Below, piece after piece: positions 1-41,836 of a DNA stretch of 41,836 nucleotides (the first letter of the stretch is position 1; the number at the start of each line of letters is the position of its first letter). The stretch comes from Gammaproteobacteria bacterium. Its GTDB lineage: Bacteria; Pseudomonadota; Gammaproteobacteria; Acidiferrobacterales; Sulfurifustaceae. Location: assembly GCA_016199745.1 (NCBI GenBank), contig JACQFZ010000021.1, positions 1-41,836 of the forward strand, written 5' to 3'. The notes beneath the pieces were generated by a model, which was not told the origin of the DNA, searched no databases, and saw only the letters and a program-made list of their open reading frames with translations. Both the position numbers and the translations under genes were made by a program.

Positions 1-206
1 CTTGGCTTTGAAGGCGGCGGTGTGGTTTCTTCGGGGTCTTCTCATTGTTCGTGCTCCGGATGATGATGAAGCCTTGCGGCCTCGGTTATTGGAGCAGAAA
101 CTTCACTTATCGGGTTGTCTTAATTTGTGGGGCCACTTCTGTAGACCAGAGCCTACCTTTTGGATCGACGACGTCCACTTGCCTTTCTGAAGAGAGGAAT
201 ACCTGT
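1..206. other. Left edge, no gene assigned
   Basis: A frame on the plus strand is open from the window edge to a stop at 190 and could be the tail of a gene that begins outside, but it has no domain I recognise. The stretch around 90-145 resembles noncoding DNA often mis-annotated as short hypothetical proteins. I do not call a gene here. Confidence 0.3.
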
Positions 207-653
207 ATGCCCAAGAAAATCGTTTGCACTTTGCTGTTGGCGGCATGCACGACCGTACATGCTTCCGCCTCCGAGAAATATCCAGTACCGACGCCCGTAT
301 GGGAAGTCAAAGTGGAACGGATTAATGATTTTCTTCTTCGATACGTGGTATTTGATACGTTCGCATATCCTTGCCTTCGACTTGAGACCATAGAACCGAT
401 AAGCGATAAGCTGGTCCATCGAATGGATGTATGCAAGTTTCAGATAGATAACATGACGATCGATGTCAGGAGAAAAGATCTTGCTGGATCTGGCTTCAAA
501 GATTTCAGATTAGAAGAAAACGTATTTTACTTTACGGCCGAGATTTTCTTAGCAAAACCCGGTTCTTATTACCTAAATTGCAAAGTCGTAATATCCAACA
601 ACGGCAAGCTGTCTGGACCAGAATGTAAAGAGGGCGAGCCTCCGAAAGTCTAA
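207..653 (+). CDS. Small secreted protein of unknown function
   Basis: This encodes 148 residues. The start at 207 is chosen because a purine-rich ribosome-binding site (AGAGAGG, 191-197) precedes it and because translation from there begins with a typical signal peptide: MPKK, a hydrophobic core LLLAACTTVHA, then a likely cleavage near ASA-SE. The frame is open further upstream to 45, but that part is not protein-like. The mature part is about 125 residues with three cysteines (one in DVCKF, the others near the C-terminus in YYLNCK and GPECKEG) and alternating hydrophobic residues that suggest a beta-rich periplasmic domain. I recognise no family. It stands alone, followed directly by a repeat element. 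Codon use is more AT-rich than in the core genes, in line with an accessory origin. Confidence 0.6.
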   Translation: MPKKIVCTLLLAACTTVHASASEKYPVPTPVWEVKVERINDFLLRYVVFDTFAYPCLRLETIEPISDKLVHRMDVCKFQIDNMTIDVRRKDLAGSGFKDFRLEENVFYFTAEIFLAKPGSYYLNCKVVISNNGKLSGPECKEGEPPKV

Positions 654-749
654 TGAGTAAGTGCTATTTGTATCCGACCCGAATGGTACTTATTCTTAAG
701 CAAAAGCCGAAACGTGTCAGCCGCCACTCCCTCCCCCTCAGGGGTGTGA

Positions 750-784
750 GGCGGCGCAAGTGTTCAGTGGACACTTGCGCCGCC
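750..784. repeat. Perfect 14-bp hairpin inside the element
   Basis: GGCGGCGCAAGTGT (750-763) pairs perfectly with ACACTTGCGCCGCC (771-784) around a 7-nt loop. No T-tract follows, so it is not an obvious intrinsic terminator. It fits a structured repeat unit. Confidence 0.7.
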
Positions 785-833
785 GAACGGGCGCACATGA
801 TTATCGTGCGCACCGGGCGGGAACAGCCGGGCT

Positions 834-901
834 GGGGGTGGGTTTTTTGCAGTAGCGACCACAACCCACCCCCATCCTGTCCTTCCCCCTGAAGGGGAAG
901 G
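834..901. repeat. GC-rich palindromic repeat pair
   Basis: GGGGGTGGGTT (834-844) and AACCCACCCCC (863-873) form a perfect 11-bp stem. They are followed by CCTTCCCC/GGGGAAGG (881-888 with 894-901). The same words (GGGGGTGGGTTTTTT and AACCCACCCCC) occur again near 4606 and 4640, marking a dispersed family. Confidence 0.65.
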
Positions 902-964
902 GACCTGCTAATAAGGCCGGGGTGGGTGAATTTAGTCATCATTCGGTTAAGTCAGTACCATTCG

Positions 965-1507
965 TATCCAACCCCTTACTTTTACATAACGACTATAAGA
1001 GGTTCTTTTCTTCCTCCGATAGGTAGAGTTTGCTCCAGAGTTCGAGTATCCCTGCATTCGTTTTTCTCCATGATCTCCCCATCTAGCGGCACCTTCGTTG
1101 GTAGACAGTAGGTAAGAAGCGTGGCTCTATATCGGCCACAGGATAACCATAACGTTTTAGGATCCATGTTCGAACTCACCCAGTCGAGTGCGGTATCGTC
1201 GATATCGCCGGCCGCAATTTCGCTCGAGTGACAACGGGAATGAAGATCGATCCCTCTTTATTTGGGTAGATGCTTTTATATATAGGTATGCACAGTGTTG
1301 CCGCAAGCCGGACCCGATTCACACTCAATCAACGCCGCACGGTTGCACTCACCCTGACGATGTCCACCACGCATGCCAGGGTATTGCCGCCGGTGGTTGA
1401 GCTTCGTCAATCGTTTGCGACGTCTAATCCCGTTTGTCTAGACGAAACTCGCATCATCGAGGCGTACGCTCGCCGTTTCTCAATACATAAAAAAGGGAGT
1501 TAGTACC
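965..1507. other. Intergenic region, no gene seen
   Basis: About 540 bp without a convincing gene. Short open frames on both strands have neither a ribosome-binding site nor protein-like composition. The 3' end carries the ribosome-binding site of the next gene (GGGAG near 1495). No terminator or riboswitch was recognised. Confidence 0.55.
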
Positions 1508-4500
1508 ATGAGAGCTAGACACTTCCGCGTTCTACTTACCGCATTGTCCATTTTGGCCACGTTTGTCTTCACGGCGGCCGACGCCCTGGCTCAGTATCCC
1601 GGGTTACGATCGGAACGGCCACGCACGTACACCACACAAAGTCGCATCAACGAATTGTTGGACCCGCAGACACAGGTGCCGATCGTTCCGCTCGGGCGGT
1701 CTCCGGCGCTTAACGGCGAGCTGTCGTTCGATTTGTATATGAGCGCAAAAAATCCGACGTTCGATCAAACAGACGCACGTATTGTCGTGGTTCGCGACGA
1801 CAAGGTTCGCGACAACAACGGCAACTCCGACTATATGGTGGTGCGTCGTGCTGACAACTCCAACGGGTTGCAGGTAGCGCTGGTTCGCGGCAATGCCTAC
1901 GGCGAAACCTACCTTGCCGCCGTTGGTTACACGCTCGAGTTAAATAGGTCGCATACGTTCCGTATACGCTGGAACATCCCCAATAAGACCCTTGCTGTTT
2001 CGGTCAATGGCGCGCCAGAGGACGTCAGAACGCTCACCGTATCGGACTTCTCGCTCACTAATAAACCCTTCGTCGTATGGGGCGGACGGAAGGGCGACGA
2101 AATTACCAAGTTGAAACTGAGCGATGTCACGCCAGGCCAAGCGCCGCGGGAAGTGCTCAACATGCTCACGCCCGACAAGCGTTTGATCGAGGTTTGGGCG
2201 CGCATCGAGGAGCAGACCCGCAGCGCCGCGTACAAGCTGGTGAATAACGAGCCGGTCGTCGATCTTGGCGAAAAGGGGCATCCCGATGCGATTCGCAAAT
2301 TGGCGCTGCAATTGGGACTGGCCTACCGGCTTACCGGCAATCCGGTGTTTCGTACGGCCGCGCTTAAGTATGCCGACCAGGTGGCGGCGGTGAACGCGGC
2401 AGCCTACGGCGAATATTTGCAGGGCGGCAGGCTGGGGGCGATGGGCGTGCTTTACGATTGGTTCTATAACGAGCTTTCGAGCGACCAACGCAACAGGCTG
2501 CACTCGGCGATTAGCAACACGTTTATCAGCGACGGTGGCATCGGCGATGTGGTCTGCGGTACGAACAACCATCTCCACATGACCACCGGCGGCATCGTTT
2601 GCGGCACGACACCGGATATGACGGGCGCGACCACGCCGAGCGTCGCCAACTATTTTGTATCCGGCCACTTCGCCGGCGACGTATCACGTTCGCTGCCCGC
2701 GGTCATCGCCCTCGCGGATGAATTCCCCGGCGAGTTCGGTTCATTGCTGGACCTACTCCGGACCGAATCGTATTGGCTCTTGCAAGCAACCGATCGGACC
2801 GCAGCCGCTGGCGGGCATCATATGGGGTGGGTGTACGGCGCGGCGGTAATTGAAGCGCGGGTCGAGCTTCATGCGTTGCTGACTTCGGCGCTGGAACCGT
2901 CGGCCGATACACTGCCGCTGCTCCAAGTCAGATCATGGCAAAAGAATGCGCACTTGGGCCCGATCTATGGTTTGCGCGCCGACGGTACCTATCCGGCGTC
3001 GGGCGATGCTTATGGCAAGGATTATTTTCAGGACCTCGTTGCCTTGCCGGTGCTGAGTGGCTGGCGCTACGGAAACAACCCCTTCGCCAAACAGTTTTAC
3101 GACCAACAAATCGCCGGTAAACGTTTTCGCGGATATCACCCGCTCGAGCTGATACTGTCGGTCCCTAACCTGTCCGTTCCTGTCGCTAACCTTCCGCTTA
3201 GCACGAAGTTCGAGCCCAGCGGTTACATGCTCGCCCGCGATACCTGGGACTACCAGAACGCGACCTTGCTCGAATTCAAATCGTCATTGTTCAAAAACGA
3301 GAACCACCACCATCTCGATGAGAACGCATTCACGCTGTTCTACAAGGCACCGCTGTTGGTCGATTCCGGTTCGTATGAGGTCTACGGCGACGATCATTGG
3401 AAGCACTACTACACCCGCTCGATCGCCCACAACACTCTGACGGTTTACGATCCGACCGAGACCTATTGCCGGGTGCCCGAAAATTGCTACGCCAACGACG
3501 GCGGACAGCAAATCTGGGAGTACAACAACGGTATCGCCTATCCGACGTTGAACGACATTACTACTCCCACGGGCCGCAACTACCTGATCGGCACTGCCGA
3601 CGATGGCGCCAATAGCTTCGACCGACGCGCGGAGTTTACTTACATGCGCGGCAACGCCAGTCGTTCCTATAAATTCGACAAGCTCGATTCGAAAAACGGG
3701 TTCGTGCGCAGCATCGTGTTCCTCCAGCCCGCGTTCGCCAACACCGATCACCCAGTGACGCTGGTGTTTGATCGAGTGCGTTCGGCCACTCTCGACAAGG
3801 CGGGGTTTCGGAAATCGGTGTTGTTTCACATGGTGAACGAGCCGACGGACAATAGCGGTCAATCATCGGGCGCGGGTGTTTGGAATCTGTCCGGTAACTA
3901 TTTCACCTTCAGCAACGGCGGCGCGTACGCGAAGGTTCAGACGTTGTTACCCGGAGACGCCACGCTCAAGAAGATCGGCGGCAAGGGCGCTACGGTCGAT
4001 TACCGCTTTGCGCTGCCAGACGGCCGTGGCGGCTATACCGATAAGTTCTTGCTCAACGGTAAGTGGGTTTACACGTATCCAGATGAGGCAAACGATAGCA
4101 ACAACAGCGCGCTCGTGCCGGAGTCGAAGGCGGCGTGGCGCGTGGAAGTTGCCGTGCCACAACGGCCGCGGCTCGACGAGCAATTCCTGCACGCCGTTAC
4201 CGTCGGTGCCAACACCACGGAACTCGAGCGTGTACAAATGGCGCTGGTCTATGACGATTCTGCCAGCGTGACTGTGGCGCTCGGGTCGGGGCCGCTGGTG
4301 GTTTTCAACAAATCAATCACGCTGGCGAAGAAATTGATTCTCGGACCTCTGAGCTTGCAAAACCGCAAGATGGTCGTGACCGGGCTGTTGCCGAACGCAC
4401 TTTATCAGCGGCGGCTGGAATTCCTGTTAAATGGGACGAGTCGCCTGATCCTGGAGAACGTCACAACTGCCACAACCAGCACAGTTCGCTCCTCCGCTGC

Positions 4501-4519
4501 GGGTGTCGTGTTCTTTTGA
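1508..4519 (+). CDS. Secreted heparinase II/III-family polysaccharide lyase
   Basis: This encodes 1003 residues, exported by a signal peptide (residues 1-28, ending ADALAQ). Residues about 30-210 look like a beta-sandwich, LamG-like carbohydrate-binding domain. Residues about 220-470 have the alpha-toroid pattern of heparinase/alginate lyases. That part includes NNHLHM (353-358), whose Asn-His matches the place of the charge-neutralising Asn/His of these lyases, and GGHHMGWVYG with Tyr443 as candidate catalytic base. A beta-sheet domain follows from about 560, with NHHHLDENAF (H600-602, D604), the His-rich signature of the heparinase II/III C-terminal domain. The likely role is extracellular or periplasmic cleavage of a uronic acid-containing polysaccharide by beta-elimination; the substrate cannot be told from sequence. 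The start follows GGGAG at about 1495. The protein is longer than usual for the family because of the N-terminal domain and about 250 extra C-terminal residues. It has no sugar-transport or other lyase neighbours. Confidence 0.82.
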   Translation: MRARHFRVLLTALSILATFVFTAADALAQYPGLRSERPRTYTTQSRINELLDPQTQVPIVPLGRSPALNGELSFDLYMSAKNPTFDQTDARIVVVRDDKVRDNNGNSDYMVVRRADNSNGLQVALVRGNAYGETYLAAVGYTLELNRSHTFRIRWNIPNKTLAVSVNGAPEDVRTLTVSDFSLTNKPFVVWGGRKGDEITKLKLSDVTPGQAPREVLNMLTPDKRLIEVWARIEEQTRSAAYKLVNNEPVVDLGEKGHPDAIRKLALQLGLAYRLTGNPVFRTAALKYADQVAAVNAAAYGEYLQGGRLGAMGVLYDWFYNELSSDQRNRLHSAISNTFISDGGIGDVVCGTNNHLHMTTGGIVCGTTPDMTGATTPSVANYFVSGHFAGDVSRSLPAVIALADEFPGEFGSLLDLLRTESYWLLQATDRTAAAGGHHMGWVYGAAVIEARVELHALLTSALEPSADTLPLLQVRSWQKNAHLGPIYGLRADGTYPASGDAYGKDYFQDLVALPVLSGWRYGNNPFAKQFYDQQIAGKRFRGYHPLELILSVPNLSVPVANLPLSTKFEPSGYMLARDTWDYQNATLLEFKSSLFKNENHHHLDENAFTLFYKAPLLVDSGSYEVYGDDHWKHYYTRSIAHNTLTVYDPTETYCRVPENCYANDGGQQIWEYNNGIAYPTLNDITTPTGRNYLIGTADDGANSFDRRAEFTYMRGNASRSYKFDKLDSKNGFVRSIVFLQPAFANTDHPVTLVFDRVRSATLDKAGFRKSVLFHMVNEPTDNSGQSSGAGVWNLSGNYFTFSNGGAYAKVQTLLPGDATLKKIGGKGATVDYRFALPDGRGGYTDKFLLNGKWVYTYPDEANDSNNSALVPESKAAWRVEVAVPQRPRLDEQFLHAVTVGANTTELERVQMALVYDDSASVTVALGSGPLVVFNKSITLAKKLILGPLSLQNRKMVVTGLLPNALYQRRLEFLLNGTSRLILENVTTATTSTVRSSAAGVVFF

Positions 4520-4536
4520 TCTGAATAGGGATCGGG

Positions 4537-4775
4537 GTGGAATGGCACTTACTTAAGCCGCGGCACGCTCTAGCTCCCTCCCCCTCAGGGGGAGGGCTGG
4601 GGTGGGGGTGGGTTTTTTACTCGGTTATCGCTGCCATAAAACCCACCCCCCGACTCACACGGCTGTTGAGGTGTTGAGCAACACAACTAAACGGGTTGGA
4701 GTGGAATGGTACTTACTGAAGCCCGTCGACTACGCAACCTCCCCCCTTCAAGGGGGGTGGGAGAGGATGGGTTTT
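4537..4775. repeat. Two tandem GC-rich palindromic repeat units
   Basis: Two related units lie head to tail. Each begins with GTGGAATGG(C/T)ACTTACT (about 4539 and 4702) and continues into palindromic C-rich/G-rich tracts: CTCCCTCCCCCTCAGGGGGA near 4574 and CTCCCCCCTTCAAGGGGGG near 4739. The first unit also contains GGGGGTGGGTTTTTT and a distal AACCCACCCCC, as in the 834-901 repeat. They lie between convergent genes, where they might also help to end transcription. Confidence 0.6.
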
Positions 4776-4781
4776 ACAACT

Positions 4782-5882
4782 TCAGCTGAGATACACCGAC
4801 TCAACCATCGGCAGCCGAAACCAAAACGTTGCGCCGCCGCCGGCGTCGTTGCGCATGCCAACTTCCCCGTCGTGCAGCAATACGATCTCGCGCACAAGCG
4901 CGAGCCCCATACCGGTGCTGTTTACACCAGTGGTTGATGAATTACTAATCTGCACGTTGTCGGTATAAAGCAGTTTCACTTCCTGCTCCGGTACGCCCGG
5001 GCCCTTGTCCGCCACCTCGCACAGTACCCAGTCTTGGTCGCGCTTTGTGCGTATGGCGGTGGCAGTGTTTGCTGGGCTGAACTTAATGGCGTTGCTGATC
5101 AAGTTCTCCAACACCTGCATGATGCGAGCGTCGTCAGCGTAAATATTCGGTAACTCGCGTTCGAACTCCATGCGCAGTTCGATACCTTTGATCTTCGCCA
5201 ACACACTGCTATGCGCCACCGCCTGACGTACGATTGCGCCGAGGTCGGTCTCGAGTTTTTCGACGCGCAGGCGTCGGTCGCGCAGTGCGCGCAATTCCAG
5301 CACATCGGTAATCACTTCACGCATGTGCTCGGCGGATTCGATGATGCTGGCGAAGGTCTTATGGTCCTGCGCGGTCACGGTCGAGCCGGGTTGATGCTCG
5401 GTATACAGCTGTCGCGCCGCATCGAGCAACGACATCAGCGGTTTTTTGAGATCGTTGCCGGCGATATGCAAAAACCGATCATTCGCTTCCTTGAGGCGCT
5501 TTACGGCAACTTGGGTACGAACACGCGCGAACGCGACCGCGAGATCGAACGGTTTGGTGATGTAATCGTTGGCCCCTTCGCGCAGTGCGTCGACGACGTC
5601 GCTGGTCTGATCGAGGCCGGAGATCACGATGATGGGAGTGTCGAGCAGCGACCGCTGTTGACGCAGGCGCTTTAGCAGCTCGAGACCGCTGCCATCCGGC
5701 AGGCGGATATCGAGCAGAATGACGTCGAACTCCTCGGCTTCCAGCAACCGGTGGGCACGCTCGGTATTTTGCGCGATCACCGCGACATAACCTTCGCGTT
5801 CGAGCTTCATCCCAAATACGTCGCCGACCGCCGGCGCATCGTCGACAATCAGCACCCGCGGTGCCTGCCGTTTTTGTTCCAT
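4782..5882 (-). CDS. Response regulator fused to a histidine-kinase-like module lacking the phospho-accepting His
   Basis: This encodes 366 residues. Residues 1-125 form a receiver domain with acidic pocket D14/D15, phospho-acceptor D58 (LLDIRLPDG), S88 and K110. A dimerisation helix follows (about 130-200), but the H-box reads IAGNDLKKPL: Asn143 (codon at 5454-5456) stands where the autophosphorylated His normally is. The ATP-binding domain (about 215-358) keeps the N-box (E259, N260, N264), the G1 motif DKGPG (D292) and the G2 motif GMGLAL. The protein is cytosolic with no sensor or transmembrane part. Known hybrids of this layout take phosphate from a partner kinase. Here the module probably cannot autophosphorylate, so it may act as a dimeric pseudokinase, a phosphatase or an ATP-controlled scaffold. 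There is no cognate kinase or output gene beside it. The heparinase gene converges with it and the repeat-protein gene diverges from it. Confidence 0.85.
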   Translation of the reverse strand: MEQKRQAPRVLIVDDAPAVGDVFGMKLEREGYVAVIAQNTERAHRLLEAEEFDVILLDIRLPDGSGLELLKRLRQQRSLLDTPIIVISGLDQTSDVVDALREGANDYITKPFDLAVAFARVRTQVAVKRLKEANDRFLHIAGNDLKKPLMSLLDAARQLYTEHQPGSTVTAQDHKTFASIIESAEHMREVITDVLELRALRDRRLRVEKLETDLGAIVRQAVAHSSVLAKIKGIELRMEFERELPNIYADDARIMQVLENLISNAIKFSPANTATAIRTKRDQDWVLCEVADKGPGVPEQEVKLLYTDNVQISNSSTTGVNSTGMGLALVREIVLLHDGEVGMRNDAGGGATFWFRLPMVESVYLS

Positions 5883-6573
5883 GGTCAGCCTCGAATTATT
5901 CGTTATTCGAGCATAGTTGAACTATTTCAGGGCAGCGGCGTACGTAGGACTTTTTACGGTCGCTTGGTCAACGAACGCGAAAAGTCACCGCGTCACGACT
6001 ACCGTCTATCGCCATGATTTAAACGGGAAACTCGATCGTAGAAACGAGGGCGGTGGGGTGGCGCGGACTACCTTGTTTCCTGCCCTACCTGAACTGACGG
6101 TGCATCTGAACCCAAAAAATGATTTGGAGACATCACGAAGCGACTTGCGATTCTGTCGGCGCTTCTATTGCACGTCTACGGAACGATTAATTACAGACTC
6201 AAAGAATAAGTTACTAGAAGTCGTTTCAATAATACGCTGGATCGATATTACCTCCTCCCTAACCCTCGCCCGCGAAAGCGGGGGAGGGAATACTGCGTAA
6301 ATTTTTTCCCCTTGCTGCTTCCTAGTAGATTCGAAATTCGCCTCGCGTCGTATTTTTATTCGCAATAATAAAAATACGCTTATTCACCGCTCATCAAGAA
6401 GTGAAAACCGTCAATCCATTTTCACTGTCTATTCGGACAGTAACTTTTTTATATTCCGATCAGAGAACAATAACTAATACCTTTCTCCTGAGCAGCGTGC
6501 GAAGGGATGTTTAGTTAATACGTTCCGACGCACACACGGATCTTTGGGTCCCTCGTATGGAGAAGTATTAGCA
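5883..6573. other. Divergent upstream region, AT-rich near its right end
   Basis: About 690 bp between two divergent genes. It contains one GC-rich palindromic repeat (6251-6290) and an AT-rich stretch (about 6300-6480) that probably holds promoters for the downstream secreted protein. A small inverted repeat (ACTGTC/GACAGT, about 6428-6445) is visible. Open frames here show no protein-like character. Confidence 0.5.
6251..6290. repeat. GC-rich palindromic repeat
   Basis: CCTCCTCCCTAACCCTCGCCC, a short GCGAAAGC centre and GGGGGAGGGAA form an imperfect palindrome of the same style as the repeats near 9942, 12369, 18379 and 36401. Confidence 0.55.
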
Positions 6574-8889
6574 ATGATAAAAAATCTATTTCAGCACCGC
6601 GCTTTATTTTTACTCGCTGTTCTCTCAATCGTCCTGTCATTCGCTCTCAGCAACGAAGCTCGAGCGCAGGGCACGCTTTACACGTTATGGGTGAACGTTA
6701 TCGGCCCCGGCAAAGTAACGTCGGCGCCCACAGGGATTAATTGCGGGAGAGATTGCAATGAGACTTACCCGGCGGGAACGGTGTTCACGCTGACTGCCAA
6801 GCCGGCGCGCGGTTATATGTTCAGTGGTTGGAGCGGCAGTGGCATTTCTTGTCCCGGCACCGGAACGTGTCAGGTATCGATGACATCCGCGCGCACCGTT
6901 AGCGCGACGTTCACCAAGAAAGTACCAGTTCCCGGACCAACTCCCACTCCCACGCCAACTCCAACTCCGTCCCCGATCTATACGTTGTCGGTAAATGTTT
7001 CAGGCTCCGGCACCGTGACGTCTTCGCCTACTGGGATCAATTGCGGTACCGACTGCGATGACACTTATCCCGCAGGCACCGTATTCACATTGACCGCAAA
7101 GCCGGCAACCGGTTACACCTTCCAAGGCTGGAGCGGCGCTGGTATCTCGTGCCCGGGAACCGGGACTTGCCAAGTGTTGATGACATCGGCGCGCACAGTG
7201 ACGGCAACGTTCGTGCAGGGCACGCCGCCGCCTCCGCCGACCGCTAACTACACACTTAATGTGAATCGCGCCGGCTCCGGCACAGTGACGTCAGCGCCCG
7301 CCGGTATTAACTGCGGCAGCGACTGCAGCGAGAACTATGCCGCTGGCACATCAGTGACGCTGACCGCCGCCGCGGCAACGGGTTATACCTTCAGCGGTTG
7401 GAGCGGCAGTGGGATTTCATGCCCGGCAACAACAACGTGCACAGTAGCGATGAGCGCGGCGCGCACAGTAACGGCGACCTTCGCGCAGAACAGTGCGTCT
7501 ACCTACAATTTGAACGTCACCCGTACCGGCTCCGGCACAGTCACGTCGACTCCGGCCGGCATCAATTGCGGTAGCGATTGCAGCGAGAGTTACACCGCCG
7601 ATACATCGGTAACGCTGACGGCTGTCGCGGCGAGTGGCTATACCTTCAGCGGTTGGAGCGGCAGCGGCATCGCTTGTACAGGTACCGGCAACTGCGTGGT
7701 GTCGATGGCAGCAGCGCGTAGTGTGGCCGCGACTTTCGCCGCCACTACGTCCAGCAGTGGTGATTTTTGTAGCGGCCTCGTGACCGACAAAGCGCCGCAC
7801 CCGATGACGACCGTTACCCAGCCGAGCAAAGGCTCCGCTTACCTCGATCCGCAGTTCGGCACGACCGTGCGACGCATTACCGCTGTCGGCAGCGGCGGCG
7901 TATTGAAGCCGCTGTACTCGACGACGCAAGCATGGAATGCCGACGAGTCATATCTGATCCTGTATCACACCAGCAACGTCAGTGGCCGGCATGAGCTGTA
8001 TCAAGGTAAAGCGCCGTACGGCTTCATCAAGATACTCGACATCGCACCGGCGGACATCGAACAGGTGTATTGGCATACGTCGGATCCGGATGTGTTCTTT
8101 TATCCGTCCGGTACCAACTTGATTCGTTATCACGTTTCGAGCGGCGCGAAAGATGTCGTGCATACGTTTTCTTGTGGAGAGAATATCTCGGCCGACTCGC
8201 ACGGCACGATGTCGTGGGACTCGAATGTGATCGGGCTCAAGTGCAACAGCAGTAATCAAGCACATCTCTACCGTATCGATACTAATACGCTGAGTACTGC
8301 AACGTTGCCGACCGATTCGAATGCGCCCTTGGCCTCGGCCAGCGGTAATCTCGCCTATTGGAACGGCAAGGTGTACGACAACAAGCTGGTGTTGAAGCTC
8401 GACCTCAACCTTGCGTATAACGCCGAGCATGCCTCGCTCGGTCGCTTGGCGAACGGACACGACACGTATAACGCCGTCGCTTTTGACGGAACCTACGTCG
8501 GCTCGTTGGTCACGCACGACATGACCGATGGCAGTGGTCGCGTCGTCATCGGTCCCGACACCGGCTATCCGTATCCCATGAGCGGCACGCATGTGTCGAC
8601 CGTTGGCTTCAAGCTCGCTACGCCGGGTTGGGTCGCGGTCTCTGCCACCGGCACCGCCAGCGGTTCAGGCGTGCTCGACAATGAGATTTTGCTCGCCAAC
8701 ACTAATCCTGGCGGCAGCATTTGCCGCATCGCGCACTCGCGCACTTTCGGTAAGGAAGGGCAGATGGATTATTGGGCCGAGGCGCATGCATCGATCAGCC
8801 CGAGCGGGACGCGCGTTATTTTTGGAAGTGACTGGGGCAATTCCGGCGCCGTGGATACTTATATCGTGGAGTTACCGTCGTATAAATAA
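6574..8889 (+). CDS. Secreted protein with four InlB-type beta repeats and a propeller-like C-terminal domain
   Basis: This encodes 771 residues. The ATG at 6574 is preferred over an in-frame TTG at 6544 because GGAGAAG (6559-6565) precedes it and the product then starts with a signal peptide ending NEARAQ. Four tandem units of about 80 residues follow (about 6679-6921, 6979-7218, 7246-7491, 7501-7743). Each has YTLNV..GSGTVTS, a first Cys pair in INCG.DC, a hydrophobic-Gly stretch GYTFSGWSGSG, a second Cys pair C....C and a closing RTVTATF. This is the divergent InlB B-repeat pattern, common in bacterial surface proteins, here with four conserved cysteines per unit. A proline/threonine linker separates units 1 and 2. 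Residues about 395-771 look like a TolB/WD40-like beta-propeller (for example TTQAWNADESYLILYHTSN and WAEAHASISPSGTRVIFGSD). It probably acts at the cell surface or outside the cell in adhesion or polysaccharide binding. No partner gene is adjacent. Confidence 0.8.
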   Translation: MIKNLFQHRALFLLAVLSIVLSFALSNEARAQGTLYTLWVNVIGPGKVTSAPTGINCGRDCNETYPAGTVFTLTAKPARGYMFSGWSGSGISCPGTGTCQVSMTSARTVSATFTKKVPVPGPTPTPTPTPTPSPIYTLSVNVSGSGTVTSSPTGINCGTDCDDTYPAGTVFTLTAKPATGYTFQGWSGAGISCPGTGTCQVLMTSARTVTATFVQGTPPPPPTANYTLNVNRAGSGTVTSAPAGINCGSDCSENYAAGTSVTLTAAAATGYTFSGWSGSGISCPATTTCTVAMSAARTVTATFAQNSASTYNLNVTRTGSGTVTSTPAGINCGSDCSESYTADTSVTLTAVAASGYTFSGWSGSGIACTGTGNCVVSMAAARSVAATFAATTSSSGDFCSGLVTDKAPHPMTTVTQPSKGSAYLDPQFGTTVRRITAVGSGGVLKPLYSTTQAWNADESYLILYHTSNVSGRHELYQGKAPYGFIKILDIAPADIEQVYWHTSDPDVFFYPSGTNLIRYHVSSGAKDVVHTFSCGENISADSHGTMSWDSNVIGLKCNSSNQAHLYRIDTNTLSTATLPTDSNAPLASASGNLAYWNGKVYDNKLVLKLDLNLAYNAEHASLGRLANGHDTYNAVAFDGTYVGSLVTHDMTDGSGRVVIGPDTGYPYPMSGTHVSTVGFKLATPGWVAVSATGTASGSGVLDNEILLANTNPGGSICRIAHSRTFGKEGQMDYWAEAHASISPSGTRVIFGSDWGNSGAVDTYIVELPSYK

Positions 8890-8938
8890 CCGCGGCACCG
8901 GTTCCGTGCGTTGTTAATTTTGCAGTAAGTTGCACAAG

Positions 8939-8977
8939 AACGGCGTCTTGCTTAACGGCAAGGCGCCGTTCGCATTT
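8939..8977 (+). terminator. Hairpin terminator of the repeat-protein gene
   Basis: A 13-bp stem with one G-U pair (8939-8951 with 8958-8970) and a 6-nt loop lies 50 bp after the stop codon. The downstream T-run is weak (CGCATTTAT), so termination may be partial. Confidence 0.6.
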
Positions 8978-8984
8978 ATGCGTT

Positions 8985-9398
8985 GTGCTTCTGGTACGAC
9001 AAAAAAATAAATCGTTTCCGTTTACCTTCTCTAATTATTTATTGGCCCTTCACCCCGATCCTGGTATCGCTATTACCGACCTCTGTTCGGACGCCTGGGT
9101 CTGGACTTCGCGCAAGTGGTGCGGTGATGGTGAATGGCGGATTCAGAACGATCCGCCGAATGATTGCGCAGGAATCTATGAGACAAAATGGCTGGCGCCG
9201 TGGGATAACACTCCGCCAGACCAGGATTGGGATACGTTCCGGGTTGATCCGGGTTGGGAATATGGCTTTGCCTCGACCTGGGATGGTACCGATATCGTCG
9301 ATCGTCGTTGGCAGGGTGAAGGTGAATGGGTTCGTGTGCACGATTACGAAACCATGATTGTGTATTGGCAATGTAGCGAGTCAGGTGCCTGCTACTAA
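8985..9398 (+). CDS. Trp-rich hypothetical protein
   Basis: This encodes 137 residues from a GTG start at 8985; the true start is uncertain because no good ribosome-binding site is visible. From about residue 30 the product is unusually rich in Trp, Asp and Gly, with paired cysteines (DLCSD, KWCGDG, DCAG, QCSESGAC) and the motif DPGWEYGFASTWDG. That composition suggests a small extracytoplasmic, disulfide-stabilised beta domain. The first 30 residues are not a clear signal peptide. I recognise no family. It sits just after a terminator hairpin and is followed by another poorly defined small reading frame. Confidence 0.45.
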   Translation: MLLVRQKNKSFPFTFSNYLLALHPDPGIAITDLCSDAWVWTSRKWCGDGEWRIQNDPPNDCAGIYETKWLAPWDNTPPDQDWDTFRVDPGWEYGFASTWDGTDIVDRRWQGEGEWVRVHDYETMIVYWQCSESGACY

Positions 9399-9462
9399 AA
9401 AATTAATTTCGACGAACGCCAGCACGAATTGAAGCAATGCCAACCGTATCGGAGCAATTTAT

Positions 9463-9924
9463 ATGGCAATCCTCGTTTCGCGAACTTCTCTGTTGCGCTC
9501 ATTTGCGTTGCCGGCGTTCGGTTTTCTCGGCGGTTGGGGCGGCGCGCGTCTGCTTTATCCGCCGGTTCCGAAATTAGCGGCAAGTACCGGCAATGTGCAG
9601 CCCGCAGCGCATGTGGCCATGCCGGAAACGACAGCCGTCTTGCCGCGGGCGGCCAGTCACGGCGAATCCGTTTCGGCGGACGCATTGCCTGAGAAGCCTA
9701 TGAGCTGGGTGGCGACGGTGGAAAGGATTTGCGCGGATGGTGTTACAGCGGATGCCGCTGACAGATCAAGAGTATGCGTTTGTCAGCCAGGACAATGGCA
9801 GCACCGGTCGAGCAGGAAGTGCGCCGATCAAAAAACAATGAGCGAGGTGCGCGCCTGTCCTTATACCTTATTAGTAATTGGCCGAAGAGCGCTTGGGTGG
9901 GGACGCCGAAGATTGTGTTCATAG
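9463..9924 (+). pseudogene. Small secreted or anchored hypothetical, probably frameshifted
   Basis: An ATG at 9463 starts a frame whose first 25 residues are signal-like (hydrophobic, FLGGWGGARLL), followed by an Ala/Pro-rich linker. Codon use looks native until about 9740 and then turns odd (AGA, AGA, Cys-rich). One frame over, from about 9735, the codons look native and read VLQRMPLTDQEYAFVSQ onward to a TGA at 9839-9841. A one-base indel near 9735-9745 would join the two into a protein of about 125 residues. Whether this is a real gene, a mutation or a sequencing error cannot be decided here. I recognise no family. Confidence 0.35.
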
Positions 9925-9941
9925 CGAGAGCTTAACGAAGC

Positions 9942-9972
9942 GTTCCCCTCCCCCCTTGCGGGGGAGGGGAAC
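9942..9972. repeat. GC-rich palindromic repeat, perfect 13-bp stem
   Basis: GTTCCCCTCCCCC (9942-9954) pairs with GGGGGAGGGGAAC (9960-9972) around CTTGC. It lies exactly where similarity to an ABC substrate-binding protein stops on the minus strand, so the repeat may have inserted into, or mark the deletion end of, that gene relic. Confidence 0.7.
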
Positions 9973-9983
9973 CCTACGTTTTG

Positions 9984-10112
9984 CGACTCGCTCGGATTCT
10001 TCACCTCGTGCAAATACATCGGATGAATCTTACGGCCCTCCTGGCGAATCGAATCCTTGCCGAATAGCGGATCGTCGGTCGGTAACTCCTTCATCTTGGC
10101 GACGACCTTATA
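9984..10112 (-). pseudogene. Relic: C-terminal fragment of an ABC transporter substrate-binding protein
   Basis: Read on the minus strand, KVVAKMKELPTDDPLFGK and then GRKIHPMYLHEVKNPSES match, from memory of the family, the near C-terminal part of LivK-like branched-chain amino acid/amide ABC substrate-binding proteins. Only about 42 residues remain. The 5' part is replaced by another relic (aldehyde dehydrogenase, 10124-10348) in a different frame, and the 3' part is lost at the palindromic repeat. It cannot encode a working protein. Confidence 0.6.
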
Positions 10113-10123
10113 TATTGCTCAAA

Positions 10124-10348
10124 CTTAATAAGCTTGCCCATTTCGAGCGTGATCAGCCGGGCATGATCGGTTGCGTGCGCGCGCAGCTCGACCGCGGCAT
10201 TGCGCAGGATCTGGGCACGCTCGGCGAACGAGGTCGCCTGCCATGCCGCCGCCGCGGCGGTTTCGGCGATCGCGCGTTCGATAGCGGCCGGATCGAGTGT
10301 CGGGAACTGTTGAATTCGTTCTCCTGTCGCAGGATTGATCGATTCCAT
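10124..10348 (-). pseudogene. Relic: N-terminal fragment of an NAD(P)-dependent aldehyde dehydrogenase
   Basis: The minus strand from 10348 encodes MESINPATGERIQQFPTLD and continues through SFAERAQILRNAAVELR to ITLEMGKLI. This is the start of a succinate-semialdehyde/aldehyde dehydrogenase of the ALDH superfamily (SINPATGE and LEMGK are hallmark pieces). Similarity ends after about 75 residues of a normal length near 480; the frame runs on to a stop at 10091 without further match. The NAD-binding core and the catalytic Cys and Glu are missing. The junction with the substrate-binding protein relic points to one large internal deletion that fused two formerly separate genes. Confidence 0.75.
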
Positions 10349-10394
10349 GGGGTTCTCTTTAGGGGCTCGCGAGGGGATCGGCTATTATATTTTC

Positions 10395-12341
10395 ATGATG
10401 CCTCGAATCGTCATTACTTCTTTTTTCTTGTTGTTTGCCGGTACGGTATTTGCTGCCGAGCCAGCCGCGGTCGATGTAGAAAAACAACGACAAGTCTTTC
10501 TGGCGGCGCTCGATGCGTTGCGTGCGGGCAACGATGCGCGCTATCAAGCATTGGATCGTCAGCTCGACGGTTATGTGTTGCATGGCTATGTGCAATACGA
10601 ATACCTGAAGGAGCATCTGCCACAAACACGCGCGCCGGTGATCCGCAAATTCCTCGACGAAAATGCCCATACCCCGCTCGCCGAGTGGCTGCGCGAACGC
10701 TGGCTGCGGGTGTTGGCCGAGCGCGGCGACTGGAAAACATTTATTAAGGAATACGCCGATGTCCCCGGCGACACCGAACTATTGTGCTGGCAGCTGACGC
10801 AACGCTTGAAAAGCGGTGAGCAGACGGCAACCGTCATGGGTCGCATCGAACGTTTATGGACCACGGGTAAACGTTTGTCGCCGGCCTGCGAGCCGATATT
10901 CGCCGCTTGGAAGAAAGCCGGTTACATGACGAGCGACAAAGTGTGGGAACGCGCTCGACTAGCGATGGCGGCCGGTAACGTCAGCGTTGCCGCCGAGCTC
11001 GCTTCGTATCTGCCGCCGAAAGAGCGGGTATGGCTCGATCGTTGGCAATCGATGCACCGCGATCCGGTACGCGGGCTGGAAAATATCGACTATTTTGTCG
11101 AGACACCGGTGGCGCGCATGGTGGTGACGCATGGTGTCGTTCGGCTCGCCTATCGCGACGAAGACGAAGCGATGCGGCAATGGCAGCGGTTGAAGGCCAA
11201 GTATCAATTCTTCGGCGAGGACGACGATTACGTGCTGCGCTACATCGCTTTGCTGGCAGCGCAGCGTCATTCGCCGTCGGCGTTGCAGTGGTTATCGGCG
11301 GTGTCGGTGCGCCCGGACGATGCGGCGCTGCAGCAGTGGCGCGTGTACTCGGCGCTGCGCGCCGGCGAATGGGATACGGTGCGCCGTTTCATCGCCGCGT
11401 TGCCGGAAGAAGTGCAGCACGAATCGCGTTGGCGCTATTGGACCGCGCGCGCCACCGAGCAGAAGGGCGACAAGCAACAATCCAGTGAGATGTATCTGGC
11501 GTTAGCGGGCGAGCGCGATTACTACGGCTTCCTCGCCGCCGACCGGGCGGAAGCGCCCTACGCCATGCAGCACGTTGCCGCCAATCCGACGCCGGAAGAA
11601 GTTACGCCGCTACTATCGCGCGCCTCGATTAAAGCCGCCAAGGAGCTATACACCTTAGGCCAGATTGTCGATGCCCGCCGGCAGTGGAATTTCGCCATTC
11701 GCGATTTCAATAAGCGCCAACTCGAAGTCGCCGCCGTCATTGCCCGCGAGTGGGGTTGGCACGATCGGGCGATTCAAGCCGCCGTCTTGAGTGGCCAAAC
11801 CAACGATCTCGATCTGCGTTTTCCGCTGCTGTATCGCAGCATCATCGAGGCCAATGCCAACGAGTACGGCGTCGATGCCGGCTGGATTTACGGCGTCGTT
11901 CGTCAAGAAAGCGCGTTCGTAGTCGACGCGCGTTCGCCCGCCGGCGCGCTCGGGCTGATGCAGCTGATGCCGGCGACCGGCCGGGCGACGTTACAACGGT
12001 TGAAGCTCGGCGGTTCGGTGCCGGACGCATTGCTCAATGTCGAGCAGAATTTGCGTCTCGGCATCGGTTATCTGAAGCAAGTGCTCGAGCGCTATCAAGG
12101 CCATCAGTTGTTAGCAACGGCCGCCTATAATGCCGGTCCGAATCGTGTTGACAGCTGGATGCCGACCGCCTCGGTCGACGCCGATATTTGGGTCGAGACC
12201 ATTCCGTACAACGAAACCCGCGGCTATGTGAAGAACGTATTGGCTTATGCTGTCGTCTACGATCATCGCCTCGGCCGCCACCCGACGCGACTCACCACAC
12301 GCATGCCGACGATTGCAGCGGGACGCGCCGGTTCTTCTTAG
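10395..12341 (+). CDS. slt: Soluble lytic murein transglycosylase (Slt70-like)
   Basis: This encodes 648 residues, close to the length of E. coli Slt70. It cleaves the MurNAc-GlcNAc bond of peptidoglycan with formation of 1,6-anhydroMurNAc in the periplasm. A signal peptide (residues 1-22, FFLLFAGTVFAAE) is followed by a long alpha-superhelical region (about 30-450) and a C-terminal lysozyme-like domain (about 485-620). The catalytic Glu is E505 in VVRQESAFV, supported by GLMQLMPAT and AAYNAGPNRV. Two adjacent ATGs (10395, 10398) are possible starts, both with a poor ribosome-binding site; either gives a good signal peptide. It lies divergently next to the aldehyde dehydrogenase relic, so its promoter lies within about 50 bp or inside that relic. 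Confidence 0.93.
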   Translation: MMPRIVITSFFLLFAGTVFAAEPAAVDVEKQRQVFLAALDALRAGNDARYQALDRQLDGYVLHGYVQYEYLKEHLPQTRAPVIRKFLDENAHTPLAEWLRERWLRVLAERGDWKTFIKEYADVPGDTELLCWQLTQRLKSGEQTATVMGRIERLWTTGKRLSPACEPIFAAWKKAGYMTSDKVWERARLAMAAGNVSVAAELASYLPPKERVWLDRWQSMHRDPVRGLENIDYFVETPVARMVVTHGVVRLAYRDEDEAMRQWQRLKAKYQFFGEDDDYVLRYIALLAAQRHSPSALQWLSAVSVRPDDAALQQWRVYSALRAGEWDTVRRFIAALPEEVQHESRWRYWTARATEQKGDKQQSSEMYLALAGERDYYGFLAADRAEAPYAMQHVAANPTPEEVTPLLSRASIKAAKELYTLGQIVDARRQWNFAIRDFNKRQLEVAAVIAREWGWHDRAIQAAVLSGQTNDLDLRFPLLYRSIIEANANEYGVDAGWIYGVVRQESAFVVDARSPAGALGLMQLMPATGRATLQRLKLGGSVPDALLNVEQNLRLGIGYLKQVLERYQGHQLLATAAYNAGPNRVDSWMPTASVDADIWVETIPYNETRGYVKNVLAYAVVYDHRLGRHPTRLTTRMPTIAAGRAGSS

Positions 12342-12368
12342 AGACAGTAACAAAATGAAAATACGGTG

Positions 12369-12459
12369 CCACGTTTCCCTCATCCCCACCCTTCTCCCGG
12401 AGGGAGAAGGGCTTAAAACCCCTCTCCCCCGGGAGAGGGGTTGGGGTGAGGGAAGTGGT
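12369..12459. repeat. Large GC-rich palindromic repeat
   Basis: An imperfect palindrome of about 90 bp. The outer arms are CCACGTTTCCCTCATCCCC (12370-12388) and GGGGTGAGGGAAGTGG (12443-12458). Two internal hairpins (CTTCTCCCGGAGGGAGAAG and CCCCTCTCCCCCGGGAGAGG) are visible. The GGGGTTGGGGTGAGGGAA word also occurs at 36420-36437. Confidence 0.75.
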
Positions 12460-12510
12460 TGGCTCGATGCTTGTTTCATTTTGTTACCGTCTTTTAGGAG
12501 CAGACACCAA

Positions 12511-12636
12511 ATGGATTCGCGCCATCACTCTCTTTCATTGACTCTTTGGCGACGCGCGTCAGGGTGGCGCGTTCATTTCTGTGATCGCCTTTCCGCAGAT
12601 AACAAAATGAAAACCCCGGGTATCATTCTTTGGTGA
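12511..12636 (+). CDS. Short upstream ORF coupled to the NDUFA9-like gene
   Basis: A 41-codon frame starts with ATG at 12511, 10 nt after a clear AGGAG (12496-12500). It ends in TGA at 12634-12636, which overlaps the GTG start of the next gene (12633) in the form GTGA. The product is basic and Trp/His-containing (MDSRHHSLSL, LWRRASGWRV) with no recognisable family. The next gene has no ribosome-binding site of its own, so translation of this frame would most simply supply ribosomes to it. It may be a leader peptide or a coupling ORF. Confidence 0.45.
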   Translation: MDSRHHSLSLTLWRRASGWRVHFCDRLSADNKMKTPGIILW

Positions 12637-13553
12637 CTCCGCTCAACATTTGCCTCCTCGGCGGTAGCGGATTCGTCGGCCACGCGCTGGCGCAGCGGCT
12701 GGCGCCGGCAGGTCATCGGTTGCGCGTGCTCACGCGCAACAGCGCGGCCCACCGCGATTTGCTGGTATTGCCCAGTTTGGTACTGGTCGATGGCGACGTG
12801 CATAACCCGGTGTTTCTGCGTCGCCAGTTCGATGGTATGGACGTCGTCGTCAATCTCGTCGGCATTCTCAATGAGCGCGGCCATTCCGGCGCCGGCTTCG
12901 TGCGCGCGCATGTCGACTTGCCGGCGACCGTGGCCGAGGCGTGTCGCGAAGCCGGGGTCGCGCGCTTATTGCATATGAGCGCGCTCGGTGCCGCGGTCGA
13001 CGCGCCGAGCCATTACCTGCGCACTAAAGCGCGCGGTGAGGACGCCGCGCATGCGGCGGCGCCCGATGTGCGCGTCACCAGTTTTCGGCCGGCAGTCATC
13101 TTCGGTCCGCACGACAGCTTCACCAATCGTTTCGCCGGTTTGCTCAAGTTGGCGCCGGGCGTGTTTCCGCTCGCTTGCGCCGATGCGCGCTTGCAACCGG
13201 TGTACGTCGACGACGTCGCGCGCGCTTTCGAAATCGCCATCGACGCATACGGCACCTACGGCCAGCGCTACGACTTGTGTGGCCCCAAGATTTACCGGCT
13301 GCGCGAGTTGGTGGAATACATTGCCGAGGTGCGTGGTCGGCGTGTGTGCGTTGTTGGCATAGGCGATCGATTGTCGCGCTGGCAGGCGGCGTTGCTCGAC
13401 TATGCGCCGGGCAAACCGTTCTCGCTCGATAACTATAGATCGCTCACGGTCGATGGAATTTGCGCGGGAGGAAGCGTACTGCGCTCGGTGTTCGACATCG
13501 AGCCGAAGACGTTTGAAAGCGTCGTGCCGAGCTATTTAAAAAATTTAGGATAG
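12633..13553 (+). CDS. Complex I NDUFA9-like NAD(P)-binding protein (atypical SDR)
   Basis: This encodes 306 residues. The N-terminal Rossmann motif GGSGFVG (residues 10-16) binds NAD(P). VVNLVGIL, LLHMSALGA and RPAVIFGP follow the pattern of NDUFA9/NAD-dependent epimerase-like atypical short-chain dehydrogenases, which often lack the catalytic YxxxK. In bacteria this family is thought to aid respiratory complex or quinone-related assembly; no direct role can be proven here. GTG at 12633 is the preferred start because it overlaps the stop of the upstream short ORF. A TTG directly before it is the alternative. It is followed by the convergent aminopeptidase gene. Confidence 0.8.
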   Translation: MTPLNICLLGGSGFVGHALAQRLAPAGHRLRVLTRNSAAHRDLLVLPSLVLVDGDVHNPVFLRRQFDGMDVVVNLVGILNERGHSGAGFVRAHVDLPATVAEACREAGVARLLHMSALGAAVDAPSHYLRTKARGEDAAHAAAPDVRVTSFRPAVIFGPHDSFTNRFAGLLKLAPGVFPLACADARLQPVYVDDVARAFEIAIDAYGTYGQRYDLCGPKIYRLRELVEYIAEVRGRRVCVVGIGDRLSRWQAALLDYAPGKPFSLDNYRSLTVDGICAGGSVLRSVFDIEPKTFESVVPSYLKNLG

Positions 13554-13608
13554 TTAGCTTCAACCACCCACGCGCCTTTTTGAAACCGCGGGGGTCGCCT
13601 ATATCGAT

Positions 13609-14700
13609 TTACTGTCCGCTCGCCGGCAACAACTCCGACTTTTCTACGGTGGTAATCGGTACATACGCATCCAGCGCTGCCGTGCGTTCGGTCTTCGGCA
13701 AGTGACCGAGCACTTTCACCGCTTCGTAAAACGCGTTGAGGTCGCCTTGCTGCCGCGCCAGGATTGCCTGGAACGCGGGAATGTGGCGGTGGTACATGCC
13801 GATCGACACCAGGTGCGCGTTGTTCAAATCATCGGCGAACCAGCCGTCGTAACCGTTATAGCCGTTCCAGCTTGCCTTCAGTTGTTCATACTCGGTGCGC
13901 AGATCGGCGAACACCTGCGCCTTGCCGGCGCGCTTTTTAGCTACGCTGAGATCGGATTCGTACACCGCTTCCAACCGATCGCGGTGTTTTAGCACCAGCG
14001 TGGCGAATTCCTGGCGGCGCTTCAAACGGGTTTCGTATTTTTCATATTCGCCGCCGCTGGCATTGGTTTGCAACCAGCGACGCATGCCTTCGAGCTCGAC
14101 GGTCATGGCGAACGATTCGCTGAAGGCGGTATCGCCGGCGACGAAGTATTTTTGATGGGCGAGCTCGTGAAAGATCAGGCCGGCGATATCGATCAGCGGC
14201 CGATTGATGGTGGTGTTCAGCAGCGGGTCGCGGAACCAGCCAAGCGTCGAGTAGGCGGTAATGCCACCGACATGCACATCGAAACCTTCAGCGCGCAATT
14301 TTGCCGCAAACGCTTCGGCCTCGTGCTCGGAGAAATAGCCGCGATACGCGTTGCAACCGGCGACCAGGAAGCACCACTCTTTGGGCTTCATCGACAGTTC
14401 GGGTGTGGCAAATACGTTCCAAATCACGTATGGCCGTTTGAGATCGGCGTAGGCGCGATAGCTGTCGTTATCCGGCAGTCCGAGCTCACGGCTGGCGAAT
14501 TCGCGGATGCGCAACACCTCCGAAAGTTTGCGCTTGAGCGCCGGATCGACGTTCGGATCGAGTAACAGATCGTCGATCCGCCGTGTTTGCAGGTACATAT
14601 CGAAGTGGCCGTTCACGGCTTGAGCGTAGTAGCCAAAATTGGCGCAGCCGAGTATCGATAGCGCGATCAGAGCGATGGGCAGCAAGCGGAGTTTGGACAT
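13609..14700 (-). CDS. Lipoprotein metallo-aminopeptidase (Aminopep family, PF10023)
   Basis: This encodes 363 residues. The start at 14700 has AAAGG six bases upstream and yields a lipoprotein signal with lipobox LSILGC, acylated Cys19; a longer upstream frame is disregarded. The zinc-binding signature HELAH (H178, E179, H182) is followed by E195 (FSESFA) as a likely third ligand, giving a gluzincin-like site. The VAGCNAYRGYF segment is typical of this family of predicted aminopeptidases. The product is expected to be anchored to the inner or outer membrane, facing the periplasm. It is transcribed divergently from cca, with about 190 bp between them. Confidence 0.85.
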   Translation of the reverse strand: MSKLRLLPIALIALSILGCANFGYYAQAVNGHFDMYLQTRRIDDLLLDPNVDPALKRKLSEVLRIREFASRELGLPDNDSYRAYADLKRPYVIWNVFATPELSMKPKEWCFLVAGCNAYRGYFSEHEAEAFAAKLRAEGFDVHVGGITAYSTLGWFRDPLLNTTINRPLIDIAGLIFHELAHQKYFVAGDTAFSESFAMTVELEGMRRWLQTNASGGEYEKYETRLKRRQEFATLVLKHRDRLEAVYESDLSVAKKRAGKAQVFADLRTEYEQLKASWNGYNGYDGWFADDLNNAHLVSIGMYHRHIPAFQAILARQQGDLNAFYEAVKVLGHLPKTERTAALDAYVPITTVEKSELLPASGQ

Positions 14701-14890
14701 GAATGACCTTTGAGTAGGTGCTATGCCACAATTCGTTACTACTGAGTTTAGACGGCGAGGCGCAGATGGCGAGGTGCGCGCAGTTTCCCATAGACATTGA
14801 CAAATCGGCGGTTGCGTCCGAACAACGCGGACAATTTTCCGACGAATGTCGCGCATGGTGTTGGTGCGCCGACGAAGGGTGAGGCAGGCA

Positions 14891-16132
14891 ATGGAAATTT
14901 ATTTAGTGGGCGGCGCCGTGCGTGATCGGTTGCTCGGTTTGCCGGTGGTCGACCGCGATTATGTGGTCGTCGGCAGCACGCCCGAAGAGATGGTCGCGCG
15001 CGGTTTTAAGCCGGTCGGCGCCGATTTTCCGGTGTTTCTGCATCCGACGACCAAAGAGGAATACGCGCTGGCGCGCACCGAGCGTAAGCAGGGGCGCGGT
15101 TATAAAGGCTTCACGGTTTATTCCGCGCCAGACGTGCGGCTGGAAGACGATCTGCAGCGGCGCGATCTCACGGTCAATGCGATGGCCGAAGACAGTAGCG
15201 GTCGATTGATCGATCCGTTCGGCGGTGCCGCCGATCTCGAGGCCGGCATTCTGCGGCACGTGTCGCCGGCGTTCGTCGAAGATCCGTTGCGCGTTTTGCG
15301 CGTCGCGCGTTTTGCCGCACGCTTCGCCGATCGCGGTTTCCGCGTGGCTGATGAAACGCTGGCGCTCATGCGCCGCATCAGCGAATCCGGCGAACTCGAT
15401 CATCTCGTGCCCGAGCGCGTGTGGCAGGAATTGGAGCGCGCGTTGGCTGAATCGAGACCGGCACAATTTTTTACCGTGCTGCGCGACGGTGGCGCACTCG
15501 CGCGTTTGTTTCCGGAGATCGAGGCGTTGTACGGCGTGCCGCAACCGCCACAGCATCATCCGGAGATCGATACCGGTGTGCACGTTATGTTGGTCATCGA
15601 TCAGGCGGCTGCGCTCACGGACGACACCCGCATTCGCTTCGCCGCGTTGCTGCATGATCTCGGCAAAGCGACCACGCCGGCCGACATTCTGCCGCGCCAT
15701 CACGGCCATGAAGAACGCGGTACCCATCTGATCGTCGATTTCTGCCAGCGTTTTCGCGTGCCGAACGACTATCGCGACTTGGCGGTGCTGGTCGCGCGCC
15801 ACCATGGCAAGTGCCATCGGTTTGCCGAGCTGCGCCCGGGAACCGTGCTCGAACTGCTGGAAGCGCTCGATGCATTCCGCCGGCCGGAGCGGGTCGACCA
15901 GTTTGCCACCGCCTGCGAGGCCGACGCCCGCGGCCGTACCGGCTTGGAAAACCGGCCGTATCCGCAGCGGGCACTATTGGCGCAGGCGTTTGCCGCGGCG
16001 CAGGCGGTGGATACCGCCGCGGTCGCGGCCGAGGCGCTAAGCCTGGGTTTGGCCGGTCCGGCCATCGGCGAGCGCATCCGCGAACGTCGGATCGGTGCCA
16101 TTAAAGCGGCAATATCGCCGCGCCCGGAGTAG
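14891..16132 (+). CDS. cca: CCA tRNA nucleotidyltransferase, multifunctional type
   Basis: This encodes 413 residues (E. coli Cca has 412). It adds or repairs the 3' CCA end of tRNAs using CTP and ATP without a nucleic acid template. Class II features are present: GGAVRD (7-12), the metal-binding pair D21/D23 in VDRDYVV and [12 protein letters not shown]-terminal HD domain ([12 protein letters not shown]255/D256, plus HHGHEERG) provides the phosphodiesterase/phosphatase activities of the gammaproteobacterial multifunctional form. The ATG at 14891 gives the start MEIYLVGG seen in this family; upstream codons are excluded. It follows the divergent aminopeptidase gene and precedes rimO by 145 bp. 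Confidence 0.97.
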
Positions 16133-16277
16133 AATCACGCGCTGCCGCACGCCTTTGGCCTTTGGAGCCGGTAACAAACGATCGCCGGCACGTAAACTCC
16201 TCTCCTGAAAGCAGAGGGGAACTGAAGCTGGAAATCACTTTCTTACTCGTTCTGAGTTGCGCTACCCAATCACACCC

Positions 16278-17618
16278 ATGAAGACATCCCGAAAAACGCG
16301 TACGCGCGCGACTCCCCGCGTCGGTTTCGTCAGCCTCGGCTGCCCGAAGGCATTGGTCGATTCCGAGCGGATCCTGACGCAGTTGCGCGCCGAGGGTTAT
16401 GAAATCTCGCCGTCGTATGAAGGCGCCGACCTTGTGGTCGTCAACACTTGCGGATTCATCGACGCCGCGGTTGACGAATCGTTAGGCGCGATCGGCGAAG
16501 CGCTCGAACAAAACGGCCGCGTCATCGTTACCGGTTGTCTCGGTGCTAAAGGCGATGTGGTGCAGCGCACGCATCCAAAAGTGCTGGCGGTCACCGGGCC
16601 GCACGCGACCGACGAAGTCATGGCGCATGTGCACAAGCACTTGCCGAAGCCGCACGATCCCTACACCGACCTCATTCCAGCGCAAGGCATCAAGCTCACG
16701 CCCAAGCACTTCGCTTATCTTAAAATCTCCGAAGGTTGCAATCACCGCTGCACGTTCTGCATCATCCCATCGATGCGCGGCGATCTCGTCAGCCGGCCGG
16801 TCGGCGAGGTTATGCAAGAAGCGGAGCATCTGGTTAAGGCCGGTGTCAAAGAGCTGTTGGTGATTTCGCAAGACACCAGCGCGTACGGTGTCGATCTCAA
16901 ATACCGCACCGGTTTCTGGCAAGGTCGGCCGCTGAAGACACGCATGATCGAGCTCACGCAGGCGCTCGCTAGTTTCGGCGTGTGGGTGCGGTTGCATTAC
17001 GTCTATCCGTATCCGCACGTCGATGAAGTCGTGCCGTTGATGGCCGACGGCAAACTGTTGCCATATCTCGATGTGCCGTTCCAGCATGCGAGCCCGCGCA
17101 TCTTGAAACTGATGAAGCGCCCGGCCGCGACCGAAGATACGCTCGAACGGCTCCAGCGCTGGCGTTCGATCTGCCCGGAAATTACTGTGCGCTCGACGTT
17201 TATCGTCGGGTTTCCGGGCGAGACCGATGCCGATTTCACGCAGTTGCTCGATTTTCTCGCAGAGGCGCAGCTCGATCGCGTCGGTTGCTTCGCCTATTCG
17301 CCGGTCGACGGTGCGACCGCCAATGCCTTGGCCGACCCAGTGCCGGAAGCGCTAAAGCAAGAACGCTTGGCGCGCTTCATGGAAGTACAGGCGCGCATTT
17401 CGGCGGAGAAGTTGCAGCGCAAAATTGGTAAGACGCTGACGGTGTTGGTCGACGAGATTGCGCCCGAAGGCACAGCCATTGCCCGTTCCAGCGCCGACGC
17501 ACCGGAGATCGATGGGCGTGTTTACGTCGAGAATGCTGGCAACTTGAGCGTCGGTGCGTTTGCCACGGTGCGGGTGACGCGTGCCGACGAGCACGATCTT
17601 TTTGCGGTAGCCGTATGA
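16278..17618 (+). CDS. rimO: Ribosomal protein uS12 methylthiotransferase RimO
   Basis: This encodes 446 residues. It is a radical SAM enzyme that methylthiolates Asp88 of ribosomal protein S12. The N-terminal MTTase domain carries the three cysteines of the auxiliary Fe-S cluster (C22 in SLGCPKA, C58 in VNTCGF, C87 in VTGCLGA). The radical SAM CxxxCxxC is C154, C158, C161 (GCNHRCTFC). A TRAM domain closes the protein. The [12 protein letters not shown] start and the GCLGAK motif separate RimO from the related MiaB. The ATG at 16278 has no clear ribosome-binding site; a TTG at 16257 is in frame. A FKBP isomerase gene follows 47 bp downstream. Confidence 0.96.
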
Positions 17619-17665
17619 AAATAGGTAACGACAGGATCAAAACGTTAAATAACCAGGAGAACTTT

Positions 17666-18340
17666 ATGAAATCGTTAGTGATAGGCACCGTGCTGTTAAC
17701 CGTCAGTGTCGGTGCATTTGCCGCCGATCCGGTGAAGTTGCCGGACGACAAAGCAAAGAGCAGTTATTCGTTCGGCTATCAGATGGGCGAGAACATGAAG
17801 GCCGGCGCCAAAGAAATCGACCCGTCGGCGTTCGCCCGCGGTATCGAAGACGCTATGAGCGGCAACAAGTCGGCGTTGACGCCGGAAGAACGCGAGGCAG
17901 CAATGACGAAATATCGTGAGCAGGCGATGGCGAAGCAAAAGGTCGCCGCCGAGGAAAACAAGAAACGCGGTGATGCGTACCTCGCCGATAACAAAAAGAA
18001 GAAGGGCGTGAAGACGCTCGACAGCGGCTTGCAATACAAAGTCGTGAAGGAAGGCAGCGGTAAGTCGCCGAAACCGACCGACACCGTGTCGGTGCATTAT
18101 CGCGGCACGCTGATCAACGGCACCGAATTCGATAGCTCCTACAAGCGCAACGAGCCGGCGACGTTCCCGGTTAACGGGGTGATCAAGGGCTGGCAGGAAG
18201 TGCTGCCGCTGATGAAGGAAGGCGCCAAGTGGGAAGTCGCAATTCCGGCGAGCTTGGCCTATGGCGAGCGCGGCGCCGGCGGCAATATCGGCCCGGACGA
18301 AACGCTGTTGTTCGAGATCGAGTTGTTGAAGGTGCAGTAG
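17666..18340 (+). CDS. FKBP-type peptidyl-prolyl isomerase, periplasmic (FkpA/Mip-like)
   Basis: This encodes 224 residues. The ATG at 17666 has AGGAGA at 17655-17660 and starts a signal peptide ending GAFAADP. Residues about 30-120 are the helical FKBP-N dimerisation domain (YSFGYQMGENMK). Residues about 125-224 are the FKBP catalytic domain with VSVHYRGTL, GTEFDSSY, VIKGWQE and ASLAYGERG. It is expected to accelerate proline isomerisation and act as a folding chaperone in the periplasm. A 14-bp tandem duplication covers the stop codon: TGAAGGTGCAGTAG at 18327-18340 and TGAAGGTTCAGTAG at 18341-18354. A GC-rich palindromic repeat lies right after. Confidence 0.93.
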   Translation: MKSLVIGTVLLTVSVGAFAADPVKLPDDKAKSSYSFGYQMGENMKAGAKEIDPSAFARGIEDAMSGNKSALTPEEREAAMTKYREQAMAKQKVAAEENKKRGDAYLADNKKKKGVKTLDSGLQYKVVKEGSGKSPKPTDTVSVHYRGTLINGTEFDSSYKRNEPATFPVNGVIKGWQEVLPLMKEGAKWEVAIPASLAYGERGAGGNIGPDETLLFEIELLKVQ

Positions 18341-18378
18341 TGAAGGTTCAGTAGTAAAGAGTTCTACGAAGGCTAATT

Positions 18379-18492
18379 CGGGCGTCTCCCTCCCCCCCTT
18401 GCGGGGGTGAGGCGGGAACAGAACAAGGGAGAGGGGAGGTAATGTTACCCCTCTCCCCCGACCCCTCCCCCGCAAGGGGGGAGGGGAGCCCG
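18379..18492. repeat. Large GC-rich palindromic repeat between convergent genes
   Basis: A composite palindrome. The outer arms are CGGGCGTCTCCCTCCCCCC-type sequence and its inverse ending GGGGAGGGGAGCCCG. Inside lie CCTTGCGGGGG/CCCCCGCAAGG and GAGAGGGG/CCCCTCTC around AGGTAATGTTACC. It could also act as a bidirectional terminator for the FKBP and MidA-type genes. Confidence 0.75.
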
Positions 18493-18513
18493 CTATGAAT
18501 TCGCTGGGGATGT

Positions 18514-19683
18514 TTACAAGCGCCCGCGCCGATCCTGTAATGCGAACGCACGCAGCGGACGCTCCAGCCCACGCCCCAATGCAATCACCTTGAACAGCTC
18601 GCCCATTTCATGCGGCAGCGTCAGCTTCTTAATCTGATCCGTCAGCGCTAAATGCGCGCGCACGTCGGTGTCCGGCGCTGTTATCAATTCGCCAATACCG
18701 CTGGCAATGAGAAACGCCGCTTGTGATGTGTAACCGAGCACACCGAGGCCGCTGTCATGCGCCGCCTCGGCAATGCCAGTGAAGTCGACATGCGCGGTGA
18801 TGTCTTGTAGGCCAACCAAGATCAGTGGGTCGGCATGCGCGTGGTGCCGGTAGTGACACATGAGTGTGCCGGCGTTGCGTTGCGCATGATAATACTCAGC
18901 GCGTGGAAAGCCGTAGTCGATCAACAGCAGGACACCAGCGGTGAGCACATCGGCGATGCTACGAACCCAGGCTTCGGCGGCCAAGGAAATTTCCGATTCA
19001 TAATCCGATGCCAGCGCGAGCGGTGCGACACGTTCGCGAATCGCCTCGCTGGCGATGCCGTCGGTCCAGACGAATTGACCGCCTTGCCGGGCGACGCGTA
19101 ATTGTCGAATTTGATCCGCGTCAACGCGAAAGCGCTCCACCGGCATTGCATCGAGTAGCTCATTGCCGATAACCAATCCGCGAAATCCCGCCGTCGGCAA
19201 ACTATCGAGCCAGCGCACGCGCTCGAATAGCTGTGGCACCTGCGCGCGCAAGGTTTGCGCCTGCAACGCGCGCAAGTCGGCGCTGATGTCTAGAATATAA
19301 TAAGTGTCGGGCAGCGCATTTCGCGCGGCGAGTTCCGCTAACAAACTGGCGGCGAGCTTGCCGCTACCGGCGCCGACTTCAAGAATGTCGCCACCGCCGA
19401 GCGCTTGTAGTACGTCGATTGCCGTGTGCGCTAGGCAGCGCGCGAACAGCGGGTACGACTCCGGTGCGGTGATAAAATCGCCGGCGGCACCGAGTTTCGA
19501 TTTACCGCCGGCGTAGTAGCCGAGCCCCGGCGTGTAGAGCGCCAGCTCCATGAAGCGGGCAAATGAGATCGATCCGCTCAGGGCGATCTCTTGCTCGATG
19601 ACGGCAGTCAGTCGCGCGCTGATTTCCTGCTCTTCGCGGCTGGGGGACGACAGTTCGATAGGACCGCGTGACCGGTGTGACAT
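18514..19683 (-). CDS. MidA/NDUFAF7-family SAM-dependent methyltransferase
   Basis: This encodes 389 residues. The glycine-rich SAM motif EVGAGSG (102-108) and GDFITAPE (68-75) are diagnostic for the MidA (COG1565) family. The mitochondrial member NDUFAF7 dimethylates an arginine of the complex I subunit NDUFS2. The bacterial role is less clear, though the complex I-linked NDUFA9-like gene nearby is suggestive. The protein is cytosolic, with no signal or membrane segment. The ATG at 19683 gives the usual short lead before FARFMELALY. No strong ribosome-binding site is seen. It is divergent to the pteridine reductase gene (100 bp). Confidence 0.9.
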   Translation of the reverse strand: MSHRSRGPIELSSPSREEQEISARLTAVIEQEIALSGSISFARFMELALYTPGLGYYAGGKSKLGAAGDFITAPESYPLFARCLAHTAIDVLQALGGGDILEVGAGSGKLAASLLAELAARNALPDTYYILDISADLRALQAQTLRAQVPQLFERVRWLDSLPTAGFRGLVIGNELLDAMPVERFRVDADQIRQLRVARQGGQFVWTDGIASEAIRERVAPLALASDYESEISLAAEAWVRSIADVLTAGVLLLIDYGFPRAEYYHAQRNAGTLMCHYRHHAHADPLILVGLQDITAHVDFTGIAEAAHDSGLGVLGYTSQAAFLIASGIGELITAPDTDVRAHLALTDQIKKLTLPHEMGELFKVIALGRGLERPLRAFALQDRRGRL

Positions 19684-19782
19684 TTCTGTTGGCGTTTAGG
19701 GATCGGACGAGTATTGTGGAATGACGGCGTGCGCGGTGCGGCAGGCCGCGGCAAGTATAACCGAATGGCGTGTGAGCGACGC

Positions 19783-20535
19783 ATGGCACAGGCTGCATTG
19801 CAAGATAAGGTTGCGCTCATTACCGGTGGTGCCCATCGCATCGGTGCCGCCGTCGCTCGACTGCTGCATGCGCAAGGTATGCGGCTCGTGATTCATTACC
19901 ACTCGTCCGAGGCCGAAGCCCACGCGTTGCAAGCCGAGCTGCACCGACAACGTCCGGAATCAGTGATGTTGGTGCGCGGCGATTTGAGTAACAGCGAGAA
20001 GTTGCTGAAGAATTTGGTGTACGAGACGGTCGAAGCGTTCGGCCGCTTAGATGCGCTGATCAATAATGCTTCGCGCTTCTATCCGACGCCGTTCGGCGCA
20101 GCGACCGAAGACCAGTGGGACAACATCGTTGCCACCAACCTCAAGGCGCCGTTTTTTTTGGCGCAAGCGGCGTTGCCGCATTTGAAAAGATACGCCGGCT
20201 CGATCATCAACATCACCGACATCTACGGCGAGCGGCCGTTGCCGGATCATCCGATTTACAGCATCGCTAAGGCCGGGCTCATCACGTTGACCAAGGCGCT
20301 CGCGCGCGATGCCGCGCCCGAGGTGCGGGCCAACGCCATTTCCCCGGGCGCTATTCTCTGGCCGCAGGGCGGCGCCGACGAAATGTCCAAGCAGCGCATG
20401 ATCTCGCGCACACCGCTCAAGCGTCTGGGCGATCCCGACGATATCGCCCGTACCGTTTTATTTTTAATCCGCGATGCCGGTTACATTACCGGCCAAGTTA
20501 TTGCCGTCGACGGCGGTCGTTCGGTTGTCGGATGA
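19783..20535 (+). CDS. Pteridine reductase (FolM/PTR1-like short-chain dehydrogenase)
   Basis: This encodes 250 residues. The NADPH-binding motif is GGAHRIG (15-21), NNAS occurs at 94-97, and the catalytic pair is Y159/K163 (YSIAK). Asp146 lies 13 residues before Tyr159, where most short-chain dehydrogenases have Ser. An Asp at this spacing is the mark of pteridine reductases, which reduce dihydropterins or dihydrofolate. folB and folK lie 2 kb away, supporting a role in folate or tetrahydromonapterin metabolism. The start could also be ATG at 19765; I prefer 19783 by similarity of the N-terminus. The gene overlaps the next by four bases (ATGA). Confidence 0.88.
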   Translation: MAQAALQDKVALITGGAHRIGAAVARLLHAQGMRLVIHYHSSEAEAHALQAELHRQRPESVMLVRGDLSNSEKLLKNLVYETVEAFGRLDALINNASRFYPTPFGAATEDQWDNIVATNLKAPFFLAQAALPHLKRYAGSIINITDIYGERPLPDHPIYSIAKAGLITLTKALARDAAPEVRANAISPGAILWPQGGADEMSKQRMISRTPLKRLGDPDDIARTVLFLIRDAGYITGQVIAVDGGRSVVG

Positions 20536-20966
20536 AGTGGTCACCATTAATCGTCGGCGCTGCGATAGCGATCGTTTCCGTCGCTGATGCCGGCGTTTAC
20601 AAATGGAAAGACCCCGCCGGCCGTACCCATTTTTCCGATAACCCACCGGTCGAGGCCAACGCCGAGTCGGTAAAAATTCGCACGTTCAGCGGAGCCGCCG
20701 AGGTTGCAGGCGTCGACCCGGGCGATGTCGGTGCCGGCCAAGTGGTGATGTTATCGACGACGTGGTGCGGTGTGTGCAAGCGTGCGCGTGCGTGGCTGAG
20801 TCAGAAAGGGATTCCCTTCACCGAGCACGATGTCGAGAAGAGCGAAGTTGGCATGGCCGAGTATCGGCGTCTCAACGGGACCGGTGTGCCGATCATCCTC
20901 GTCGGTAAACAGCGCATGAATGGTTTCAGCGCCGACGCGCTCGAACAAATGTTGAAAGCAAAATAA
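20532..20966 (+). CDS. Exported DUF4124-glutaredoxin fusion
   Basis: This encodes 144 residues, beginning in an ATGA overlap with the pteridine reductase gene and so translationally coupled to it. A signal peptide (1-20, IVSVADA) is followed by a DUF4124 segment (GVYKWKDPAGRTHFSDNPP) and then a glutaredoxin-like thioredoxin fold. The redox pair is C79/C82 in TTWCGVCKRA and the cis-proline is P120 in GTGVP. Export implies thiol-disulfide exchange in the periplasm, unlike ordinary cytosolic glutaredoxins. DUF4124 with a glutaredoxin is a known gammaproteobacterial arrangement. A hairpin follows immediately. Confidence 0.88.
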   Translation: MKWSPLIVGAAIAIVSVADAGVYKWKDPAGRTHFSDNPPVEANAESVKIRTFSGAAEVAGVDPGDVGAGQVVMLSTTWCGVCKRARAWLSQKGIPFTEHDVEKSEVGMAEYRRLNGTGVPIILVGKQRMNGFSADALEQMLKAK

Positions 20967-20967
20967 T

Positions 20968-20993
20968 ACCGGGCGGGTATGCACCCGCCCGGT
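20968..20993. terminator. Hairpin between convergent genes
   Basis: ACCGGGCGGGT (20968-20978) pairs perfectly with ACCCGCCCGGT (20983-20993) around ATGC. It starts 2 bp after the stop codon of the glutaredoxin-like gene and ends 13 bp before the stop of the convergent TM2/pilin gene. No T-run follows on the plus strand, so efficiency is uncertain. Confidence 0.65.
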
Positions 20994-21006
20994 CAGCGGT
21001 TCCGCC

Positions 21007-21783
21007 CTACTTGCGACAATTCTGCGTTCGGAATTTGTTCGGCAATGTGCCGCCGGTGCAGCGCCAGTAAAGCTGATTGTTCTCCGCATACGGTTCGAGC
21101 TCGATGGTGTTGCCGGCGATCTGCCGACCCATCGTCGATTCGAAGCTGATAACGATGATGCCGTGGTCGCCGAGCGTGGCGGTCGCGACATTCGGCACTG
21201 TTACCGGCGCGATGTCGGGTGCGTCGGCGGCGCTGGCCGGTATCGCGCCGGATTTTAAAATGCGCTCCTGCAGTTGCGCTCGCATCGGCTCGACCTGCGC
21301 CATGACACCGGCAATTTTGGCGCGATAGGTGTAGTCCTGGTACGCCGGGATGGCGATGGCCGCTAGGATCCCGAGAATCGCGATGAAGACGAACATCACC
21401 ACGACACCGATGACGGCGATCATCACCCCGGAAGATGCCGTTTGGTATTTCTCGTTTAGCGCTTCCTCGCTGGTGCAGGCGTACACGATGAATTCGACAA
21501 GCGCGATCAAACCTGGAATGAAGGTCCAGCAAAATAGAACATAGAAGACGCCCTGAACCGGCTTGCGCAGATAAAATTTGTGTAAACCCCAGCCGCCGAA
21601 AAAGAAAGTGATCAACAGTAACGCGACCTTGCTAACCGCACCGCCGGCACCCTTCTGCCGCACGCCGCACTTTGGGCAGATCTCCGCTTTCTTGCTAATG
21701 AGCGCGTTGCATTCTTGGCACTGCTTCTGGTTCGAGTCCAGCTTGGCAGTCGGTGCGGCATAGACGTTCGGATTCGTGCTCAC
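21007..21783 (-). CDS. Zinc-ribbon, TM2 and pilin-like fusion protein
   Basis: This encodes 258 residues from a GTG at 21783 preceded by a strong GAGGAGG. The domains in order are: a short zinc ribbon (C22, C25, C36, C39); a TM2 domain (about 50-113) with two membrane helices and the FFFGGWGLHKFYLRK turn; a third hydrophobic segment (about 118-148) that runs into GILAAIAIPAYQDYTYRAKI; and a soluble tail with a Cys pair (YWRC, QNC). The last two parts copy the N-terminal helix and C-terminal disulfide loop of a major type IV pilin. The prepilin peptidase site (G-FTLIE) is missing and the pilin helix is internal, so it is probably a fixed membrane protein, not an assembled pilin. No pil genes are near. 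Confidence 0.85.
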   Translation of the reverse strand: MSTNPNVYAAPTAKLDSNQKQCQECNALISKKAEICPKCGVRQKGAGGAVSKVALLLITFFFGGWGLHKFYLRKPVQGVFYVLFCWTFIPGLIALVEFIVYACTSEEALNEKYQTASSGVMIAVIGVVVMFVFIAILGILAAIAIPAYQDYTYRAKIAGVMAQVEPMRAQLQERILKSGAIPASAADAPDIAPVTVPNVATATLGDHGIIVISFESTMGRQIAGNTIELEPYAENNQLYWRCTGGTLPNKFRTQNCRK

Positions 21784-21893
21784 TAGGGCGCCTCCTCAGG
21801 TTGTTATACGGCTGGCCATATTCACCCCGGCTGCGAATTGCAGCCGATAAAGGTTAGGGTAGGCGCCGCCGTTCGCTTACGGAAGGGCGCCGT

Positions 21894-22391
21894 CTATTTG
21901 TCGCCGGCCGTGTCGAACGCCACTTGGCGCAGGCCGTTTTTAGGGTCGTAACGTTGCCACAGATCGGCAAACCGTTCGCCCGTTTCCGGATGGCGCAGTG
22001 CCGGTGCCAACTCGGCGAGGGGGCCGAGGATGTAGGAATATTGGGTAATTTCACGGCGCGGAATGTCGAGCCGGTGTTCGTGACGAATCAGGTCGCCGTA
22101 TAGCAGCAGGTCGATATCGAGCGTGCGCGGGGCATAGCGTTCGTCGCCGCGATGGCGACCGTGCGCCGCCTCGATCGTGCTCAGTGCATCGCGCAGTTGT
22201 TCAACCGACAGGCCGCTGTCGAAGGCGGCCACTAAGTTATAAAAGTTGTCGCCGGTAAAACCTTCCGCCGGCGTTTCGTAGACAGGCGACAACGCGACGT
22301 CGCCGAATTGCGCACGCAATGCGCGGATTGCGCCGCGTATATTTTTTTCTCGGTCGACATTGGAACCGATGCTAACGTACACGCGCGGCAT
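21894..22391 (-). CDS. folK: 6-hydroxymethyl-7,8-dihydropterin pyrophosphokinase
   Basis: This encodes 165 residues. It transfers pyrophosphate from ATP to 6-hydroxymethyl-dihydropterin in folate synthesis. SIGSN at 7-11 starts the family signature, and RYAPRTLDIDLLLYGD (85-100) carries the two metal-binding aspartates D92 and D94 and the catalytic-loop arginines. Its ATG overlaps the folB stop by one base (TAATG), so the two are translationally coupled. Length is normal. Confidence 0.97.
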   Translation of the reverse strand: MPRVYVSIGSNVDREKNIRGAIRALRAQFGDVALSPVYETPAEGFTGDNFYNLVAAFDSGLSVEQLRDALSTIEAAHGRHRGDERYAPRTLDIDLLLYGDLIRHEHRLDIPRREITQYSYILGPLAELAPALRHPETGERFADLWQRYDPKNGLRQVAFDTAGDK

Positions 22392-22747
22392 TAGGGTTGG
22401 CGGCCGCGCTCGATTACGATGCCGACGTCGGTGGCTTGGCGCAGCGCGCCTTTTTTATTGAGCCGTAGGCGCACCCATGGCACGTGAAATTCGTTGAGCA
22501 AGATTTCGGCGATACGTTCGGCTAATGTCTCAATCAGTTGGAACTCGCTGGCGCTGACGTACTGATGCAATCGCTGAGTGATCGCCTTGTAGTCGAGCGT
22601 ATCTTCCAGCCGGTCGGTGCGCGCGGCGCGGGCGACGTCGGCGGCGAGGTCGAGATCGAGCGTGATGGTTTGACGGATACGGCGTTCCCAATCGAACACG
22701 CCGATAACGCAATCGACTTTGAAGTCGCGGACATAGATGAGATCCAT
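22391..22747 (-). CDS. folB: Dihydroneopterin aldolase
   Basis: This encodes 118 residues. It cleaves 7,8-dihydroneopterin to 6-hydroxymethyl-dihydropterin and glycolaldehyde, the step before FolK. The catalytic residues match the family with an offset of one: E21 (FDWER), E73 (LIETLAERIA) and K99 (LNKKGALR). The enzyme usually forms an octamer in the cytosol. It is the first gene of the folB-folK pair and divergent to plsY, with 74 bp between the starts. Confidence 0.97.
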   Translation of the reverse strand: MDLIYVRDFKVDCVIGVFDWERRIRQTITLDLDLAADVARAARTDRLEDTLDYKAITQRLHQYVSASEFQLIETLAERIAEILLNEFHVPWVRLRLNKKGALRQATDVGIVIERGRQP

Positions 22748-22821
22748 AGTGGCCGCACTATAGCCAAAAATTCGCCCCGCTGTCTTGACGGCGAGCCCGT
22801 CGCCGCTTCCAATACGCGCCC

Positions 22822-23424
22822 GTGGAATATCTATATCCCGTTATTGCCTATCTTATCGGCTCGATGCCGATGGCCATCATCGTCACACGTGCGCTGGGCC
22901 TGGCCGATCCGCGTACGGTGGGTTCCGGTAATCCTGGCGCAACTAACGTACTGCGCTATGGCGGCAAGAAGGCGGCAATACTGACGTTGTTGGGCGATCT
23001 CGGTAAGGGCGCGTTGGCGGTGTTGCTGGCGCGCTGGCTGACGACCGATACGATGGTGTTAGCGCTTTGCGGCCTCGGCGCTTTTCTCGGTCATCTTTAT
23101 CCGATCTTTTTCGGCTTTCGCGGCGGTAAGGGTGTTGCCACCGGGCTTGGCGTTTGGCTGGCGCTGTGGTGGCCGGTCGGCGTGATGCTGTTGCTGACCT
23201 GGTTCGTGGTGGCCTATTTGTTTCGTTATTCGTCGTTAGCGGCGCTGGTCGCTGCCGTACTGTTACCGCTATATGTCGCCTGGTTTGTGCCGGTGGCAGG
23301 GTTCATGGTGCTGAGCGTGGCGATGACGGTGCTGTTGCTGTGGCGCCATCGTTCCAATATTACGAAGCTAATGGACGGCACCGAGGGCAAGATCGGTCGA
23401 CCGAAGGATAAGACAGCGAATTAA
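22822..23424 (+). CDS. plsY: Acyl-phosphate glycerol-3-phosphate acyltransferase
   Basis: This encodes 200 residues, an integral inner-membrane protein with about five membrane segments. It makes lysophosphatidic acid from acyl-phosphate and glycerol-3-phosphate. The three conserved loops are visible: [26 protein letters not shown] and [16 protein letters not shown] at 22822 is used as the start; no clear ribosome-binding site is seen. The stop TAA (23422-23424) shares bases with the stop of convergent tsaD (TTAA, 23421-23424). Confidence 0.96.
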
Positions 23425-24434
23425 ATCGGCGCCAGCTCGTTGATGCGCCAGCGCGGTTTTGCCCGGAATTCGAGTCCGTCATGTTGGCCGGCGGCAAGAC
23501 GGGCGCAACCGGCATAAGCAATCATGGCGCCGTTGTCGGTACAGAATTCAAACCGCGGGAAATAACAGCGAATCCCAAGGCGTCCGCTAAGCTCGTCGAG
23601 ACGTGTCCGCAATACCTGATTGGCGCTGACGCCGCCCGCAACTACCAGTCGCGTATGCCGCGTTTGCCCGAGGGCGCGCTCGACCTTGATCGCCAGCGTA
23701 TCGATGGCCGCTTGCTGAAAACTGGCGGCGATATCGGCGATACATTGGGCATCGAGCGGTTGCGCCGCGGCCGCTTGCACACAGGCGGTCTTTAGGCCGC
23801 TGAAGCTGAAATCGAGACCGGGACGGTCAGTCATCGGTCGCGGCAGTCGGAATCGCCCCGGATTTCCGGTCTTGGCCGCCTGCTCGATCGCCGGCCCACC
23901 GGGATAATCGAGGCGGAGAAGCTTGGCGGTCTTGTCGAAAGCCTCGCCGACAGCATCGTCGATCGATTCACCGAGGAGGGTGTAATCGCCGATCCCGCGC
24001 ACATCGGCCAGCAGCGTATGACCGCCGGAAACCAGTAGCGCCAGGAACGGGAACGATGGTGGGTTCGATTCCAGCAGCGGCGACAGTAAATGCCCTTCCA
24101 TATGATGGACCCCGAGCGCCGGGACCCCCCAGGCGAAAGCCAGCGATCGCCCGACAGCGGCTCCCACCAAAAGTGCGCCGGCCAAGCCGGGTCCAGCGGT
24201 GTAAGCAACCGCGTCGATATCGTTTTGCCCCGATCCGGCCTGTTCCAGGACCTGCCGGATTAGCGGTAAAGCCTTGCGAATATGGTCGCGCGAGGCCAGC
24301 TCCGGGACGACGCCGCCGTAATCGAGGTGTAACGTGGTTTGCGAATAACGCAGGTGCGCCAGTAGGCCACGGCGGCTGTCATAAACAGCGACTCCGGTGT
24401 CGTCGCAGGATGTCTCGATACCTAATACACGCAT
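23421..24434 (-). CDS. tsaD: tRNA N6-threonylcarbamoyladenosine synthase subunit TsaD
   Basis: This encodes 337 residues, the same length as the E. coli protein, when started at MRVLGIETS (24434); an in-frame ATG three codons upstream is possible. It transfers threonylcarbamoyl to A37 of ANN-decoding tRNAs with TsaB and TsaE. The ASKHA fold signatures IETSCDDTG and GVHHMEGH (metal-binding histidines) are intact. It lies divergent to rpsU, the common gammaproteobacterial order. The tRNA-Ile(CAU) downstream of rpoD is among its expected substrates. Confidence 0.97.
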
Positions 24435-24524
24435 GCCGTGCATCTTAATCTGTTAGGTGCCAATGGCACTGAACTTAACTGAACTATGTCACTAAATTTA
24501 CTCGCCCCGAACTTACTTAGCAGG

Positions 24525-24556
24525 TCCCTTGCCTCTGGGGGGAAGGGAGCGGCACA
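24525..24556. repeat. Degenerate GC-rich palindromic repeat
   Basis: GTCCCTTGCC, a G-rich centre and GGGAAGGGAGC form a weak palindrome of the dispersed family. Upstream, the word CCAATGGCACTGAACTTAA (about 24458) recalls the ends of the MITE-like element at 680-964. Confidence 0.4.
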
Positions 24557-24595
24557 CGTCCGTTGGCGGGTACTCGAATACTCGACTCCCCCCAA

Positions 24596-24624
24596 TGTAC
24601 AAACTCAATCGGACGGCTTAGAAT
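24596..24624 (+). promoter_or_regulatory. Candidate sigma-70 promoter of the rpsU-dnaG-rpoD operon
   Basis: TGTACA (24596-24601; four of six matches to TTGACA) and TAGAAT (24619-24624; five of six to TATAAT) are separated by exactly 17 bp, about 100 bp upstream of the rpsU start. The position suits the main promoter of the macromolecular synthesis operon. Confidence 0.45.
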
Positions 24625-24724
24625 CGCGCCCCTTCCGGCCAATTCAGGGCTTTGCTTTTTGGTGCCCCGCGTTTCCCGGCAGTGTTTCCCGACTAAAACC
24701 CATTTTTCGAGGTGATTGAACTCG

Positions 24725-24946
24725 ATGCCTTCCGTCCGCGTTAAAGAGAACGAGCCGTTCGAGCTCGCGCTGCGTCGCTTCCGCCGCTCCTGTGAAAAGG
24801 CAGGCGTGTTTACCGAAATGCGCCGTCGCGAACATTACGAAAAGCCGACCGAAATCCGTAAGCGCAAAGCCGCTGCCGCTCGCAAGCGCGAGCAGAAGAA
24901 GGTGATGCGTATGAACGCTCCTGTCCGTCCCCGCGTTCTCGCTTGA
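24725..24946 (+). CDS. rpsU: 30S ribosomal protein bS21
   Basis: This encodes 73 residues, highly basic, beginning [13 protein letters not shown] and containing RSCEKAG, as in bS21. The ATG at 24725 has GAGGTG 10 bp upstream; an in-frame TTG at 24716 is rejected because the family always begins MP. bS21 is needed for initiation on structured mRNAs. It is the first gene of the operon. Its stop codon overlaps the start of yqeY (TTGA). Confidence 0.98.
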
Positions 24947-25389
24947 GCTTAAAAGACCGCATTCAAGACGATCTGAAGCAGGCCATGCGCGACAAAAATC
25001 AGTCGCGCGTTGATACGTTGCGGTTGCTGACGGCGGCCATTAAGCAGCGTGAGGTCGACGAGCGCATCACCCTCGACGATACGCAAGTGCTGGCAGCCGT
25101 CGACAAGCTGGTCAGGAAGTCGCGCGAGTCGATCGAGCAGTACGAAAAGGGCAGTCGCGCCGACCTGGTGGCAAAAGAGCAGGCCGATATCGCCATCTGG
25201 CAGGTTTACCTGCCGCAGGCATTGAGCCCTGCCGAGATCGAACAGTTGGTTCAGGAGGCGATTGCCGCGACCGGCGCCGCCTCCGTGAAGGACATGGGCA
25301 AAGTGATGGGCGTGCTGAAGCCCAAGCTCCAGGGCCGAGCCGACGTTGGCCAAGTCAGCGCCAACGTTCGTACCCGCCTCGGCGGATAA
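24943..25389 (+). CDS. yqeY: GatB/YqeY-domain protein
   Basis: This encodes 148 residues. The helical YqeY family ([24 protein letters not shown]) resembles the tail domain of the GatB amidotransferase subunit, suggesting tRNA binding; its precise role is unknown. The start is a rare TTG at 24943 overlapping the rpsU stop, so its translation probably depends on ribosomes leaving rpsU. It lies between rpsU and dnaG, as in many gammaproteobacteria. Confidence 0.95.
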
Positions 25390-25443
25390 ATTCCTTTCTC
25401 ATCCGCCGTCTCACTGGTTCGGAGGCGGCGTTAAAATAGGTCG

Positions 25444-27225
25444 ATGACCGGCCGAATCCCCAAGCAGTTTATCGACGAAGTGCTGCTCCGCGCAGACATC
25501 GTCGAGGTGATCGACAGTCGCGTGCCGCTTAAGAAGGCCGGCAAGGACTATAAGGCCTGCTGCCCGTTCCACGACGAAAAGGGCCCGTCTTTTACCGTCA
25601 GTCCAGTTAAACAGTTTTACCACTGCTTCGGTTGCGGTGCGCATGGGACGGCCATCGGCTTTCTCATGGAATACGAACACATGAGCTTTCCCGAGGCGGT
25701 CGAAGAATTGGCCGGCCGGGTGGGACTGCAGTTGCCGAAGGAAAGTGTTGTAGCGAACGCTGGCGCTAAATCGGACAACACCGCCGCGTCGTTGAAGGCG
25801 CTGGAAGAAGCGACGCGTTACTACCGCGCGCAACTGCGCGAAGCGCCACGGGCAATTGCCTATCTCAAGGGTCGCGGTATCAGCGGCGAAACCGCCGCGG
25901 CTTTCGGTCTCGGTTTTGCGCCCGACGGTTGGGATCACTTGATTCGCCATCTGGGCCAAACGCCCGAGGCGCGCGAAATCCTGATTCAGGCCGGGCTCGC
26001 GGTACGTAAGGACGGTGGCGGCGGATACGACCGGTTTCGCGACCGGGTGATGTTTCCGATTCACGATTATCGCGGTCGCATCGTCGGTTTCGGCGGTCGC
26101 ATCATCGATAAGGGCGAGCCGAAGTATTTGAACTCGCCGGAAACGCCGTTGTTTCACAAAGGCCGCGAGCTCTACGGCCTATTTCGCGCGCGTGATGCGA
26201 TTCGGCGTGTCGGATGTGCGTTGGTTGTCGAAGGTTATATGGACGTCGTCGGCCTTGCCCAAGCGGGCATCGACAATGCCGTCGCGACGTTGGGAACCGC
26301 GACCACCCGCGAGCATATGGAGCGGCTATTTCGGTTCGTGCCCGAGGTTGTATTTTGTTTCGATGGTGACCGTGCCGGACGCGAAGCTGCCTGGCGGGCG
26401 CTGGAAACGACGATGCCGGTGCTGCACGAAGGTCGCCAAGTTAGTTTCTTGTTTCTGCCCGACGGCGAGGACCCGGATACATTGGTTCGTCAGGAAGGCG
26501 GTGAGGCATTTACGGCACGTATGGGCCGAGCGATGCCGTTACCGGATTTCCTTTTTCAGTCGCTCGCCAAGCAGGTCGATCTTACGCGGCTCGACGGGCG
26601 CGCGCGTTTGGTAGAACTCGCGCGACCTCTGTTGTCTAACCTACCGGCGGGTGTATTTCGCCAGATGATGATCGATCGGCTGGGCGAATATAGTCGGGTT
26701 CCGGTCGCTGAGTTGGCGGTAGTTTTTGGTGGTGCACGTAACCCGGTTGCGCCGACTTTCTCGGCGCGACAACGGGCACCGGCCTACGGGGCTCAGCCGA
26801 AGCAGCCAGCGTCGGTGGTGCGGGTAGCGGCAGCATTATTGGTGCAGCACCCGGAGTTAGGGGCGCAGATTCAGGACAGCACGGCGTTTCAAGAGCTGGA
26901 TTTGCCGGGTATGCCCGTATTCCGAGCCCTTGTCGGGGTCGTGTGTGACCGGCCAAGCATTAATACGGCGGCTCTTGTCGAGCATTTTCGTGATAGTGAG
27001 CACCAACAAAGCGTCGCTCGACTGGCCATGTGGACGCATCCAGCGTTGTCGCAGGATGTGGCCGCCGAATTCCGTGGCGTGTTAGCACAGTTGCGAAAAG
27101 CGGCGACGAAGGCGAAAGTAGACCATTTGCTGCAAAAACAGCCAATTTATGGTCTAACGTCGGCAGAAGAGGTGGAATTGGCGCGTTTGCTGGCGGAGAA
27201 GCCCGAACCAGTTTCAGATACGTAG
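25444..27225 (+). CDS. dnaG: DNA primase DnaG
   Basis: This encodes 593 residues and makes RNA primers at the replication fork. The N-terminal CHC2 zinc finger uses C40, H43, C61 and C64 (CCPFHDEKGPS and YHCFGCG). The TOPRIM catalytic core has E263 in VVEGYMD and D307/D309 in FDGDRAG. A C-terminal helical region (about 440-593) should bind the DnaB helicase. ATG at 25444 follows a weak AGGT. It is third in the operon, 54 bp after yqeY. Confidence 0.98.
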   Translation: MTGRIPKQFIDEVLLRADIVEVIDSRVPLKKAGKDYKACCPFHDEKGPSFTVSPVKQFYHCFGCGAHGTAIGFLMEYEHMSFPEAVEELAGRVGLQLPKESVVANAGAKSDNTAASLKALEEATRYYRAQLREAPRAIAYLKGRGISGETAAAFGLGFAPDGWDHLIRHLGQTPEAREILIQAGLAVRKDGGGGYDRFRDRVMFPIHDYRGRIVGFGGRIIDKGEPKYLNSPETPLFHKGRELYGLFRARDAIRRVGCALVVEGYMDVVGLAQAGIDNAVATLGTATTREHMERLFRFVPEVVFCFDGDRAGREAAWRALETTMPVLHEGRQVSFLFLPDGEDPDTLVRQEGGEAFTARMGRAMPLPDFLFQSLAKQVDLTRLDGRARLVELARPLLSNLPAGVFRQMMIDRLGEYSRVPVAELAVVFGGARNPVAPTFSARQRAPAYGAQPKQPASVVRVAAALLVQHPELGAQIQDSTAFQELDLPGMPVFRALVGVVCDRPSINTAALVEHFRDSEHQQSVARLAMWTHPALSQDVAAEFRGVLAQLRKAATKAKVDHLLQKQPIYGLTSAEEVELARLLAEKPEPVSDT

Positions 27226-27237
27226 CACTCGAGAGAT

Positions 27238-27267
27238 TTAGGGTAGTCGTAAAACTTAAGCTATACT
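27238..27267 (+). promoter_or_regulatory. Weak candidate promoter upstream of rpoD
   Basis: TATACT (27262-27267) is a good -10 hexamer, but the matching -35 position (TTAGGG at 27238, 18-bp spacing) is poor. An internal promoter before rpoD is known in other gammaproteobacteria. This is only a hint. Confidence 0.25.
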
Positions 27268-27318
27268 TTCCGGCTTTGTATCCGCGAATCGACATAGTTC
27301 CCATAGACAGGCCAAGAC

Positions 27319-29163
27319 ATGGATCAAGAGACACAACGCTCCCAACTTAAGAAGTTGATCATTCAGGGTAAGGAACAAGGGTTCCTCACCTATCGGGAGA
27401 TTAACGACCATCTTCCGGAAGAAGTTCACGACACCGATCAGATCGAAGCGGTCGTGAATATGATCAACGACATGGGTATCCAGGTGTTCGACGAAGCACC
27501 GGATCCGGATGCGTTGCTGCTCAAAACCGAACAAGCGCCGGCCGAAGAAGATGAAGAGGCCGTCGAAGAAGCCGAGCAAGTATTGGTATCGGCGGTCGAC
27601 AGCGAATTCGGTCGCACAACCGATCCCGTGCGCATGTACATGCGCGAGATGGGCACGGTCGAATTGCTAACGCGCGAAGGCGAGATCGAACTCGCCAAGC
27701 GTATCGAAGACGGCGTTCGTCAAACGACCGAAGCCATTGCCGCATGTCCGGCAGCGATTGCCGAAGTCGTGCGCATGATGGACTTGGTCGAAGCCGATCA
27801 AATGCGGTTGACCGATCTCGTCGTCGACTTCGTCGATCCGAACGCGCCCGATATGCCGTTGCCGGAAGTGGTGGTGAAGACCGGCAACGAAGAAGAAGAC
27901 GACGAAGCAGCCGAAGCCGCCGGCGGCGGTACCGGTGAAACCGAAGAAGAAGGCGGCCCGAATCGCGAAGAGGCGATCGAGCGCTTTGGTCGTATTCGCA
28001 AGCTGCATGCCGGCCTGCTCAAGACCATGCAGAAGCATGGCCATGATAGCCCCGAGCTGCGGCGCACGCAGAAGAAGCTCGCCGAAGAGTTCATGCAGAT
28101 CAAATTCGTCTCGAAGCAGATTAACCGTCTGGTCGAGTATGTGCGTTCGTTGGTCGATCAAGCGCGTGCGCAAGAAAAAGTAGTGATGGATATCTGCGTC
28201 GGCAAAGCGCGGATGCCGCGTAAGAACTTTATTAAGAGCTTCCCCGGTAACGAGACCAACAAGCGTTGGGTCAAGAAAGCGGCGAAGTCGGGCGATGTTA
28301 ACGAAGCCGTGCTCGAAAGCCACGCCGACGAAATCATGTCGGCGCAAGACAAGTTGGGGCAGATCGAAGAGCGTACCGGCCTGCCGATCGGCGCGTTGAA
28401 AGAAGTCAATCGGCGCATGTCGATCGGCGAAGCGAAAGCGCGGCGCGCGAAGAAAGAGATGGTCGAGGCGAACTTGCGTCTCGTGATCTCGATCGCCAAG
28501 AAATACACCAACCGCGGCCTGCAGTTCCTCGACCTGATTCAGGAAGGCAACATCGGCCTGATGAAAGCGGTCGACAAGTTTGAATACCGCCGCGGTTACA
28601 AGTTCTCGACGTATGCGACCTGGTGGATTCGTCAGGCCATCACGCGCTCGATCGCCGATCAAGCTCGCACCATTCGTATTCCGGTGCACATGATCGAAAC
28701 GATCAACAAGCTCAACCGTATCTCGCGGCAGATGCTGCAAGAGATGGGTCGCGAAGCGACGCCGGAAGAGCTGGCCGAGCGCATGGAAATGCCGGAAGAC
28801 AAGATCCGCAAGGTGCTGAAGATCGCCAAGGAACCGATCTCGATGGAGACGCCGATCGGCGACGACGAGGATTCGCATCTTGGCGACTTTGTCGAAGACG
28901 TGAACACCGTTGCGCCGCCCGATGCGGCTACCGGCACCGGCTTGAAGTATGCGACGACGGAAATCTTGAATACGCTGACGCCACGTGAGGCGAAGGTCCT
29001 ACGCATGCGCTTCGGCATCGGTATGAACACCGACCACACCTTGGAAGAAGTCGGCAAGCAGTTTGACGTAACGCGCGAGCGCATTCGTCAGATTGAAGCC
29101 AAGGCGCTGCGTAAGCTACGGCACCCGAGCCGGTCGGAGCATCTGCGGAGTTTCCTCGACTAG
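27319..29163 (+). CDS. rpoD: RNA polymerase primary sigma factor RpoD (sigma-70)
   Basis: This encodes 614 residues, the usual gammaproteobacterial length. Region 1.1 lies in about the first 80 residues, then region 1.2 ([16 protein letters not shown]). An acidic non-conserved insert follows, rich in Glu and Gly (about 190-215). Regions 2.1-2.4 lie at about 380-455 ([33 protein letters not shown]) and recognise the -10 element. Region 4.2 (574-593, [20 protein letters not shown]) is the helix-turn-helix for the -35 element. It directs transcription of housekeeping genes. It is last in the operon and ends in a strong hairpin. Confidence 0.99.
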
Positions 29164-29190
29164 TCGAGCCATGCAGAGGTAAAGATGTAC

Positions 29191-29221
29191 CAAAGGGCCT
29201 TCAAGGGCCCTTTGTCCTTTC
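29191..29221 (+). terminator. Intrinsic terminator after rpoD
   Basis: CAAAGGGCC (29191-29199) pairs with GGCCCTTTG (29206-29214) around a 6-nt loop, followed by TCCTTTCC, 28 bp downstream of the rpoD stop codon. Confidence 0.75.
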
Positions 29222-29301
29222 CGAGCGAATGATGTTCAACATCAGCAGTGCTAGCTTCCCTAGGGATCCGCGCCTGTGTGGTAGGAGTGAGTCTCTTTTT
29301 C

Positions 29302-29380
29302 GTAGCCCGGATAGAGCGAAGCGCAATCCGGGGGACTCCATTCCCCGGATTGCGGCGCTACGCACCTCCATCCGGGCTAC
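29302..29380. repeat. Nested inverted repeat of the GTAGCCCGGAT family
   Basis: The outer arms GTAGCCCGGA (29302-29311) and TCCGGGCTAC (29371-29380) are perfect inverses. The inner arms GCAATCCGGGG (29323-29333) and CCCCGGATTGC (29343-29353) are also perfect. Sequences of this type (GTAGCCCGGAT with GAGCGAAGCG) are common dispersed intergenic repeats in gammaproteobacteria. Confidence 0.75.
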
Positions 29381-29438
29381 CTATTCGGGTTATTTCTATC
29401 CCAACCCAAGCAACCCGAAAAAATCTTGCCCAAGACAT

Positions 29439-29466
29439 TTGCCTCACGAGAGCCCACGCGTAGAAT
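29439..29466 (+). promoter_or_regulatory. Candidate promoter of the tRNA-Ile gene
   Basis: TTGCCT (29439-29444; four of six) and TAGAAT (29461-29466; five of six) with a 16-bp spacer. The -10 ends 13 bp before the first base of the tRNA, a normal distance for a short 5' leader. Confidence 0.5.
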
Positions 29467-29479
29467 CAACGCCTCTTTT

Positions 29480-29796
29480 GGGCCTGTAGCTCAGTTGGTT
29501 AGAGCTGGGGACTCATCACAACGGTGCGCTCATACCGAAAGGTGTGAGATGAACGGGATGAATTCAGGGAACCCGTAACGATTCGGTCGACGGCAATCCT
29601 GAGCCAAGCCGGAAGTACACTTCCGGAAGGTGCAGAGACTACCTGAGGACTTCAGTGTCCTTAATAACAGGCGTCGAGCGTCCCGCGCCCAAACGGCTCG
29701 CAAGAGTCACGGGCGGTGAGATAGTCCACTCCGACTGGAAACAGTTGGACACAGTGAATCCCTAGGTCGCAGGTTCGAGTCCTGCCGGGCCCACCA
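29480..29796 (+). tRNA. tRNA-Ile(CAU) gene interrupted by a group I intron
   Basis: The 5' exon (29480-29516) and 3' exon (29757-29796) join to a 77-nt tRNA with encoded CCA. The acceptor stem is GGGCCUG with CGGGCCC, the D-arm GCUC/GAGC, the anticodon stem GGGGA/UCCCU with loop CUCAUAA, and the T-arm GCAGG/CCUGC. The anticodon is CAU. C4-G69 and C5-G68, with A37 and A38, match the features by which TilS selects tRNA-Ile2 for conversion of C34 to lysidine, so I read it as Ile decoding AUA and not elongator Met. The 240-nt insertion lies between U36 and A37. The position after rpoD is used for a tRNA in other gammaproteobacteria. Without splicing the tRNA could not form, so the intron must be active if this is the only AUA-reading tRNA. 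Confidence 0.9.
29517..29756 (+). ncRNA. Group I self-splicing intron in the anticodon loop
   Basis: 240 nt, no ORF. Visible elements: an internal guide GUG (29524-29526) that pairs with the exon CAU through a U-G at the splice site; P2 (29529-29536 with 29541-29548) closed by a GAAA tetraloop; P3 (UUCAGG 29563-29568 with CCUGAG 29642-29647); P4-P6 around CAAUCCUGAGCCAAG (29594-29608) with a CCGGAA/UUCCGG hairpin; P7 (GACUA 29637-29641 with UAGUC 29722-29726), the guanosine-binding site; a P8 hairpin (GGAC/GUCC near 29647-29660); P9 (CCGACUG/CAGUUGG, GAAA loop, 29731-29748); and the terminal G at 29756. The host tRNA and the CAU guide are the same as in the well-studied Azoarcus tRNA-Ile intron, which suggests the same subgroup (IC3). 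It needs exogenous guanosine for splicing. Confidence 0.9.
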
Positions 29797-29819
29797 ATTC
29801 CTCGCGCTGTTATAACTAT

Positions 29820-29846
29820 TGTGCATGCGACCATAAGTTGGCCACG
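29820..29846. repeat. Inverted-repeat end, IS21-like terminal unit (left)
   Basis: GCGACCATAAGTTGGCC (29827-29843) is the exact inverse of GGCCAACTTATGGTCGC at 31740-31756. CGACCATAA(A/G)-TGGCCAC units are typical of terminal repeats of IS21-family elements as I remember them. No istA or istB gene is present between the two copies. Confidence 0.45.
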
Positions 29847-29923
29847 CATGTAAGCGAATGGCGCGGAGCCGCTGAGTATTGATGCACCGCGCTCGTCGTC
29901 AAAAATCTTAGTTTGAGAACCAG

Positions 29924-29953
29924 CGCGGAATGCAATCGGCATTCCGCGTTTTT
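29924..29953 (+). terminator. Intrinsic terminator downstream of the tRNA
   Basis: CGCGGAATGC (29924-29933) and GCATTCCGCG (29939-29948) form a perfect 10-bp stem with a 5-nt loop, followed by TTTTT (29949-29953). It is a well-formed Rho-independent terminator, 128 bp after the CCA end. Confidence 0.85.
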
Positions 29954-30126
29954 GCCGCGTACTGATTTTTTATTCGACGTTGTTCCAAATAGGATTACGC
30001 TTCAGAAATAAATTGACTGAGAGCAAATTCAAATATAGTGAGTGCACTTTAATTCACAGAATACAAATGTCCTTGCCATCTTTTGGGATGGCAAGGACTG
30101 AATTTGCCAAGGTAAGCGACGTTAGA

Positions 30127-30828
30127 TTAATTTATTGCCTTCGCCGCTTTCTCGATCAAATCCACTACGTCTTTTGGTTTGGAAATATAGATGGCATGGC
30201 TGCCGGCTGCTTCTGTCGTAGTCGCGCCCGCTCGTTTGGCCATTGAGCGTTGAGCGTCCGGTGGGATCATCCGATCCTCAGTCGCCACCAGATAGAAACT
30301 TGGCTTAGATTTCCACGCAGGAATACTCACAGCGCCATTCAAAGCATCTATTCCCCAAGGGATCTGAGAATGGGCCATGAACTCAGACTTGTCGCGCGGA
30401 AGGTCTGCCGCGAAGCTATCGGCAAACTTCGCGGTATCGAGGGATAAAAATCCATCCTTCGGCGGTAGAATCGGCGGCACGGGTGCACCGGGTGCTGGAT
30501 TTTTAGTCAAGGCCGATACCGATTCATCTTTGTCGGGCGCGAACGCCGCGATGTAAACCAGCGCGCCCACTTTCGGGTCGTTGCCCGCTTCCGTAATGAC
30601 GACGCCACCGTATGAGTGCCCAACGAGAACTACCCGCCCAGCCTGCGCCTCTAACGTATGCTTGGTTACGGCGACGTCATCTTTTAAAGATATGGTTGGA
30701 TTTTGTACGACAGCCACGTTGTATCCATCTTTCTTAAGCAGACGATACACGTCTTCCCATCCAGAACCGTCGACAAATCCGCCATGAACGAGAACAATCG
30801 AAACGGCTGATGTTGCGATATTAACCAT
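30127..30828 (-). CDS. Alpha/beta hydrolase
   Basis: This encodes 233 residues. The start at 30828 follows AAAGGAG at a normal distance; a longer upstream frame is ignored. The catalytic triad is readable: nucleophile S72 in GHSYGG, D185 in ATEDRMIPP and H211 in GSHAIY. VLVHGGFVDGSGW forms the oxyanion-hole strand. It belongs to the EstC/salicylate esterase-like group of small cytosolic alpha/beta hydrolases, often annotated as acting on small esters; the substrate is unknown. It is divergent from the cupin gene, with about 380 bp between them. Both lie between the IS21-like inverted repeats. Confidence 0.88.
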   Translation of the reverse strand: MVNIATSAVSIVLVHGGFVDGSGWEDVYRLLKKDGYNVAVVQNPTISLKDDVAVTKHTLEAQAGRVVLVGHSYGGVVITEAGNDPKVGALVYIAAFAPDKDESVSALTKNPAPGAPVPPILPPKDGFLSLDTAKFADSFAADLPRDKSEFMAHSQIPWGIDALNGAVSIPAWKSKPSFYLVATEDRMIPPDAQRSMAKRAGATTTEAAGSHAIYISKPKDVVDLIEKAAKAIN

Positions 30829-31206
30829 AGTAATCTCCTTTAAGTTAACGTCCGCTTTACTCGCGTGACAGCAACATTGTGCCCATCCCGCGTTTGTCGA
30901 AAAATCCACTTTCCGTCACACTATCCATTTTCCGCAACCGGTTGAATCGAATTCCATGTCTACTGGTAGAAATACCGTGATTCACGCTTCCTCTATAGAG
31001 GAGGTCAGAAAAGTTGTCGGTGGAGTTTATCGGTAACCGCCGCCGCACTGGAAAATGGTTTTTTCCATCTTCCACAGTTCAGCGCTTATTATCGGGAGGT
31101 ATTTGGAGAAACACCGGTGACGACTTTACGCCGCACGCGCGCTAATGCCGCGTTGTAAAGAAAGGAATCAAGAACCACGAAGTAACTAGCGAGGAACGCA
31201 CGCGTC
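30829..31206. other. Divergent intergenic region
   Basis: About 380 bp between the hydrolase and cupin genes. It should hold both promoters. I see no gene, no strong hairpin and no clear promoter hexamers. A 72-codon minus-strand frame has no ribosome-binding site and is not protein-like. Confidence 0.5.
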
Positions 31207-31644
31207 ATGAAAAAGAAGCAAATGCTGATCGCAATCATTGCAGGTTGTGGCTTGACGGCTACGATCGTCAGTGGCGATAACGCCTATAACAACACGGTTA
31301 AGGCCTTACCGCTCCTCACCACCTCCGTGGATTCACTGGGTCAGCCGATCCACTATCCACAGGTTGCGCAACCCGGAGTGACGATGCTTCGCGTCCAACT
31401 CCCGCCGGGCTCAGAAACCGGCTGGCACATGCATCCCGTGCCGGGTTTTGCGTATGTGATATCCGGCACGTTGACGGTTGAATACGAAGGCGGCAAACAG
31501 CTTCAGTTCAGCGCCGGCCAAGGATTCGCCGAAGTAGTAAACGCGCTGCATAACGGAAAAAATCCAGGTTCGGAACCGGTGACTCTCGTCGTCGTTTTTA
31601 TGGGAGAAAAGGACAAGCCGTTTGCGATCAAGGCGCCTAAGTAG
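31207..31644 (+). CDS. Exported cupin-domain protein
   Basis: This encodes 145 residues. The signal-like N-terminus MKKKQMLIAIIAGCGL contains a Cys at 14, so it may be a lipoprotein or be cleaved later. One cupin barrel fills residues about 55-140. Metal-binding histidines H74 and H76 (GWHMHPVPG) and H115 are present, as is the cupin turn GFAYVISGTLTVEYEGG. Small exported cupins of this type bind a divalent metal; their enzymatic role is mostly unknown. GAGGA lies 10 bp upstream of the start. It may share control with the divergent hydrolase. Confidence 0.85.
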   Translation: MKKKQMLIAIIAGCGLTATIVSGDNAYNNTVKALPLLTTSVDSLGQPIHYPQVAQPGVTMLRVQLPPGSETGWHMHPVPGFAYVISGTLTVEYEGGKQLQFSAGQGFAEVVNALHNGKNPGSEPVTLVVVFMGEKDKPFAIKAPK

Positions 31645-31739
31645 GACGATAAAATTCCGTAGGATTCGAGAGAAAACGTGTTACCTGGGTGGGCGGGGAC
31701 TCCGCATTCTGTATCTGTATGCCCACGACGATTTAGACT

Positions 31740-31815
31740 GGCCAACTTATGGTCGCCAACCGCGGCCACTTTATGGTTTCCGGAAATCATAATAGTGGTT
31801 GCTGCGACACGTGCA
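31740..31815. repeat. IS21-like multiple terminal repeats (right)
   Basis: Three related units lie in a row: GGCCAACTTATGGTCGCC (31740-31757), GGCCACTTTATGGTTTCC (31764-31781) and, inverted, GGAAATCATAATAGTGG (31782-31798), followed by GCTGCGACACGTGCA. The first is the exact inverse of 29827-29843. Arrays of such units at element ends are a habit of IS21-type elements. The 1645-1995 region of this island is otherwise without genes. Confidence 0.45.
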
Positions 31816-31995
31816 TGCGGTCTTCCGCGGGTGAACGCACGCAATTTTTCGCGCGATGCATAATGTGCTTACTGCGTGGGCTAATCTACCAACGACCATC
31901 GTCCCATCGATTCGTCTCCATGTCGCTGGTGTAATCGCCTCACCGTTGCGTGTATCGCTTCGTTTGAATCGCACGTCGAGTCTTTGATTTCCGAA

Positions 31996-32652
31996 CTATG
32001 CTCGGCCGGAAAACTGCGCGACACAGCCGACGACGTCCACACGTACGTCTTTTAAATGTTGTTCCAGTGCCTGCACCAGTCCGTTCAGGTCGTCGCGCTC
32101 GTTGGAAAATACACGGCGAGCGTTGCACAGACGCATCAACGCTTTGGCCGATAGACTGCGCGATACGCCGCCGTGCAACACTGTTGAACCGAAGAGGACG
32201 CCGCCGGGATTAAGTAACGCCTTTAGATTTGCAAACGCGATTCCTTTTTCCGGAAACGCGCCTGGTAGACAGTGGAGTACGTAGTTCAAGCCGATTGAAT
32301 CAAAACCAGGCATATTGATTTGAATCGGCGCCAGGATGTTGGCTTGGTAGATTTCCGGTGAATAGTGCGTCAGTCGTTTGGCGGTGTGCGCCAAACAGTG
32401 GGTGTTGAGATCGAGCAGCGCCAGCCTTGGGGTCGGCTTGGGAAAACGGCTGCGATCCAAAAAAAAGCCGGTACCGACACCTACCTCTAGATGATTCGCT
32501 GACAGTTGTTGTTGATAAAATTCCAGCGTCCGTTCGATGGGACAGCGCCATATCAGGCGGCAAGTCGCGCCCAGCACCAGTTGGTCATAGAGGGCCAACG
32601 TGGATTTCGTGAAGGCGGCCTGGCCGGCGTGGATCTGTTCTGGTGTCACCAT
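31996..32652 (-). CDS. Class I SAM-dependent methyltransferase (paralog 1)
   Basis: This encodes 218 residues. The SAM motif EVGVGTG lies at 56-62, the acidic ribose-binding residue follows in LALLDLN, and LNYVLHCLPG is motif IV-like. ATG at 32652 follows GAGGAG by 9 nt; a GTG directly upstream is also possible. It overlaps the DUF4166 stop by one base (TGATG) and is the last gene of a five-gene minus-strand operon. It aligns end to end with the methyltransferase at 34247-34927: the same motif position, a WRC triplet before it, TAKRL, and a shared C-terminal VGC. The substrate is unknown. Confidence 0.82.
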   Translation of the reverse strand: MVTPEQIHAGQAAFTKSTLALYDQLVLGATCRLIWRCPIERTLEFYQQQLSANHLEVGVGTGFFLDRSRFPKPTPRLALLDLNTHCLAHTAKRLTHYSPEIYQANILAPIQINMPGFDSIGLNYVLHCLPGAFPEKGIAFANLKALLNPGGVLFGSTVLHGGVSRSLSAKALMRLCNARRVFSNERDDLNGLVQALEQHLKDVRVDVVGCVAQFSGRA

Positions 32653-33257
32653 CACGAAGTGCTCCTCAGTGCGGAGTGGATTTCAGGTGCAAGCAATCCT
32701 TCATAGCGCAAGACGGTGCCCAGCACTGGCACAACAAACGCGACGGAAAAGAAATATTTACCGTCCTTGATTTGCTTGTAGGCGCGAGAGCGCGGAAACA
32801 GCCATATCGGCAAGCGCAAACCACCGAGATCGAAGCCAAGCGCGCGCCAATGCCAGCCGCCGTTGATGACATCGACGGTTAATGTCATGTGGAGTTTGCC
32901 GGTGCGTTCGATCCAGTGGCCGCTAGGCCAGGTGCCGACGGGATAAAACACGGTAGACACCCGATCGCCGTTATCGAAACGTCGGTTCCAATGCAACGCA
33001 TCAGCGGTGTGACGGATGTCGACTTCGAAACCGCGTTTGGATACATCCGCAGGAATGCCGAGTCTGTTTGCCAAACGCCGGCCTATCCATCCCGCCACGC
33101 CTCGGCCCAGATCTATCGTCACAATACCGCGCAACGTTCCACCGTGGCGGTGAAGATCTTGCAACAACGGATGCAGTCGATCGAACTGTGGACCGAACCA
33201 GCGAGTGACGACTGTTTCGTGTGGCGGCAAACCGTCGGTTGAGGTCTGCCTCAGCAT
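32652..33257 (-). CDS. DUF4166-domain protein
   Basis: This encodes 201 residues if started at ATG 33257, 10 bp after the DUF393 stop; an earlier start overlapping that gene is possible. The pattern FDRLHPLLQDLH, HGGTLRGIVTIDLGRG, NRLGIPAD, IERTGKLHMTL, LRLPIWLFPRSRA, DGKYFFSV and LRYEGLL is that of DUF4166, a domain of unknown function also found fused to saccharopine dehydrogenase-like reductases. No signal peptide. It is fourth in the operon. Confidence 0.75.
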   Translation of the reverse strand: MLRQTSTDGLPPHETVVTRWFGPQFDRLHPLLQDLHRHGGTLRGIVTIDLGRGVAGWIGRRLANRLGIPADVSKRGFEVDIRHTADALHWNRRFDNGDRVSTVFYPVGTWPSGHWIERTGKLHMTLTVDVINGGWHWRALGFDLGGLRLPIWLFPRSRAYKQIKDGKYFFSVAFVVPVLGTVLRYEGLLAPEIHSALRSTS

Positions 33258-33267
33258 GGCGAGATTC

Positions 33268-33639
33268 TCACCAATGACCCTTCGACCGGTTCCAGCGATA
33301 GAGCCGCCGAGCAAATCCGTTATAAGCACGGGCCATAAGCCAATGAAGGACCGGAAGCTTCAGCAACTTGGCCAACCACTTTTGTCCGCGAGTTTGCTCG
33401 AATAGTGTCGTGATCGCATCGGCACCCACGCGGATCGATCCATCCGTGTTCTTCACGTGCAGCCGCTCTCGTACCGACTCCAAATCGGCGCCGAGTTCAT
33501 TTGCCAATTCTGGACGTGTATGAACATCTAGCCACTCAAGATCGGTCACGCCTTGCGCCGCCATGCGGCACTGCTGATCTTCGATGCCCGCTTTGCAGAC
33601 GGGACAGGCGCTGTTGTAGTAGACCTTTATCTTGCCCAT
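33268..33639 (-). CDS. DCC-family (DUF393) thiol-disulfide oxidoreductase-like protein
   Basis: This encodes 123 residues. The N-terminal strand KIKVYYNSACPVCKAG carries the C12-x-x-C15 pair of the DCC family, a compact thioredoxin-like fold. LEWLDVHTR, VRVGADAITTLFEQ-like elements and a C-terminal basic amphipathic segment (YNGFARRLYRWNRSK) are typical. Its partner is unknown; location in an operon with DUF4166 and methyltransferases suggests a redox step or cofactor handling there. Confidence 0.85.
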   Translation of the reverse strand: MGKIKVYYNSACPVCKAGIEDQQCRMAAQGVTDLEWLDVHTRPELANELGADLESVRERLHVKNTDGSIRVGADAITTLFEQTRGQKWLAKLLKLPVLHWLMARAYNGFARRLYRWNRSKGHW

Positions 33640-33707
33640 GAGCTCACTTCTAGGGGTTTAGTCTGGTAACAAAAGGCAGCCATAAATTTATCCCAGTGAT
33701 GCCTGGT

Positions 33708-34217
33708 TCAATCGGCGCTTACGCCCGCCAGTACTAGGTTGTTTTGCAATTGCCATTGCAGGTCGCGGATTACGAATTTATGCATGGTTTTGATCACCCA
33801 GTTGATCAAAAATGACGAAATCCAGTTTGGCCGAATGCGATTTTCGTAATAGGTCACCATGTGAACGACGCTGTCGGATTCGCCGCGTCCCTCGACTTCG
33901 ATGTACCCACCCAGCAGCTTCACATTATTCCAATAGCGGATACTTTGCTCGATGATCTCGAATTCGATGCGGCTCCGTTCAATGATATGCGTGATTTTCT
34001 TTGTCAGATAACCGCCGTCGCTGTATCGGCAGCGACAGGTATCGCCGACTTTGTCGTGCCGACCGTCGACCTCCTGTGGCGTTGGCAAGCTCAACTGCAG
34101 TAGCCACGACGGCTTTTTCTTAACGTGCTCGTAAAAGCCTACCTTGCGCCATACCTCGGCCTGGGTCGCCGCAACATTCATGCGGGTGGCGATACTGCTG
34201 ATGTTTTGCTGTTTCAT
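33708..34217 (-). CDS. SRPBCC/polyketide cyclase-like protein
   Basis: This encodes 169 residues. ATG at 34217 has AGGAAA at a normal distance. The pattern of an N-terminal strand (RMNVAATQAEVWRKVGFYEHVKK as a whole reading), a variable middle and a long C-terminal helix (FLINWVIKTMHKFVIRDLQ) is that of START/SRPBCC hydrophobic-ligand-binding folds. These may be cyclases, aromatases or carriers. It is second in the operon, 29 bp after the upstream methyltransferase. Confidence 0.7.
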   Translation of the reverse strand: MKQQNISSIATRMNVAATQAEVWRKVGFYEHVKKKPSWLLQLSLPTPQEVDGRHDKVGDTCRCRYSDGGYLTKKITHIIERSRIEFEIIEQSIRYWNNVKLLGGYIEVEGRGESDSVVHMVTYYENRIRPNWISSFLINWVIKTMHKFVIRDLQWQLQNNLVLAGVSAD

Positions 34218-34246
34218 AATTTTTTCCTGTGTGTGCGATGTTGTGG

Positions 34247-34927
34247 TTAAAGTTGGTTTGCGGCGGATAGGGGGGATTGCGCGACGAAGATCGCTATACA
34301 TCCGACGATACTGACTTCGCTGGTTTGGAATCGCTTTCTGAGTTCCCGCGCTAATTGGCTGGCGGAGTCCTCCGTGCCGTTGATCACCTTCAATTTCTGT
34401 AAAACGAAATACACGAACCTGCTGAGTAACGTCTTCGTTACGTCTTTATTCAAAATCGTGTAACCGAAAACCTGGGCGCGGGGATTCATGAGCGGACGGA
34501 GCACGTCAAATACCGCGCTCTTCGTCGCCATGTCTCCAGGGATGCAATGCAGAATTCCGCCGAGTGCGACCGAGTCGAAGCGATCAGTAGCGTGCCGAAT
34601 CGGTTCGAGCGCGTTGCAGAGATAGGTTTCGGGACGAAAGCGCGCGAGACGCTTGGCGGTGTAGTTGAGACAGTTTTGCTGTAGGTCGAACAACCCGATC
34701 CTGACCTCGCCCGGTTGGTACTGACAGCGATTCAGGATGTAGCCCGTACCGACACCCACGTCGGCATGGTTGCGAGACATATAGGCGCGATACAGATCTT
34801 GATAATGTCTGGGATGGCAACGCCAGACATACGGCGACAGTATTTGCATAATTAGAAAGTCGTAAGACGCTAGTAATAGCGTGCTGTAAATTCGAATGCC
34901 GTCATTGACGGTTCTGGCGGTTTTCAC
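34247..34927 (-). CDS. Class I SAM-dependent methyltransferase (paralog 2), first gene of the operon
   Basis: This encodes 226 residues. A GTG start at 34927, six bases after GAGG, places DVGVGTG at 56-62, exactly where its paralog has EVGVGTG; longer upstream frames lack this fit. Other matches to the paralog: WRC (35-37), IGLFDLQ, LNYTAKRL, HCIPGDM. It is most likely the second enzyme for a related acceptor, or a heterodimer partner. It is preceded by a short region with inverted repeats and the AraC-type regulator gene, both on the same strand. Confidence 0.8.
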   Translation of the reverse strand: MKTARTVNDGIRIYSTLLLASYDFLIMQILSPYVWRCHPRHYQDLYRAYMSRNHADVGVGTGYILNRCQYQPGEVRIGLFDLQQNCLNYTAKRLARFRPETYLCNALEPIRHATDRFDSVALGGILHCIPGDMATKSAVFDVLRPLMNPRAQVFGYTILNKDVTKTLLSRFVYFVLQKLKVINGTEDSASQLARELRKRFQTSEVSIVGCIAIFVAQSPLSAANQL

Positions 34928-35012
34928 GCATTGCCTCGCTGGTCTTGAAAAGTATCGATGGTCGAAACGACGACCTTCGTCATTACCGGAATAATGGCAA
35001 GCGTACGGACAC

Positions 35013-35113
35013 AATCCGGTTAGATACTCCGGATTGATAAAACTGGACCAAAAATTTTTCTTTTTGCTAGAAAAACAGGGTATTCGGGGGTTCCAGAATT
35101 ATGATTCTGGAAC
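35013..35113 (-). promoter_or_regulatory. Inverted repeats upstream of the methyltransferase operon
   Basis: Two palindromes lie between the regulator gene and the operon: AATCCGG/CCGGATT (35013-35019 with 35029-35035) and GTTCCAGAAT/ATTCTGGAAC (35090-35099 with 35104-35113, perfect 10 bp around TATG). The second could be the regulator gene's terminator or an operator; the first lies where the operon promoter is expected. Confidence 0.4.
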
Positions 35114-35127
35114 ATCAGGGGCAGAGA

Positions 35128-36135
35128 TTATTTGGCGGGAGACTTACGGAAGGCACCGGGGGATATGCCGGTGATTTCCTTGAACGCGGCATAGAAGTTA
35201 GATTGCGTGCTGAACCCGGTTTCCAGGCCAATGGACAGCACCGAAGACTTCGGTTCGTTGATCAGCAAGGCCTTGGCGGCCTCAACCCGCTTTTCGCGTA
35301 CGTATCTGGAAAAATTAACGCCAAACTGCCGATTCACCAATTCGGATAATTGGTGCGGCGTCAGATTCATCGCGTCGGCGGTGATGGCGAGATTCAGGTT
35401 TTCGTTCTGGTACAGCTTGTCCTGTTTCATCAACGTATCGAGCTTGTTCAGACTGGCCTGGACGTCGACGTCATTCAATGTCGATGCCGCGTAACTCAGC
35501 TTAGACAGTTCGGCCAATTCCGTCAGCAGGCCCGGAAACACCATCAGCGCGGCAACGATCAACACGAAGGACAGACCGATACTGTTGGTGTAGAACGTAT
35601 AGAAATAGCCGTGATCGATATAAGGCACGGACAAGCCAAGCAGCAGCACGAACAACGCGAAGATGGAAAACAGAGCAAAGAAAAACATCTCGATTTTGAA
35701 ACGTTGGCGTTGCGTGCGCAGTCCGTAAATCAAACTCGACAACCAGAAACTGTAACCCATGCCCACCAAGAAGATCATTGGCACCGCGATCTCGTATCGC
35801 AGCAAGTAGTTCAGCGATACCGGGGCCAAGTGCAACAACAGCAGCGGGTGCGCCGGTGCTTCGGGCAGCAGGGTTGCCCGACTGAAATAAAAAAACATGG
35901 GGGGTGCCAGAAACAGCCAGAAGCGATAACTTGGTGTCAGTAACACGTCGGCACCCTTCAAAAAAAACTCCAAGTGCCCCAGTTGCAGGAAGCTCAAGCT
36001 AATCAACAATCCGGCGCAGGAGCTGATGGCGTACCACGACTTATTGACGTTTTTGAAGAAGAAAACGTAGGCGATGAACAGGATCATCGCGCTTAGGATG
36101 GAAAAGCCGATATTCAGAAGACTGACGGTCGTCAT
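35128..36135 (-). CDS. Membrane-embedded AraC-family transcriptional regulator
   Basis: This encodes 335 residues. The first about 210 residues form six or seven hydrophobic helices (for example FSILSAMILFIAYVFFF, SYRFWLFLAPPMFFYF, FALFVLLLGLSVPYI). Residues about 235-335 are a double helix-turn-helix of the AraC/XylS type (LNLAITADAMNLTPHQLSEL, VLSIGLETGFSTQSNFYAAF, GISPGAFRK). Such proteins sense a signal in or at the membrane and bind DNA while anchored. It lies upstream of, and points into, the five-gene methyltransferase operon and is its best candidate regulator. It has a weak ribosome-binding site. Confidence 0.9.
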   Translation of the reverse strand: MTTVSLLNIGFSILSAMILFIAYVFFFKNVNKSWYAISSCAGLLISLSFLQLGHLEFFLKGADVLLTPSYRFWLFLAPPMFFYFSRATLLPEAPAHPLLLLHLAPVSLNYLLRYEIAVPMIFLVGMGYSFWLSSLIYGLRTQRQRFKIEMFFFALFSIFALFVLLLGLSVPYIDHGYFYTFYTNSIGLSFVLIVAALMVFPGLLTELAELSKLSYAASTLNDVDVQASLNKLDTLMKQDKLYQNENLNLAITADAMNLTPHQLSELVNRQFGVNFSRYVREKRVEAAKALLINEPKSSVLSIGLETGFSTQSNFYAAFKEITGISPGAFRKSPAK

Positions 36136-36206
36136 ACGGAGCTAATTTCTCGGAGCGCTAGGTGAATGGCGAACCTTCCTTCGGCATTTTACTCGCCCAT
36201 GCGTAC

Positions 36207-36355
36207 GGTGCGGAGATTACCTGAGGCCTAAAGCGTCCTTAATCACAGTCTCGAGCGCCCCAACGGCTCGCAAGAGTCAGGGGCGGTGAGATAGTCCACT
36301 CCAGCTGGAAACAGTGAATCCCTGGTCGCAGGTTCGAGCCCTGCCGGGCCCATCA
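36207..36355 (+). pseudogene. Degenerate copy of the 3' half of the intron plus the tRNA-Ile 3' exon
   Basis: From GGTGCGGAGATTACCTGAGG to CCGGGCCCATCA this matches 29629-29796 over its length. It includes CAACGGCTCGCAAGAGTCA, GGCGGTGAGATAGTCCACTCC, CTGGAAACAG and the 3' exon (36317-36355). Differences: P7 weakened (GAGATTA), 9 bases missing after the P9 hairpin, one base lost in the variable loop, and CCA mutated to TCA. The 5' exon and the 5' half of the intron are absent, so it cannot be functional. Confidence 0.88.
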
Positions 36356-36400
36356 AATTGCTATCCAAGGATCTCCCCGAGACATCTGACTTAATTATTA

Positions 36401-36437
36401 CCCCTCTCCCTCCGGGAGAGGGGTTGGGGTGAGGGAA
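36401..36437. repeat. GC-rich palindromic repeat
   Basis: CCCCTCTCCCTCCGGGAGAG, then GGGTTGGGGTGAGGGAA, near-identical to part of the repeat at 12369-12459. It lies 46 bp right of the tRNA relic. Confidence 0.7.
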
Positions 36438-36489
36438 GAGGGCGAGCCATTCACCCGCCCAATCCTGTCGTAACCAATGTTGGCGCCGT

Positions 36490-37050
36490 TCACGATCTCT
36501 CTCGTTTCGGACGCCGCACCGCGCGCACCCTTCCGCTCGATCCACCGCCGCAATAGAACAGCTCCGCACCGTCAGACTCGAGCCCGCTGACGCCGACACC
36601 GCGCGGCATCTCCAACCGCTCAAGCACCGCGCCGCTCTGCGGATCGATGCGGCGGACTTCGCTCTCGTCGCCTTCCCAAGTGCCGTGCCATAACTCACCA
36701 TCGACCCAACTCACACCAGTGACGAAGCGGTTGGACTCGATGGTGCGCAGAATGGCGCCGGTCGCGGGATCGATCTTGTCGATGCGCGCTTCGGCGATTT
36801 GGTAAAGGTGCGTGCCGTCGAAGGCGGTGCCGGCATCGCTGGCGCAGTCGAGCGTGCGCGCCACCGCGCCGCTCGCGGGATCGAAGGCGATGAGCTTGGG
36901 CCCGGTTGCCGCCCAAACGTGGCGACCGTCGTGGGTGATACCGTTGATCTTGTCGACGCCGGCGAACGGTCCGTACTCACGCACGATCTCGGCCGCGCGC
37001 GCGGGTAGCTCCGGTGTTGTGTTACTTGTCTTACTTCGGGAAGCGGTCAT
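36490..37050 (-). CDS. Small propeller-like protein (glutamine cyclotransferase/PQQ-repeat-like)
   Basis: This encodes 186 residues from ATG 37050, with GAGGA eight to twelve bases upstream; earlier in-frame starts are less likely. Repeats of the form ..KLIAFDPASGAVARTL, ..ARIDKIDPATGAILRTI and ..EVRRIDPQSGAVLERL are propeller blades like those in SMP-30/PQQ-like and glutaminyl cyclotransferase-like proteins. It has about four blades, fewer than a full six- or seven-blade ring, so it may be partial or dimeric. No signal peptide. It is preceded by the regulator gene at 37100 with 49 bp between them, likely one transcript. Confidence 0.65.
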   Translation of the reverse strand: MTASRSKTSNTTPELPARAAEIVREYGPFAGVDKINGITHDGRHVWAATGPKLIAFDPASGAVARTLDCASDAGTAFDGTHLYQIAEARIDKIDPATGAILRTIESNRFVTGVSWVDGELWHGTWEGDESEVRRIDPQSGAVLERLEMPRGVGVSGLESDGAELFYCGGGSSGRVRAVRRPKRERS

Positions 37051-37099
37051 CGCTTGGTTCCTCATGTTGGCGCGCTCGTAACGGCGCCGTGACAACAAT

Positions 37100-38320
37100 C
37101 TACCCAAGTGGCAGCGCCGCAGGGAGTAACAAGTTCGTAGTGAATCCCGTCAGCGGCGGCGAAAGCCAGCGCTGCGCGCGTGCCCGCCCGATCGAGCGCA
37201 CCCGTCCCTCGGCCTGCAACTCGACGAGCGCGCGTTGCACCGTGCGCTGGCTGGCACCGAGCGCCAGCGCGAGTGCCGAGGTGGACCACGCCGCGCCATC
37301 ACCGAGCAACGCCAGCAACGACGCCTGATCGCCATCGATCGGCGGCACTAACACGACGACGGCGCATTCGCCGCGCGGCGTAAGCGCGAAGCCATCCGCG
37401 CTCGCGTCGATGCGCGCCAACGGCGCCGCGAGCGCACGCAATCGGCCGATCTCAACACGCAGGCGCGCCCGGTGCGACTCGTTGGCGCGGCGCGTGCGAA
37501 ACGCGCAAGTGATCAGCGCGCTCCGATCAACATCGCCGGGCCACGCCTCGGCGAGCGCACGCGCCAACGCGAACAACACCGGCCGGCGCGCCAGCGGCAA
37601 CCACGTCGAGCCAACGCGCAACCCGCGACGACAAGCGTCGACCACCAGCGCGCCCGAGGCGATGAGCGCTTCAACTTCGTCGAGGCGCAACAACTCCTCG
37701 CGCCCAGCATGGACGCGCCGCGCCGCGGGACGATCGAGCGCAGCGCGCGCCTCGGCAACTTCCGCGAGCAGCGCCGGCACCCGCGCACGTTCGGCCGCAT
37801 CAAAGGCGCGCGCGAGCGCCGCCTGCGCCGGTGCTGTCCGCAGCGAGCGCAGCGCCACTTCGGCCGCGGCCAACTCGGCCACCGCCAGCAACGACGGTGA
37901 CAGACCATGCGCATCGAGCCGAACCAGCACGGACGCAGCTTCGTCGAGTCGACCAAGCAGAAGCAACCGGCGCACCATGATCAAACGCGCATGCAACGCA
38001 TTGGCGCGATCGGCGCGCGCCTCGAGCGTGACCGACGCCGCCGCCAGTGTGCCCGGCGAGCCACGCAGGTCGCGCATCGCGAGCGCAACCTCCGCCTCAG
38101 CGACGACACAGCGCGCACGCGCCAACTCCTCGTGCGCGCCAAAGCCGCGAGCCGCGCGTCGAAGCAACTCACGAGCGCGCGAATACTCGCCGAGCTGCGC
38201 CATCGCGATGCCACGCAAGGCGAGCGCCGGCGGATCATCGCGTAGGGCAACACGCTTAAGAGCGCCGAGCGCGTCGCCAACGGCAAGCGCTCGCGCAGCG
38301 GCGGCGATCAGGGAGTCCAT
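37100..38320 (-). CDS. Helix-turn-helix regulator with TPR-like helical domain, very GC-rich
   Basis: This encodes 406 residues. Residues about 1-200 are Ala/Leu/Arg-rich helical repeats of TPR type (GIAMAQLGEYSRARELLRRA). The C-terminal about 70 residues hold a winged helix-turn-helix (STSALALALGASQRTVQRAL, LQAEGRVRSIGR). It is a probable one-component regulator of the following propeller-like gene. The coding sequence is markedly richer in G and C than its neighbours, and long open frames appear on the other strand as a side effect. This suggests transfer from a high-GC donor such as an actinobacterium or myxobacterium. The start at 38320 lacks a clear ribosome-binding site. Confidence 0.75.
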   Translation of the reverse strand: MDSLIAAAARALAVGDALGALKRVALRDDPPALALRGIAMAQLGEYSRARELLRRAARGFGAHEELARARCVVAEAEVALAMRDLRGSPGTLAAASVTLEARADRANALHARLIMVRRLLLLGRLDEAASVLVRLDAHGLSPSLLAVAELAAAEVALRSLRTAPAQAALARAFDAAERARVPALLAEVAEARAALDRPAARRVHAGREELLRLDEVEALIASGALVVDACRRGLRVGSTWLPLARRPVLFALARALAEAWPGDVDRSALITCAFRTRRANESHRARLRVEIGRLRALAAPLARIDASADGFALTPRGECAVVVLVPPIDGDQASLLALLGDGAAWSTSALALALGASQRTVQRALVELQAEGRVRSIGRARAQRWLSPPLTGFTTNLLLPAALPLG

Positions 38321-38496
38321 CGCGACAGGCTACTGCGGTATTAAGTAAGGGGACAGATCTAATTGATCAAGGTACGCGGGCCAATAAGGCGGCTTTCGAC
38401 CCGAAGCGGAGGTGTCTTTGGCAGAGGGTCACATGACGCACAGCTTTCCCCGCGGCTCTTCTCCAGGTTAGCTACGCAACTGAACCGAGCACATGG

Positions 38497-39669
38497 TCAA
38501 AGCTTGAGCGACTTCACTTTCTGGCGGTACGCGTCAACCATTTCAGCGGCCAAAGAGTGCTGTTGTGGCGTAAGCGCAGTGAACGGCGGGAGCTTCTTCT
38601 CGAACTCTGTCCATCTTCTCATCATCGCTTGCAGCGAGATTCCATCGAGCTGTCCCTTACTGAATATCGCCTGGAGTATGGGAGACAGCTCATCCGGAAC
38701 TTCCTTTCCATTTATCACGCGGCTGGTAAGCCAAAGATATGTGTCCGCTAACTGCAGGCCGATACTCTTTCCGCTCTCGGACACGTGCAATTGCCTCTCA
38801 GGAAAGTGCGTCATCATACTCATCGCTCCCTCGCGGGCACCCTCGAAGAATGGATGGCGCAAGTATCGGTCACGCTCCCCTTCCTTACCCTTGAAGTATG
38901 CAGCGATTTTCGAGTGAAAATGGAATGTTCGCTGTTGAGCCGGATTGAACTGTGACTGCCTATCTACGGTGATCCCTAGGGCCTTACGATCAGCCTTCTT
39001 CTGGCGATGCGCAATGGCACCAACCACGAATTGAAATCCGATCGAGTTGGGTGCCAACGCCGTCTGGTCGAAGATCCCAAAATCCATTTCCGCGGGACGC
39101 GCGATTCCGAATCGCAGAGCGTCCGATATCACCTCCTTCATGCGTTTGTCGATGTCGCTGCTGTCCACACGTTTTAGAATTTCCGCCAGCATCGCTGAAA
39201 TGTTACCCGCCTCTCGTTCTTTGTGTGCGTGACCTATCAGGCACAAACGCCAGGATTCTCGAAGGAGTGCCTCGTCCAACACGTAGTCAAGGGCGGCAAG
39301 CAGCAGGAACCGTAGCGGCGTCCAATACCAATCCCATTTCATTGCCTCATTGATGCCTGCATCAAATACAGCATTGAAGAGCGTGACTACCGCAAAGGAC
39401 GGTTTATGGATGAAGTAATAGTCGAATCGGAAGTCAAATCTGCGTTGTAGCTCGTTTAGATTGCTTGCAATCTGCGCTAATCCCCGGCAGCCAACTTCGT
39501 TCGCATGCAACGACTCGGTGCCAAGAGCGTGCAGAATCCGCCTGTGTTGCTCCAGGCCCAGCACATCTACGTTCAACGAGCTGGAAATAACGCCGTAGCT
39601 GAGGACCGGCTGGTTTTGGTCGAAAAGATTGTTGCCGGAGTTGCCGGTTTCGTCGATGTGAAAGAACAC
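38497..39669 (-). CDS. DUF3800-domain protein
   Basis: This encodes 390 residues from a GTG at 39669 with a strong GGGAGGGAAG. MFFHIDETGNSG at the start (D6, E7) and GLQLADTYLW (D309) near the end are the acidic signatures of DUF3800, a domain with a predicted RNase H-like nuclease fold. DUF3800 proteins are frequent in prophages and defence islands; a biochemical function is not established. Codon use is AT-richer than in the core genes. It is followed upstream (right) by the membrane protein gene on the same strand and then by the divergent FRG gene. Confidence 0.85.
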   Translation of the reverse strand: MFFHIDETGNSGNNLFDQNQPVLSYGVISSSLNVDVLGLEQHRRILHALGTESLHANEVGCRGLAQIASNLNELQRRFDFRFDYYFIHKPSFAVVTLFNAVFDAGINEAMKWDWYWTPLRFLLLAALDYVLDEALLRESWRLCLIGHAHKEREAGNISAMLAEILKRVDSSDIDKRMKEVISDALRFGIARPAEMDFGIFDQTALAPNSIGFQFVVGAIAHRQKKADRKALGITVDRQSQFNPAQQRTFHFHSKIAAYFKGKEGERDRYLRHPFFEGAREGAMSMMTHFPERQLHVSESGKSIGLQLADTYLWLTSRVINGKEVPDELSPILQAIFSKGQLDGISLQAMMRRWTEFEKKLPPFTALTPQQHSLAAEMVDAYRQKVKSLKL

Positions 39670-39800
39670 TCTGACTTCCCTCCCAGGGTCGATAAGGGTC
39701 GGAGTGATTATTTTTTAATTACTCCGAGCCGTTAATTTGAGCACGGCCATCTGATGCGTGCCCTCGACTGGCAGCGTTCGTCGTTGCATTGCTATCTAAT

Positions 39801-40397
39801 CTAGGATGCCGCCGTCGTGCCCGATCCGATTTTTTTTACTAGCGCTTTTTCATGGAGGTCGTATGCAGCTTTGACATCTTTTATTAGTGCATTAAACCTT
39901 TCTTTCCCGCCTGGCGTATGATCGGCAAATGCTTTGCTAACCGCTTTATCGCTTCCCCATATCAATATGGTCGATACAACGTTCTTTTTCGTGGCGAGAT
40001 GCAAGTCTTGGGCGTCTTCCATGAACCCTGCCTTCCACTCAGCGATTACTCGCAATCCTTTCGTATCGCCGTCGGCTATTACCGTCTCGGTTGCTTTGAT
40101 TTGATTGTACAAGTTGGCAAGGTATGACCATTGAGACGCGAAGCGTGCGTACAGACCAAAGTAACTTGCAGCGAAAATTGTTCCGAGAGTAGGGATGATG
40201 TCTATCTGGTGACTATTGCCGAATAGGCAATCAAGATAAATTGCTACAGGAGTCATCCACGAGCTCACAAGAAGTGCACGTAGCGTGACGATGTCGCCCC
40301 CATTCGGGCGTTTCGTACAAGTTAGGAGTCGTTCACCTGAGAGATATTTAATTACTATGTTCCAACAGCGAAGGAAACAACTGAAATATTGGTTCAT
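39801..40397 (-). CDS. Two-helix membrane protein of unknown function
   Basis: This encodes 198 residues. ATG at 40397 follows a strong AAGGAGG by 8 bases; a TTG just before it is rejected. Two membrane helices (about 36-58, ALLVSSWMTPVAIYLDCLF; about 66-86, IIPTLGTIFAASYFGLYARF) are followed by a cytosolic helical tail of about 110 residues with possible coiled coil. I recognise no family. Small proteins with two helices and a soluble tail are common as effectors in anti-phage systems, which fits the DUF3800 and FRG neighbours, but nothing proves this. Confidence 0.7.
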   Translation of the reverse strand: MNQYFSCFLRCWNIVIKYLSGERLLTCTKRPNGGDIVTLRALLVSSWMTPVAIYLDCLFGNSHQIDIIPTLGTIFAASYFGLYARFASQWSYLANLYNQIKATETVIADGDTKGLRVIAEWKAGFMEDAQDLHLATKKNVVSTILIWGSDKAVSKAFADHTPGGKERFNALIKDVKAAYDLHEKALVKKIGSGTTAAS

Positions 40398-40669
40398 CAA
40401 TCAAACCTCCTTGTTGTAGTGCGATTCTTCGGAAGGAAAAGTTAAGTTGTATGGACTGAAATCATTTTCTTCTAGATACCAGAGTCAGCGGCAAGAACAT
40501 TACAGTTTCTCGAAAATACCCATGCGAGAACCAATCGCCGTCACGGTTGCTGCTTAAAGTGAAGTCCACGTTGGTAAAGCGGTCAAGCATCGGGAAAATG
40601 ACTGGATGACGCTTTTAGTAGCTAGCAACGATTAACGAAACGGAAATTCCGGAGTGAGCAAGGAGCGCA

Positions 40670-41488
40670 ATGAAGACATCTCTGCTAGCGACAATTCAAG
40701 AAAATTTCGTAACCAAAACCAAGCGATGGAATCTTCCACTCATAGCAAGACCGTGGTTCCGGGGACATGAGAAGACCAGTTGGCAGTTAGTCCCCTCAAT
40801 TCTCCGTAACGGCAATCAACGACATGAATTTGAGCTGACGGCGCGTTTCCGACTATTGGCGCCAGGATTTGGTGCAGATATTCCGACTGATCGTCTGGAT
40901 CAATGGCTCTTCGTCATGCAGCACAATTTGGCCCCTACACGACTTCTCGACTGGTCAGAAAGCCTGAACACAGCTGTCTTCTTTTCGTGTCTCGACTGGA
41001 TTACGAAACGCGATGTCGAAAAATGTTCAGACGGAACAGTATTTGCGTTAAATCCGATATTTCTCAATGAGCACGTACTCGACGTTAACGGTTTTCCTGT
41101 TACTTGGACTCAAGGTCAGGTGCTACAAACCATCAAGTTTGCTTTCGGTACGCAGGATGAACCCGTTCTTGATCCTAAAGGCAACGTTATCCATATCCCT
41201 TATCTTCAACTCCCCGCCGCCATTTTTCCGTCCACAGTCCACGGCCGCATGCGGGCGCAGAAGGCGTGCTTTACGCTTCATGGTGCCGATCATCGGGACA
41301 TGCGTACAATTTTTCACGAAAAGGGATGGACGGCAGCGGAAACGTTGATCGAATATTTAGTACCGCGAGACAAGAAGCCCGAGCTGGCAGACGATCTTGC
41401 TTTGGCTGGAATTACATACTCTACAATTTTCCCCGATCTTGAAGGACTAACGAGCGATCTTAAGTTTCAATTTCGAATTGAGCCCTAA
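40670..41488 (+). CDS. FRG-domain protein
   Basis: This encodes 272 residues, with AAGGAG at 40660-40665. The FRG signature is at the N-terminus (PWFRGHEKTSWQLVPSI), and the domain continues with MQHNLAPTRLLDWSES and NTAVFFSCL, both highly typical. The biochemical role is unknown; the domain occurs in phages, toxin-like and defence-linked proteins. It is transcribed divergently from the membrane protein gene, with 272 bp between them. A short run of direct repeats follows its stop codon. Confidence 0.88.
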   Translation: MKTSLLATIQENFVTKTKRWNLPLIARPWFRGHEKTSWQLVPSILRNGNQRHEFELTARFRLLAPGFGADIPTDRLDQWLFVMQHNLAPTRLLDWSESLNTAVFFSCLDWITKRDVEKCSDGTVFALNPIFLNEHVLDVNGFPVTWTQGQVLQTIKFAFGTQDEPVLDPKGNVIHIPYLQLPAAIFPSTVHGRMRAQKACFTLHGADHRDMRTIFHEKGWTAAETLIEYLVPRDKKPELADDLALAGITYSTIFPDLEGLTSDLKFQFRIEP

Positions 41489-41490
41489 TC

Positions 41491-41563
41491 GCAGTGGCAC
41501 TAATCGAATCGCAGTGGCACAGTGGCAATGGCAGCAAAGGGCAAGGCAAAGAGGCAGTGGCAC
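41491..41563. repeat. Short direct repeats GCAGTGGCAC
   Basis: GCAGTGGCAC occurs at 41491-41500, 41511-41520 and 41554-41563, with related AGTGGCAATGGCAG between them. It sits between the FRG gene and the transposase gene and looks like slippage-type or transposase-associated sequence. Confidence 0.55.
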
Positions 41564-41595
41564 AGGCAAAAAGGGCCAGGCCTTGCAATAACACA

Positions 41596-41836
41596 TCACG
41601 CCGTCCTCCGCCCCACCACCCGACTCACCGTACTGTAGTGCACCCCGAAATAGCGGGCGATCTCGGACAATGTGTAATGGCCCGTTGCATAGGCATTCTG
41701 CATGGCCTGCTTCGGATCCGACGATCGCGCGTAGTGTTCTAACTGCTTAGCGGGAACACGTCGTTGGGCACGCGGCACTTCGGCCAAATCTGTACTTGGC
41801 GCATAACGCTGATGTAATTTCTTTATGAATGCTTCG
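41596..41836 (-). CDS. REP-associated tyrosine transposase, C-terminal part (cut by window edge)
   Basis: The frame is open to the window's right edge, so the N-terminal Y1 transposase domain lies outside. The visible 79 codons read EAFIKKLHQRYAPSTDLAEV, then PRAQRRVPAKQL, then a helix-turn-helix YATGHYTLSEIARYFGVHYS ending in TVSRVVG. This is the tail of REP-associated (IS200-like Y1) transposases, in which a HTH follows the PRAQR motif. Such enzymes process palindromic REP sequences as single strands. The many palindromic repeats in this window are possible substrates. Confidence 0.7.
   Translation of the reverse strand, partial: EAFIKKLHQRYAPSTDLAEVPRAQRRVPAKQLEHYARSSDPKQAMQNAYATGHYTLSEIARYFGVHYSTVSRVVGRRTA

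Follow-up and report, generated by a model that had tools for sequence, protein, structure and literature searches.

A group I intron with a nested P7.1/P7.2 extension interrupts the tRNA-Ile(CAU) gene of a gammaproteobacterium

The window (the whole 41,836-nt stretch of DNA that was analysed) carries a tRNA-Ile(CAU) gene at positions 29480-29796 of the forward strand, interrupted 3' of the anticodon by a 240-nt group I intron (Table 1). The split gene lies on contig C21 of a 72-contig draft genome (4,256,067 bases, 98.05% complete). The upstream gene is rpoD; the tRNA gene starts 316 nt after it and has a possible promoter of its own in the gap, although the scan behind it (two hits nearby, one of them on the minus strand, where shuffles give 0.6 on average) is not evidence of function. 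The first-pass annotation had placed the gene in a core operon with rpoD: the position behind rpoD stands, whereas 'core operon' is overstated given the 316-nt gap and the separate sigma-70-like site. A long imperfect palindrome lies between rpoD and the tRNA gene (TAGCCCGGAT...ATCCGGGCTAC, 29308-29381) and looks REP/BIME-like by eye. Elsewhere the window encodes a nucleotidyltransferase with PolyA_pol and HD domains (14846-16129; a CCA-adding or poly(A) enzyme), a MiaB/RimO-like radical SAM protein with TRAM (16257-17615) and TsaD (23421-24443).

Table 1. Features of the split tRNA-Ile(CAU) locus and elements of the intron, in window positions. Percentages are standard pairs in the alignment of 39 introns unless stated otherwise.
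Feature	Position	Strand	Evidence and remarks
rpoD (sigma-70), upstream gene	27319-29163	+	NCBIfam NF004208, 887.7 bits, above cut-off
Possible tRNA promoter, TTGCCT, 16-nt spacer, TAGAAT	29439-29466	+	Sigma-70-like; 9 of 12 positions in consensus scan
tRNA-Ile(CAU) exon 1	29480-29516	+	3' end is the anticodon CAU; CAU tRNA after exon joining
Group I intron	29517-29756	+	240 nt; RF00028, 61 bits; homologues
P1 guide GGUG	29523-29526	+	GUG pairs with CAU, U.G at the 5' splice site; GGUG in 103/103
P2, GAAA loop	29529-29548	+	8/8 pairs with both-side changes; loop GNRA in 102/103
P3 5' strand	29554-29560	+	Partner 29679-29685; 98.5% paired, 5/7 pairs invariant; found unaided by RNAalifold
P4	29564-29569 with 29597-29602	+	100% paired, nearly invariant
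P5, short	29573-29576 with 29590-29593	+	75.6% paired; two C-G pairs invariant, next two poor
P6a hairpin	29609-29626	+	99.6% paired; 5/7 pairs with both-side changes
P7 5' strand GACUA, guanosine-binding helix	29637-29641	+	Partner 29722-29726; invariant
P7.1	29642-29645 with 29668-29671	+	100% paired, invariant; encloses P7.2
P7.2	29646-29650 with 29657-29661	+	100% paired; 3 pairs with both-side changes
P3 3' strand	29679-29685	+	Partner 29554-29560
P8 with terminal hairpin	29687-29714	+	100% paired (39 rows), 96.8% (103 rows); outer hairpin 81.8%
P7 3' strand UAGUC	29722-29726	+	Partner 29637-29641
P9, GAAA loop	29730-29749	+	90% paired, 6/8 pairs with both-side changes; GAAA loop in 102/103
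Terminal guanosine of intron	29756	+	G ends 106/106 listed introns
tRNA-Ile(CAU) exon 2	29757-29796	+	5' end AAUCCC; CCA encoded

The limits of the gene and the intron length of 240 nt that the first-pass annotation gave proved exact; the Rfam search that it proposed came out in its favour, and so did a tRNA search on the joined exons. RF00028 is the sole Rfam match above gathering score within the window (29505-29748; 61 bits against a cut-off of 50, E 3.4e-13) and spans the model in full (1-253), and ARAGORN calls a CAU tRNA from the joined exons, as it does from all 106 distinct exon pairs tried. ARAGORN labels this tRNA Met, going by its anticodon; the Met and fMet genes of the draft are located separately, and by exclusion the joined tRNA would be the isoleucine one, an identity also suggested by its C4-G69 and C5-G68 pairs, which have a role for TilS. 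The draft encodes TilS (173 bits against a cut-off of 93.6). Changes in the stems of the host tRNA are compensated (GTGGA with TCCAT in loci L208-L211), and positions 26 and 44 are U26/A44 in the window against A26/U44 in most homologues. The locus also holds a warning for annotation: without intron mode ARAGORN calls no tRNA in the window and misses the gene, and with it assigns a wrong anticodon, Gln(CTG), to 19 of 20 loci, the register being wrong because the group I junction is not in its model.

The same arrangement recurs widely. When GTDB species genomes were scanned for a 3'-junction pattern, at least 120 stretches matched; 99 of the 120 listed contain a complete split tRNA gene, 96 with an intron of the window's type (hereafter window-type) and three with one of Azoarcus type. 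The 21 left out are cut at the end of the piece (eight: L075, L122, L124, L131, L142, L168, L178 and L181), are remnants or duplicated 3' parts (five: L072, L105, L107, L144 and L157), hold a broken Azoarcus-type intron (L176) or are chance matches (seven: L074, L119, L123, L132, L151, L162 and L175). With the relaxed pattern for the 5' exon (118 loci, against 90 with the stricter one), at least 118 loci split after CAU give at least 106 distinct introns, of which at least 103 are window-type (the window's own included) and three Azoarcus-type; the listed window-type introns are 226-321 nt long. The motif GGTGCAGAGACTACCTG, from the P7/P7.1 core, occurs in 23 of 369 genomes drawn evenly from the class: all 20 that were checked by script have a tRNA-Ile(CAU) split after CAU, and the loci of relatives give the same split site for the remaining three (G000, G006 and G057; 23/23 in total). 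An RF00028 search matched in 27 of 60 relatives; among 20 loci taken from these, 19 are split tRNA-Ile(CAU) genes with identical junctions, and the remaining one, L019, holds another intron that has a long insert. The first-pass annotation had spoken of a new small self-splicing ribozyme: the small size and the GAAA loops hold, and the intron is no one-off but belongs to a family of at least 103 distinct members.

The fold was assessed on 39 of the 103 listed window-type introns, picked for diversity (alignment A1). Over 64 pairs, 95.8% of the cells hold standard pairs, a figure that falls to 32-45% when the partners are slid by 1-3 columns as a control; 30 pairs have changes on both sides (shuffled mean 22.5, with none of 500 shuffles as high) and 317 cells have both sides changed (92.7 when shuffled). 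These counts and controls support the fold. P2, P6a, P7.2, the outer part of P8 and P9 covary, and P3, P4, P6, P6a, P7 and P8 are 98.5-100% paired. The first-pass annotation had looked to covariance among homologues for P3 and P7; it speaks for the fold as a whole, whereas P3, P4, P7 and P7.1 are nearly invariant in the family, so that covariation is silent on them and their support is conservation. RNAalifold, given no structure, found P2, P3, P4, two pairs of P5, P6a, P7.2, P8 and most of P9, and paired the strands of P6, P7 and P7.1 differently from the proposed fold; a P3/P7 pseudoknot cannot be drawn by this program.

All of the elements first read by eye (P1 with its GUG guide, P2, P3, P7, P8, P9, the terminal G and the GAAA loops on P2 and P9) are present. 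Every one of the 103 listed window-type introns starts with C and has GGUG inside its first 16 nt, and all 106 listed introns, the three Azoarcus-type ones included, end in G. A pair that extends P1 (the first C with the G before GUG) is possible by sequence in 103/103, but the alignment, which is poor at the 5' ends, shows it in only 48 of 90 cells. The GNRA/GAAA loops of P2 and P9 could dock into C-G pairs of P5 and P8 that never vary. Downstream of P7 the window intron has a single P9 hairpin, followed by 7 nt to the 3' end. With the RF00028 score, the U.G pair of P1, the terminal G and the P4-P6 and P3-P7-P8 domains joined by a pseudoknot, a group I intron that splits tRNA-Ile(CAU) is confirmed; an archaeal-type tRNA intron, considered as an alternative, was dropped in view of the RF00028 match and the core helices.

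What the first reading of the helices overlooked is an extension of 30 nt (29642-29671) between the P7 5' strand and the P3 3' strand, an insert relative to the RF00028 model, with the layout CCUG-AGGAC-loop-GUCCU-bulge-CAGG, in which P7.2 is nested inside P7.1. It is present in 103/103 listed window-type introns; the motif used to sort them covers the beginning of P7.1, so that introns without the extension might escape, although the 3'-junction scan is independent of it and its 99 listed complete genes comprise 96 with the extension and the three of Azoarcus type. The constant presence of the extension, the invariance of P7.1 and the covariation of P7.2 argue that it is under selection.

Among the closest known systems is the pre-tRNA-Ile intron of Azoarcus sp. 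BH72, a small intron that follows the anticodon, has the guide GUG and carries GAAA loops on P2 and P9. The window intron shares its host tRNA-Ile(CAU), site, guide, GAAA loops and small size, as the first-pass annotation had it in seeing an Azoarcus-like ribozyme in another class; the likeness in site and guide holds, whereas the P7.1/P7.2 extension and a distinct core set the two apart. Three listed introns without the extension (L147, L152 and L177, besides the broken L176) sit at the same bond of the same tRNA and run from GACU(A/U) straight into GACGG; their core appears Azoarcus-like. In core trees computed with P7.1/P7.2 cut out (about 190 columns of hard-to-align RNA; 23 of the 103 listed window-type introns), window-type introns and a tRNA-Arg(UCU) intron, L228, separate from the Azoarcus-type together with tRNA-Leu, tRNA-Arg(CCU) and further IC3-like introns, with support of 99.8/100 (39 rows) or 100/98 (43 rows, with X_L019, X_L235, X_L237 and X_L245 added); the IC3 reference rows were assigned by appearance and not from published labels. 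When three phage introns are added (row L255 left out), the split has support of 92.7/93 and its other side comprises the IC3-like and IA2 introns. L228, the nearest relative or outgroup of the window type in these trees, is a group I intron with a P7.1-like hairpin in a tRNA-Arg gene of the same class (genome G476, about 1450-1800, minus strand; anticodon UCU by eye). Further IC3-like introns with the core GTGTAGAGACTTGA were seen in relatives (L236, L237, L238, L239, L240, L242, L243 and L245); their cores do not indicate tRNA-Ile(CAU) as host.

A P7.1/P7.2 extension between P7 and P3 is also found in phage introns of T4 (L249) and Twort (L250 and L252), which by their structure we assign to IA2. 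The phage hairpins stand side by side, whereas in the window intron P7.2 lies inside P7.1; IA2 has P9.1 and P9.2 where the window intron has a single P9, and core identity is 0.50. With its nested extension, its single P9 and a core outside the IC3-like set, where IC3 introns (Azoarcus, cyanobacterial tRNA-Leu) run from P7 to P3 without an extension, the window intron fits neither IC3 nor IA2 by these comparisons. The Azoarcus intron is of subgroup IC3 and of tRNA origin (PMC4498298), the triplet of its ribozyme corresponds to the isoleucine anticodon CAU (PMC6274277), the ribozyme of T4 td (IA2) differs from those of Azoarcus and Synechococcus (both IC3) in having P7.1/P7.2 between P7 and P3 (PMC4498298), and the IA2 introns of IStrons have P9.1 and P9.2 (PMC4227781).

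The split gene is present in 19 of the 60 relatives and an unsplit one in 27 (pattern search with up to three mismatches); none has both and 14 have neither. G001, the one further member of the genus that was sampled, lacks the intron. The C-terminus of RpoD is encoded 59-551 nt upstream of the split gene in 19/19 relatives' loci, in the same order, and the unsplit gene lies close behind RpoD (7-122 nt) in 19 of 20 loci, the twentieth piece being too short. The place of the tRNA gene is therefore shared in the order and only the intron varies; the position behind rpoD, which the first-pass annotation had singled out, is that of an ordinary neighbour, and an effect of the rpoD operon was dropped as an explanation because the unsplit genes are equally linked. 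Beyond the order the linkage is common, not general: by a crude motif (the L069 protein is unlike other RpoDs), an RpoD-like C-terminus lies upstream of 69 of the 103 listed window-type introns, within 600 nt in 48 of these 69, and is absent in 34; for 19 of the 34 the available upstream sequence exceeds 2 kb.

Mapped on a tree of RpoD from 36 loci (17 of the 19 split and 19 of the 27 unsplit genomes), intron presence changes four times, against 12.2 times when shuffled. Intron distances correlate with RpoD protein distances (r 0.278, 0/999 permutations, 60 loci with L069 left out; 0.287 with it included) and more weakly with rpoD DNA distances (0.180, 9/999). The few changes and the protein correlation point to descent that is mainly vertical, with some loss or gain in several events at one fixed site; as the correlation with rpoD DNA is weak, some transfer may have taken place as well. 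A recent mobile element was dropped on the same tree count and on the absence of any listed open reading frame of at least 120 aa inside the 240-nt intron.

The first-pass annotation had made viability depend on the intron should this be the only tRNA that decodes AUA, and very probably it is. In two closed single-contig genomes of the same family (G004, 3,958,814 bases; G006, 2,864,672 bases), a search with a CAU tRNA pattern (up to three mismatches) found, besides the split gene, only Met/fMet-type CAU tRNAs, so that the split gene is the sole tRNA-Ile(CAU) found in either. In the window's draft the CAU tRNAs are Met, fMet and a partial Met-like copy at C57:23272; ARAGORN named no tRNA-Ile(UAU) among the loci read and neither tRNA-Ile(GAU) nor tRNA-Tyr among 45 tRNA rows, which marks the draft set as incomplete and leaves the closed genomes to carry the sole-copy argument. 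That incompleteness would also suit a dead copy, that is, a decayed tRNA with a relic intron in a cell where another tRNA reads AUA, as would the rarity of the codon (in ten long frames of the window it makes up 8 of 213 isoleucine codons) and a CAU tRNA-like sequence at C6:62470-62536 (55.7 bits with Infernal). The latter is rejected by ARAGORN and its outer acceptor pairs are mismatched by eye, and decay sits badly with intact splice signals, compensated stems, an invariant core, retention of TilS and the two closed genomes; we regard a dead copy as very improbable indeed. The C6 sequence belongs to a small array of odd tRNAs (C6:62158-62536; L042, L046 and L059), namely Asp(GUC), Arg(ACG) and the CAU-like one with a broken acceptor stem, which may be part of a mobile element.

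The kinship of the two intron types was weighed as well. They might stem from one entry, one branch later gaining the extension or the other losing it, as the same tRNA, the same phosphate and the same guide triplet GUG would suggest, and an RpoD-like C-terminus does lie upstream of L177, one of the three complete Azoarcus-type loci listed. Because the target dictates both site and guide, these are weak evidence of kinship; upstream of L147 and L152, more than 7 kb of DNA show no RpoD-like C-terminus, and Azoarcus-type cores resemble the IC3-like introns found in other tRNAs (mean identity 0.66 with the tRNA-Leu set and 0.68 with the X set) more closely than window-type cores (0.54), in keeping with the split at 99.8/100 that sets window-type introns and L228 against the IC3-like ones; a single entry thus seems rather unlikely to us. 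The same core tree, together with an extension that is universal among the listed introns, invariant in P7.1 and covarying in P7.2, speaks against an ordinary Azoarcus-like IC3 intron whose P7-P3 insertion is of no consequence. That reading, which we hold to be less probable still, draws on the GAAA loops of P2 and P9, the short P5 and the anticodon-loop site, all as in Azoarcus, and on the motifs GAGCCAAGC and AGAGACT, common to both types. Probably, then, two intron lineages occupy one site in one tRNA gene, and as part of the best explanation we place the window intron, with high confidence, in a lineage of its own that combines a group I core with nested P7.1/P7.2 and is distinct from the Azoarcus-type IC3 introns. 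We favour, with more reserve, the joint reading in which two unrelated group I lineages entered the same bond independently and the window's represents an undescribed structural subgroup, in which a nested and selected P7.1/P7.2 is joined to an IC3-like core and IC3-like loops, and which has been passed down over a long time among free-living Gammaproteobacteria whose sole AUA tRNA depends on it.

Going by sequence and predicted fold, the small RNA that splits the gene very likely cuts itself out. The precursor tRNA would fold into the group I structure, a guanosine bound in P7 would cut after U36, and the freed anticodon end would attack after the last G of the intron and so join the exons, both steps being those expected from the chemistry of the family; TilS would then convert C34 of the joined CAU tRNA to lysidine, allowing AUA to be read as isoleucine. 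Ties of splicing to the GTP level are possible but speculative. In all, a self-splicing group I intron of its own lineage, seated in tRNA-Ile(CAU) and mainly inherited with its host gene, is in our judgement the explanation that in all likelihood applies.

That tRNA genes of beta- and gammaproteobacteria can carry group I introns is already known. tRNA group I introns are reported from cyanobacteria and from alpha- and betaproteobacteria (PMC4033280), and tRNA-Ile2 introns from Acidovorax and Burkholderia, with 36 genomes left without fMet or Ile2 calls through such introns (tRNAscan-SE 2.0 paper, PMC8450103); the latter resemble the window's in type, in host gene and in being overlooked by a standard tRNA finder, and differ in being betaproteobacterial, the available description giving neither sequence nor subgroup. 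Putative group I introns in tRNA-Arg(TCT) and tRNA-Leu(TAA) of Thiomargarita and Beggiatoa (PMC4853749) likewise lie in gammaproteobacterial tRNA genes, so that this setting is in itself not new; they occupy other tRNAs, and the paper assigns them neither a structure nor a type. The genome paper on Sulfurifustis variabilis skN76 and Sulfuricaulis limicola HA5, of the order Acidiferrobacterales, does not use the word 'intron' in its main text (PMC5024460). Among the papers listed in searches of the open-access literature, which leaves subscription papers mostly outside its scope, none dealt with the window-type lineage, with P7.1/P7.2 in an intron of a tRNA gene or with a site linked to rpoD, and as far as that literature goes the structure, range and sole-copy status of the lineage seem new.

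These introns form a large natural family of small ribozymes on which the reading of AUA seems to depend, and two cultured type strains are likely carriers, which makes the dependence of translation on a ribozyme testable in cells. The occupation of one site by two intron types is a natural experiment on the anticodon loop as a good target, and P7.1/P7.2 on an IC3-like core offers a test of the role of the extension.

Several minor observations concern the wider occurrence of these introns. Four were found in MAGs titled Actinomycetes (L089), Halobacteria (L140), Rhodospirillaceae (L149) and Klebsiella (L152); an RpoD-like C-terminus lies upstream of the intron gene in L140 and L149, and the titles or bins of all four are probably wrong. 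Twelve matches fell on viral contigs, and five of these were inspected (L263, L266, L267, L268 and L271). L263 was rejected as a chance match within a long reading frame; the pieces in L266, L267 and L271 start inside an intron-bearing tRNA-Ile gene, within their first 300 bases (L267 being a whole contig), and a 413-aa tyrosine integrase is encoded just downstream in L267 and L271. The split tRNA seems to double as an integration site. The 3' half of the tRNA, in some cases joined to a stretch of the intron 3' end, is present a second time in genomes that also carry the full split gene, either on the same contig (L144, 462-488, with L090) or in the same genome (L072 with L150, L107 with L167, L157 with L145); these extra copies look like attachment-site duplicates. 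In L105 (260-640), an unsplit CAU tRNA directly precedes the remnant of a window-type intron (from P6a onward) and its exon 2, perhaps the fossil of a split gene that was replaced by an unsplit one.
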